A stretch of DNA of 47,788 nucleotides, from contig PMBF01000039.1 in assembly GCA_003152875.1 (NCBI GenBank), forward strand, positions 1 through 47,788, read 5' to 3'. The position numbers and the translations under genes are program-made. This stretch comes from Ignavibacteriota bacterium. GTDB lineage: Bacteria > Bacteroidota > Ignavibacteria > UBA10030 > UBA6906. Positions 1 through 47,788 of this stretch are shown piece after piece. The number at the start of each line of letters is the position of its first letter. The first letter of the stretch is position 1. The notes under the pieces were generated by a model. It made no database searches, was not told the DNA's origin, and was given only the letters and a program-made list of their open reading frames with translations.

Positions 1-2135
1 AGTTCCCTGACATTGCCGGGCCAGGAATGGGACTGCAGGATTTCGATGACCCCTTTTGAGGCCGTCACCCCTCCGCCCTCGCGCTGCAGGAAATGGCGGA
101 GCAGGAGAGTCACATCTCCCGGCCTGTCGCGCAGGGGCGGCAGCGAGATGGTAAGGACGTTGAGGCGGTAGTACAGGTCCTCGCGAAACCCTCCCAGGGA
201 AACCTCTTCGCGGAGATCCTTGTTCGTTGCCGCGACGACGCGGACGTCCACGCGGACAGTCTTCGAACCCCCCACCCTCTCGAACTCCCCTTCCTGGAGA
301 ACGCGCAGCAGCTTCAATTGAAAGGCCTCGCTCACCTCGCCGATTTCATCCAGGAAAATTGTCCCTCCGTCCGCCAGTTCAAACCTTCCCATCCGATCCT
401 TGACCGCACCCGTGAACGCCCCCTTCTCGTGGCCGAAGAGCTCGCTTTCGAGGAGAGTCTCCGCGAGAGCCCCACAGTTCACGGCGATGAAAGCCTTCGG
501 GGCCCGCCCGCTCTTCCCGTGAATGGCGCGGGCCACAAGTTCCTTGCCCGTTCCGCTTTCCCCCAGGATCAGCACCGGCGCGTCACTCGGCGCGATCTTG
601 CGGACGAACTCGACCACCTGTTTCATGGGTCCCACGGGTGCATAGACAATTCCTTCGAAGGTCTCCGCCGAGCCCTGTTCATCATCCGCGACCAGGTCAA
701 AGCGCTCCATGTCCTGCGCCCTGGTGGAAAGGGCATAGATCTCCTGCTTGTACCGCCGGATTTCCTCCAGCAGCCCATCCGCTCTCGCCTTGCCGGAGTC
801 GTTTTGCCGGGCCAACAGTTCGCGTTCGAGAAGCGCCACCTTGGCCTCACGGTCATGGAGCTGGGTCATCACGGCGTCCCTTTCCGCCGTCAGCACATCC
901 ACCCGGACTCCTTCCGCGCGGGAACGGACCGCCAGCACGATCGCCGTCACGGCGGCCCCCGCCAGGACAACTCCTGTCACCGGGAGGAGGATGCCGGAAA
1001 GGGCGAACAGGATGAAGGACGCGATGACGACGATCGCCACGATGCTGAAGGCGGCGAGAATGTGAAACGGCCTGGGGAGGAGCAGGACGGCAACGGCGCA
1101 GCCCATGGCGGCCAGAAGGAGGATCAGTCCGGCGGCAGCGGGAGGCACAGCGGTGAGGAATCTGTCGTGCAGGGCATTATCGATGAGCGTCGCATGGTGA
1201 ACCAGTGTGGGGGTGCGCGGGTCGAAGGGGGTGGGGCGGAATTCGCTCCGGCCCTCGGCAATGAGGCCGACCAGAATGATCTTGTTCTTCAGGAGTTCCA
1301 CGGGAACGGTGCCAGGCTGCCCGTGGCGGAGGGCATCGTACGATCTCAGGACTTCAAGGAAGGGGTACCGGACATAGCTGCGCAGCGGTCCGGGAAAGTT
1401 CAGGAGTACGGCGGCGTGCCCGGAAAGGGGGAGCCGGCGCTCGCGCCCTTCGCGGTCAAGCAGGACCAGCCCGTCACGCAGGAGAACGTCGTTGGGGGAG
1501 GTTCCGGTTGCCACCCTGAGGACCTCGAGTGCGAAGGCCGGAACGGCCGTGCGGCCGTCGGCCACCACAACGGGAATGGCGGTGGCCTCATCGTTGCTGA
1601 AGTTGACATGACCGATACCGGCAGCGGCCCCTGCAAAGGCGGGGAGCGGCATGTGCAAACCCCGGCCGGGGGGAATGTCTCCCCGTACGCGGGGATACGT
1701 CGAAATCGACGTAGGCAGGGAGTCTGCAGGACCCGTTCCCTCGTCCACGTGGTCAAAATAGGAGGCAAGGACCACGCAGCCGGCCCTGCGGATCATGGCG
1801 GCGAGCAGTGTGTCATATTCCGGGAACTCGTGATACCCGGGCCTCGGATCGTCGAAGACGATCTCGAGTCCGATGGCGCGGGGGTGAAGGTCGGCAAGGG
1901 CATGAAGCAGGAGCGCCTGGAAATTCCGCCTGACCGGCCAGCCCACAGTCTTCACCGCCTCGTTGTCGGCATAGACGAGCACGATATTCGAATCGGCGGG
2001 CTCGACTCCGCGGGCGAGGTATTTCAGGCGCGTGAGCTGGTCCTCGAGCGGGGCAAAGAGGGGCGATGCGGCGAAGAGGAGCACACCGACAGGGACTGCG
2101 ACAGCTGCGCTGAGGGCCAGCGGTGAGCGTGTCAT
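1..2135 (-). CDS. Membrane-anchored sigma-54-dependent transcriptional regulator: N-terminal CHASE2-like sensor, TM helices, coiled coil, sigma-54 AAA+ domain (3' end beyond window)
   Basis: Reverse-strand translation from ATG at 2135 ([27 protein letters not shown]...) gives a CHASE2-like region, about three TM segments, then [15 protein letters not shown] (Walker A), [13 protein letters not shown] (GAFTGA sigma-54 contact loop), [12 protein letters not shown] (Walker B) and ...SWPGNVRE at the window edge. Absent from the ORF track because it is open at the edge. Confidence 0.9.
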
Positions 2136-3361
2136 TGTCTCATGAGCCAGAGTTCCGGATTCTGGTTTTCCCGGTCCTTCCACACCTCGAAGTGGAGTCT
2201 TGGGCCGTCCACAGCCTCGCCGCTCTCCGCGATCTCTTCTCCTTCCTTCACCTTTTGTCCCTCGGCGACCTTGATGTCGGCGAGGTGGCTGTACACCGTG
2301 CGGTAGCCGCTGTAGTGATTCAGGATGAGGAGGTTGCCGTAGCCGGGAAGCCACCAGATGGTTGCCACTTCGCCGTCGGCCACGGCGTTGACCGAGGTGC
2401 CCGCCTTGACCGCAATGTCGATCCCGGTATTCTGTGTGATGGTCTTGAGTGTGGGGTGTTTCTGGGAGCCGAAATGAGCCACGATGGTTCCCTCGGTCAC
2501 CGGCCAGCGCAGCCTCCCGCGCCGTGTCACAAAATCCCCCGTCATAGCCGGCGGCAGGGGCAGCCGGTTCGCTTTCGATGATTCGGCGCTGCGTTCCTTG
2601 CGGATCCTCTCGTTCTCGACCAGGCGCGCGATGATGCCTTCCAGGTCCCTGGCGGCTTTCGACTGGCGCTCGATCGAGCGCTGCAGCATCTTCCGGTCCT
2701 TCTGGATTTTCGCCACCATGGTCCTGCGCTCGCTTGCCAGCGCGGCAAGGCGGTGTTCCTCGTCTCCCTTCTCGCTGATGAGCCGGTGCTGGTCGCTCAA
2801 TTGTACCTGAAGCCGCGCCTGGACCTCCTCAAGGTCGCGTTTCCGGGTCACGATCGTGTCGGCGTCACGCTTGCGCTGGGCTGAGAATCGCTTCAGGTAT
2901 TCGTTCCTGATGGAGAGCTGGTTGAGGGAATTCGACGAAAGAAGGAGCTCCGTGTCGTGCACCGGGCCTGCCTTGTATATGGAAGTCACGTAGCTCGCGT
3001 ACTGGTCCTTGAGAAACCCGTACTGCCGCTCCAGTTGAGTGATGGTCGAACGGCTTGCATCGATCCGGTGCTGCAGGTCCGCCTCCTCGGTGCGCAGTCG
3101 GGAGATCAGGCTTCGCACCAGGCCCGCTTTCCTGTCGTAGGTATCGAGGAGGTCGAGCGACACCTTTTCCTTCTTCTGCTGTTCTTTGATCCGGCTTTCC
3201 ATTTCCCGGATCTGATCGCGGATGGATTGAAGCTCTTTTTGCCGGCGGGAGAACTCGCTGCGCGACTGCGCATGAAGGGAGGGAACGAGGCAGAGCACAA
3301 GGATACACAGAAGACCGAGGATCCTGCAGCATGACCCAGTCATGAACGAGGGAGGGTTCAT
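2132..3361 (-). CDS. EnvC-like murein hydrolase activator, coiled coil + M23 (LytM) domain
   Basis: Signal peptide ([32 protein letters not shown]), long coiled coil, C-terminal LytM-like [40 protein letters not shown]...RLHFEVWK. Start chosen at ATG 3361. Confidence 0.9.
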
Positions 3362-3380
3362 TGGTTCCTGGCTTTCCGCC

Positions 3381-4160
3381 TTACCGGGGGGCCGCCATCG
3401 ACCTGGCGTTGGGCGGAACGGTAAAGTCAAAAGACACCCGGCCGGGGTTGATGGAAGCCGAGGAGAACGCGATCGCAACACGCCGCTCCTCCCGCGGCAT
3501 CGTGATCGAGACACGGCGGGGAATTCTTGTCCCGTCCTGCACGATCATCCCGGACGTTTCGCTTTCCAGCATAATGCTGCCGCCCGCGTCCAGTATTTCT
3601 AACCGTCTCACGAGCAGCGCGTCGGGATCGATCCAGTACGAGCAGGTACCGTCCCCGCAGGGATACCGGAGAAGGAACTGATCTCCGGCGATGCTGTACG
3701 AAAGGGGCGGGATCCTGTCGGGCAGCGGGAATGTCCCCGTGAAGGCTGAGAACATCTGATCATAGGTGAGATCGATTGGCAACATGGACCGCAGGGAACC
3801 TGATTCGGGGCTTCCCGTCGAGACGGCATTTTCGAGGCTGTTGTACATCACGTAGCGCTTCCTGCTCAGGAAGAATGTGCCCACGTCGATGCCGAAGGGG
3901 CCCTCAAGCTGGACAAGGAGCGAATCCGGTTTCTTCATGGTCAGGTCGAATCCGGCCGAACCGTTCTGGGAAGGGGTCTCGAAGCTCAGGCTCCCGTGTC
4001 CGCTCAGCGTCCGGAGCCGGGCGTCGGTCTCGCGGATACGGGAGGTGAGGAGACCAACGGGCGTGAGGTCGGTGTTCAGGGCCACCCCTTCCGTGCGGGG
4101 GGCGCAGGACGCCAGAACCAGAAGCGGAATGATCGGGAGAAGCCGGCGGCCCCCGGGCAT
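3381..4160 (-). CDS. DUF4292-like outer-membrane lipoprotein
   Basis: Lipobox LVLASC near the N-terminus; LolB/DUF4292-like body; sits between a TPR lipoprotein and an EnvC-like gene. ATG at 4160 overlaps the upstream stop (TGATG). Confidence 0.75.
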   Translation of the reverse strand: MPGGRRLLPIIPLLVLASCAPRTEGVALNTDLTPVGLLTSRIRETDARLRTLSGHGSLSFETPSQNGSAGFDLTMKKPDSLLVQLEGPFGIDVGTFFLSRKRYVMYNSLENAVSTGSPESGSLRSMLPIDLTYDQMFSAFTGTFPLPDRIPPLSYSIAGDQFLLRYPCGDGTCSYWIDPDALLVRRLEILDAGGSIMLESETSGMIVQDGTRIPRRVSITMPREERRVAIAFSSASINPGRVSFDFTVPPNARSMAAPR

Positions 4161-5911
4161 CAGAAGGACTCGCGGGAGATCTTCTCGCGCAGCGCGGAGT
4201 TGCCGCTGTCGAGATGCAGCGCCAGCTTCCATTGCTCGATCGCCCCTTCCTTGTTGTTCATCTTGTAGTAAATGTCTCCCAGATGCTCGTAGACAACGGC
4301 ATTCGCCTCCCCCCTGGCGATAGCCTGTTTCACATACGTCGCCGCCTCTGAAAAGCGGCCCAGCCTGAAGCAGATCCAGCCGATCGTGTCGAGGTAGGCT
4401 CCATTCTCGGGCTGTGCTTTGACCGCGGCTCTAGCCATGGTGAAGGCCCGGTCGAGGTCACGGTCCCGTTCCGCCAGGCTGTAGCTGTAGTTGTTCATCA
4501 CTAGGTGATTGACGGGATCGAGACGGAGCGCTTCCTCGTAGAGCGAATCCGATTCGCCGTACTGCCGGATCCCTTCGTAGACAAGAGCGAGTTGTGCTAT
4601 CAGGTCGACGTCCTTGGGATTGATCGACCGGGCATGTTCAAGGACGCGAACAGCATCAGTGTTCCGCGAGAGGCGGTTGTACGCCACGCCGAGAAAAAAG
4701 TTCACCCGGAAGTCGTCCGGCAGGATCATCACGGCAGATTCCAGGACGCGGACGACCTCGCTGTAGTTGTTCTTGTTCAGAAACACCCCTGAGAGGGAGA
4801 CCCAGCCGTCGGCGTTCCAGCTTGCGAGCTCGGTGACTTTCCGGAAATGCCGCACCGACCCGGAATCGTCCCTGGCGACCGAGGCGATCGCCCCGAGGAA
4901 CCAGTATGCCCGCCAGTCTTCGGGCTTGCGAACCCGGATCCGGTCAAACACCGCCCGCGCATAGGGAATCGCCGTCGAGTCTCTTTCGCTCTGGCTGAAG
5001 TACAGTTCGCCGATGTGCAGTTTGGTATCCACGTTGACGGTATCGCGCGCGAGGATCGGTTCAAACAGGCGAGCCGCCTCGGCGTATTCCCGGCGCAGGA
5101 GATGCACGCCGGCGATATCGGAGAGGAGATCCAGGCTTGTCGTGTCGGTTTCACGAAGCGAGGAGAACACCGCAAGGGCGCTGTCGTACTTCCCGGCCCG
5201 GACGTAGGTCTGGCCGAGTGTGCGCCGGAGCTCGCGGTTCGCCGGGTCGATCCCGGACATTTTTTGCAGCGCCTCGGAGGCGCTGTCGAACTTCCCCAGT
5301 TTGTTGCACAGTTCCGCCGTCTGCATGAGGACATCCCACTCGGGACCGAACCGCTCCGTGATACGCTCGTAAAGATCGAGGGCCTTCAGAGGGGAGCGCA
5401 CCTGATAGAGCCGGGCGAGGTTGAACCATGATTCAATGTTGGACGAGTCGCGCCGGACGATCTCTTCATACACCGTGAGCGCCGAGTCCGGCTGCATCGC
5501 AGCAAGGAACACCATTGCGAGGTTCCGCTGGTATTCCAGGTTCCCGGGCTTCAGCCTCACCGCTTCCCTGCCCGCCTCGATGGCCGGCATGTTCTTTCCA
5601 AGCATCGCGTAGGCGCGGGACAGGGCGAAGTATATCGTGTGGTTCTTTTCGAACCCCAGCGCCTCCTGGTATTCCAGGACGGCCCTCGCGTTGTCGCCCC
5701 TTAGCTCGTAGACCGAGCCGTCAATGAAATGCTGAAGGGCCAGATCGCGCATTCCCTCCTGGACCCTTTGAGCCGCGGGGGACAGATCCTGGCCGGCGGT
5801 ATCCGGTGCCGACGAACAACCGCCAATCAGCAGGGAGAAGGCCAGAAATACGGTGGCAGTCCAGGCCGGACCATGATTTTTCACTTCACAACCCACGGTA
5901 AATCTCCGCAA
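4160..5911 (-). CDS. TPR-repeat lipoprotein
   Basis: 583 aa; lipobox LLIGGCSS; many TPR-like units (e.g. ALSRAYAMLGKNMPAIEAGREAVRLKPGNLEYQRNLAMVFLAAMQPDSALTVYEEIV). Confidence 0.85.
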   Translation of the reverse strand: MRRFTVGCEVKNHGPAWTATVFLAFSLLIGGCSSAPDTAGQDLSPAAQRVQEGMRDLALQHFIDGSVYELRGDNARAVLEYQEALGFEKNHTIYFALSRAYAMLGKNMPAIEAGREAVRLKPGNLEYQRNLAMVFLAAMQPDSALTVYEEIVRRDSSNIESWFNLARLYQVRSPLKALDLYERITERFGPEWDVLMQTAELCNKLGKFDSASEALQKMSGIDPANRELRRTLGQTYVRAGKYDSALAVFSSLRETDTTSLDLLSDIAGVHLLRREYAEAARLFEPILARDTVNVDTKLHIGELYFSQSERDSTAIPYARAVFDRIRVRKPEDWRAYWFLGAIASVARDDSGSVRHFRKVTELASWNADGWVSLSGVFLNKNNYSEVVRVLESAVMILPDDFRVNFFLGVAYNRLSRNTDAVRVLEHARSINPKDVDLIAQLALVYEGIRQYGESDSLYEEALRLDPVNHLVMNNYSYSLAERDRDLDRAFTMARAAVKAQPENGAYLDTIGWICFRLGRFSEAATYVKQAIARGEANAVVYEHLGDIYYKMNNKEGAIEQWKLALHLDSGNSALREKISRESF

Positions 5912-5919
5912 TTACGAAA

Positions 5920-5948
5920 AATATAGTACTTCATGCTATGAATAACAA
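5920..5948 (-). promoter_or_regulatory. Candidate sigma70-type promoter for the TPR/DUF4292/EnvC/CHASE2-sigma54 operon, palindrome in spacer
   Basis: Minus strand TTGTTA-N17-TATATT; spacer contains the palindrome TTCAT-AGC-ATGAA (5930-5942). Confidence 0.45.
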
Positions 5949-5974
5949 GCAAACGGGCATTGTTGCTCCTTGCC

Positions 5975-6003
5975 TTGACATCCAGACGTGATTTGGCTAT
6001 CGT
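5975..6003 (+). promoter_or_regulatory. Candidate sigma70-type promoter for the ATP-grasp gene
   Basis: TTGACA (5975-5980)-N17-TATCGT (5998-6003), 34 bp upstream of ATG 6037. Confidence 0.5.
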
Positions 6004-6036
6004 GAACCTTTGCGGATCACTCAGGCAGGAAGCAGG

Positions 6037-6987
6037 ATGGCCGAGTACTTTCATATGGCCGTGGCTTGGGATTGGGAATTCGACCGGGAGTTCATCCGGA
6101 TCCTTGAAGCCCAATTGCACTCGCACGGGCTGCTGTTCTATTCGATTTCGCACCACAACACGCACGAGACCGTGCGCAGGATTCAGCGCGGCGAGCTCAT
6201 CTTCGGTTGTTTCCTCGACCGGGCAGGGGATTTCGACGATCATTTCCTGGTCGTCTCCCGCACCCTCCGCAAGACTCCGGCATACTTCATCAATCCTCCC
6301 GAGGCCGTCGTGCACGCCACCGACAAGGCGACGATGCACCTTGAGTTCCTGACCAAGGGGATTGATGTCCCATTCTCGCTGATCATCTCTCCGTTCAACA
6401 AGCGGCGGGAGGTGGAGCTGACGCTGAGCGACCTGGCACGGCTGGGACGCCCGTTCATCATCAAGCCGGCCAACACGACGGGGGGCGGTATCGGAGTGAT
6501 CACGGGAGCCGAATCCTTGAAGGACGTGATCGAGTCGCGGCAGCATCACAAGAACGACAAGTATCTGCTCCAGGAGAAGATCTGTCCGATTGACATGGAT
6601 GCCCACAAGGCATGGTTCCGCGTCTTCTATATCTACGGTCTCATCATCCCATGCTGGTGGGATGACGAGACGCACCGGTACGGCCTCATCTCGCCGGCCG
6701 AGCGCAACAATTTCGGGCTGCTATCGCTCAGCGCGGTGACGCGCAAGATCCACGATGTGTGCAAGCTGGATTTCTTTTCGACGGAGATCGCATTTACGAA
6801 GGAGAAGAAGTTTGTTGTCGTCGACTACGTGAACGACATCTGCGACATGCGGCTCCAATCCCGGCATTTCGACGGCGTCCCGGACCAGGCCGTTCTGGAG
6901 ATCTGCCGCCGGATCGCCCACAGAATCAAGAGCATGGAACGCACCGGCAGCCTCCCGCATGTCTCCCCGGCTCTCCGCCATCCTTGA
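6037..6987 (+). CDS. ATP-grasp-like protein of unknown substrate
   Basis: ATP-grasp-type segments RPFIIKPANTTGGGIGVI, DKYLLQEKI and KKFVVVDYVNDICDMR. ATG 6037 preferred to the TTG at 6010. Confidence 0.7.
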   Translation: MAEYFHMAVAWDWEFDREFIRILEAQLHSHGLLFYSISHHNTHETVRRIQRGELIFGCFLDRAGDFDDHFLVVSRTLRKTPAYFINPPEAVVHATDKATMHLEFLTKGIDVPFSLIISPFNKRREVELTLSDLARLGRPFIIKPANTTGGGIGVITGAESLKDVIESRQHHKNDKYLLQEKICPIDMDAHKAWFRVFYIYGLIIPCWWDDETHRYGLISPAERNNFGLLSLSAVTRKIHDVCKLDFFSTEIAFTKEKKFVVVDYVNDICDMRLQSRHFDGVPDQAVLEICRRIAHRIKSMERTGSLPHVSPALRHP

Positions 6988-7012
6988 CATTCCTGCCGGC
7001 GCTTGATACATT
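6984..7012 (+). promoter_or_regulatory. Candidate sigma70-type promoter for the YbgF/CpoB-like gene
   Basis: TTGACA (6984-6989)-N17-TACATT (7007-7012), upstream of ATG 7059. Confidence 0.5.
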
Positions 7013-7058
7013 GGGCTTTTGTAGTGTACCTCACTTCCCGCATAAGGAGTTCCCGGTC

Positions 7059-7775
7059 ATGACCTCTCTCCGTTTTGCGATCTCCAGCCTCCCGGTCCTC
7101 GTCTCGGCCATCGCCATTGCCGGATGCGGCCGGAGTGCGGAGATGACAATGGAAAACGAAGCTGTCCTGAATGCGCCGCCGGCGTATACAACTTCCGTCG
7201 ACAGCCTCGAAGCCGAAAACCGGCGTTTGCGCGACCAGCTCAGCGCGCTTGCGGCCGAGAACAGGTCTCTCACCGCCAGGGTAGGAGAGCTGGAGATGCG
7301 GATTGCGGGGTCGGCGCCGCAAAGGGCCGAACAGCAACGCTCACCCGCTCCCGAAGAGCCTGCCCGTCAGCAGCCATCGCAGCCCTCCGGCCAGGTGAAA
7401 GGATCCGGCAAACAGGCCGCGTACGATGCCGCCTTGCAGGCATTTCGGGCAAGGGACTTCAAAGGGGCGATCAAACAGTTCGAGGACCTGCTCAACAACT
7501 CTATCGGTCCCGACCTGGCCGACAACTGTCACTACTGGATCGGCGAATCCTACTACGCGCAGAAGCGGTATGATCTGGCGTCGCAGGAATTCCAGAGCGT
7601 GATAGAGTTCCCCTCCTCGGACAAGGCGAACGACGCAATGCTGATGCTGGGGAATTCGTATGCCGCGCTGGGCAAGAAGGATGAGGCGAGGAAGGTCCTG
7701 GACAACCTGATCAAGTCGAGTCCCGGAACCAGTGCGGCAAGAAGGGCCCAGGCGAAGCTGGACCAACTGAAGTAG
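7059..7775 (+). CDS. YbgF/CpoB-like tol-pal-type protein (lipoprotein, coiled coil + TPR)
   Basis: Lipobox AIAGC, short coiled coil, then TPR region AAYDAALQAFRARDFKGAIKQFEDLLNNS...NCHYWIGESYYAQKRYDLASQEFQSVIEFPSSDKANDAMLMLGNSYAALGKKDEARKVLDNLI. Confidence 0.85.
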   Translation: MTSLRFAISSLPVLVSAIAIAGCGRSAEMTMENEAVLNAPPAYTTSVDSLEAENRRLRDQLSALAAENRSLTARVGELEMRIAGSAPQRAEQQRSPAPEEPARQQPSQPSGQVKGSGKQAAYDAALQAFRARDFKGAIKQFEDLLNNSIGPDLADNCHYWIGESYYAQKRYDLASQEFQSVIEFPSSDKANDAMLMLGNSYAALGKKDEARKVLDNLIKSSPGTSAARRAQAKLDQLK

Positions 7776-7973
7776 CCGCACCAGTGGCAAAGCTTCAGGG
7801 GCGGCCCACACCGAAGGAGCCGCTAGACCGGCAGGGCGTGTGGTGGGGCTCCTCAAGCTCCGGCTCTACATTCCGGCATTCCTCTTCCCTTTCCGGACCT
7901 CCAAGACCTGCGGCCCCGCGGATCAACGCACTTCCGTACAATTCTGCAACACAGGGCGGCTGGCTTCCCTGGA

Positions 7974-9041
7974 ATGTCCGGATTTCATACCGGGAGGCCT
8001 GGCAGAGAAACACGGACAAAGGACGATCTCTTTCGACGCAGCGAGGCCATGCTACACATAGCACAAGGCATCGTAAATTCGATTCAACGCTCTCTCTCTT
8101 CCTTTGACCGGATGAGCCGTTGGGACTGGTTCGTCCTGAAGTCCAAGTTCCTCCTGCGAAGACTTCTTCTCGTTGTGCGTGATTGGCCGGTGGAGCATCA
8201 GATAGGGGGAATCGCATTGCGATTGCCGCTCTCGCACAAACTGCCGATCGATGACGCGGCGGCCCCGGGGAGATCGGACAATCTGGCGCGCATCGCGCAA
8301 GCGGTTCATGCTCACAAAAAGAGCCTTCTGTTCATCGATATTGGCGCGAATGTCGGTGACACCGTTGCCGTCCTGAGGAAAAACTCCCGTTTCCCGATTC
8401 TCGCGATTGAGGGTGATGCAGAATACTACGCGTATCTTCAGAGGAACATGAGTGGGGTCGCGGACGTATGGACATATCAAGGATTGCTGAGTGATTGCCC
8501 GCAGACCTCTCCAGGTGAGCTTCTTCCGAACTACGGGGGTTCAAAGCAAGTCGCGCTTCGAGCCGATGCCGCTGAAACACTCCGGTTTCTGACCCTGGTG
8601 GAGGTGCTCGACAAGTTCCCGCAATTCAAGAACGCAGGAATGATCAAGATTGACACTGACGGATTCGACTGCAAGATCATTCGAGGCGCGCGGCCCTGGC
8701 TTGAGGCTGCGCGACCGGTTCTCTTCTTCGAATACGATCCTTATCACCTCGCCGAGCAGGGTGACGACGGGCTTTCCATTTTCGAAACGCTCCGGAGCAT
8801 CGGATACAGCGGCCTTCTCGTCTTCGAAGGAAATGGAGATTTCATGTTTTCGCTGGAGCTTCTGCAGAAAGGGCTGCTCGAAGAAATGCACTGTTATTTT
8901 CTGGGGGGGCGGCCAAGGAAGTATGCGGATCTCTGCGCATTTCACTCAAGCGACAGCGACGTGTTTGAACGATGCAGGTCCGGGGAGCGGCACTTCGCAC
9001 GAATGGCCGGGTCACAATTCCATCCGAACACAACCGGGTGA
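7974..9041 (+). CDS. FkbM-family SAM-dependent methyltransferase
   Basis: SLLFIDIGANVGDTVAVLRKNSRFPILAIEGDAEYYAYLQRNM, MIKIDTDGFDCKIIRGARPWLEAARPVLFFEYDP. Start may be ATG 8049 (MLHIAQ...). Confidence 0.85.
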   Translation: MSGFHTGRPGRETRTKDDLFRRSEAMLHIAQGIVNSIQRSLSSFDRMSRWDWFVLKSKFLLRRLLLVVRDWPVEHQIGGIALRLPLSHKLPIDDAAAPGRSDNLARIAQAVHAHKKSLLFIDIGANVGDTVAVLRKNSRFPILAIEGDAEYYAYLQRNMSGVADVWTYQGLLSDCPQTSPGELLPNYGGSKQVALRADAAETLRFLTLVEVLDKFPQFKNAGMIKIDTDGFDCKIIRGARPWLEAARPVLFFEYDPYHLAEQGDDGLSIFETLRSIGYSGLLVFEGNGDFMFSLELLQKGLLEEMHCYFLGGRPRKYADLCAFHSSDSDVFERCRSGERHFARMAGSQFHPNTTG

Positions 9042-9121
9042 GACGAGGCGGAGCATTGGTCCCGGCCGGGGATGGAGGGAGAACACGTACGGGGATATAA
9101 CACCTGTCATGGAAGGACTCA

Positions 9122-10144
9122 TTACCGCCTGCCGGAGAGAAACTCCTCCACCAGCTTCACCTCCTCCCTGCTTCCGAGGAAGAGGGGCGACCGCTCATGC
9201 AACGCGGTGGGCTGGATATCGAGCGTCCTCCCGTGTCCGTCGGATGCGGCCCCGCCTGCGCTTTCCACGATGAAGGCAAGGGGGTTGTTCTCGTACATCA
9301 GCCGGAGCTTGCCGTTGGGGTTCCTGGAGTCGGGGGGGTAGAAGTAGATCCCGCCGTAGAGCAGCGTCCGGTGCACGTCTGCGACAAGCGATCCGATGTA
9401 CCGCAGCGAATACGGCCGCCCCGTCGCCCTGTCCTCTTCTTTCAGATAGTCCACATAGCGCCGCACCTGTTCCCCCCACCGCCGATAGTTCCCCTCATTG
9501 ACGCTGTAGATGCTCCCCCGATCCGGGATCCGGATGTTCTCATGGGACAGAAGGAACTCGCCGACCGTTGGATCGAGCGTGAACCCGTGGACCCCGTGGC
9601 CGGAACAGTAGACGAACATCATGCTGGAGCCATAGAGCACGTACCCCGCCGCCACCTGCCGGGAGCCCGGCTGCAACACATCTTCCATCGTCCCGGCGCC
9701 GGAAGCCGTCACGCGGCGGAAGATCGAGAAGATCGAGCCGATCGTGACGTTGGCGTCGATGTTGCTCGAACCGTCCAGTGGATCATAGAGCAGAACGTAC
9801 TTTCCCTGCGGGTGTTCTTCCGGGATCTGGAGCAGGTCCTCGTTTTCCTCGGACGCCATCACGCAGAGATGACCGCCGTGATCCATCGCCCTGTAGATGG
9901 TGATGTCGGCAAACTCGTCAAGCTTCTTGACGATATCGCCGCTGATGTTCATCCGGTCGGTCTTGCCCAGGATGTTGACGAGTCCCGCCTTCGTGACCTC
10001 GCGCCAGACAAGCTTTGCGGCGAGGGAGAGGCTGTGCAGGATGGCGGAGAATTCTCCGGTGGCTCCCGGATGAGCGCGTTCGCCCTCGCTGATATGCCGC
10101 TCGAGGGTCATGAACTTGGACGGAGACGGGGGGATGGTCGTCAT
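9122..10144 (-). CDS. fbp: Fructose-1,6-bisphosphatase class I
   Basis: VLLYDPLDGSSNIDANVTIGSIFSIFR and YSLRYIGSLVADVHRTLLYGGIYFYP motifs. Start ATG 10144. Confidence 0.95.
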   Translation of the reverse strand: MTTIPPSPSKFMTLERHISEGERAHPGATGEFSAILHSLSLAAKLVWREVTKAGLVNILGKTDRMNISGDIVKKLDEFADITIYRAMDHGGHLCVMASEENEDLLQIPEEHPQGKYVLLYDPLDGSSNIDANVTIGSIFSIFRRVTASGAGTMEDVLQPGSRQVAAGYVLYGSSMMFVYCSGHGVHGFTLDPTVGEFLLSHENIRIPDRGSIYSVNEGNYRRWGEQVRRYVDYLKEEDRATGRPYSLRYIGSLVADVHRTLLYGGIYFYPPDSRNPNGKLRLMYENNPLAFIVESAGGAASDGHGRTLDIQPTALHERSPLFLGSREEVKLVEEFLSGRR

Positions 10145-10330
10145 GGTGTCTCCATGGTTTCGGGGGGGGTGAGGGGTGCTCCCGGAAGCGTTCTGGACGT
10201 GATCTCCTGCGCTTACTGGACCGAACGGAGGCTCGATCATTCCTTACGGGTGGGATCCTTCTGCCAGTCTAGAAGAGTCCTGTGGGCAGCGGTTCCCGTT
10301 ACCGCCGTTGCCGTGGTAATTCAGGCGGTC

Positions 10331-12148
10331 TCAGTCGGACAGGTTTCCGATCTTCCGGGCCTCCATTTCCTGGTCCTTGTACTGGAGCTGATACAGTGTC
10401 GAATAGATCCCCCCAAGCGCCAGCAGTTCCTGGTGGGTGCCCATTTCGCGGATCTCGCCCTTATGCATGACGATGATCTTGCCGGCCGATTGGATGGTAG
10501 AGAGCCTGTGCGCGATGACAATGGACGTGCGCCCCTGCAGAAGCTTACGGATGGCCTGCTGGATGAGCTGTTCGGTCTCCGTATCGACACTTGAGGTTGC
10601 CTCATCGAGCACGAGGATCCTGGGATGGTAGGCAAGCGCCCTGGCAAAGGAGATGAGCTGCTTCTGGCCCACCGAGAGCGTCGAGCCGCGCTCGCGGACG
10701 ACCTCGAGGTATTGACCGGGGAGCCGTTCGATGAACCTGTTGGCGCCCACCACGCGGGCAGCCGCACGGATGCGCTCCGGGGAAATCGTCGCATCGCCCA
10801 GGCCGATATTGGAGGTGATATCGCCCGAGAAGAGGAACACATCCTGGAGGACCACCGCGATGTGTTTCCGGAGGTCCGCCTGGCGGAGGTTCTTGATGTT
10901 GATCCCGTCGATCAGGATCTCGCCGCGCTGGACGTCGTAGAAGCGGGTGAGCAGGCTGATGACCGAGGTCTTCCCCGCTCCGGTGTGCCCCACGAACGCC
11001 GCGGTCTGCCCTGCCTTGATGGTGAACGAGACGTCTTTCAGCACCCACTCCGACTTCTCCGGCTCCTTCGCATTGTAGTTGTATGCAAACCAGACATTCC
11101 GGAACTCGATATCTCCCCTGAGGGCCGGCAGCTCCACCGGGTGTTCGGGATCCGGGATCAGGGTCTGGTCATCGAGGAGCTTGAACAACCGTTCCGACGA
11201 TGCCATGGCGGTCTGCATGATATTGTATTTCTCGGACAGATCGCGGATCGGGCGCCAGAACATTTCGTTGAACTGGAGGAAGGCCATGACCGTTCCGATC
11301 GTGACCGCGCCCGAGAGCGATTGGACCCCGGCGTACCAGATGATGATGCCCACGGCCACGGCGCCGATCAGATCGACGCTGGGATAGAACAGGGCATAGT
11401 AGAAAATCGACTTGATGTTGGCGTCGCGGTGTGCTGCGTTGATCTGCAGGAATTCGTCGTAGGCCCTCCGCTCGCGGTTGAACACCTGGTCGACCATCAT
11501 CCCCGTCATGTGCTCCTGCATAAACGCATTGATCCGGGCAATCTGGATTCGGACTTCCCGGTACGCGCCGCGGGCTTTCCTCCGGAAGAGGAACGTGCCG
11601 TAAAAGAGGAACGGCAGGACACTGAGGGACAGGCCCGCCAGGCGCCAGTCCATGGAAAACATGAAATACAGGATGCCGATGATCGTGAAGACGTCGCTGA
11701 ACACCATGACGATGCCGGACGAGAACATCTCGTTGAGCACCTCGACGTCGTTGGTGACCCGCGTGATCAGCCGGCCGATGGGGTTCCGGTCGTAGAACCG
11801 GGCGCCCAGGCGCTGGAGGTGGGAGAAGACCTGCATGCGCAGGTCGAAGATCGTCCGCTGGCCAATCCACTGTGTGAGATAGGTGTTCAGGTACTGGACC
11901 ACGGCCCGGACCATCATGAGACCGAGAAAGGCCAGGGTGGTCATCAGGAGTCCGTGCTTGTCGTGATGGGCGATGTCCTGATCAACGGCGATCTTGACGA
12001 AGTACGGACGGACCGCTTCCATCGCCGAGACCACGATGCTCAGCACGATACCCAGCGCCACGTAGATCCTATAGGGACGCAGGTAGGTGAGCAGCCTGCG
12101 CATCAGCCTGCCGTCGTACGCTTTCCCCAGGATTTCTTCTTCATGCAT
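10331..12148 (-). CDS. ABC exporter half-transporter, TMD-NBD (subunit with intact Walker-B Glu)
   Basis: Walker A GHTGAGKTS, signature STLSVGQKQ, Walker B ILVLDEATSSVDTETEQ. Start ATG 12148. Confidence 0.9.
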   Translation of the reverse strand: MHEEEILGKAYDGRLMRRLLTYLRPYRIYVALGIVLSIVVSAMEAVRPYFVKIAVDQDIAHHDKHGLLMTTLAFLGLMMVRAVVQYLNTYLTQWIGQRTIFDLRMQVFSHLQRLGARFYDRNPIGRLITRVTNDVEVLNEMFSSGIVMVFSDVFTIIGILYFMFSMDWRLAGLSLSVLPFLFYGTFLFRRKARGAYREVRIQIARINAFMQEHMTGMMVDQVFNRERRAYDEFLQINAAHRDANIKSIFYYALFYPSVDLIGAVAVGIIIWYAGVQSLSGAVTIGTVMAFLQFNEMFWRPIRDLSEKYNIMQTAMASSERLFKLLDDQTLIPDPEHPVELPALRGDIEFRNVWFAYNYNAKEPEKSEWVLKDVSFTIKAGQTAAFVGHTGAGKTSVISLLTRFYDVQRGEILIDGINIKNLRQADLRKHIAVVLQDVFLFSGDITSNIGLGDATISPERIRAAARVVGANRFIERLPGQYLEVVRERGSTLSVGQKQLISFARALAYHPRILVLDEATSSVDTETEQLIQQAIRKLLQGRTSIVIAHRLSTIQSAGKIIVMHKGEIREMGTHQELLALGGIYSTLYQLQYKDQEMEARKIGNLSD

Positions 12149-12176
12149 TGGTTGACCCTGTTCTTCAGCCGGCAGC

Positions 12177-13937
12177 CTAGAGATGCTCGAGCTGTTCTTC
12201 CAAGAGCTGTTTCCGGTACAGCTCGCCGTAGATCCCCCCGAGCGCCACCAGCTCGTCATGGGTGCCCTGTTCAGCGATCGTCCCGTTGTTCAGGACGATA
12301 ATCCTGTCCGCATCTTTCACGGTGGAGATCCGGTGGCTGATGATGATGCTTGTCCGCCCGCGCATGACCGTGCGGAGCTGTTTCAGGATCTCCTCCTCGG
12401 TGTAGGTATCGACAGAAGAGAGCGCATCGTCGAGAATGAGGATCTTCGGCTGGCGGATGACCGCGCGGGCGATGCTCGTGCGCTGCTTCTGCCCTCCCGA
12501 GAGCGTGACCCCCCGCTCCCCGACCATCGTCTGGAACCCGCGGGCAAAGGTCGCGACCTCCCTGTCGATCTGCGCAACTCCTGCGGCCCAGCGGACCTGC
12601 CCATCGTCCGCGCCTGTGGTTCCGTACTGGATGTTCTCGGCGACCGTATCGGAATAGAGAAACGTCTCCTGCGGCACATAGCCGATGTGCGCTCTGAGCA
12701 CGCTCAGAGGGATATGTTTCACGTTGATGCCGTCGATCAGCAGTTCGCCGCCGGTCACATCATACAGGCGGGGGATCAGGTTGACCAACGTGCTTTTGCC
12801 GGCTCCTGTATAGCCGACGACGGCGAGCGTCGTGCCCGCAGGGATCAGGAGGGAGATACCTCCGAGCGCCGCGTCCGCGGCTCCCGCATGGCGGAACACC
12901 ACGTTCCGGAACTCGACTTCACCCCGGATGGAAGTGATGCCGGTGCGGACGTCCGGTCCGTCGGCGATTTCCGGCGGCGTGTCGATGATCTTCGCCAGGC
13001 GCGCCATCGAGGCCGCGCCCTGCTGCAGGATGTTGACGACCCACCCGAAGGCGATCATGGGCCAGATGAGCATCACCAGGTACCCGAAGAACGCCGTGAG
13101 CATCCCGATGCTCAGGCGGCCCTCGATGACCTGCGAGCCGCCGACGTACAGCGTGATGATCAGGGAGAAACCGATGAGCAGGAACATCAGCGGCCACATG
13201 ATGGACTGGACGCGGGCGAGCACGAGGTTTTTCTTCAGGTACTCCCAGCTCATGGCGCGGAAGAGCCCCGTTTCATACTCCTCCCGGACATAGGCTTTGA
13301 TGACGCGCATGCCGGAGAGGTTCTCCTGGGCGCGCGTGGTCAGCTCGGAATACTGCCGCTGGCGCTCCTCGAACTTCTTGTTCACCAGCTTGCCCAGGGC
13401 ATAGACGGCGTACGAGACAAAGGGGAGCGGGAGAAGCGCCAGCAGCGTGAGCTGCCAGTCCTGATAGAGCATCACGCAGAGCACCATGATGAGCGTCATC
13501 AGGGTATCCGTGGGATACATGATGCCGGGGCCCAGAGCGTTCCTCACGGCGCCGATATCGTTGGTGGCATGCGCCATCAGGTCGCCCGTGGGGGTGCGCT
13601 GGAAATACGAAAGGGAGAGCCGCTGGAGATGCTCAAGGAAGACGTTGCGGAGATCGAACTCCACGTGGCGGGAAACGACGATAATCGTCTGGCGGGTGAG
13701 GAACGTGAAGGCGCCGGCGATCAGTGAAAACGTCACAACCAATCCGGCGAGGCCGAGCAACCCTGAGGTGTCAATGGTCCGGGTTTCGAGTCCTTTTTTC
13801 AGGACGTCGATCGCACGACCGACGAACATGGGCTGAGCAACCGTAAAGAGGTTGCTGAGCATCACGGTCGTGAGGCCCCACAGCAGTGTTCTCTTGTAGC
13901 GTGCAAGGAACGGGATGAGACGCAGCAGCGATTTCAA
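12177..13937 (-). CDS. ABC exporter half-transporter, TMD-NBD (subunit with Asp at the catalytic Glu position)
   Basis: Walker A GYTGAGKST, signature VTLSGGQKQRTS, Walker B ILILDDALSSVDTYTEEE. Confidence 0.9.
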   Translation of the reverse strand: MKSLLRLIPFLARYKRTLLWGLTTVMLSNLFTVAQPMFVGRAIDVLKKGLETRTIDTSGLLGLAGLVVTFSLIAGAFTFLTRQTIIVVSRHVEFDLRNVFLEHLQRLSLSYFQRTPTGDLMAHATNDIGAVRNALGPGIMYPTDTLMTLIMVLCVMLYQDWQLTLLALLPLPFVSYAVYALGKLVNKKFEERQRQYSELTTRAQENLSGMRVIKAYVREEYETGLFRAMSWEYLKKNLVLARVQSIMWPLMFLLIGFSLIITLYVGGSQVIEGRLSIGMLTAFFGYLVMLIWPMIAFGWVVNILQQGAASMARLAKIIDTPPEIADGPDVRTGITSIRGEVEFRNVVFRHAGAADAALGGISLLIPAGTTLAVVGYTGAGKSTLVNLIPRLYDVTGGELLIDGINVKHIPLSVLRAHIGYVPQETFLYSDTVAENIQYGTTGADDGQVRWAAGVAQIDREVATFARGFQTMVGERGVTLSGGQKQRTSIARAVIRQPKILILDDALSSVDTYTEEEILKQLRTVMRGRTSIIISHRISTVKDADRIIVLNNGTIAEQGTHDELVALGGIYGELYRKQLLEEQLEHL

Positions 13938-13941
13938 TGGA

Positions 13942-15207
13942 TCAGCCTATGACCTCAAATCCTGTATAGGGATGGAGCACCTTCGGTACGATCACCTTGC
14001 CTTCCGGCGTCTGGTACTGCTCCAGGACTGCCGCCATGATACGCGGCAGGGCGAGAGCAGAGCCGTTCAGCGTATGGACGACTTCCGGTTTCCCGCCCCC
14101 GGGACGGTACCGGATGTTCATCCGTCGAGCCTGGAACGCCTCGAAGTTGCTGACGGACGACACTTCCAGCCATTTCTGCTGTCCGAGCGACCATACCTCG
14201 ATATCGTACTTCTTGGCGGGGGTAAACCCCAGATCGGCAGAACACATTAACAACACATGATAGTACAGTCCGAGTTTCTGAAGCGGCTGTTCGGCATCCC
14301 GGCGGAGGGTTTCCAGCTCTTCATAGGAATGCTCCGGACGCACCAATTTGACCAGTTCCACCTTGTCGAACTGATGGACGCGGTTGAGGCCCCTGACATC
14401 CTTGCCGTATGAACCCGCTTCCCGCCGAAAACAGGGGGTAAAGGCGCAGAAATTGACCGGGAGCAGGTTTTCGGGGAGGATTTCGTCGCGGTAAAAATTT
14501 GTGACGGGTACCTCGGCGGTTGGGATGAGAAAGAGGCGGTCGCGATCGACCGAGTACATCTGGTCTTCCTTGTCGGGGAGCTGGCCTGTGCCCATGGCGC
14601 TCGCCTCGTTGACCAGAAGAGGGGGAATGAGCTCCATGTAGCCGTTGGCGGCGGCTTCATCGAGGAAAAAGTTGATGAGCGCTCTCTCCAGCCGTGCCCC
14701 TTTGCCCACGAAGAAGGGAAAACCCGCACCTGTGACCTTCGTGCCCCTGGGGAAATCGATGATGCGGAGCTTTTCCAACAGCTCCCAGTGAGGTTTCGGG
14801 GGAAAATCGATGACCGGAGGCTCCCCCCAGGAGGCAATCACCTGATTGTCCGCGGGACTTTTGCCTGCGGGGACCGACTCATGAGGAATATTGGGGATGG
14901 CCAGCAGGACCGAGCGGAGCCGGCCTTCCTCGGATTTCAGCTCCTCGTCGAGGACCTTAATCCGGTCCGCGACCGAACGCATCTCATCGATCACCGCCTG
15001 CGCGTCCTCACCCTTCGACTTCATCCTGGCGACCGTCTGGGAGACGGTGTTCTTGCGGCTCTTCAGACCTTCGGTCTCCTGGATGAGTGCACGCCGGTGT
15101 TCATCGAGGCGCAGGACTTCATCAACGGACGCCGGATCTTCGCCCTTCTTCCGGACTCCCTCCCTGACCAGGTCCGTGTGTTCGCGTATGAGTTTCAGAT
15201 CCAGCAT
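13942..15207 (-). CDS. serS: Seryl-tRNA synthetase
   Basis: N-terminal MLDLKLIREHTDLVREGVRKKGED; class II motifs ...FRREAGSYGKDVRGLNRVHQFDKVELVKL and ...TLNGSALALPRIMAAVLEQYQTPEGKVIVPKVLHPY. Confidence 0.97.
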   Translation of the reverse strand: MLDLKLIREHTDLVREGVRKKGEDPASVDEVLRLDEHRRALIQETEGLKSRKNTVSQTVARMKSKGEDAQAVIDEMRSVADRIKVLDEELKSEEGRLRSVLLAIPNIPHESVPAGKSPADNQVIASWGEPPVIDFPPKPHWELLEKLRIIDFPRGTKVTGAGFPFFVGKGARLERALINFFLDEAAANGYMELIPPLLVNEASAMGTGQLPDKEDQMYSVDRDRLFLIPTAEVPVTNFYRDEILPENLLPVNFCAFTPCFRREAGSYGKDVRGLNRVHQFDKVELVKLVRPEHSYEELETLRRDAEQPLQKLGLYYHVLLMCSADLGFTPAKKYDIEVWSLGQQKWLEVSSVSNFEAFQARRMNIRYRPGGGKPEVVHTLNGSALALPRIMAAVLEQYQTPEGKVIVPKVLHPYTGFEVIG

Positions 15208-15217
15208 GTCGCGTGTC

Positions 15218-16186
15218 TCATCTTCTTCGTCCGCTCCCTCTTGCCGCCGGCACCGCATTGCTGTCGCCGAGGCGGCGGAGTGTACGGGTGATCTGGCTCT
15301 TGAAAATGGTGAGCCCTTCATCGATGGTGGACGGCGTGATGCCGAGGTCCGTTTCCGCCTTCAGCGTGATGAGTCCCGATTTCAACGGGCGCGGGGCAGG
15401 CTGGTGGAGGTCGGCGGTCTTCACGGGGGTGATGAGGCCGATATCAAGCCCGAATGCTTTTGCGAGGCGGACGGCGAAATCGTATCTGTTGACGATCTCC
15501 CGGCCGGCGATGTGGTAGATCCCGGTCTTGCCGAGCTCGACGCCGCGCATGAGGCCGTACGCCAGGTCGTCGGCCAGTGTCGGGTTCCCCTCCTGGTCAT
15601 CCACGACCTTTACCTGGGTCCCCTTCTCCAGGCTCTGCAGCAGCCAGAGGGCAAAGTTCACCTTCGCCCCGGGGGAGAACCCGTAGAGAACCATGGTGCG
15701 GGCGATAAACCAGGGAAGTCCCGCGGTGCGGAGGGCATTCTCGCTCGCGAGTTTGGTCTTGCCGTAGTAGCTGAGCGGTTCCGGGCGGTCCTCTTCAGCG
15801 TACGGGCCGTTCTTGCCGTCGAAGACATAGTCGCTGGACACATGGACGATGCGGGTATCGGCGCGTCGTGCCGCTTCGATCAGGTTCTCCACGCCGCCCA
15901 CGTTGACCTTCCACGCCAGCTCCCGCTCTGTTTCACAGGCATCCACGTTGGTCATCGCGGCGCAGTTGATGATCACATCCGGCTCGAACGAGGAGACCAG
16001 CTGCTTCACCTGCTTTTTGACCGTCAGGTCCACCACGGTGTACTGCGCCTCGGCGACGGGGAAGACGGACGCCGGCTCGATGGACGAGAGCATGATCTGG
16101 TAGTTGGTCCCGCGGACGAAGAGCTCCGTCACCTTCTGCCCCAGGAGTCCGTTGCTGCCCACAATCAGGATCCTCCGGGGGCTCAT
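15218..16186 (-). CDS. RmlD-like NAD(P)-dependent sugar-nucleotide reductase / SDR
   Basis: [66 protein letters not shown] overlap with dapD. Confidence 0.88.
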
Positions 16187-17016
16187 CGAAGAGCCCCTTC
16201 CAGGGTGGTGGCTGCGTCGGTCCTGGCGTCGCGGTACTTGATGATGACGGGGGTGGAGATTGACAGGTGGTGGGATACTGCCCAGTCGCCTGCGAGCGGC
16301 CTGCTCCCGGGCACGACCACTGCGTTTTCGGGGATGACCAGAGGATTCGGGCCGTCCTTCCGGTATATGGAGGAACGGACGGTATCATAGACCGCGGTGC
16401 CTCCCGTGAGGATGACCCCCGCCGCGATCACGGCACCTCTCTTCACGATGGTCCCCTCGTAGATCCCGCAGTTTCCCCCAATGAACACATCGTCCTCCAC
16501 GATTGTGGGAAGGGCGCCGATGGGTTCGAGCACGCCCCCGATCTGGGAAGCGGCGCTCAGGTGCACATGCTTCCCGATCTGCGCGCATGAGCCCACCAGG
16601 GCATGGGAGTCGATCATGGTCCCCTCGTCGACGTATGCGCCCACGTTGATGAACATCGGAGGCATGCACACGACCCCGTGGGCCACGAAGGCGCCTTCAC
16701 GGATGGAGGAACCGCCGGGGACGAGCCTTACGCCGTCTTCGGGGGTGAGCTTCTTTGGAGGGAATGTATCTTTATCGAAAAACCTGAACCGCTGGTTGAT
16801 GGACATGTCCTCGATGGCCCCGAGACGGAACCCGAGAAGAATGCCCATTTTCACCCAGCTGTTGACATGCCACTGACCATCAGTATTCTCGGCGGCCCGG
16901 ATCTCCCCCCGGTCGAGAAAGAAGATGAATTCGTTGAAGGTCTTCAGCGCTTTGGGCCGCTCAAGCGCGGAAGGTCCAGTCTCGTAGAGCCGCTCGATTT
17001 CCTTTTCCAGGACCAT
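16183..17016 (-). CDS. dapD: 2,3,4,5-tetrahydropyridine-2,6-dicarboxylate N-succinyltransferase
   Basis: Left-handed beta-helix hexapeptide repeats; [67 protein letters not shown]; adjacent to dapA and dapB. Confidence 0.93.
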
Positions 17017-17037
17017 ATGGTGCTCTTCGTGGAATGC

Positions 17038-17940
17038 TTACGACTTCTTCACCAGCTCGAGGTCCGTCAGGATCTGTTCGAGTTTCTCCCGGTGTGCTTC
17101 CGAGAGGGGGACGAGCGGAAGGCGGAGCTGGTCTTCGATCATACCCATCATGGCCAGCGCAGCCTTGACGGGAATCGGGTTGGACTCGATAAAGTTGATG
17201 TTCATGAGCGGCAGGAGGCGGTAGTGCAGCTCCCTCGCCTTGAGCATCTTTCCTTTCAGGGCATAACGCACCATCGATGAGAATTCGGCGGGCGCTTCGT
17301 TGGACACCACCGAGATGATGCCATCGGCTCCGGCCGCAATCAGCGGAAGCGTGAGGTTATCGTCTCCCGACCATACGCCGAACCCTTCAGGGCGGTCCCT
17401 GATGATCTGCATGATCTGGGGCAGGCTGCCCGACGCCTCTTTCACTCCCGCCACCGAGGAAAAGTCGCGTGCCAGCCGGAGGGCGGTCGCCGGCTCGATG
17501 TTGGAGGCGGTGCGCCCCGGCACATTGTAGACGATCATCGGCATGTCCACGGCCTCGGCGATGGCGCCGAAGTGCCTGTAGATCCCCTCCTGCGTCGGTT
17601 TGTTGTAGAACGGCGCCACCGACAGGATCGCATCGGCCCGGCATTCCTTCACCTGTTTGGCGAGCGCGATCGCCCTGGACGTCGAGTTGCTGCTTGCTCC
17701 CCCGATGACCGGGACTCGTCCGTTGGTCTGATCAACGACTGTCTCGATCACGAACGCCTGTTCGCTTTCCGACAGCGTTGCGCCCTCGCCGGTGCTGCCC
17801 GCAGGCACAAGGGCCTCGATGCCTCCCTTGATCTGGAACTCCACAAACTCGCGCAGCGCGGTTTCGTCCACCGATCCGTCCTTCTTGAACGGCGTCACAA
17901 TCGCCGTTGCGGTTCCCTGAAAGAGTAGCTGTCGTTCCAT
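17038..17940 (-). CDS. dapA: 4-hydroxy-tetrahydrodipicolinate synthase
   Basis: GTATAIVTPFKKDGSVD, LVPAGSTGEGATLSESE, YNKPTQEGIYRHF, IVYNVPGRTASNIEP, VAGVKEASG. Confidence 0.95.
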   Translation of the reverse strand: MERQLLFQGTATAIVTPFKKDGSVDETALREFVEFQIKGGIEALVPAGSTGEGATLSESEQAFVIETVVDQTNGRVPVIGGASSNSTSRAIALAKQVKECRADAILSVAPFYNKPTQEGIYRHFGAIAEAVDMPMIVYNVPGRTASNIEPATALRLARDFSSVAGVKEASGSLPQIMQIIRDRPEGFGVWSGDDNLTLPLIAAGADGIISVVSNEAPAEFSSMVRYALKGKMLKARELHYRLLPLMNINFIESNPIPVKAALAMMGMIEDQLRLPLVPLSEAHREKLEQILTDLELVKKS

Positions 17941-17985
17941 AGACGGGTGAATTGCCGACCTCCTTATGAGTGATCCCCGCAGGGA

Positions 17986-18720
17986 TTACGGCTTGAGGAC
18001 ATCTCGCATCGTGTAGACTCCCTTTTTCCCTTTCAACCATTCGGCGGCGACGACGGCCCCCAGTGCGAAGCCCGTCCGGTTCTTTGCAGAATGGACAAGC
18101 TCTATCGTGTCGGCTTCCGAATCGAACATGACGGTGTGTTTGCCGGCGACATGGCCGACGCGCGTCGAGGTCACGTGCAGTTGATGCTCCTTGAGCCGGC
18201 CATGGGCTGTTTCAGAAACCATCTCCGATTTCCGGTGCAGCGATTGGAGGATGGCGGCGCCCAGGGAAAGCGCCGTGCCGCTGGGGCTGTCCGCTTTCCC
18301 GTTGTGGTGGATCTCGGTGACCGCCGCGTCGTACTGGGGGTACCGCTCCATGAGCCGGGAGGCATCCATGACCAGCTGCATGAACAGGTTGACGCCGAGC
18401 GAAAAATTCGAGGCGTACAGCAATCCGGTATTCTTTTTCTTCACGAGCTTCCGCACTTCTTCCAGTCCGTCGTACCAGCCCGTGGTCCCCACGACGATGT
18501 TCTTGCCGCAGGCAGCCACGGCTCTGATATTGTCGAGCACTCCCTCGGGTGAAGAGAAGTCGATGCACACATCGACGCCTTTCAGGGATTCGCGCGTCAG
18601 GGCGGCTCCCTCGGCGTTTACGTCGATGTCGAAGATCTTCGCAATGGTGATCCCCTGGTCCTTTGCCACGCGCTCCACTTCTCGCCCCATCCTGCCGTAT
18701 CCAATCAGTGCGAGATTCAT
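17986..18720 (-). CDS. dapB: 4-hydroxy-tetrahydrodipicolinate reductase
   Basis: NLALIGYGRMGREVERVA, VVGTTGWYD, NFSLGVNLFMQL, ITEIHHNGKADSPSGTAL. Confidence 0.94.
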   Translation of the reverse strand: MNLALIGYGRMGREVERVAKDQGITIAKIFDIDVNAEGAALTRESLKGVDVCIDFSSPEGVLDNIRAVAACGKNIVVGTTGWYDGLEEVRKLVKKKNTGLLYASNFSLGVNLFMQLVMDASRLMERYPQYDAAVTEIHHNGKADSPSGTALSLGAAILQSLHRKSEMVSETAHGRLKEHQLHVTSTRVGHVAGKHTVMFDSEADTIELVHSAKNRTGFALGAVVAAEWLKGKKGVYTMRDVLKP

Positions 18721-18736
18721 AGCTCACTCCATTCGT

Positions 18737-19600
18737 TCATTGCTGTCCGAGCCTTACAGCCACCGCGGCGGCGGCTTCTCCCGCCGCAACGGCGATGTTC
18801 CGTGTTTTCCTGTACTGGCAGAGAAAGGCCGCTCCGAACATGTCGCCGGCGCCGGTCGTCCCGGTGGCCTGCGCAAGGGGGGCGGCCGGAATGTCGGTCC
18901 TGATCACGTGCTTGTGCTCATCGCAGAACGCGGTAACGCCCCGGCTTCCCCTGGTGAGCAGTACTCCCTTGACGCCGAGGGTCAGCAGGTGGCCAATCGT
19001 CTGCTCCTCTCCTCCCGGAACTGCGTCGAGTCCCCTGATCTCTTCCTCATTCAACTGTACCGTGTCGATCATGAATGACCAGCGCCGCCAGGCCTCGAGG
19101 GGGCGCCGGTAGCGCTCGTGGCGCTCATTGACGCCCAGCGTCAGATTGTGGTAATCAAAATGGATCGGTGTCCCGTCATCCCGGGCGCCCATGCGGATCT
19201 GATCGAGAGTCTCCAGGACAATGTCGAACCCCGATTCCATGTTCACCAGGATCGCGTCGGAACCCAGGTGGCGACGGAGTCTCTCGAAGGGGATCGGGGG
19301 AGCGATGTCGCTGGAGCAGACGGCCCCATCCCGCCCAGGGAACAGGTGCACCCTGTTGGTCGGCGCGTCGATCTTGAAGAGAGCATCCGGGCTCACACCG
19401 GGCAGTGCCCCGAACAGGGACGACACACGCGTGAAGTCTTCCTTCGCGAGGCCGCATACCGGGAGCATGACATCGTTCCTGGCCGCGAGCGTGGAGAGCA
19501 TCGCCGCAGCATGATAGATGCCGCCCGGCCGTTCCTGTTCGGAGCCATCGGCCAGGTGGAACACGTCGAAGCAAAAATGCCCGATGAGAAGGAATTTCAT
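18737..19600 (-). CDS. PfkB/ribokinase-family carbohydrate kinase
   Basis: N-terminal MKFLLIGHFCFDVF, GGIYHAAAMLS, and C-terminal ATGTTGAGDMFGAAFL anion-hole/base motif. Start ATG 19600. Confidence 0.88.
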   Translation of the reverse strand: MKFLLIGHFCFDVFHLADGSEQERPGGIYHAAAMLSTLAARNDVMLPVCGLAKEDFTRVSSLFGALPGVSPDALFKIDAPTNRVHLFPGRDGAVCSSDIAPPIPFERLRRHLGSDAILVNMESGFDIVLETLDQIRMGARDDGTPIHFDYHNLTLGVNERHERYRRPLEAWRRWSFMIDTVQLNEEEIRGLDAVPGGEEQTIGHLLTLGVKGVLLTRGSRGVTAFCDEHKHVIRTDIPAAPLAQATGTTGAGDMFGAAFLCQYRKTRNIAVAAGEAAAAVAVRLGQQ

Positions 19601-19604
19601 GGAA

Positions 19605-20063
19605 TCAGAATTTTGCGCCACCCCGACGGAACGCCAGGAGCTTCTCCTTGAGAGGGGGGTCGTTGAGGGCAAGAATCTCCGCGGCGAGGACTGCGGCATT
19701 CTTTGCGCCGGCTGCACCGATGGCCACCGTAGCGACGGGGATGCCGGCCGGCATCTGCACAATGGAGTAGAGGGCATCCACACCATGCAGCGGCGAACCG
19801 TCAAGCGGCACGCCGATCACCGGAAGGGTCGTGTGGGAAGCGGCCACGCCCGGCAGGTGCGCCGCCATCCCGGCCGCTGCAATAATGACGGAAAAGCCCT
19901 CCTGCTCAGACTGCCTGACAAATGCCGCCGTCTCGTCGGGCTGGCGGTGGGCCGAGAGGATCCGCACCTCATAAGGAATCCCGAATCGCGCCAGGTAGTC
20001 CAGGCACCCCCGCATCGCCTCCTGGTCCGAGGTGCTCCCGAGCAGGACTGCTACCTTTCCCAT
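19605..20063 (-). CDS. purE: N5-carboxyaminoimidazole ribonucleotide mutase (PurE)
   Basis: VAVLLGSTSDQEAM, GIPYEVRILSAHRQPDET, AGMAAHLPGVAASHTTLPVIGVPLDGSPLHGVDALYSIVQMPAGIPVATVAIG. Start ATG 20063. Confidence 0.94.
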   Translation of the reverse strand: MGKVAVLLGSTSDQEAMRGCLDYLARFGIPYEVRILSAHRQPDETAAFVRQSEQEGFSVIIAAAGMAAHLPGVAASHTTLPVIGVPLDGSPLHGVDALYSIVQMPAGIPVATVAIGAAGAKNAAVLAAEILALNDPPLKEKLLAFRRGGAKF

Positions 20064-20065
20064 CG

Positions 20066-20818
20066 TCAAACCTTCGCGGTGTATGGATATCGTCCTGCCT
20101 CGCACCGCCGCCACAACCCCTGGCAGGAAAACTTGTTTTCATAGAGCGCGCGCCCCACCACAACCGAATCCACCCCGAACGGCTCCAGCTCCTGGACCCG
20201 GAGCAGATCGTCCAGGCCTCCGATTCCCCCTGAAGCCGTGATCCGCAGTCCGGTTTTCTCCCCCAGCTCACGCAGGACACTGACGTTGACCCCTCTCAGA
20301 GTGCCGTCCGTGCTGATGTTCGTGTAGACGACGCGGCGGAATCCGAGGGTCTTTGCATTCAGGGCCACGGTGAGGGCAGTCAATCCGGAGGATTCCGCCA
20401 TGCCCCGAACCACCACGATCCCATCCATGGCGTCGATTCCGAGCACAACCTTGCTGGGACCGAAGACGTCCAGAACCCGTTTTGCCTCGTCGGGGTTCTC
20501 AATCAGCATCGTTCCGATCAGCACGCGGTACATTCCGAGGTCAAAGGCGTCCTTGACGGCCTCAAATGACCTCAACCCTCCCCCCAATTCGATGGGAATA
20601 TCCACCGTATCGACTATCCGGCGGATTGCGTCGGTGTTGACGAGGTGTCCGGTAAGGGCGCCGTCGACATCTGTCACATGAAGCGACTTCGAGTTCTCCT
20701 GACGCCAGAGGCGGGCCATTTCAACCGGGTCGTCGGAGTACACGAACCCCTCTTCGCCCCGGACCATCTGGACGCAGCGGCCACCTTTGATTTCGATAGC
20801 GGGAATGAGGAGGAGCAT
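20066..20818 (-). CDS. HisA-like (betaalpha)8-barrel, phosphoribosylformimino-AICAR-phosphate isomerase family, orphan
   Basis: IPAIEIKGGRCVQMVRGEEG, LHVTDVDGALTG, IPIELGGGLRS, VLGIDAMDGIVVVRGM, RRVVYTNISTDGTLRG, ITASGGIGGLDDLLRV, SVVVGRALYENKF. No other his genes in the window. Confidence 0.82.
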   Translation of the reverse strand: MLLLIPAIEIKGGRCVQMVRGEEGFVYSDDPVEMARLWRQENSKSLHVTDVDGALTGHLVNTDAIRRIVDTVDIPIELGGGLRSFEAVKDAFDLGMYRVLIGTMLIENPDEAKRVLDVFGPSKVVLGIDAMDGIVVVRGMAESSGLTALTVALNAKTLGFRRVVYTNISTDGTLRGVNVSVLRELGEKTGLRITASGGIGGLDDLLRVQELEPFGVDSVVVGRALYENKFSCQGLWRRCEAGRYPYTAKV

Positions 20819-20965
20819 GCCGAATCTTCTATCAGAACATGAAAATGCAGAAATTGACCCTCAATAGCAAGGAGCCGGCGGGCCCTGGGAGGCACCCTCG
20901 TCTCCGTAAATCTGATATTATTATGAATGAAACGCCTTCGGCTCCTGACTGCCGCTCAGGCGAAC

Positions 20966-21061
20966 CTGTTCGGGCCAACCCGTCCGGTAAGACTGTTCGG
21001 TCAGGCCTTGAGGTCACTGTTCGGCCAGACCTTGAGGAGACCGTTCGGTCAAACTGTTCGG
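20966..21061. repeat. Short degenerate tandem repeat, about 24-bp period, in intergenic DNA
   Basis: CTGTTCGGTCAGGCCTTGAGGTCA (20993-21016) and CTGTTCGGCCAGACCTTGAGGAGA (21017-21040), with partial units starting at 20966, 21041 and 21054. Confidence 0.75.
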
Positions 21062-21268
21062 CGTGTTCACAAATTTGCCGGATCGCATTCCTTTTCTCTC
21101 CCTTCCTCGCTATCTTTGCCCGTGCCTTCCAGACAACCCCGGAGCTGTGTCTCCCCAGGCACGAACCTGTAATTGCCGGGGGCCGCTGAGCAGCGGCATG
21201 AGGCACAACCGTAATCATACGATCCCGTCACGTTGCTCTCCTTCTCAGAACATCACATACGGACAAGC

Positions 21269-22912
21269 ATGAAGCCTCTCTGCCTGGTTTTCCTGGCTTT
21301 GCTGAGTTGCGCACTGATTGCACAGGCGGCTCCGGCGCCCCTCCCTTCTGTCGATCTCGTTCTCGTCATCAGTCTCGACCAGTTCCCCTACGAATACATG
21401 ACGCGCTTTCGCCCTCACTTCACGGGGGGGCTGGCCATGCTGCTGGACCGGGGGGCCGTATTTACCAACGCCGTCTACAAGCACGCCCAGTGCAACACCG
21501 GCCCGGGCCACGCGGTGATCCTGAGCGGATCGTACGGTGCGGAAAACGGCATCGTTTCCAACAACTGGTATGACCGCGCACTCGGGCGTACGGTCTACTG
21601 TGTGGAAGACGAGAGTGTCTCCCTGCTGGGAGGAAAAGGGGACGGGCGATCCCCTGCCCGCTTTGAAGCATCCACATTCGGAGACATGCTCCGGCTTCAC
21701 ACGGGGTTCGAATCGCGCGTCATCTCCATAGCCAACAAGGACAGGGCGGCCATCCTGATGGCGGGGCGCATGCCGACCGGGGTATACTGGATGGCGGACT
21801 CGGCGTTCGTTTCATCCACATATTATCTGAACGCACTGCCGGTATGGCTGAAGGAGTTCAACGGGTCCGGGATGATCAACTCATACTTCGGCGCTCTCTG
21901 GAACCAGTCCCTACCCGAGACCGCCTTCAGCGGCATGGACCAGGACGATGCGCCCTACGAAGAATCACGGGACGGGCTGGGACGGACATTCCCGCACCGC
22001 ATTACCGGTACGGACAGGTCGCACCTCACATCGTCCTACTACTCAGCACTCTGGACCAGCCCTTACGGTGTCATGCTCCCGGCAGAGGCGGCCCGGCGGG
22101 CTGTCCTGGGGGAGCGGTTGGGAAAGCGGGGTGTGACAGACCTTCTCTGCATCGGATTCTCCACCACAGACTACGTGGGGCATGCTTACGGACCGCACAG
22201 CCGTGAGATTCTCGAGATTGCGGTCGCGGTCGACCGGACGCTTGGAGAGTTCTTCTCCTTCATCGACAGCACGGTCGGCCTGCAGCGATGCATCATCGCC
22301 CTGACAAGCGACCACGGTGTTTCACCCATCCCCGAGTACCTGATGGCGCACGTCCCCGGGGCCAGCGCCGGCCGGATTCCCGGCGACTTGGTGAGAAATA
22401 CCGCTGAAGCATCACTCACAACTGTTTTCGGACGTCCACCTGCCCCCTCATGGGTGGAGGCAGTTGTCGAACGCAATGTGTACCTGAGACGGACGGCCCT
22501 TCAAAAAAAGAACATTAGTCTGAGCCGGGCGGCAGCGATCGTGGCTGAAAAGCTTCGTCAACTACCCGGGGTCGCCCACGCGTGGAATCTTCTCGACCTC
22601 TCCGGTTCCGATGGGACCGGGCTGACCGAGAGGGTTCGCCTCAGCTACCGGCCCGACCGCTGCGGCGAGGTATTCTACATGCTCAAGCCCTTCTATCTCG
22701 AAGGGGGGCACAGCGGGACGTCACACGGCGACCCGTACGACTACAATGCGCACGTGCCATTGATCCTGATGGGAGTGGGAATCCGCCAGGGAGTGTATGA
22801 TCAGGATGCGAGCCCGGCCGATCTTGCCCCCACCCTGTCGGCTCTCCTGGGAGTAGAGTTCCCTTCCGGGCGGACCGGTAAGGTTCTCAGGGAGGCTCTC
22901 GACCGCAAGTAA
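21269..22912 (+). CDS. Secreted alkaline phosphatase-superfamily enzyme (PafA-like / type I phosphodiesterase)
   Basis: Signal peptide; ISLDQFPYEYMTRF, YKHAQCNTGPGHAVILSGSYGAENGIVSNNWYDR, ANKDRAAILMAGR, SDHGVSPIPEY, HSGTSHGDPYDYNAHVPLILMG metal-site motifs. Confidence 0.9.
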   Translation: MKPLCLVFLALLSCALIAQAAPAPLPSVDLVLVISLDQFPYEYMTRFRPHFTGGLAMLLDRGAVFTNAVYKHAQCNTGPGHAVILSGSYGAENGIVSNNWYDRALGRTVYCVEDESVSLLGGKGDGRSPARFEASTFGDMLRLHTGFESRVISIANKDRAAILMAGRMPTGVYWMADSAFVSSTYYLNALPVWLKEFNGSGMINSYFGALWNQSLPETAFSGMDQDDAPYEESRDGLGRTFPHRITGTDRSHLTSSYYSALWTSPYGVMLPAEAARRAVLGERLGKRGVTDLLCIGFSTTDYVGHAYGPHSREILEIAVAVDRTLGEFFSFIDSTVGLQRCIIALTSDHGVSPIPEYLMAHVPGASAGRIPGDLVRNTAEASLTTVFGRPPAPSWVEAVVERNVYLRRTALQKKNISLSRAAAIVAEKLRQLPGVAHAWNLLDLSGSDGTGLTERVRLSYRPDRCGEVFYMLKPFYLEGGHSGTSHGDPYDYNAHVPLILMGVGIRQGVYDQDASPADLAPTLSALLGVEFPSGRTGKVLREALDRK

Positions 22913-23143
22913 TCTCCCTGGCGTACCTGATCGTGCAGGATTTCTCCCTGGAGGACAGGACTGACTGGGCGCTGTTCGGCGGGAGCAAGACCTTTCGGCC
23001 CTATCCCTCGATCACCGATGGCAAGCTTCGAAGCGCAGTCGTACGCGCCGGGTTGAGCACCGTGATGCCAAACTGATTGCCGCGGGTGCGGGCGAAGGTC
23101 CGACCGTCTCTCTTGAGCGGAGCAGGATGTCAATATTGCCGGG

Positions 23144-24244
23144 TTACTGGCTGGAGAATTTCTTCCGGCGGTTGCGGATATAGTCCACGAACACAAACTC
23201 CCCCAGCTTGTTCAGCGACGAGTAGTATGCCCGCCCCTGGTTCGCCTTGGTGAGTTCCTCCACAAAATTGATCAGGTAGGGATCGCGCGCCACCATGAAG
23301 GTGGTGATCGTGATCTTCTCGCGTCTGCAGGCTACCGCCTCATCGAGGGTCTTATTGACGATTTTGGGATCGAGTCCGAAGGAGTTCTTGTAGAGCCGGC
23401 CGTTCGGCTCGAAGATGGCCGAGGGTTTCCCGTCGGTGACCATGAAGATCTGTTTGTTCGCAGTGGGATGGCGGCGGAGCAGATTGCGCGCAAGCTGCAG
23501 ACCCGCCCTGGTATTTGTATGGTAGGGGCCGACGGTCAGAAAAGGCAGCTCGTTGATGCTGACCAGTTTCGCCTCGTCGCCGAAGACCACGAGCGCCAGG
23601 AAGTCCTTGGGGAAGCGGGTCATGATGAGCTCTGAGAGCGCAAGGCCGACCTGTTTGGCGGGTGTGATGCGGTCTTCCCCGTACAGAATCATGCTGTGGC
23701 TGATGTCGATCATGAGGACGGTGGCGCAGCTTGTCTGGAACTCCGTTTCATAGACTTCCAGGTCCTCTTCCTTCAGCGTAAAGTCGTCGATGCCGTCGCG
23801 CTTGAAGGCGTTGGTGAGAGTGGAGGTCAGATCGATATTCGTCGGCTGGTCGCCGAAGCTGAATTTGCGCGTCTCGCTGAGCCGGTCGACTCCCTTGCCG
23901 GTAAAGGGGGTCTCATGCGCCCCGTCGGGGGCCTTCTTCAGGGAGGTGAAAATCTCGCGCAGGGCATCCTGCCGGACCCGCTGCACACCCCGCTGGGTCA
24001 GCTGGTAGCCCGAATCGGCATCCTCGATGATCCCCATCTCCTTCAGTTTCTTGATGAGGTCTTCCATCGACATATCTTCATTGAAGAGGCCGTATTCCTG
24101 CGCCAGCTGCTTGAGCCACTCGAAGGCTTCCTGGACGTCACCGCTGGTTTGGACCACGAGATAGCTGAAGAGCGACAGCATCTGCTGCAGCTTTTGTTCA
24201 TCCGTCGACGAGGACGGCTGCCATTTGGAGTACTGGAATTTCAC
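23144..24244 (-). CDS. VWA-domain protein, partner of the MoxR-type ATPase
   Basis: MIDAS motif in VLMIDISHSMILYGEDRITPAKQV plus IFMVTDGKPSAIF; immediately follows the AAA+ gene. Confidence 0.87.
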   Translation of the reverse strand: MKFQYSKWQPSSSTDEQKLQQMLSLFSYLVVQTSGDVQEAFEWLKQLAQEYGLFNEDMSMEDLIKKLKEMGIIEDADSGYQLTQRGVQRVRQDALREIFTSLKKAPDGAHETPFTGKGVDRLSETRKFSFGDQPTNIDLTSTLTNAFKRDGIDDFTLKEEDLEVYETEFQTSCATVLMIDISHSMILYGEDRITPAKQVGLALSELIMTRFPKDFLALVVFGDEAKLVSINELPFLTVGPYHTNTRAGLQLARNLLRRHPTANKQIFMVTDGKPSAIFEPNGRLYKNSFGLDPKIVNKTLDEAVACRREKITITTFMVARDPYLINFVEELTKANQGRAYYSSLNKLGEFVFVDYIRNRRKKFSSQ

Positions 24245-24279
24245 GGACTTGGATCATCCTCCCGCTTTTGCTCCCGCTC

Positions 24280-25797
24280 TCAATCTTCCTCGTAGAGCTT
24301 CCCCTGGCCCGTGAAAATGCTGCCGACCAGGTCCTTGTAGGCCGTCATATGGTCCACCTCATCCTTGGCGATCTTGGAATTCTGATGCAGACCGTCGAGC
24401 ACGAACTCCATGACCGACGGGAGTTCCAGCTTCTCATCGACCGAAGGCATATGTTTCCTGGTCAGCTCACGGAGGCCCTTGACACGGTCGAGCTCCCTGA
24501 AATAGGCGTCCCGCGGCATGTCGTCGGAGATCTCCACTTTGTTTCCCGCTTCGAACCATTGGATGATGCGGCCGTATTCAGGATCGTCGTTTCCCTGCTG
24601 GCGTGATGCGCCGCCGCCTTCGTGAGCGGCGCGCTGCCGCTTGCGCAGAGGGTCCGGGAAGTAGCGTTTGAAGGTTTCCCTCACCGCCTTCCCGACAAGC
24701 GCCTTGCTGACTTTGACCGACCCCTCCTGCTCTCCTTCGAAGACCAGCTCCACCTTCCCGGTGAGTCCCGGGAGGACATGCGGCAGGTCGCAGATCCGCG
24801 GAAGGATGACGTCGTCATCAAGGAGAATGGCCCTGCGTTCGGCATTGCTGATCAGGTTCTCCATGGCCGAGATCGTCAGCCGCGCACTGACACCCGACTT
24901 CTGATCGACGAATTCACTTTTGCGCGCCTCGAAGGCGATCTGCTCGATGATCTCCTTGAAATAGCGGGGGACGGAGACCGTTTTCCCCTCGCGCTTGATC
25001 TGGGCTTCCTGATCGGTGATCCGTATGGACTCCTCGAGGGAGCGCGGATAGTGAGTCAGGATCTGAGAGTCGATGCGGTCCTTCAGCGGCGTAATGAGAT
25101 TTCCGCGGTTCGTGTAGTCCTCTGGGTTCGCCGTGAAGACCAGCATGATGTCGAGGGGAATCCGGATGTTGAACCCCCGGATCTGAATGTCCTTCTCTTC
25201 CAGAATGTTGAAGAGGCCGACCTGGATCCTGGGCTGAAGGTCCGGGAGCTCGTTGATCGCGAAGATCCCCCGGTTGCACCGCGGGACGATGCCGAAGTGG
25301 ATCGCTCCTTCGTGGGCATAGTGAAGGCGCTGGGATGCCGCCTTGATCGGATCGATGTCGCCGATCAGATCGGCGATCGTCACATCCGGAGTCGCCAGCT
25401 TCTCGCCGTAGCGCCGGCTCCGGTGGATCCATTCGATCGGGGTGCTTTCACCGCACTCGCGGACGAGGTCCACGGCGAACTTGCTGACGGGCGCGAAGGG
25501 GTTGTCGTTGATCTCGCTCCCCTTGATGACGGGGATCTCCTCGTCGAGCAGCGTGAAGAGCTGGCGCACGATACGGGATTTGGCCTGTCCCCGCAGTCCG
25601 AGCAGGATGACGTCGTGCTTGGCAAGTATGGCGTTGACCAGTGCGGGAATCACGCTGTATTCGTAGCCGATGATCCCGGGGAACAGGGTCTCCTTCTGCC
25701 GCATCTTCCGGATAAGGTTCTGCCGGATCTCGTCCTTCACCGGGATGACCTTATAGCCGCTCCCCCGCAGCTCGCCCAGCGTTTGTGGCTTGTTCAT
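24280..25797 (-). CDS. MoxR/Mg-chelatase-like AAA+ ATPase
   Basis: Walker A-like ILLGLRGQAKSR, Walker B region GIFAINELPDLQPRIQVGLFNILEEKDIQIRG, sensor region LVFTANPEDYTNRGNLITPLKDRIDSQI. Start ATG 25797. Confidence 0.9.
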   Translation of the reverse strand: MNKPQTLGELRGSGYKVIPVKDEIRQNLIRKMRQKETLFPGIIGYEYSVIPALVNAILAKHDVILLGLRGQAKSRIVRQLFTLLDEEIPVIKGSEINDNPFAPVSKFAVDLVRECGESTPIEWIHRSRRYGEKLATPDVTIADLIGDIDPIKAASQRLHYAHEGAIHFGIVPRCNRGIFAINELPDLQPRIQVGLFNILEEKDIQIRGFNIRIPLDIMLVFTANPEDYTNRGNLITPLKDRIDSQILTHYPRSLEESIRITDQEAQIKREGKTVSVPRYFKEIIEQIAFEARKSEFVDQKSGVSARLTISAMENLISNAERRAILLDDDVILPRICDLPHVLPGLTGKVELVFEGEQEGSVKVSKALVGKAVRETFKRYFPDPLRKRQRAAHEGGGASRQQGNDDPEYGRIIQWFEAGNKVEISDDMPRDAYFRELDRVKGLRELTRKHMPSVDEKLELPSVMEFVLDGLHQNSKIAKDEVDHMTAYKDLVGSIFTGQGKLYEED

Positions 25798-25823
25798 GGA
25801 TTGACCTTCCTGCTCCCCCCGTG

Positions 25824-25845
25824 AAAAAAACCGGCATGGCCGGTT
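25824..25845 (-). terminator. Intrinsic-terminator-like hairpin in the 5' leader of the MoxR gene
   Basis: Minus strand AACCGGC-CAT-GCCGGTT followed by TTTTT; 7-bp perfect stem. Lies just upstream of the SD/ATG (25797) of the MoxR gene. Confidence 0.5.
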
Positions 25846-25866
25846 GTCGACACCCCATCCGGCGCG

Positions 25867-25895
25867 TTGCAATTCCCTGCAGAAATTGGTACCAT
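25867..25895 (+). promoter_or_regulatory. Candidate promoter for the GT9-waaA-larC operon
   Basis: TTGCAA-N17-TACCAT in the divergent MoxR/GT9 intergenic region. Confidence 0.35.
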
Positions 25896-27000
25896 TGATC
25901 TGCCGGTCGATAGGAACCCTACGATTAAAACATTAATCATCCGCTTTAGTTCCGTCGGCGATATCGTCCTCTCTTCCCCGCTGATCCGCGCACTCCGGCA
26001 CCGGTTTCCGGACATGCAGATGGATTTCCTCGTGAAGGACGCATACGCGGACCTCGTTCGGTGGAACCCGCACGTCACCCGTGTCATTGCATTCCCGCAG
26101 GGAGGCGCATTTCAGGACCTCGTCCGCCTGCGCCGCCGCATCCGCGCGGAGAGGTACGACGTCATCCTCGACATTCACGACAGTCTGCGGAGCCGCTTTC
26201 TCTGCGCCGGTGCACGATCGGTGCGCCGTGTGAACAAGCGTAAGATCGCGCGATTCGCGCTCATCCATTTCAAGGTGAACCTCTACGGGCTGTTCCGCGG
26301 GGCGCCCGGTGTGGCGGAACGATATCTTGAAACCGCCAGCGGCCTTGGCGTGGCGGGAGACGGCGGGGGTCCGGAGCTCTTCCTGCCTGCGGCCGCCGTT
26401 GAGCGAGCGCAGGAGCTCCTGGCGGCGGAGGGGCTCGAGGGAGAGACGGCGCTCCTGGGGATCTGCCCGTCCGCAAGGCACTTCACCAAGATGTGGCCCG
26501 AGGAGCGCTTCGCGGAAGCTGCGGCGCTATTTGCGGTGCGGCGGCATGCTTCCGTTGTGCTCTTCGGAGCGGACGACGAGGCCGAGCGATGCCGCTCCAT
26601 CGCCAGGGCGATAGCCCGGCGCTCGCCGGTGACGCGGACGGCAGTCCTGGCCGGGCACTCCTCTCTTCTCGAGAGCGCAGCCGTCATGGACCGGTGCGGT
26701 GTTGTCGTCACCAACGACACCGGTCTCATGCATTGTGCGACCGCGCGCGGACGTCCGGTGGTCGCCGTGTTCGGATCCACCGTTCGCCAGTTCGGCTTCT
26801 TCCCGATGGGCGCGGCGAGCCGAGTGGTTGAGCACCCTTCTCTTGCCTGCCGTCCGTGCACGCACATCGGCAGGGAGCAATGTCCCCTGGGGCATTTCCG
26901 CTGCATGACGGAGATCGTCCCTGAGGCAGTTGTGGACGCGGCATCGTCGGTGTGGGAGGCGGCATCGCCGGCCGCCGCTGTCACCCGGCGGAGTTCTTGA
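25867..27000 (+). CDS. Glycosyltransferase family 9 (heptosyltransferase-like)
   Basis: IKTLIIRFSSVGDIVLSSPLIRALRHRFPDMQMDFLVK, LGICPSARHFTKMWPEERFAEAA, VVTNDTGLMHCATARGRPVVAVFGST. True start uncertain (see findings); homology begins near 25924. Confidence 0.88.
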   Translation: MQFPAEIGTIDLPVDRNPTIKTLIIRFSSVGDIVLSSPLIRALRHRFPDMQMDFLVKDAYADLVRWNPHVTRVIAFPQGGAFQDLVRLRRRIRAERYDVILDIHDSLRSRFLCAGARSVRRVNKRKIARFALIHFKVNLYGLFRGAPGVAERYLETASGLGVAGDGGGPELFLPAAAVERAQELLAAEGLEGETALLGICPSARHFTKMWPEERFAEAAALFAVRRHASVVLFGADDEAERCRSIARAIARRSPVTRTAVLAGHSSLLESAAVMDRCGVVVTNDTGLMHCATARGRPVVAVFGSTVRQFGFFPMGAASRVVEHPSLACRPCTHIGREQCPLGHFRCMTEIVPEAVVDAASSVWEAASPAAAVTRRSS

Positions 27001-27005
27001 ACCGT

Positions 27006-28295
27006 ATGCGCCAGCTCTGGGAATTCCTCTATACAACTCTCTTCATTCCTCTCCTCTGGCTCGTGCTGCGCTTTCTCGGGCTTGTGAAGTCCAAGGTCCG
27101 CCGCGGCATCGAGGGGCGCCGAGGACTCTTCGGAGAGCTCGCCGGCCGCATGCAGAGAGTCCCCCCCGGTCCGAGGGTCTGGTTCCACGCCTCCTCGATG
27201 GGCGAATTCGAACAGGCCAAACCGATCATTGCCGAGCTCAAGCGCCGGGATCCGGGGGTACGGGTCATCGCGAGTTTCTTTTCGCCCTCAGGGTACGACC
27301 ATTCCCTCAAGTACGCGCTGGCCGATGTGATCACATATCTTCCCTTTGATACCGACCCCGGGGCGAGGAAGTTTCTCGACCTGGTCCGCCCCACCGCAGC
27401 CGTCCTGGTGCGCTACGACGTCTGGCCGAACATGATCTGGGAGCTGGAGCGGCGGGGGATTCCCATCCTGATCGCGAATGCGACCATGAGACAGTCGAGT
27501 CCCCGTTTTCTCCCCGTGATCCGGAATTTTCACCACCACCTGTACAGCAGCATCCGTGAGATCCTCACCGTATCGGAATCCGACGTTGAGGCGTTTCGCC
27601 GCTTCTCGCTCGGGCGCACGCACATTGAGGCCATCGGGGACACGCGCTTTGACCAGGTCTGCACGAGAAGCGCCGAGGCGCGCAAGCACCACCTGCTTCC
27701 CGAACAGGTCTCCCGAGGGAAAAAAGTCATCGTGATCGGGAGCAGCTGGCCCGAAGACGAGGAGGTGATCGTTCCCGCGTTCCTGGAGATGCGGGGTCCG
27801 GATACGCTCATGGTGATCGTCCCTCACGAGCCAACGCTAGAGCACCTCGAGGAGCTTGAGCGCCGGGTAAACGGGGATGTTCGGTCCCTGCGGTTTTCCG
27901 CACTGAACGAATACAACGGAGAGCCGGTGATCATCGTGGACAGCATCGGCATCCTGCTGATGCTGTATGCAGCGGGACACGTGGCGTATGTGGGCGGGAG
28001 CTTCAGGCAGGGGGTCCACAACGTCATTGAAGCAGCGGTGTACGGGATACCGGTGGTCTTCGGGCCGCGCCACAGGAATTCGCAGGAAGCGGTCCAGCTT
28101 GCAGAGCGCGGCGGGGCGTTCGTGGTCGACGGGAGCCAGGCCATGGCCTCGGTCCTGGAGAGGCTGCTCACCGATGACAGGGCGCGCATCGAAGCCGGGC
28201 ACCTCGCGGCGCAGTTTGTGGTTACGAACACAGGAGCAACCGGGCGTTTCCTCCAGCACCTGGACCCCTACCTGCATTCACCGGGAACACCATGA
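27006..28295 (+). CDS. waaA: 3-deoxy-D-manno-octulosonic acid transferase
   Basis: RVWFHASSMGEFEQAKPIIAELKRRDPGVRVIASFFSPSGYD, VRYDVWPNMIWELERRGIPILIANATM, HVAYVGGSFRQGVHNVIEAAVYGIPVVFGPRHRNSQEA. Confidence 0.94.
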   Translation: MRQLWEFLYTTLFIPLLWLVLRFLGLVKSKVRRGIEGRRGLFGELAGRMQRVPPGPRVWFHASSMGEFEQAKPIIAELKRRDPGVRVIASFFSPSGYDHSLKYALADVITYLPFDTDPGARKFLDLVRPTAAVLVRYDVWPNMIWELERRGIPILIANATMRQSSPRFLPVIRNFHHHLYSSIREILTVSESDVEAFRRFSLGRTHIEAIGDTRFDQVCTRSAEARKHHLLPEQVSRGKKVIVIGSSWPEDEEVIVPAFLEMRGPDTLMVIVPHEPTLEHLEELERRVNGDVRSLRFSALNEYNGEPVIIVDSIGILLMLYAAGHVAYVGGSFRQGVHNVIEAAVYGIPVVFGPRHRNSQEAVQLAERGGAFVVDGSQAMASVLERLLTDDRARIEAGHLAAQFVVTNTGATGRFLQHLDPYLHSPGTP

Positions 28296-29470
28296 AGATT
28301 GCCCTGCTTGACACGGTCGGCGGGATCGCCGGCGACATGACCATGGCTGCCCTGGTGGGGGCCGGGATGCCCTTCGAGACGCTGAAGACCGAGCTGGGCA
28401 GGCTTCCTCTCGGGGGGTTCCATCTGGAGATGACGCACGTCCGGCGAAGCGCGATCGACGCGGTCCACATCGACGTGGTCGTCACCGACCAGCCCCACTA
28501 CCATCGCCACCTGAAAGATATTCTCGACATCATCGGGCACGCCCAGCTGAGCGAAGGCGTGCGCAACCGGGCGACGCAGGTGTTCAGGGTCATCGCCGAG
28601 GCCGAGGCGGCGGTTCACAACACCACCGCCGAAGATATCCACTTTCACGAGGTGGGAGCTCTCGATTCCATCGTGGACATCGTGGGCACGGCCGTGTGTC
28701 TCGACACTCTGGGGATCGAGGCGGTGTACTCCTCCCCGGTGAAGCTGGGCAGCGGCGGGCTCATCACCACGCAGCACGGCGTGATGCCGACTCCCGCGCC
28801 GGCGGTGCTTGAGATCCTGAAAGGCTATCCCGTTGTGCTGACGTCGATCCCCCATGAGCTGACCACCCCTACGGGGGCGGCAATCGTGAAGGCCCTTTCC
28901 CGCGGGGTATTGCGGGACGAGCGGATTCGCGTGGAGGCGATCGGCTACGGGGCCGGGACAAAGGAATTCCGGGAGATCCCAAACCTTCTGCGTGCCGTGA
29001 TCGGAGAGCTGGAAGGGGAAACGGAGGAGGAAGAGGTGGTGAGCGTCGAAACCAACATCGACGACATGAACCCGCAGCTCTACCCTCACCTCATCGACCG
29101 GCTGCTGGCTGCCGGAGCCCACGATGCATACCTGATCCCCGTCATCATGAAGAAGGGGCGTCCCGGCATCATCGTCTCCGTGATCGTCAACCGTTCCGGA
29201 CTCGACGCGGTGGCCGGGTGTCTCTTCCGCGAAACCCCGACCATCGGACTTCGCATCCATGAGACCGGACGGAGGAAGCTTCCCCGGCGGAACCTGACCA
29301 TGGCGACCTCATTCGGCGCCGTGCTGGCGAAGGCCGTGCTCCGCGACGGGCGCGAGGTGATCACGGCTGAATTCGAAGAGTGCAAACGGATCGCACTCGA
29401 GCACAACCTCCCGGTCCTCGAGGTGATGCGGCAGCTGGAGAAGGAGCTCGGGAGGGGACGCAGCGGCTGA
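28292..29470 (+). CDS. larC: LarC-family (DUF111) nickel-pincer cofactor nickel insertase
   Basis: KIALLDTVGGIAGDMTMAAL, HFHEVGALDSIVDIVGTA, ELTTPTGAAIVKAL, VETNIDDMNPQLYPHLIDRLLAAGAHDAYLIPVIMKKGRPG. Single uninterrupted ORF; ATGA overlap with waaA. Confidence 0.92.
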   Translation: MKIALLDTVGGIAGDMTMAALVGAGMPFETLKTELGRLPLGGFHLEMTHVRRSAIDAVHIDVVVTDQPHYHRHLKDILDIIGHAQLSEGVRNRATQVFRVIAEAEAAVHNTTAEDIHFHEVGALDSIVDIVGTAVCLDTLGIEAVYSSPVKLGSGGLITTQHGVMPTPAPAVLEILKGYPVVLTSIPHELTTPTGAAIVKALSRGVLRDERIRVEAIGYGAGTKEFREIPNLLRAVIGELEGETEEEEVVSVETNIDDMNPQLYPHLIDRLLAAGAHDAYLIPVIMKKGRPGIIVSVIVNRSGLDAVAGCLFRETPTIGLRIHETGRRKLPRRNLTMATSFGAVLAKAVLRDGREVITAEFEECKRIALEHNLPVLEVMRQLEKELGRGRSG

Positions 29471-29568
29471 GCGGGGCGGGACGGGGATTGCGGGAGTACC
29501 GGAGCAGACCGGAACCGCAAGAGGCCAGGCGGAGAAGAGAGCCGTTGTCCTGCCTGAGAAGGCGGGTA

Positions 29569-29597
29569 CCGCTTCGACCATGAGCCGCACGAAGCGG
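29569..29597. other. Inverted repeat / hairpin downstream of larC
   Basis: CCGCTTCG-N13-CGAAGCGG perfect 8-bp arms; no T-tract. Confidence 0.4.
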
Positions 29598-29700
29598 CGG
29601 GTACGAGTGCCGCCGGGATTCTTATTGGGGGGGAATGCCTTTGCTCATTCGGCACTGCGCTTCCGGAATGAGTCGAGCGGATACAGGAAAGGACCATGCC

Positions 29701-31359
29701 ATGAATCTCTCCCGCCTTGCAGGAATTACTCTTGTGGCAGTACTGTTCTTCATTCCGGCATGCACAACGCAAACACCCATGGACACACAGCTCGCTTCCA
29801 GCATCAAGCGGTTCGCTCCGACCGTCATCACGGCCGACACCTCAAGACTTTCGGCGGGAAACAAAGCTGCGCTGAAGAAGCTCATCGCCGCAGCCCGGCT
29901 CATGGATTCGCTCTATCTCCGGCAGACGTGGAGCGGCACCATGGAGGTCATGAAAGCACTGGAAGCGGATACCACGCTTGAAGGAAGGGAAACCCTGAGG
30001 TACTTCCGGATCAACATGGGTCCATGGTCCGGTCTGGACCACGACTCGGCCTTCGTGAAGGGGGTTCCGCCGAGGCCGCCGCAGGCCACCTTTTACCCCG
30101 ATGACATGAGGAAGGAGGAGTTCACCGAGTGGGCTGCGAAGCTTCCGAATTCCGAGAAGGAGAAGGCGACCGGATTCTTCTACGTCATCCGTCGTGATTC
30201 GGCCAAGAAGCTGTATGCCGTTACCTACAGCACCGAATACCGCGACCTCCTCGGACCCGCGGCCGGCCTGCTCCGCGAAGCGGCGTCGCTGACCGATGAT
30301 CCCTCCCTGAAGGCCTTTTTGGAAAAGCGCGCCGACGCCTTCCTGAGCAATGACTATTACGATTCCGACCTCGCGTGGATGGATCTCGACAGCCCGATCG
30401 ATGTGACGATCGGCCCGTACGAATCCTACATGGACCGCCTTTTCAATTACAAGGCGGCGTTCGAGGCATACATCAGCCTCCGGGATGACGCGGAAACTGC
30501 AAGACTCGCGCATTTCGCGGGGAGGCTTCAGGAGATCGAGGACCACCTTCCGATTGATCCCGCCTTCCGCAACCCGAAGCTGGGCGCACTGGCTCCCGTC
30601 CGCGTGGTCGACGAAGTCGCCATCGGCGGCGAGGCGCTGGCGGGCGTCCAAGCGGCCGCGTACAATCTCCCCAACGACGAGCGCATCGTCAAGGAAAAGG
30701 GGAGCAAAAGGGTACTGATGAAGAACGTTCAGGAGGCGAAGTTCACGCTGATCCTGAAACCGATCGCGGGGGTGGTGCTGGCCCCTGCCCAGCAGCCGCT
30801 GGTAGCCTTCGACCCGTTTTTCACGCACATCCTCGCCCATGAGCTCATGCACGGACTCGGCCCGCATAACATCACCCTGGCGGGCAGGAAGACGACCGTG
30901 AGGCATGAATTGAAGGAGCTCTATTCTGCGTTTGAGGAAGCGAAGGCCGACATTTCGGGGCTCTTCGCGCTTCAGTATCTGATCGATGCCGGCGCACTGG
31001 ACAAGACCCTGGAACAGCAGATGTACGTGACGTTCCTCACCGGGGTCTTCCGATCCGTCCGCTTCGGCACGAACGAAGCTCACAGCCGCGGAATGGCGAT
31101 GCAGTTCAACTACCTGTCGGACGAGGGCGCCTATGTGTACGACGAACAGGCGGGCACCTACAGTGTAGACATCGCGAAGATGAAGGGGGCCGTTCGGAAA
31201 CTGACGGGGGAGATCATGACGGTCCAGGCCACCGGAGATTACGGCGCGGCAAAAAGGATGCTCGGCATGGGGGTGATCCGTCCGCCCATGCAGCGCGTGC
31301 TGGACAGGCTCTCGGCCATCCCGGTGGATATCGCACCGGAGTTCCCGCTCGCGGAATAG
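29701..31359 (+). CDS. Lipoprotein-like zinc metallopeptidase, M49 (dipeptidyl peptidase III-like) family
   Basis: Signal/lipobox VLFFIPAC; HILAHELMHGLGPHNITL and ELYSAFEEAKADISGLFAL, consistent with a metal-binding helix and a downstream Glu ligand. Confidence 0.8.
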   Translation: MNLSRLAGITLVAVLFFIPACTTQTPMDTQLASSIKRFAPTVITADTSRLSAGNKAALKKLIAAARLMDSLYLRQTWSGTMEVMKALEADTTLEGRETLRYFRINMGPWSGLDHDSAFVKGVPPRPPQATFYPDDMRKEEFTEWAAKLPNSEKEKATGFFYVIRRDSAKKLYAVTYSTEYRDLLGPAAGLLREAASLTDDPSLKAFLEKRADAFLSNDYYDSDLAWMDLDSPIDVTIGPYESYMDRLFNYKAAFEAYISLRDDAETARLAHFAGRLQEIEDHLPIDPAFRNPKLGALAPVRVVDEVAIGGEALAGVQAAAYNLPNDERIVKEKGSKRVLMKNVQEAKFTLILKPIAGVVLAPAQQPLVAFDPFFTHILAHELMHGLGPHNITLAGRKTTVRHELKELYSAFEEAKADISGLFALQYLIDAGALDKTLEQQMYVTFLTGVFRSVRFGTNEAHSRGMAMQFNYLSDEGAYVYDEQAGTYSVDIAKMKGAVRKLTGEIMTVQATGDYGAAKRMLGMGVIRPPMQRVLDRLSAIPVDIAPEFPLAE

Positions 31360-31367
31360 CGCTGCTC

Positions 31368-31385
31368 CTGCGGCTGCCGCCGCAG
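31368..31385. terminator. Hairpin directly downstream of the M49-like gene
   Basis: CTGCGGC-TGCC-GCCGCAG perfect stem 9 bp after the stop; no T-tract. Confidence 0.35.
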
Positions 31386-31547
31386 TGCTCTCTCCTGATT
31401 GAGCAAGCAGGGCGCCCCCGCGGGATTTCGCGGACCTTTGAGGGCAGGGGGAGCCGGGCCGGCGCAACCGGCGGCAGCACCCCGGAGAGAAGCGCGAGGC
31501 AAGCCTGATCCCGCATCAGGGATTCCCATCACGAACGAACCAGTACC

Positions 31548-32321
31548 ATGACCGGCTTGAACGGCAGCATTGTCTGCATCACGGGTGCCAGTGCAGGCAT
31601 CGGCGCGGCATGCGCAACAGAGTTCGCAAAACAGGGAGCGGCATTGCTTCTCTCTGCGCGTCGCAAGGATCGGGTCGACGAGCTTGCACGCACCCTTCGC
31701 ACCAAGCACGGGGTTCGCGTCCATACCGGCCGGCTCGATGTCCGGAGCCTGCCCGAGGTAGAGAAGTTTTTCGGCTCGCTGCCGGCCGAGTGGCGGGAGA
31801 TCGACATCCTGGTCAATAACGCCGGATTAAGCCGGGGGCTCGAAAGGCTTCAGGAGGGCAAGCCGGCCGACTGGGAGGAGATGATCGACACCAACATCAA
31901 GGGGCTGCTCTACGTGACCCGGACCGTACTTCCGGGGATGGTGGAACGCAACCGCGGGCACGTCATCAATATCGGCTCGATCGCCGGCCATCAGGTGTAT
32001 CCCGCAGGGAATGTCTACTGCGCGACCAAGCATGCCGAGCGCGCATTGAACGAGGGGATGAAGATGGACCTCCAGGGCACAGCCGTGAGGGTCACCAGCA
32101 TCGACCCGGGGCTGGTGGAGACCGAATTCAGCGTGGTCCGGTTCCATGGAGATGCGGAGCGGGCATCGCGGACCTATGCCAACATGACCCCGCTTCGACC
32201 GGAAGACATCGCCGATCTGGCGGTCTTCTGTGCCACGCGTCCACCTCACGTGAATATCCTTCAGGCGGTCATCATGCCGACGGCACAGGCGTCCGTCCAT
32301 CACGTCCACAGGTCCCCATGA
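31548..32321 (+). CDS. Short-chain dehydrogenase/reductase (YdfG-like classical SDR)
   Basis: VCITGASAGIGAACATEFAKQGAALLLSARR, DILVNNAGLSRG, NIGSIAGHQVYPAGNVYCATKHAERAL. Confidence 0.92.
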   Translation: MTGLNGSIVCITGASAGIGAACATEFAKQGAALLLSARRKDRVDELARTLRTKHGVRVHTGRLDVRSLPEVEKFFGSLPAEWREIDILVNNAGLSRGLERLQEGKPADWEEMIDTNIKGLLYVTRTVLPGMVERNRGHVINIGSIAGHQVYPAGNVYCATKHAERALNEGMKMDLQGTAVRVTSIDPGLVETEFSVVRFHGDAERASRTYANMTPLRPEDIADLAVFCATRPPHVNILQAVIMPTAQASVHHVHRSP

Positions 32322-32584
32322 CGGACCAGCATCTGTTCACCGAAGACAATATCGACCGGCAGCTGGAATCGGCACCCTTCACGCTCGGCTACTACACCCT
32401 CCATTTCTACACGGAACGGGGGAAACCGGTGAACAGGGTGACCCCGGCGATCGAGGAATTCTATCTCTATCCGTCGGGCGGGACGCTGCGTGACAAGACG
32501 TTCAACATTGTCTTTTATAACTCCCGGTTTGACACCTACAGAGGATTCAAGCCTCCCCATCTTTCGCGATCAAAAACCGGCTGA
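32318..32584 (+). CDS. Small uncharacterised protein (88 aa)
   Basis: ATGA overlap with the upstream SDR, tightly packed before murB; protein-like composition (FTLGYYTLHFYTERGKPVNRVTPAIEEFYLYPSGG). Confidence 0.7.
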   Translation: MTDQHLFTEDNIDRQLESAPFTLGYYTLHFYTERGKPVNRVTPAIEEFYLYPSGGTLRDKTFNIVFYNSRFDTYRGFKPPHLSRSKTG

Positions 32585-32590
32585 TTGCAG

Positions 32591-33664
32591 ATGCATGGAC
32601 ATCTCCCCCACATTCAGGAATTTCTTCCCCTTGCCCCGTACACCACGCTGGGACTCGGGGGTGCGGCGCGGTACTTCGCCGCATGCCGGACCGATGCCGA
32701 ACTGCGGGACGGGATCGCGCATGCCCGCGAACGGGGCCTTCCCTTGCTGATTCTGGGCGGGGGGAGCAATCTGGTGATTGCCGACGAGGGCTTTGACGGA
32801 CTTGTGTTGAAGCTCGAGACCCGGGGGACGAGCCGGGAAGACGCGCCCGGGGGGGTACGTCTGACTGTTGCGGCCGGCGAAGCATGGGACGAATTCGTGC
32901 GCTTGTCGGTGGAGCAGGGACTGAGCGGTGTGGAATGCCTGTCGGGCATTCCCGGATCCGTGGGGGCGACACCGATCCAGAATGTGGGCGCATACGGTCA
33001 GGAGGTCTCCCAGACCATCGCGGCGGTCGCCGCGACCGACATCCGGACCGGCGAAAGCCGCAGCTTTCTCAACGCCGAATGCCGCTTCGGTTACCGGCAG
33101 AGCAGGTTCAAGCTTGAGGATGCCGGCCGGTATGCCGTAACGGGCGTCACCTTTATGCTACAGGAGGACGGGCGCCCGCAGATCCGGTACCCCGAGCTCC
33201 AGAAGAACGTGGCCTCGACCGTGGATCTCGAAGCACTCTCCCCGGGAGCGCCGGCCCTGCAGGCAGTCAGGGAGTGCGTGCTCGCCCTGCGGCGGAAAAA
33301 ATCGATGGTCCTTGACCCTTCCGACCCCAACACAAAGTCTGCGGGTTCGTTCTTCACGAACCCGGTGGTTTCGTGCGAGGCCGCCGACCGGCTTCGCGCG
33401 CGCCATGCCGGCCTCCCCTCGTATCCCTCCGGCACCGGGGTGAAGCTGCCGGCAGCATGGCTCGTGGAACACGCAGGGTTCCCGAAGGGGTATCGTTACG
33501 GCGGAGCCGCTATTTCGGAGAACCACTCTCTTGCGCTCGTAAACCGGGGCACGACAACCGCCGAACTTCTCTCCCTGGCGCGAAGGATCCAGGATGCCGT
33601 GCAGGAGCAATTCGGGATACGGCTGGAACGGGAACCGGTGGTGATCGGGAGTACCTCCGCATGA
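32591..33664 (+). CDS. murB: UDP-N-acetylenolpyruvoylglucosamine reductase
   Basis: APYTTLGLGGAARYFA, LPLLILGGGSNLVIADEGFDGLVLKL, GVECLSGIPGSVGATPIQNVGAYGQEV, PNTKSAGSFFTNPVVS, LVNRGTTTAELLSLA. Confidence 0.95.
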   Translation: MHGHLPHIQEFLPLAPYTTLGLGGAARYFAACRTDAELRDGIAHARERGLPLLILGGGSNLVIADEGFDGLVLKLETRGTSREDAPGGVRLTVAAGEAWDEFVRLSVEQGLSGVECLSGIPGSVGATPIQNVGAYGQEVSQTIAAVAATDIRTGESRSFLNAECRFGYRQSRFKLEDAGRYAVTGVTFMLQEDGRPQIRYPELQKNVASTVDLEALSPGAPALQAVRECVLALRRKKSMVLDPSDPNTKSAGSFFTNPVVSCEAADRLRARHAGLPSYPSGTGVKLPAAWLVEHAGFPKGYRYGGAAISENHSLALVNRGTTTAELLSLARRIQDAVQEQFGIRLEREPVVIGSTSA

Positions 33665-34305
33665 CTCCGGTGTTTATCTTTGACTACGGAAACGTGCTTT
33701 CTGTCGTCGACACGGGCATCTTCGGGCGAAAGGTCCTCCGGTATGCTGGCTGCTCATTCGAGGAGCTGCGTGAGCGGCATGGACGGACCCGCGAGCTGGT
33801 CATCGCCTACGAGTCCGGCTCGATGGACACGGATGCATTCATCCCCGCATTCATGGAGAAGCTCGGCCTCAGGATGTCGCGCGAGGAGTTCATCGCAGCC
33901 TGGTCGGATTTCTTCATTCCCATTCCTTACACGCGCACTCTGGTGCGGGCGGTCAAGCCTTACTGCACGGTGGCGCTGCTTTCGAACACCAACCCGCTCC
34001 ATTACGAACACGTGATCCGCCCCACGGACGTCTTCCCGCTGTTCGATGCTGTCACGCTCTCGTACGAGGCCGGAGCCATGAAACCTGCGCCGGTGATCTA
34101 TCACGACATGCTGGAGAAGCTCAAAGTACGGACCGGCGATTGTCTCTTTATCGACGATCTCCGCGAGAATGTGGAGGCGGCCAGAGCGGTCGGGATGCAG
34201 GCCCTGCTTTTCACGACGCCGGAAGAATTCCACGAGAAGCTTCTCGCCCTTCCCCTCGACCCTGTGTTGAACAGAGCACTGAAGGACATTCGAACACACA
34301 CTTGA
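33661..34305 (+). CDS. HAD-superfamily hydrolase
   Basis: PVFIFDYGNVLSVVD, VALLSNTNPLHYE, GAMKPAPVIYHDMLEKL, DCLFIDDLRENVEAARAVGMQALLF. Start ATG 33661 overlaps the murB stop (ATGA). Confidence 0.9.
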   Translation: MTPVFIFDYGNVLSVVDTGIFGRKVLRYAGCSFEELRERHGRTRELVIAYESGSMDTDAFIPAFMEKLGLRMSREEFIAAWSDFFIPIPYTRTLVRAVKPYCTVALLSNTNPLHYEHVIRPTDVFPLFDAVTLSYEAGAMKPAPVIYHDMLEKLKVRTGDCLFIDDLRENVEAARAVGMQALLFTTPEEFHEKLLALPLDPVLNRALKDIRTHT

Positions 34306-34312
34306 GAATCCC

Positions 34313-34687
34313 ATGCTCACACCCACACATGTACGATCAGCCACCCGCATCCACGCGGCCGGGAGCAAACCCAAGACCATCGAAGAATTCGTCGGCAGGG
34401 TCAACACCGGCACGGAAGAGGTGAGTGTCGCCCGCATGCAGAGTCCGGAGGGATGGGTGGAACCGGGGCAGAAGCCGGACTTCGAAGAGTACACCATCGT
34501 CCTCCGCGGCACGCTGCATGTTGAGTTCCGCGGCGGAAGCATCGATGTCCACGCCGGTCAGGCGGTCATTTCCCACAAAGGGGAATGGGTGAAGTACAGC
34601 TCTCCCTATGAAGGAGGAGCTGACTACATCGCCGTCTGTGCTCCGGCTTTTTCGCCCGGCACGGTGCATCGTGAGGTGAATCCCTGA
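34313..34687 (+). CDS. Cupin-domain protein
   Basis: KPDFEEYTIVLRGTLHVEFRGGSIDVHAGQAVISHKGEWVKYSSPYEGGADYIAVCAPAFSP: small double-stranded beta-helix pattern. Confidence 0.8.
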   Translation: MLTPTHVRSATRIHAAGSKPKTIEEFVGRVNTGTEEVSVARMQSPEGWVEPGQKPDFEEYTIVLRGTLHVEFRGGSIDVHAGQAVISHKGEWVKYSSPYEGGADYIAVCAPAFSPGTVHREVNP

Positions 34688-34712
34688 AGATATACCGGTT
34701 GCTGGAGGCTTC

Positions 34713-35528
34713 GTGAACCTAAGGTGTTCGACTGCAGTCCTGCGAGCGGCAGTCGTGCTGGCTCTCGCTCCGCACCTTTCCCCTGCTCAGTCCGACAGTG
34801 TCGCCGATTTGAGCCGCTTCTTCGGCAGGTTTCAGGGGGCGTTCGTCGCCTATGACACCCGCACGCATGTGACTCTCCGGCACAATCCCGGACTGTGTGC
34901 GCGCCAATTTTCTCCCGCATCGACGTTCAAGATTCCGAACTCCCTGATCGGGCTCGAGTCGGGGGTAATCAGGGACCAGCATTTTGTGATTCCCTGGGAC
35001 AGCGTGCGGCGCCCGGTCGAGGCCTGGAACCGGGACCACGACCTGGCTTCCGCCATCGCCTTCAGCGTTGTGCCGTACTATCAGGAGCTGGCTCGCAGGG
35101 TCGGGCCGGAGCGGATGCAGCACTATCTCGACACGCTCGGCTACGGGAACCGGGACATCTCGGGCGGCATCGACCGGTTCTGGCTGGGCAGATCGCTCCT
35201 CATCTCGCCCGACGAACAGGTGGCCTTCCTCCTCAGACTGCGCGCTGACGCAGTACCGTTTTCACGCCGTTCCATTGACATCGTGAAGGAAATCCTCATC
35301 GGGGAATCAAACGATCGCTGGACGCTCCGGGCCAAGACCGGGATGGCCACACTGGATTCCAACCGTGCCGTCGGCTGGTATGTCGGATGGGTGGAGCGAG
35401 GTGACGGAGCCGTCATTTTCGCCGCCTGCATCCCGACGAAACGTGCCAAGGAGGATGGAGAGGCGATCTTCAATCAACGCAAACCCATCGCCATTGCGAT
35501 CCTGAAAGCGCTCGGCGTCATTGATTAG
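34713..35528 (+). CDS. Class D (OXA-type) beta-lactamase, divergent
   Basis: All class D landmarks by eye: STFK (ASTFKIPNSLIGLESG), SxV (FSVVPYYQELARRVG), YGN (LGYGNRDISGG), FWLG..LLISPDEQVAFL, KTG (LRAKTGMA), WYVGWVERG; signal peptide; GTG start preceded by GGAGG. Confidence 0.92.
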   Translation: MNLRCSTAVLRAAVVLALAPHLSPAQSDSVADLSRFFGRFQGAFVAYDTRTHVTLRHNPGLCARQFSPASTFKIPNSLIGLESGVIRDQHFVIPWDSVRRPVEAWNRDHDLASAIAFSVVPYYQELARRVGPERMQHYLDTLGYGNRDISGGIDRFWLGRSLLISPDEQVAFLLRLRADAVPFSRRSIDIVKEILIGESNDRWTLRAKTGMATLDSNRAVGWYVGWVERGDGAVIFAACIPTKRAKEDGEAIFNQRKPIAIAILKALGVID

Positions 35529-35757
35529 CAACAGCTTCCGGAACAGGCCGCGCACCGGGGCTGAGGCGGATCAGCGTGCATCGCTCACATGTTCTTCCGG
35601 TCCCCCACGCCCCCGAACGCTCCCCTTCTCCCCGGGTCAGGAGAGGTGAGAGAGGCCGGGATGCACCGCTGAGCCAGGCCGAGGAACTTTTCGGCCGGAT
35701 CCATGACGTGTCCGAAAGCCGAAGCATCATACTCTATCAACCACCTGCTCCGGGGTC

Positions 35758-36405
35758 ATGCCCACCACCGCCCTGAAACTCTTCCGCGAGACGTTTCCGG
35801 AGGTCATGCGTTTCTTCACCCTGAACGCCATGCGCCGTGAACTTTCCGGGTGCCGCAGCGTGCTCGACCTGGGATGCGGGGGCCTGTCCCCCACCTCTCT
35901 TCTCCGGATTGAGCAGTCGACCGCCGTGGATGGGTTCGCCCCCCTGCTTGAAGCCGCGCTGAAGAACCACACGCACACAGAGTACCACTGCGCCGACGTA
36001 AGAACGATCGATACAATCTTCCAGCCGAAGCAGTTCGACTGCTGTGTTGCTCTCGACCTTATTGAGCATCTCTCCACCGAGGACGGCCTTGCCTTGATCA
36101 GGTCGATGGGGAAGTTGGCGCGGCGAAAGATCGTTGTGTTCACTCCGAACGGGTTCCTTCACCAGGCCAGCCATGAGGGGGACCTGCAGGAGCATCTCTC
36201 CGGCTGGACAGCCCCGCAGATGCAATCCCTCGGGTTCAAAGTGTACGGCATGCTCGGCCACCGGGGATTGCGCGGAGAGGAGCACCGGCACAGGATCCGT
36301 CCCCGCGCCCTTTCCGGCGTTGCCGCACTGCTCACTCATCTGGCCTGGACCAGCCGGCACCCCGACGTTGCGGCTGCCCTCCTCTGCGTCAAGGAACTGT
36401 CCTGA
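35758..36405 (+). CDS. Class I SAM-dependent methyltransferase
   Basis: SVLDLGCGGLSPTSLL (motif I), FDCCVALDLIEHLSTEDGLALI, KIVVFTPNGFLHQ. Confidence 0.85.
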   Translation: MPTTALKLFRETFPEVMRFFTLNAMRRELSGCRSVLDLGCGGLSPTSLLRIEQSTAVDGFAPLLEAALKNHTHTEYHCADVRTIDTIFQPKQFDCCVALDLIEHLSTEDGLALIRSMGKLARRKIVVFTPNGFLHQASHEGDLQEHLSGWTAPQMQSLGFKVYGMLGHRGLRGEEHRHRIRPRALSGVAALLTHLAWTSRHPDVAAALLCVKELS

Positions 36406-36408
36406 TTT

Positions 36409-36423
36409 CCCCGTCAGACGGGG
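36409..36423. terminator. Hairpin directly downstream of the methyltransferase gene
   Basis: CCCCGT-CAG-ACGGGG perfect stem 4 bp after the stop codon; no T-tract. Confidence 0.35.
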
Positions 36424-36633
36424 GGAAAGAATGGGCCGAGCACTTTTCGCAGCCGGCTCACCCGGCAGGTGCCGCATGGGCGGGGCAGGAGCACGAGAAC
36501 GAAGAGTACCGCCGGGCCCTCACATGCCGGGGTACAATCGAACACCTCGCTGAAACAGATGATTGGACTGACACCATCGCATCCCTGGCGTATCCCTGAA
36601 GGTCACTCCCAACACACAGCTCCGAGGTGCATC

Positions 36634-37569
36634 ATGCGCTGGACAATCGTGGCACTCCTGGTCCTTTTGCTCCCCTGCGGTTCCTCCGCACAGCAGATGA
36701 TCAAGGTGAACATGGTGGAACTGTACGACAAGGTCCCCCCGCCTCCTGTTGACGCAAAGGAAGCTTTCGCTCGCTGCGAAAAAGTCGGTGAAGACAATCC
36801 GACGAATTGCAGTCCGGAAAAGTTCTACCAGCCCATTGTCGGCAAGGCACAAGAGCTGACGAAACAGCTCGAAGAAACCTCTATGAAGCTCGTCGAGCCT
36901 GATAAGGGATCCTTAACGAAGGCGAATGCCGAGGAGATCCAGAAGAAGATGGAGACAATGAGCCAGGAGGAGAAAGTAAAATACGCCATGGAGTTGAGCA
37001 ACCAGATGGGTCTCGGTCAAAGGAAGGTGGTCGTCGAACCGCCTTCCGTCACCGCCTTCATGCAGGAGTATTCCAAGGTCAGCCTCGAGACCGGCAAGGA
37101 CATGCAGAAGATCGGGGAGGAGTCCCGGAAGGACCAACAGATGGGGGAGGACCGCTGGAATAAGCACAAGGATATTGATGAGTGGACGAGGAAGGAGATG
37201 GATAAGATCCCGGAAATCAGCACCGGGGAGATGAGCTATCGGGAGCCCAAAGCGGAACACGCACTTCTTCTGAAATCAGCCGAGAAGCACATTGCTCTGG
37301 AAAACGAATACCTCAAGTGGCGCAGGAAACAGTTTCAGACGGAGCTGGACAAGGACAAGAAGCGGTATATCTCTCTCCAGCAGAAGGTGGCGGCAACGGG
37401 GTATGGCGAGGAGGCAAAAAACCTGGAGACGAAGAGAATGGTGATATCGGCTCAGGGTATTCTGCTCGGCCCCGTTGAAGGGCTGACGGGAATGTCGCGC
37501 GACGCCACGAAGGAAGCCGCCGATTGGTACGCGAAGAAGCTGGAGCTGGAGAAACAGAAGCCGCAGTAA
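36634..37569 (+). CDS. Secreted hypothetical protein, charged/coiled-coil-rich
   Basis: Signal peptide MRWTIVALLVLLLPCGSSAQQ followed by long Lys/Glu-rich helical sequence; start ATG 36634. Confidence 0.75.
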   Translation: MRWTIVALLVLLLPCGSSAQQMIKVNMVELYDKVPPPPVDAKEAFARCEKVGEDNPTNCSPEKFYQPIVGKAQELTKQLEETSMKLVEPDKGSLTKANAEEIQKKMETMSQEEKVKYAMELSNQMGLGQRKVVVEPPSVTAFMQEYSKVSLETGKDMQKIGEESRKDQQMGEDRWNKHKDIDEWTRKEMDKIPEISTGEMSYREPKAEHALLLKSAEKHIALENEYLKWRRKQFQTELDKDKKRYISLQQKVAATGYGEEAKNLETKRMVISAQGILLGPVEGLTGMSRDATKEAADWYAKKLELEKQKPQ

Positions 37570-37647
37570 TCGGAGAAGCGGCCGGGGGTCCGGATGAGGA
37601 ACGGACGGAACGACTGTGTGTCCGCGGGATGATCCGACATGAGGAGG

Positions 37648-37662
37648 CTACCGGCGCGCTCC
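37648..37662. repeat. Direct repeat copy 1 (15-bp exact core CTACCGGCGCGCTCC)
   Basis: Identical core at 41198-41212; similarity extends outward over roughly 35-40 bp with mismatches (GACATGA...CTACCGGCGCGCTCC). Confidence 0.6.
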
Positions 37663-37737
37663 CGGACTGCCCCGGACGAGAGAAGGAGGATGGGCGACAC
37701 GGGAAAGGTCAAATGGCCTGCGTTGTCCACCCGTAGT

Positions 37738-37983
37738 CTACGTGTCCGCACTGTACATCCAGGGTTCGTTAGGCCCGGGGCCGTGAATCGAATGGGTCGG
37801 CCGGCAATTGGGGCAATAAACGATCTGCCCTCCGCGGTGCTCCGGTATGGGATGGATTGTGACGTCCGGGGGGCCGTCACACAGGAGACCTGATTCTTTC
37901 TCATGGCTGGGAAAGTGGGGGATGAGGGGATCACGGTGTGAGGAAAACCAACCAGAAAACCGACAATTCGCCATGGCATGCAA
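37738..37983 (-). pseudogene. Possible fragment of a small zinc-ribbon-type protein
   Basis: Frame ends GGQIVYCPNCRPTHSIHGPGPNEPWMYSADT*; a second minus frame then continues VDNAGHLTFPVSPILLLS, as if frameshifted. By-eye resemblance only. Confidence 0.25.
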
Positions 37984-38612
37984 TTTGCCACTCAGGATGA
38001 AGGCCGGGGGCCTTCAGTGAATTGCGCTCCTTCATCCAACGTAGAGAATACGGTGCGTTCGATCCGAATCCCAATCATGGTATCGATCATTGTGGCGTTG
38101 ACGTCGCCGGCATTGTCATTCTCCGGAGACATCATCGGGGTCGCAGTGGAACAAACCGCCGGTACCGCTGATGAAGGCAATTTCCATGGTGATGAGGATA
38201 CACACGGAGTCGCATCAGCCGCACTGGTCACAAGAGCGCCTCGTCGTGAGACCGGTAAGAGGCACACCGCCGTCCGACTCCTGCCAACGGGATCATGTCT
38301 TTCGTCGATGCATCAGCGTTTAGCTCTTCCTGTTAACGTACGCGGGGCTCGACGCGAGAGTGCGGCCGGCCGATCCTCGTGTCACCCACACGATATTCCT
38401 CTGTACGTTTGTTCCCTGCTGATTTGATCTTCGCCCTTCCTTTTTGACCTGGAAGAGACACCTTTGTCCATGGGTTCCATGAACATGCCCCGGCGTTGAG
38501 GGAGATCGAAGCCATGGTTCCCTTGTGGGCAGTCATCCCGACGTTCTTGCCTGCTCGAATCCAGGAAATCTTCTGTAGTCATGATGAACACACAACACAC
38601 GGTGACCCTGCC

Positions 38613-41171
38613 ATGACAACATTCGTTGATGGAAATGATATCCGGGGTCTTTCAAATAGCGAGGCCGCCGAGCGACTGGAAAGAGATGGATACAATGAGC
38701 TACCGACTGGCCGAAGACGTTCGGGATTTGGAATAGCAGTCGGGGTCGTACGGGAGCCGATGTTTCTCCTGCTCATTGCGTGCGGGGCACTGTATCTCAT
38801 CCTGGGCGATCTGGAAGAGGCATTGATGCTTCTGGGATTTGTCTTCGTAGTTGTCGGAATCACCTTTTTCCAGGAACGCAAGACTGAGCGCGCATTAGAG
38901 GCCCTTCGCGACCTTTCGAGCCCGCGCGCGCTGGTGATCAGGGAGGGCGAAAAGAAACGCATCCCGGGACGGGAGGTTGTCACGGGAGATGTAGTGCTTC
39001 TTTCCGAGGGCGATCGGGTCCCGGCCGATGCTGTTGTTCGTGCAAGCACAAACCTCTCGGCGGACGAGTCGCTCCTCACAGGGGAATCCGTCCCTGTGCG
39101 CAAAACGGAGACCGGCGACGTCGCTGCGATTTGCCGGCCGGGCGGCGAGGATTTGCCTTTCGTTTACTCCGGAACGATGATTGTCCAGGGGCAGGGCATA
39201 GCAGAAGTCCTTCGAACTGGCGTGCAGACAGAAATTGGAAAGATCGGCAAGGCTCTCCTGACGCTTGACATCGAGAACACGCCGCTGCAGAAACAAACGG
39301 GAAAACTGGTCAAGGTGTTTGCTCTCGCGGGTGCGGCATTGTGCATTGCAGTCCTGGTCATGTTAGGGCTGACAAAAGGTGACTGGTTGAACGGACTGCT
39401 CGCAGGCTTGACACTGGGGATGGCCATGCTGCCCGAGGAATTCCCGGTCGTCCTCACCATTTTCCTGGCTCTCGGTGCGTGGCGCATCTCACGCCATCGC
39501 GTGCTCACCAGGCGTATCCCTGCAATTGAGACGCTCGGGTCTGCAAGCGTACTGTGTGTGGATAAGACAGGGACGCTCACCATGAACCGGATGTCGGTAC
39601 ACGATCTGTATGTTGATGGTGAGGTCCTGGTGGCCGAAGAACGAGGCGCCGTGCTTCCCGAGAAGTTTCACGCGGTGGTGGAATACGCAATCCTGGCCAG
39701 CCCCACTGACCCGTTCGATCCGATGGAAAAGGCCATGAAGGACCTGGGGAACCGCATGCTCGGCCAGACCGAACATCTTCACAGAGACTGGACATTGCTG
39801 AAGGAATACCCGCTCACCAGGCAGCAGCTTGCGATGACGCGGGTGTGGAGCTCTCCTGATGGGAATCATCACGTTGTCGCCTCAAAAGGGGCGCCTGAGG
39901 TGATGGCCGATCTTTGCCATCTCTCAGCGGCCGGGAGAAAAGCGATCACAGAGGGGGTTGATCTGCTCGCCTCCAGGGGAAGAAGAGTTCTGGGTATCGC
40001 ACGCGCATCCATCAGACAGGGAGAGCTTCCACCGGTTCAACATGATTTTGAGTTCGAGTTTGTCGGGCTCCTCGGTCTCATGGATCCGGTTCGACCGGAG
40101 GTGGCGGATGCCGTCGAAGAATGCTACAAGGCGGGAATCCGGGTCATCATGATCACCGGGGACTATCCCGGGACGGCAAAGAGTATTGCCCAAGAGATTC
40201 GTCTGAGAAACCCCGGGGAGTGTATCACGGGAAGTGAACTTCAGGAGATGAAGGATGCGGAACTCGCAGAGCGCGTGCGCACCGTGAGTATCTTTGCGCG
40301 TATGGTCCCCGAGCAGAAATTGCGGCTCGTCGAGGCGCTGAAGAGCAACGGTGAGGTGGTCGCGATGACGGGCGACGGCGTCAATGATGCTCCCGCCTTG
40401 AAATCCGCTCATATCGGAATCGCGATGGGGGGTCGCGGAACGGACGTTGCGAGAGAATCCGCCTCTCTGGTGTTGCTCGATGACGATTTCGGGTCCATCG
40501 TGCGAGCTGTAAGAATGGGACGCCGGATCTATGACAACCTGAAGAAAGCGATGATGTTCATTTTCTCGGTGCATATCCCGATCGCGGGGATGTCACTTCT
40601 CCCGATCATCTTCAATTGGCCGTTCGCCCTCTTGCCTGTGCACATCGTTTTTCTCGAGTTGATCATTGACCCGGCCTGCTCGCTGGTCTTTGAAGCCGAA
40701 CGGGAGGGCCGTGATGTTATGAACCGGCCACCCAGGAGACTCGATGAGCCTCTCTTTGGCATGCGCAATCTCGTGCCGAGTTTGCTCCAGGGTTTAACTG
40801 TGCTGCTGGTGGTGCTTGGAATATATGCATGGGCGCTCTCAGCCTTCAACGAACTGGCCGCCAGAGCCCTGAGCTTCACGACCCTGATACTCTCCAATAT
40901 CGGCCTCATTCTCACGAATCGCGCATGGCCCCGCTCTGTTCTGTCAACCCTTCGTGTAGCGAATCCGCCGTTCTTTTGGGTGACTGCTGGTGCCCTCGCG
41001 TTCTTGACATTGGCCCTCACGATCCCCGCCATACGGGAGGTCTTCCGCTTCGCGCCAGTCCTGATCCCGGAGATTGCAATCTGTGTCTCCGGCGCTCTGC
41101 TGAGCATCCTCATTTCTGAATCCTTGAAGGTCTCACCCCTGAGAGAACTGTTGGAGCGGATGGGGAGGTAA
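38613..41171 (+). CDS. Cation-translocating P-type ATPase (P2-like, HAD-type)
   Basis: LLTGESVPV, CVDKTGTLTMNRM, AMTGDGVNDAPALKSAHIGIAMG; M4 motif MLPEEFPVVLTIFLALG. Start ATG 38613. Confidence 0.93.
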   Translation: MTTFVDGNDIRGLSNSEAAERLERDGYNELPTGRRRSGFGIAVGVVREPMFLLLIACGALYLILGDLEEALMLLGFVFVVVGITFFQERKTERALEALRDLSSPRALVIREGEKKRIPGREVVTGDVVLLSEGDRVPADAVVRASTNLSADESLLTGESVPVRKTETGDVAAICRPGGEDLPFVYSGTMIVQGQGIAEVLRTGVQTEIGKIGKALLTLDIENTPLQKQTGKLVKVFALAGAALCIAVLVMLGLTKGDWLNGLLAGLTLGMAMLPEEFPVVLTIFLALGAWRISRHRVLTRRIPAIETLGSASVLCVDKTGTLTMNRMSVHDLYVDGEVLVAEERGAVLPEKFHAVVEYAILASPTDPFDPMEKAMKDLGNRMLGQTEHLHRDWTLLKEYPLTRQQLAMTRVWSSPDGNHHVVASKGAPEVMADLCHLSAAGRKAITEGVDLLASRGRRVLGIARASIRQGELPPVQHDFEFEFVGLLGLMDPVRPEVADAVEECYKAGIRVIMITGDYPGTAKSIAQEIRLRNPGECITGSELQEMKDAELAERVRTVSIFARMVPEQKLRLVEALKSNGEVVAMTGDGVNDAPALKSAHIGIAMGGRGTDVARESASLVLLDDDFGSIVRAVRMGRRIYDNLKKAMMFIFSVHIPIAGMSLLPIIFNWPFALLPVHIVFLELIIDPACSLVFEAEREGRDVMNRPPRRLDEPLFGMRNLVPSLLQGLTVLLVVLGIYAWALSAFNELAARALSFTTLILSNIGLILTNRAWPRSVLSTLRVANPPFFWVTAGALAFLTLALTIPAIREVFRFAPVLIPEIAICVSGALLSILISESLKVSPLRELLERMGR

Positions 41172-41197
41172 GGAATGAAGGTTTGACATGATTTGGA

Positions 41198-41212
41198 CTA
41201 CCGGCGCGCTCC
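41198..41212. repeat. Direct repeat copy 2, overlapping the hrpB stop codon
   Basis: CTACCGGCGCGCTCC identical to 37648-37662; encodes ...PGARR* of HrpB on the minus strand. Confidence 0.6.
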
Positions 41213-43684
41213 AGGCTTGCTCGTGCGACGGGTAGGGATAGCGTGGAGGGGATCCTCGGGCCAGGGATGTTTCGGATAGCGTCCCCTCATTTCCTTGCGT
41301 ACCTCAGGATACGCGTTGCGCCAGAACGTCTGCAGGTCCTGTGTGATTGCCAGCGGACGTCCGGCGGGCGAGAGGAGATGGATCAGTACCGGAATACCTC
41401 CCGCCAAAGGAGTCTCCACCTGTCCGAACATTTCCTGCAGCCGGACTGCCAGAACCGGCTTGCCGGTGTCGTAGGAGAGTCGAATCCGCGAACCGGTGGG
41501 CACGGTCAGGAACGCCGGTGCAAGCCGGTCCAGGTCGAGAAGCTGCCGGTGGGAGAACCGGGAGCGAATCACGGACAGCATGTCGAGGCGTGCAAGCTGA
41601 ATCCGGCGCGTGATCCCATTCAGGAAGGGCGCGAGCCACTCGTCGAGCGTTTCTTGCAGCCTCCGGTCGCTGAGATCGGGCCACCCAACGCCGGCCAGCC
41701 CGGACGAGAGGAGCCAGTTGCTCCGGGCGCGCAGCGACAGAGATTCCTTTTCCCAGGGGAGAGATTCCAGACCCAGCTGGCGGATCCCTTCGATCATGGC
41801 CGCCCGCACGGCCTCACCGGCATCGCCGGCGGCGTCTGAGGCGGAAGAGACAGGCCGTTCATCAAGAGGCAGCGCTCCAAGCCTGGTCTGTCTCCGCGCC
41901 ACCACTGCCTCGTCCACACTGCTCCAGCGCACTTCTTCAACGACTTCCAGTCTGTCGGCAAAGGTCTTGCGGATTTCCTCTTCGGACAGCGGGGCGGCGA
42001 GGAAAATCCGGACGTCCGTTCCGACCCCGTCCACTTCCCCGACGGCGAGGAACCGCTCGCGGGCAAGCGCGCTCCATTCGGGCAGGACTGCTCCTGTGCC
42101 GCCCGCCATCTGATAATGTCCGGCGTCATCCCCCCGCCGGCGGGCCACCCTCTCCGGGTATGCCATCGCGAGAAGAACTCCGAGTGACTCCGGGCTGCCT
42201 CTTTCCCCTCCGACTCCTGACAGGGACCGGAGCCTCCGCGCCTCGGCCAGGATCCGCACTCGAACGCCATCCCCCCTTCCCTGCCTGAGAGCCTGCCATC
42301 GTGAGGCCAGGTCCACGTCCGTGTCGGGTCTCCCGTGCAGGAGATCCCGTTCTTCCAACATAGCAGCCAGATCACAGGCCTCGGATCCGAGACCGAGGTC
42401 CACTCCTTTCATGACCATATGGGCAAGCCGCGGGTGGACCGGGAGGAGAGCCAATGCGCGGCCATGTGACGTCAGCGTTCCGGCCCGGTCGAGGGCTCCC
42501 AGCTGGACGAGCAGATCGCGGGCGCGGCCGAGATGCGCCGGAGGGGGAGGATCCTGGAAGCGGAGTCCCGCCCCGTCGGGGGTTCCCCACAGGGCCAGAT
42601 CCAGAGCAAGCGGGGCCAGATCGGCATTGAGGATCTCCGGTGACGAGTAGCGGGGGAGGTCCTGATCTTCGGCCCAGAGGCGGTAGCAAAAACCGGGACC
42701 CTCCCGCCCTGCTCGTCCCCGCCGTTGGTCGGCCGAAGCCTGCGACACAGGAACGGTGACGAGGCCTCCCATGCCCCGCCGAGGGTCGAACCGGGGAACC
42801 CGGGCCAGCCCCGCATCGACAACGATTCGAACCCCCTCGATGGTCAGGCTTGTCTCGGCTATACTGGTCGAGAGTATGACTTTGCGTGTGCCGGGCGCGG
42901 CGGGAGCGAGCGCCGCCTGCTGCCGATCGGACGCGGCTTCCCCGTAGAGGAGGTGGATCGCCACCGAACCTGGGAGTCCGCTGTCGAGAAGGCATTCTTC
43001 CGTGCGGCGGATTTCACGCTGACCGGGAAGGAAGACCAGGGCATCTCCTTCATGATCTGCCAATGCGAGGCGGACCGCATCGCGAACCCGGACTTCAAGG
43101 CGGCCTTCGGAAGCGAGCCAACGGGTGTCTACGGGAAAAGCGCGCCCGGTGCTTTCGATGACAGGCGCTTCGTTCAAAAGAGCGGCCACTCCCCTGCTGT
43201 CCAACGTGGCAGACATGACGAGGATACGAAGATCCGGACGCAGATTCGACTGCACGTCGAGGGCCAACGCCAGTCCCAGATCCGCGTGGATGCTCCGCTC
43301 GTGGAATTCATCAAAGATCAGGATGCCCGTTCCCTGGAGCTCGGGGGAAGTGTGAAGCATCCGGGTCAGCACGCCTTCCGTCACCACCTCCAGGCGAGTC
43401 GCTTCGCTCACCCTGCTCTCCCCCCTGATACGAAATCCAACCGACTGACCGACCTTTTCGCCTGCAAGAGAAGCCATGTACTCGGCGGCACGCCGGGCGG
43501 CGAGCCGGCGGGGCTCGAGCATGATGATTTTCAATCCCTGCATCCACGGCTCTCCGAGGAGGGCGAGGGGCACGCGTGTTGTTTTTCCCGCGCCCGGAGG
43601 GGCGGAAAGGACCGCGCACATGCTCCCAGCGAGGGTGTGCCGGAGTGCGGGAATGACAGCCATGATGGGGAGCTCGATTGCCAT
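41198..43684 (-). CDS. hrpB: ATP-dependent DEAH-box helicase HrpB
   Basis: LSAPPGAGKTTRVPLALL, IIMLEPRRLAARRAAEYM, VVTEGVLTRML, ILIFDEFHERSIHADLGLAL, VMSATLD, QRRGRAGREGPGFCYRLW. Start ATG 43684. Confidence 0.94.
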   Translation of the reverse strand: MAIELPIMAVIPALRHTLAGSMCAVLSAPPGAGKTTRVPLALLGEPWMQGLKIIMLEPRRLAARRAAEYMASLAGEKVGQSVGFRIRGESRVSEATRLEVVTEGVLTRMLHTSPELQGTGILIFDEFHERSIHADLGLALALDVQSNLRPDLRILVMSATLDSRGVAALLNEAPVIESTGRAFPVDTRWLASEGRLEVRVRDAVRLALADHEGDALVFLPGQREIRRTEECLLDSGLPGSVAIHLLYGEAASDRQQAALAPAAPGTRKVILSTSIAETSLTIEGVRIVVDAGLARVPRFDPRRGMGGLVTVPVSQASADQRRGRAGREGPGFCYRLWAEDQDLPRYSSPEILNADLAPLALDLALWGTPDGAGLRFQDPPPPAHLGRARDLLVQLGALDRAGTLTSHGRALALLPVHPRLAHMVMKGVDLGLGSEACDLAAMLEERDLLHGRPDTDVDLASRWQALRQGRGDGVRVRILAEARRLRSLSGVGGERGSPESLGVLLAMAYPERVARRRGDDAGHYQMAGGTGAVLPEWSALARERFLAVGEVDGVGTDVRIFLAAPLSEEEIRKTFADRLEVVEEVRWSSVDEAVVARRQTRLGALPLDERPVSSASDAAGDAGEAVRAAMIEGIRQLGLESLPWEKESLSLRARSNWLLSSGLAGVGWPDLSDRRLQETLDEWLAPFLNGITRRIQLARLDMLSVIRSRFSHRQLLDLDRLAPAFLTVPTGSRIRLSYDTGKPVLAVRLQEMFGQVETPLAGGIPVLIHLLSPAGRPLAITQDLQTFWRNAYPEVRKEMRGRYPKHPWPEDPLHAIPTRRTSKPGARR

Positions 43685-43775
43685 AGGAGAAAGGTAGGGA
43701 GTTTCCCCTGCAAATGGCATTCCTGATGCGGTTTACGTTTTCAAGGCTGGGCCGGCTCTTCAGAGGGGCGTATCG

Positions 43776-44111
43776 TCACAATGACGATTCGTCGGCGGCG
43801 GGATTGCGTCGTACGGCGGGTCCGGGAAGCAACAACTGGCCGGTGTACTCTTTTTCGGGAACCGTAAGAAGCCGGGGACGGGGGGGCATGTCCTTCATGC
43901 ACCATTTGCATTGGCGGGCGATCCGGCTGAGCCGGTGGCAGTGGGGGCACTCCCATACTTCCATATAGGAATCCGGACGGCGTGCGGAGGCTACCGTCGG
44001 GACGGCCTGCCGATCACACCGCGCCTTCGCAATCATATACACAAACCCGGACATGATCGCCAGGGTAAGGCACGCAAATGTGCCTGTCAGCATGGCCTGC
44101 AGCAAGTTCAT
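43776..44111 (-). CDS. Small membrane protein with zinc-ribbon-like Cys pairs
   Basis: MNLLQAMLTGTFACLTLAIMSGFVYMIAKARC (TM) then WECPHCHRLSRIARQCKWCMKDMPPRP (CxxC...CxxC). Confidence 0.65.
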   Translation of the reverse strand: MNLLQAMLTGTFACLTLAIMSGFVYMIAKARCDRQAVPTVASARRPDSYMEVWECPHCHRLSRIARQCKWCMKDMPPRPRLLTVPEKEYTGQLLLPGPAVRRNPAADESSL

Positions 44112-44235
44112 ATCGTACCTCCCCCCGCTAGGTCGTTCCAGCCTCACGGTTCTTCCCCACAATACTAAGAACCGTAAACAGCGCCCGGACGTTCCGCGTT
44201 TCACCCGAGGGAGAATAGGAGGACGCCGGTCCTTC

Positions 44236-44370
44236 TCAGGCCTGGAATCCGACGGATACAAGGACGGTCAGGGGAGAAAGGACGCCGAATGCCAGGGCAT
44301 TCATTCCCGGAGCGGTCTCAAGCCGGAGGAGCACCGCTCCCACGAGAGCCAGAAGACCGGCCAGGGGTTA
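44236..44370 (-). pseudogene. Small TM-protein reading frame interrupted upstream by an in-frame TAA
   Basis: Minus strand ...HPYYTLLMMGLV*PLAGLLALVGAVLLRLETAPGMNALAFGVLSPLTVLVSVGFQA*: hydrophobic TM-like sequence on both sides of the TAA at 44368-44370, same frame. Confidence 0.4.
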
Positions 44371-44446
44371 AACCAATCCCATCATGAGCAGTGTGTAATA
44401 CGGGTGGGAACGGGGATTTCTTCCCGATTTGGAAAAGCCGGACCAT

Positions 44447-45196
44447 TCATCGGGACCATCCGGGAGCATCCGTAGTTTTCTGCTCATTCGCGGCTCCCCG
44501 AATACGGCGCACATAGGGGAGCAGAGAGAGACGCTGAAGCACCGATTTCGCATTGCCCTGCCGGGTATTGCCAAAACAGAGAATTTTCCCGGGTCCGCAC
44601 CGCGGTATCCCCGGCATGCTCTCGAAACGCACGGTGGTATCGATCCTGCTGACTTCGTCCTTCAGCCTGCCGCTATCCGGGACACAGAAAACATAGTTCA
44701 GCGCCTTCCAATCCCCTGGCCGGCCGTACAAACCTTCTTCATTCAAAATGCACGGGTCGAAATCGAGCTTGCGGCCTGAAGGTTTTTCGAAGAGATGCCG
44801 CGACAGAAAGTGACCCAGGGAGACCGGTTGGAGGCTTGCCTCTCTTCCATACACCTCTCTGAGGGGAGATGTTGCTCCCAGCACGATCGTCGTCAAGCCG
44901 GCAGCGCCAAGCAGCGCAGCGAGGCCGGAGCGGGCAAGGACGGAGCCCAGGCTTCGTTTCCGGCGCGAGGACCAGTATCCTGTGATCGCACCTAGTGAGA
45001 CGGACGCCACGGCCCACACAGGAAGGGCGCGGGTGGCCAGCCAGAAGCCGAAGCCGTTGTCGGCATAGCCATAGAATTGAGCCGTCCTGGTGAGGACAAA
45101 GAGGAAGGGGAGTCCGATGGCCAGCGCAACGGCCGAGCTCGCTACTGCATGGAGCAAGGGATCAGATGTCCGGCGTCCCGGGGGGAAGACCATCAC
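44447..45196 (-). CDS. Hypothetical membrane protein
   Basis: Three N-terminal hydrophobic helices followed by a soluble domain (LDFDPCILNEEGLYGRPGDWKALNYVFCVPDSGRLKDEVSRID). Confidence 0.65.
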   Translation of the reverse strand: MMVFPPGRRTSDPLLHAVASSAVALAIGLPFLFVLTRTAQFYGYADNGFGFWLATRALPVWAVASVSLGAITGYWSSRRKRSLGSVLARSGLAALLGAAGLTTIVLGATSPLREVYGREASLQPVSLGHFLSRHLFEKPSGRKLDFDPCILNEEGLYGRPGDWKALNYVFCVPDSGRLKDEVSRIDTTVRFESMPGIPRCGPGKILCFGNTRQGNAKSVLQRLSLLPYVRRIRGAANEQKTTDAPGWSR

Positions 45197-45416
45197 GGGA
45201 GGTTTCCTTGTTAGGGGTCCGGCGACTGTTTATGGCATTGCAGCCGCGGGCTTCTATGATTTAACCACCATGATGCGCTGACTGGTTCCTTTCACCGGAG
45301 TGACAATTGATGACAACTGCTTACCGGGCCATCACATCTTCCCCGCGGGGGGGGGCGTACACTGAATCAGAACACCCGTTGAACGAGTCCACACACAAAC
45401 CCCCAGGGAGGTTGAC

Positions 45417-45866
45417 ATGAAACTGCAAAGATATGTGCTCGCCGGAATGTTGCTCGCGGGGGCTTTCGTCGGTCAGGCTCTGGCCGCCGGAGACCGTACC
45501 GAAAACGCCGGGGCTTCATACTTCACCAGCCATACGGCTATCAACCAGACAGTGCTCGAAGACAACTACGCGCGCTGCCTCTCGTCGAACACGGACGGCG
45601 TTGTGGAATCGGCTCTTGCGTACGTCATTCAGATGAAGCTGGAATGGCCCGACCAGAACTTCTCCAAGATTGAAAAAGCCGCCCGCAAGCTGAGTGTCAG
45701 CGGCCGCACGCTGGCAATCCGCTACAAGGCATCCCTGGCCAGCATCGTCTATGACGATATGCTGATGCAGCAACTTACGGACTGTGTGAACTGCGACACC
45801 CCTGATGAGCTCTTTGCCAAAGTATCCGCCCGGGTCCAGCAGGCGGCACTGGGCGAAGACAGATAG
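45417..45866 (+). CDS. Small secreted/periplasmic hypothetical protein
   Basis: Signal peptide MKLQRYVLAGMLLAGAFVGQALA; RBS-like AGGGAGG upstream; helical body with DCVNCD. Confidence 0.75.
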   Translation: MKLQRYVLAGMLLAGAFVGQALAAGDRTENAGASYFTSHTAINQTVLEDNYARCLSSNTDGVVESALAYVIQMKLEWPDQNFSKIEKAARKLSVSGRTLAIRYKASLASIVYDDMLMQQLTDCVNCDTPDELFAKVSARVQQAALGEDR

Positions 45867-45910
45867 TGTCACCCATCTCCTGAGACGCGTCTTCTCCTCC
45901 GCCCTCCGCG

Positions 45911-45948
45911 TGGCGCTTCCGGTCCTCAACGTCTGACCGGGAGCGCCA
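45911..45948. other. Strong 14-bp-arm hairpin between the secreted protein gene and the sugar porter
   Basis: TGGCGCTTCCGGTC-(CTCAACGTCT)-GACCGGGAGCGCCA: 13 Watson-Crick pairs plus one G-U; no T-tract. Confidence 0.65.
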
Positions 45949-46101
45949 TCGGTGGTTACAGGGGGGGTGTCCACCCGCTCTTGCCCTTCTGAGCCTCCTT
46001 GCCTATCTTGGATGCAGCATGCCTTCGGCATCCCGAAGCCTTCAGCGCCGTCCTTCCACTCCCATGTTCAGGCGTCGATCTTTCCCACGCAACGGCACAC
46101 C

Positions 46102-47523
46102 ATGAACAGACTCTACCTGTACTCCGTATGCGCCGTCGGTGCCCTGGGCGGCCTGTTGTTCGGTTACGACACAGCCGTCATCTCGGGCGCGATCGGCTAC
46201 ATGAGCAAGCACTTCACCATGACCCCGGCCATGGAGGGGTGGGCCTCTTCATGCGTCCTGCTCGGCGCCGCCTTCGGTGCCGGGATCGCCGGCTGGTTGA
46301 GCGACCGGCTGGGGAGAAAATCGGGACTCCTGTTCGCCTCCGTCTGCTTCCTGGTAAGTGCTGCGGGGACATCGGGCGCGCCGACGCTCGCGTTCTTTGT
46401 CATCTTCAGGATCCTGGGCGGCATCGGGGTCGGTGCGGCATCGATCATCTCGCCGATGTACATCGCGGAGGTAACTCCGCCGCGGATGCGCGGCAAGATG
46501 GTGACGCTGAACCAGTTCGCCATCATCTCGGGGATGCTCATCATCTACTTCGTAAACTATCTGATCTCGAACCAGGGAACGGAAGAGTGGAATCAGACCA
46601 TGGGCTGGCGATGGATGTTCGGGTCGGGGGTGTTCCCCGCCCTCCTGCTGTTTTGCGCTTCGTTCTTCATTCCGGAGAGCCCCCGCTGGCTGATCGCCAA
46701 CCGCGCCGCCGGCGCGGCGAAGGCCAGGAAGATCCTGGCCAAGGTAGGCGGCGACGCGTACGCGAGCGACGAGCTCAGGGAGATCGCCGGCTCAGTGAAG
46801 CAGGAGTCGTCGCGCATTGCATCCCTGCTTTCGAGGCCGTTCAGGATCGTGTTCCTGCTCGGCATCGCGCTGGCGGTGCTCCAGCAGGTCACCGGCATTA
46901 ATGTCTTCATGTACTACGCCCCCGAGATCTTCAAATCGATCGTCAAAGGGACCCAGACGGACGTCGCCCTGCTCCAGACGATCATCATCGGCGCGTGCAA
47001 CATGCTCTTCACCATCATCTCATTCTCCCTCGTGGACAGGCTTGGCAGGAAGCCTCTCATGCTGATCGGCTCCGCGGGGATGTTTCTGAGCCTGACCGCC
47101 ATGGGACTCGCCACGTACTTCAACCGGACCGAGGGATGGCTGCTGGCGATCATTCTCGGCTATATTGCCTCCTTCTCGCTTGCCGTCGGGCCCGTGACAT
47201 GGGTCCTCCTGTCGGAGATTTTTCCCACGAGGATGAGGGGTGTGGCAATGGCGTTCGCCACCATCTGCATGTGGGTCGCCAACTATGCGGTCTCGCAGAC
47301 CTTCCCGATGCTCGACAAAAGCGGACCGCTCATCGCCCTGTTCCACCATGCACTGCCGTTCTGGGTGTACGCGTTCTTTTGCATCGTACTGTTCGCTCTT
47401 GTCGCGGCGTACATCCCTGAGACCAAAGGAAAGTCCCTTGAGGCCATAGAAGGATACTGGATCCACCGGAGAGAAGGCCATGACGTCCAGAGAGAGGGTC
47501 ATCGCGTCACTGAACCATCGTGA
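46102..47523 (+). CDS. MFS sugar porter (XylE/GalP-type sugar:H+ symporter family)
   Basis: GGLLFGYDTAVISGAIGYM, DRLGRKSGLL, PESPRWLI, LQQVTGINVFMYYAPEIFK, DRLGRKPLMLIGS, PETKGKSLEAIE. Confidence 0.92.
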   Translation: MNRLYLYSVCAVGALGGLLFGYDTAVISGAIGYMSKHFTMTPAMEGWASSCVLLGAAFGAGIAGWLSDRLGRKSGLLFASVCFLVSAAGTSGAPTLAFFVIFRILGGIGVGAASIISPMYIAEVTPPRMRGKMVTLNQFAIISGMLIIYFVNYLISNQGTEEWNQTMGWRWMFGSGVFPALLLFCASFFIPESPRWLIANRAAGAAKARKILAKVGGDAYASDELREIAGSVKQESSRIASLLSRPFRIVFLLGIALAVLQQVTGINVFMYYAPEIFKSIVKGTQTDVALLQTIIIGACNMLFTIISFSLVDRLGRKPLMLIGSAGMFLSLTAMGLATYFNRTEGWLLAIILGYIASFSLAVGPVTWVLLSEIFPTRMRGVAMAFATICMWVANYAVSQTFPMLDKSGPLIALFHHALPFWVYAFFCIVLFALVAAYIPETKGKSLEAIEGYWIHRREGHDVQREGHRVTEPS

Positions 47524-47788
47524 GCCGGACATGGTGCCATTCGATCTTGGCGGCACCGCGGTCACCGGCATGCACGTGGGGATGGTGTACCGGCTTCGCC
47601 AGGCCCTGGGCCTTGACCCGCCGGGAACGCCGGTCAGAGTGGTGGAGCCCTACCAGATGCTGGGGGACATCGCGCCGGACCTGATGGACGCCATCGGCAT
47701 CGACGTGGCCGGGTTATGGGGCAGGGAAACGATGTTCGGTTTCGAGAACAAAGACTGGCAGCCGTGGATGCTGCCGGATGGCACCCCC
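47480..47788 (+). CDS. Uroporphyrinogen decarboxylase (URO-D)-family protein, truncated at window end
   Basis: MTSRERVIASLNHREPDMVPFDLGGTAVTGMHVGMVYRLRQALGLD...: typical N-terminus of URO-D-like methyltransferases; overlaps the MFS 3' end by 44 bp. Confidence 0.8.
   Translation, partial: MTSRERVIASLNHREPDMVPFDLGGTAVTGMHVGMVYRLRQALGLDPPGTPVRVVEPYQMLGDIAPDLMDAIGIDVAGLWGRETMFGFENKDWQPWMLPDGTP

Follow-up and report, generated by a model that had tools for sequence, protein, structure and literature searches.

A predicted class D beta-lactamase gene, apparently long settled, in a murB-containing housekeeping operon of uncultured Ignavibacteria

Class D beta-lactamases need not be mobile: BlaA of Shewanella (OXA-54) is chromosomal and intrinsic (PMC3610667), and many class D-related proteins from a range of phyla are already on record (Brandt et al. 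2017, PMC5324141). The enzyme considered here is encoded on positions 1 to 47,788 of contig PMBF01000039.1 of an Ignavibacteriota bacterium (GCA_003152875.1), and this whole stretch of 47,788 nucleotides is referred to as the window. It has the fold and all catalytic motifs in common with Shewanella BlaA and the OXA-48 group, at about 40% identity, but differs from that group in the β5-β6 loop (MATLDSNR versus YSTRIEPK in OXA-48) and in gene context, and its substrate range is not predictable. In the literature searched, the murB-operon position that sets it apart from described environmental class D enzymes is unreported, as is any other link between murB and an OXA gene.

The sequence-only reading had placed SDR, 88-amino-acid (aa) protein (p88), murB, HAD, cupin, and OXA genes on one strand, with ATGA overlaps. 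These open reading frames (ORFs) were recovered as described, and Pfam and NCBIfam agree with the assignment of the SDR, MurB, HAD, and transpeptidase/class D folds (Table 1). The same-strand run is longer than first noted, beginning at a heptosyltransferase gene followed by genes for KdtA, LarC, and an M49 peptidase. Besides the overlaps, the gaps from the SDR gene to the beta-lactamase gene span 0 to 25 nt, and GGAGG lies four bases 5' of the beta-lactamase start codon. No terminator was found between cupin and OXA, nor any sigma-70-like promoter in a scan for promoters of the E. coli type, and the gene spacing suggests that murB and the beta-lactamase gene are co-transcribed. On the 3' side, a methyltransferase gene follows the beta-lactamase gene after 229 nt. 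The SDR scores 264 bits against the YdfG-like model NF007829, below the model cut-off of 411, and the cupin-like protein scores 23.7 bits against PF07883, just under the Pfam cut-off of 27.2. The 88-aa protein has no match in Pfam, NCBIfam, or PHROGs, and its fold prediction is unusable (pLDDT 44); it is 65 to 78% identical in ten relatives and more conserved than murB.

Table 1. Genes of the same-strand run in the window (PMBF01000039.1)
Feature	Coordinates	Strand	Evidence and remarks
Heptosyltransferase (GT9), 5' end of run	25867..27000	+	Pfam PF01075, 3.5e-32
kdtA/waaA, Kdo transferase	26952..28295	+	Pfam PF04413, 2.8e-44
larC-like, nickel insertion protein	28292..29470	+	Pfam PF01969, 1.4e-132; kept in relatives
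M49 (dipeptidyl-peptidase III type) peptidase	29635..31359	+	Pfam PF03571, 5.3e-8
SDR oxidoreductase, YdfG-like	31548..32321	+	Pfam PF00106; NCBIfam NF007829
88-aa conserved protein (p88), function unassigned	32318..32584	+	ATGA overlap with SDR gene
murB, long form	32585..33664	+	Start TTG, or ATG at 32591; NCBIfam NF010478
HAD-IA phosphatase	33661..34305	+	Pfam PF00702; NCBIfam TIGR01509, above cut-off; ATGA overlap with murB
Small cupin-like protein	34313..34687	+	7-nt gap after HAD gene; Pfam PF07883
Predicted class D (OXA-type) serine beta-lactamase	34713..35528	+	25-nt gap after cupin gene; start GTG

By motif and predicted fold, the last product, a single domain of 271 aa, is a class D beta-lactamase. 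The active-site stretch P68-A-S70-T-F-K73 is present, its P, S, and K being invariant in an alignment with OXA-48, OXA-10, OXA-2, and OXA-23, and so are all other class D motifs (S118-V-V120, Y144-G-N146, W157, and K208-T-G210). In class D enzymes these residues hold and use the carboxylated lysine, and with the set complete the window enzyme would be expected to hydrolyze beta-lactams. The NCBIfam class D model (NF012161) is still the top-scoring family at 242.4 bits, slightly below its cut-off of 250, which can be expected in a divergent member; the assignment is kept because motifs and fold both indicate class D. The predicted structure (pLDDT 92.6) best matches OXA-232, OXA-181, and the OXA-48 group, and all 50 PDB matches listed for it are class D enzymes. 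A hydrophobic, signal-peptide-like stretch at the N terminus, read by eye, points to export to the periplasm. The BlaR1 model also matches (196 bits), as it might for a beta-lactam sensor akin to the BlaR1 sensor domain, but such a role is barely conceivable: the class D model scores higher (242 bits), position 120 is Val, the single-domain protein has no membrane zinc-metalloprotease domain, and no blaI-like neighbor was seen. The enzyme might instead act as a carboxypeptidase or endopeptidase on peptidoglycan rather than on beta-lactams, as class D enzymes have the penicillin-binding transpeptidase fold and the operon includes murB and Kdo/heptose transferase genes. This is nevertheless highly improbable, given that the residues typical of class D near the carboxylated lysine are retained (K73, V120, and W157), that every one of the closest solved structures is a beta-lactamase, and that the enzyme is absent from most relatives.

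Comparison across 21 genomes of the family indicates that the beta-lactamase gene is an addition to a conserved operon. The order larC-M49-SDR-p88-murB-HAD-cupin-priA occurs, whole or in part, without an adjoining beta-lactamase gene in G004, G005, G007-G010, G013-G016, and G020, and its recurrence in at least 11 relatives, some cut by contig ends, indicates that the arrangement is not due to chance. Departures from it are the absence of p88 in G004 and G005 and of the HAD gene in G020. A gene resembling kdtA stands before larC in relatives, the M49 peptidase is 60 to 70% identical to its copies in G006 and G012, and the cupin-like protein is 60 to 68% identical across relatives. In eight relatives, cupin directly precedes priA, within about 215 nt, with no OXA gene between them. 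An OXA gene stands directly 3' of cupin in the window, G006, and G012 only, which represent three genera, with cupin-OXA gaps of 25 nt, about 8 nt, and about 100 to 120 nt, respectively. G006 has the order cupin-OXA-priA, and in G012 OXA and priA are separated by an extra ORF (L154:1734-2168), CBS-domain-like by eye. The window's genome carries priA on a different contig, which leaves the beta-lactamase gene as the last of its run. Judged by its gene content, the operon combines housekeeping genes of mixed function and is not a dedicated peptidoglycan unit: its genes are not mostly those of peptidoglycan metabolism, and the unit with OXA is not conserved whole. The suggestion that co-transcription with murB implies a peptidoglycan role for the enzyme is not supported by this comparison, as the operon is mixed and conserved without OXA in eleven relatives and OXA genes elsewhere in the phylum are not near murB.

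A tree of 84 class D sequences unites the OXAs of the window, G006, and G012 in one clade (100/98). Pairwise identities among the three genomes are 49 to 61% for OXA, 53 to 59% for MurB, and 40 to 54% for HAD, and the GC3 of the OXA gene is 0.749, compared with 0.71 to 0.79 in its neighbors. With one clade, neighbor-like divergence, and host-like GC, a single old insertion is the simplest explanation. A tree of 138 OXA sequences joined the window enzyme to Bradyrhizobium, a placement that carried a long-branch warning and was replaced by the three-genus clade when that group was removed. No convincing insertion scar was found around the OXA gene, where repeats are mostly short imperfect pairs, with one exact 14-nt inverted pair (34189/35424). 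In the operon tree, the window groups with G012, and G006 groups with OXA-less genera; branching within the three-member OXA clade is poorly supported (100/59 on a short branch). Set against the distribution of OXA, the operon tree points to several losses or to exchange of operon ends between lineages, and under either the beta-lactamase gene is dispensable.

OXA genes are detectable in 7/21 family genomes and lie near murB in four; those of G013, G011, and G020 differ in both ancestry and location. Such patchiness would suit a recently acquired mobile resistance gene, an origin to which we give very little credence for the window gene, as its GC is host-like, the copies at this one locus have diverged so far within a single clade, and no mobile element was found (the scan of 30 window ORFs yielded neither a transposase nor an integrase). 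In addition, no near-identical mobile copies were found: plasmid-borne relatives are all <60% identical to the window OXA, the best among the matches listed being 44%. The earlier view of the gene as chromosomal, native, operon embedded, and without a mobile element nearby is upheld on these grounds. Its sporadic presence in relatives, which the sequence-only reading had named together with a separate promoter as signs of independent acquisition, is indeed found, but no separate promoter was seen, and recent independent acquisition is disfavored, as the three copies appear to be inherited.

A second pairing of murB and OXA occurs in G018, where an OXA gene lies about 59 nt behind murB (L160:3609-5567) in a different context, the rest of the operon being absent. 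Its product has a different ancestry and groups with enzymes of another family of the same order; an AU test (p 0.014) rejects its belonging to the three-enzyme clade and to the same insertion. Outside the family, murB-OXA neighbors were found in 0/132 OXA-bearing genomes (57 loci plus 75 further genomes with a MurB match), checked by flanks or coordinates, where contig ends could hide a few neighbors. The nearest OXA and murB on one contig outside the family are 96 kb apart, and the remaining top loci in the genome collection lack the pairing too. Two independent joins, compared with none outside the family, are suggestive, although they are just two events spotted post hoc, and the G018 pairing keeps a weak form of a functional link alive. 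In its full form, such a link would mean that murB and OXA were joined twice in the family and kept together by selection for joint expression, as a survival operon in which coupling wall-precursor supply to beta-lactam removal pays under wall stress. This is unlikely, since OXA-less murB operons are the majority in the family and genes for penicillin-binding proteins (PBPs), recycling, and regulation are all absent from the unit.

The operon murB bears on how the beta-lactamase gene may be expressed. Its product matches the known long form of MurB over its full length (NF010478, 391 bits against a cut-off of 231), and its closest solved chain, 5jzx, is likewise an E. coli-type MurB. The motifs NVGAYG, YRQS, GSFFTNP, and EREPV are complete, FAD-binding (PF01565) and MurB_C (PF02873) domains are found, and the catalytic Ser, Tyr-Arg, and Glu are present. 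Unlike the known long form, its gene is not part of the dcw cluster. That cluster holds a second MurB gene of the window's genome, between murC and ftsQ (L302:1264-2181, G000:C1); this copy is degenerate, with the catalytic Ser replaced by Ala and no YR, NAGAYG, or Glu motif left. The dcw reading covered the family genomes other than G013, G016, and G020. Several motifs are lost in each of the dcw MurBs of G012, G018, and G011, which like that of the window's genome are still nearly full length, a relic of 174 to 176 residues remains in G001-G003, and murC adjoins ftsQ without murB in G004-G010, G014, G015, G017, and G019. In the sister family, the catalytic Ser, YR, and Glu are intact in 10/10 dcw copies read. 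Across the family genomes covered, dcw murB thus appears to decay stepwise (degenerate, relic, absent; L286-L303) where a long-form murB sits in another operon. As the dcw copy is degenerate, the operon murB is the only competent-looking copy in the window's genome, and the operon carrying the beta-lactamase gene is probably essential. Residence in a probably essential operon would give the beta-lactamase steady expression, with no need for a peptidoglycan function.

It is likely, in our judgment, that the locus carries an ordinary, catalytically complete OXA, which entered a housekeeping operon in one old insertion and provides intrinsic resistance by read-through expression. In an ancestor of the three genera, a single event would have placed this gene alone between cupin and priA in a conserved kdtA-larC-M49-SDR-p88-murB-HAD-cupin-priA operon, and descendant lineages would then have inherited or lost it. 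Supplied by read-through transcription of the operon and exported to the periplasm, the enzyme would hydrolyze beta-lactams steadily and confer intrinsic resistance, from which the host presumably benefits. An OXA-type gene would thus have been settled in a housekeeping operon of this uncultured Ignavibacteria lineage long enough for identities to reach about 50%, the pattern of an intrinsic rather than a mobile resistance gene. The stepwise decay of an essential dcw gene in the presence of a second MurB may have wider interest.
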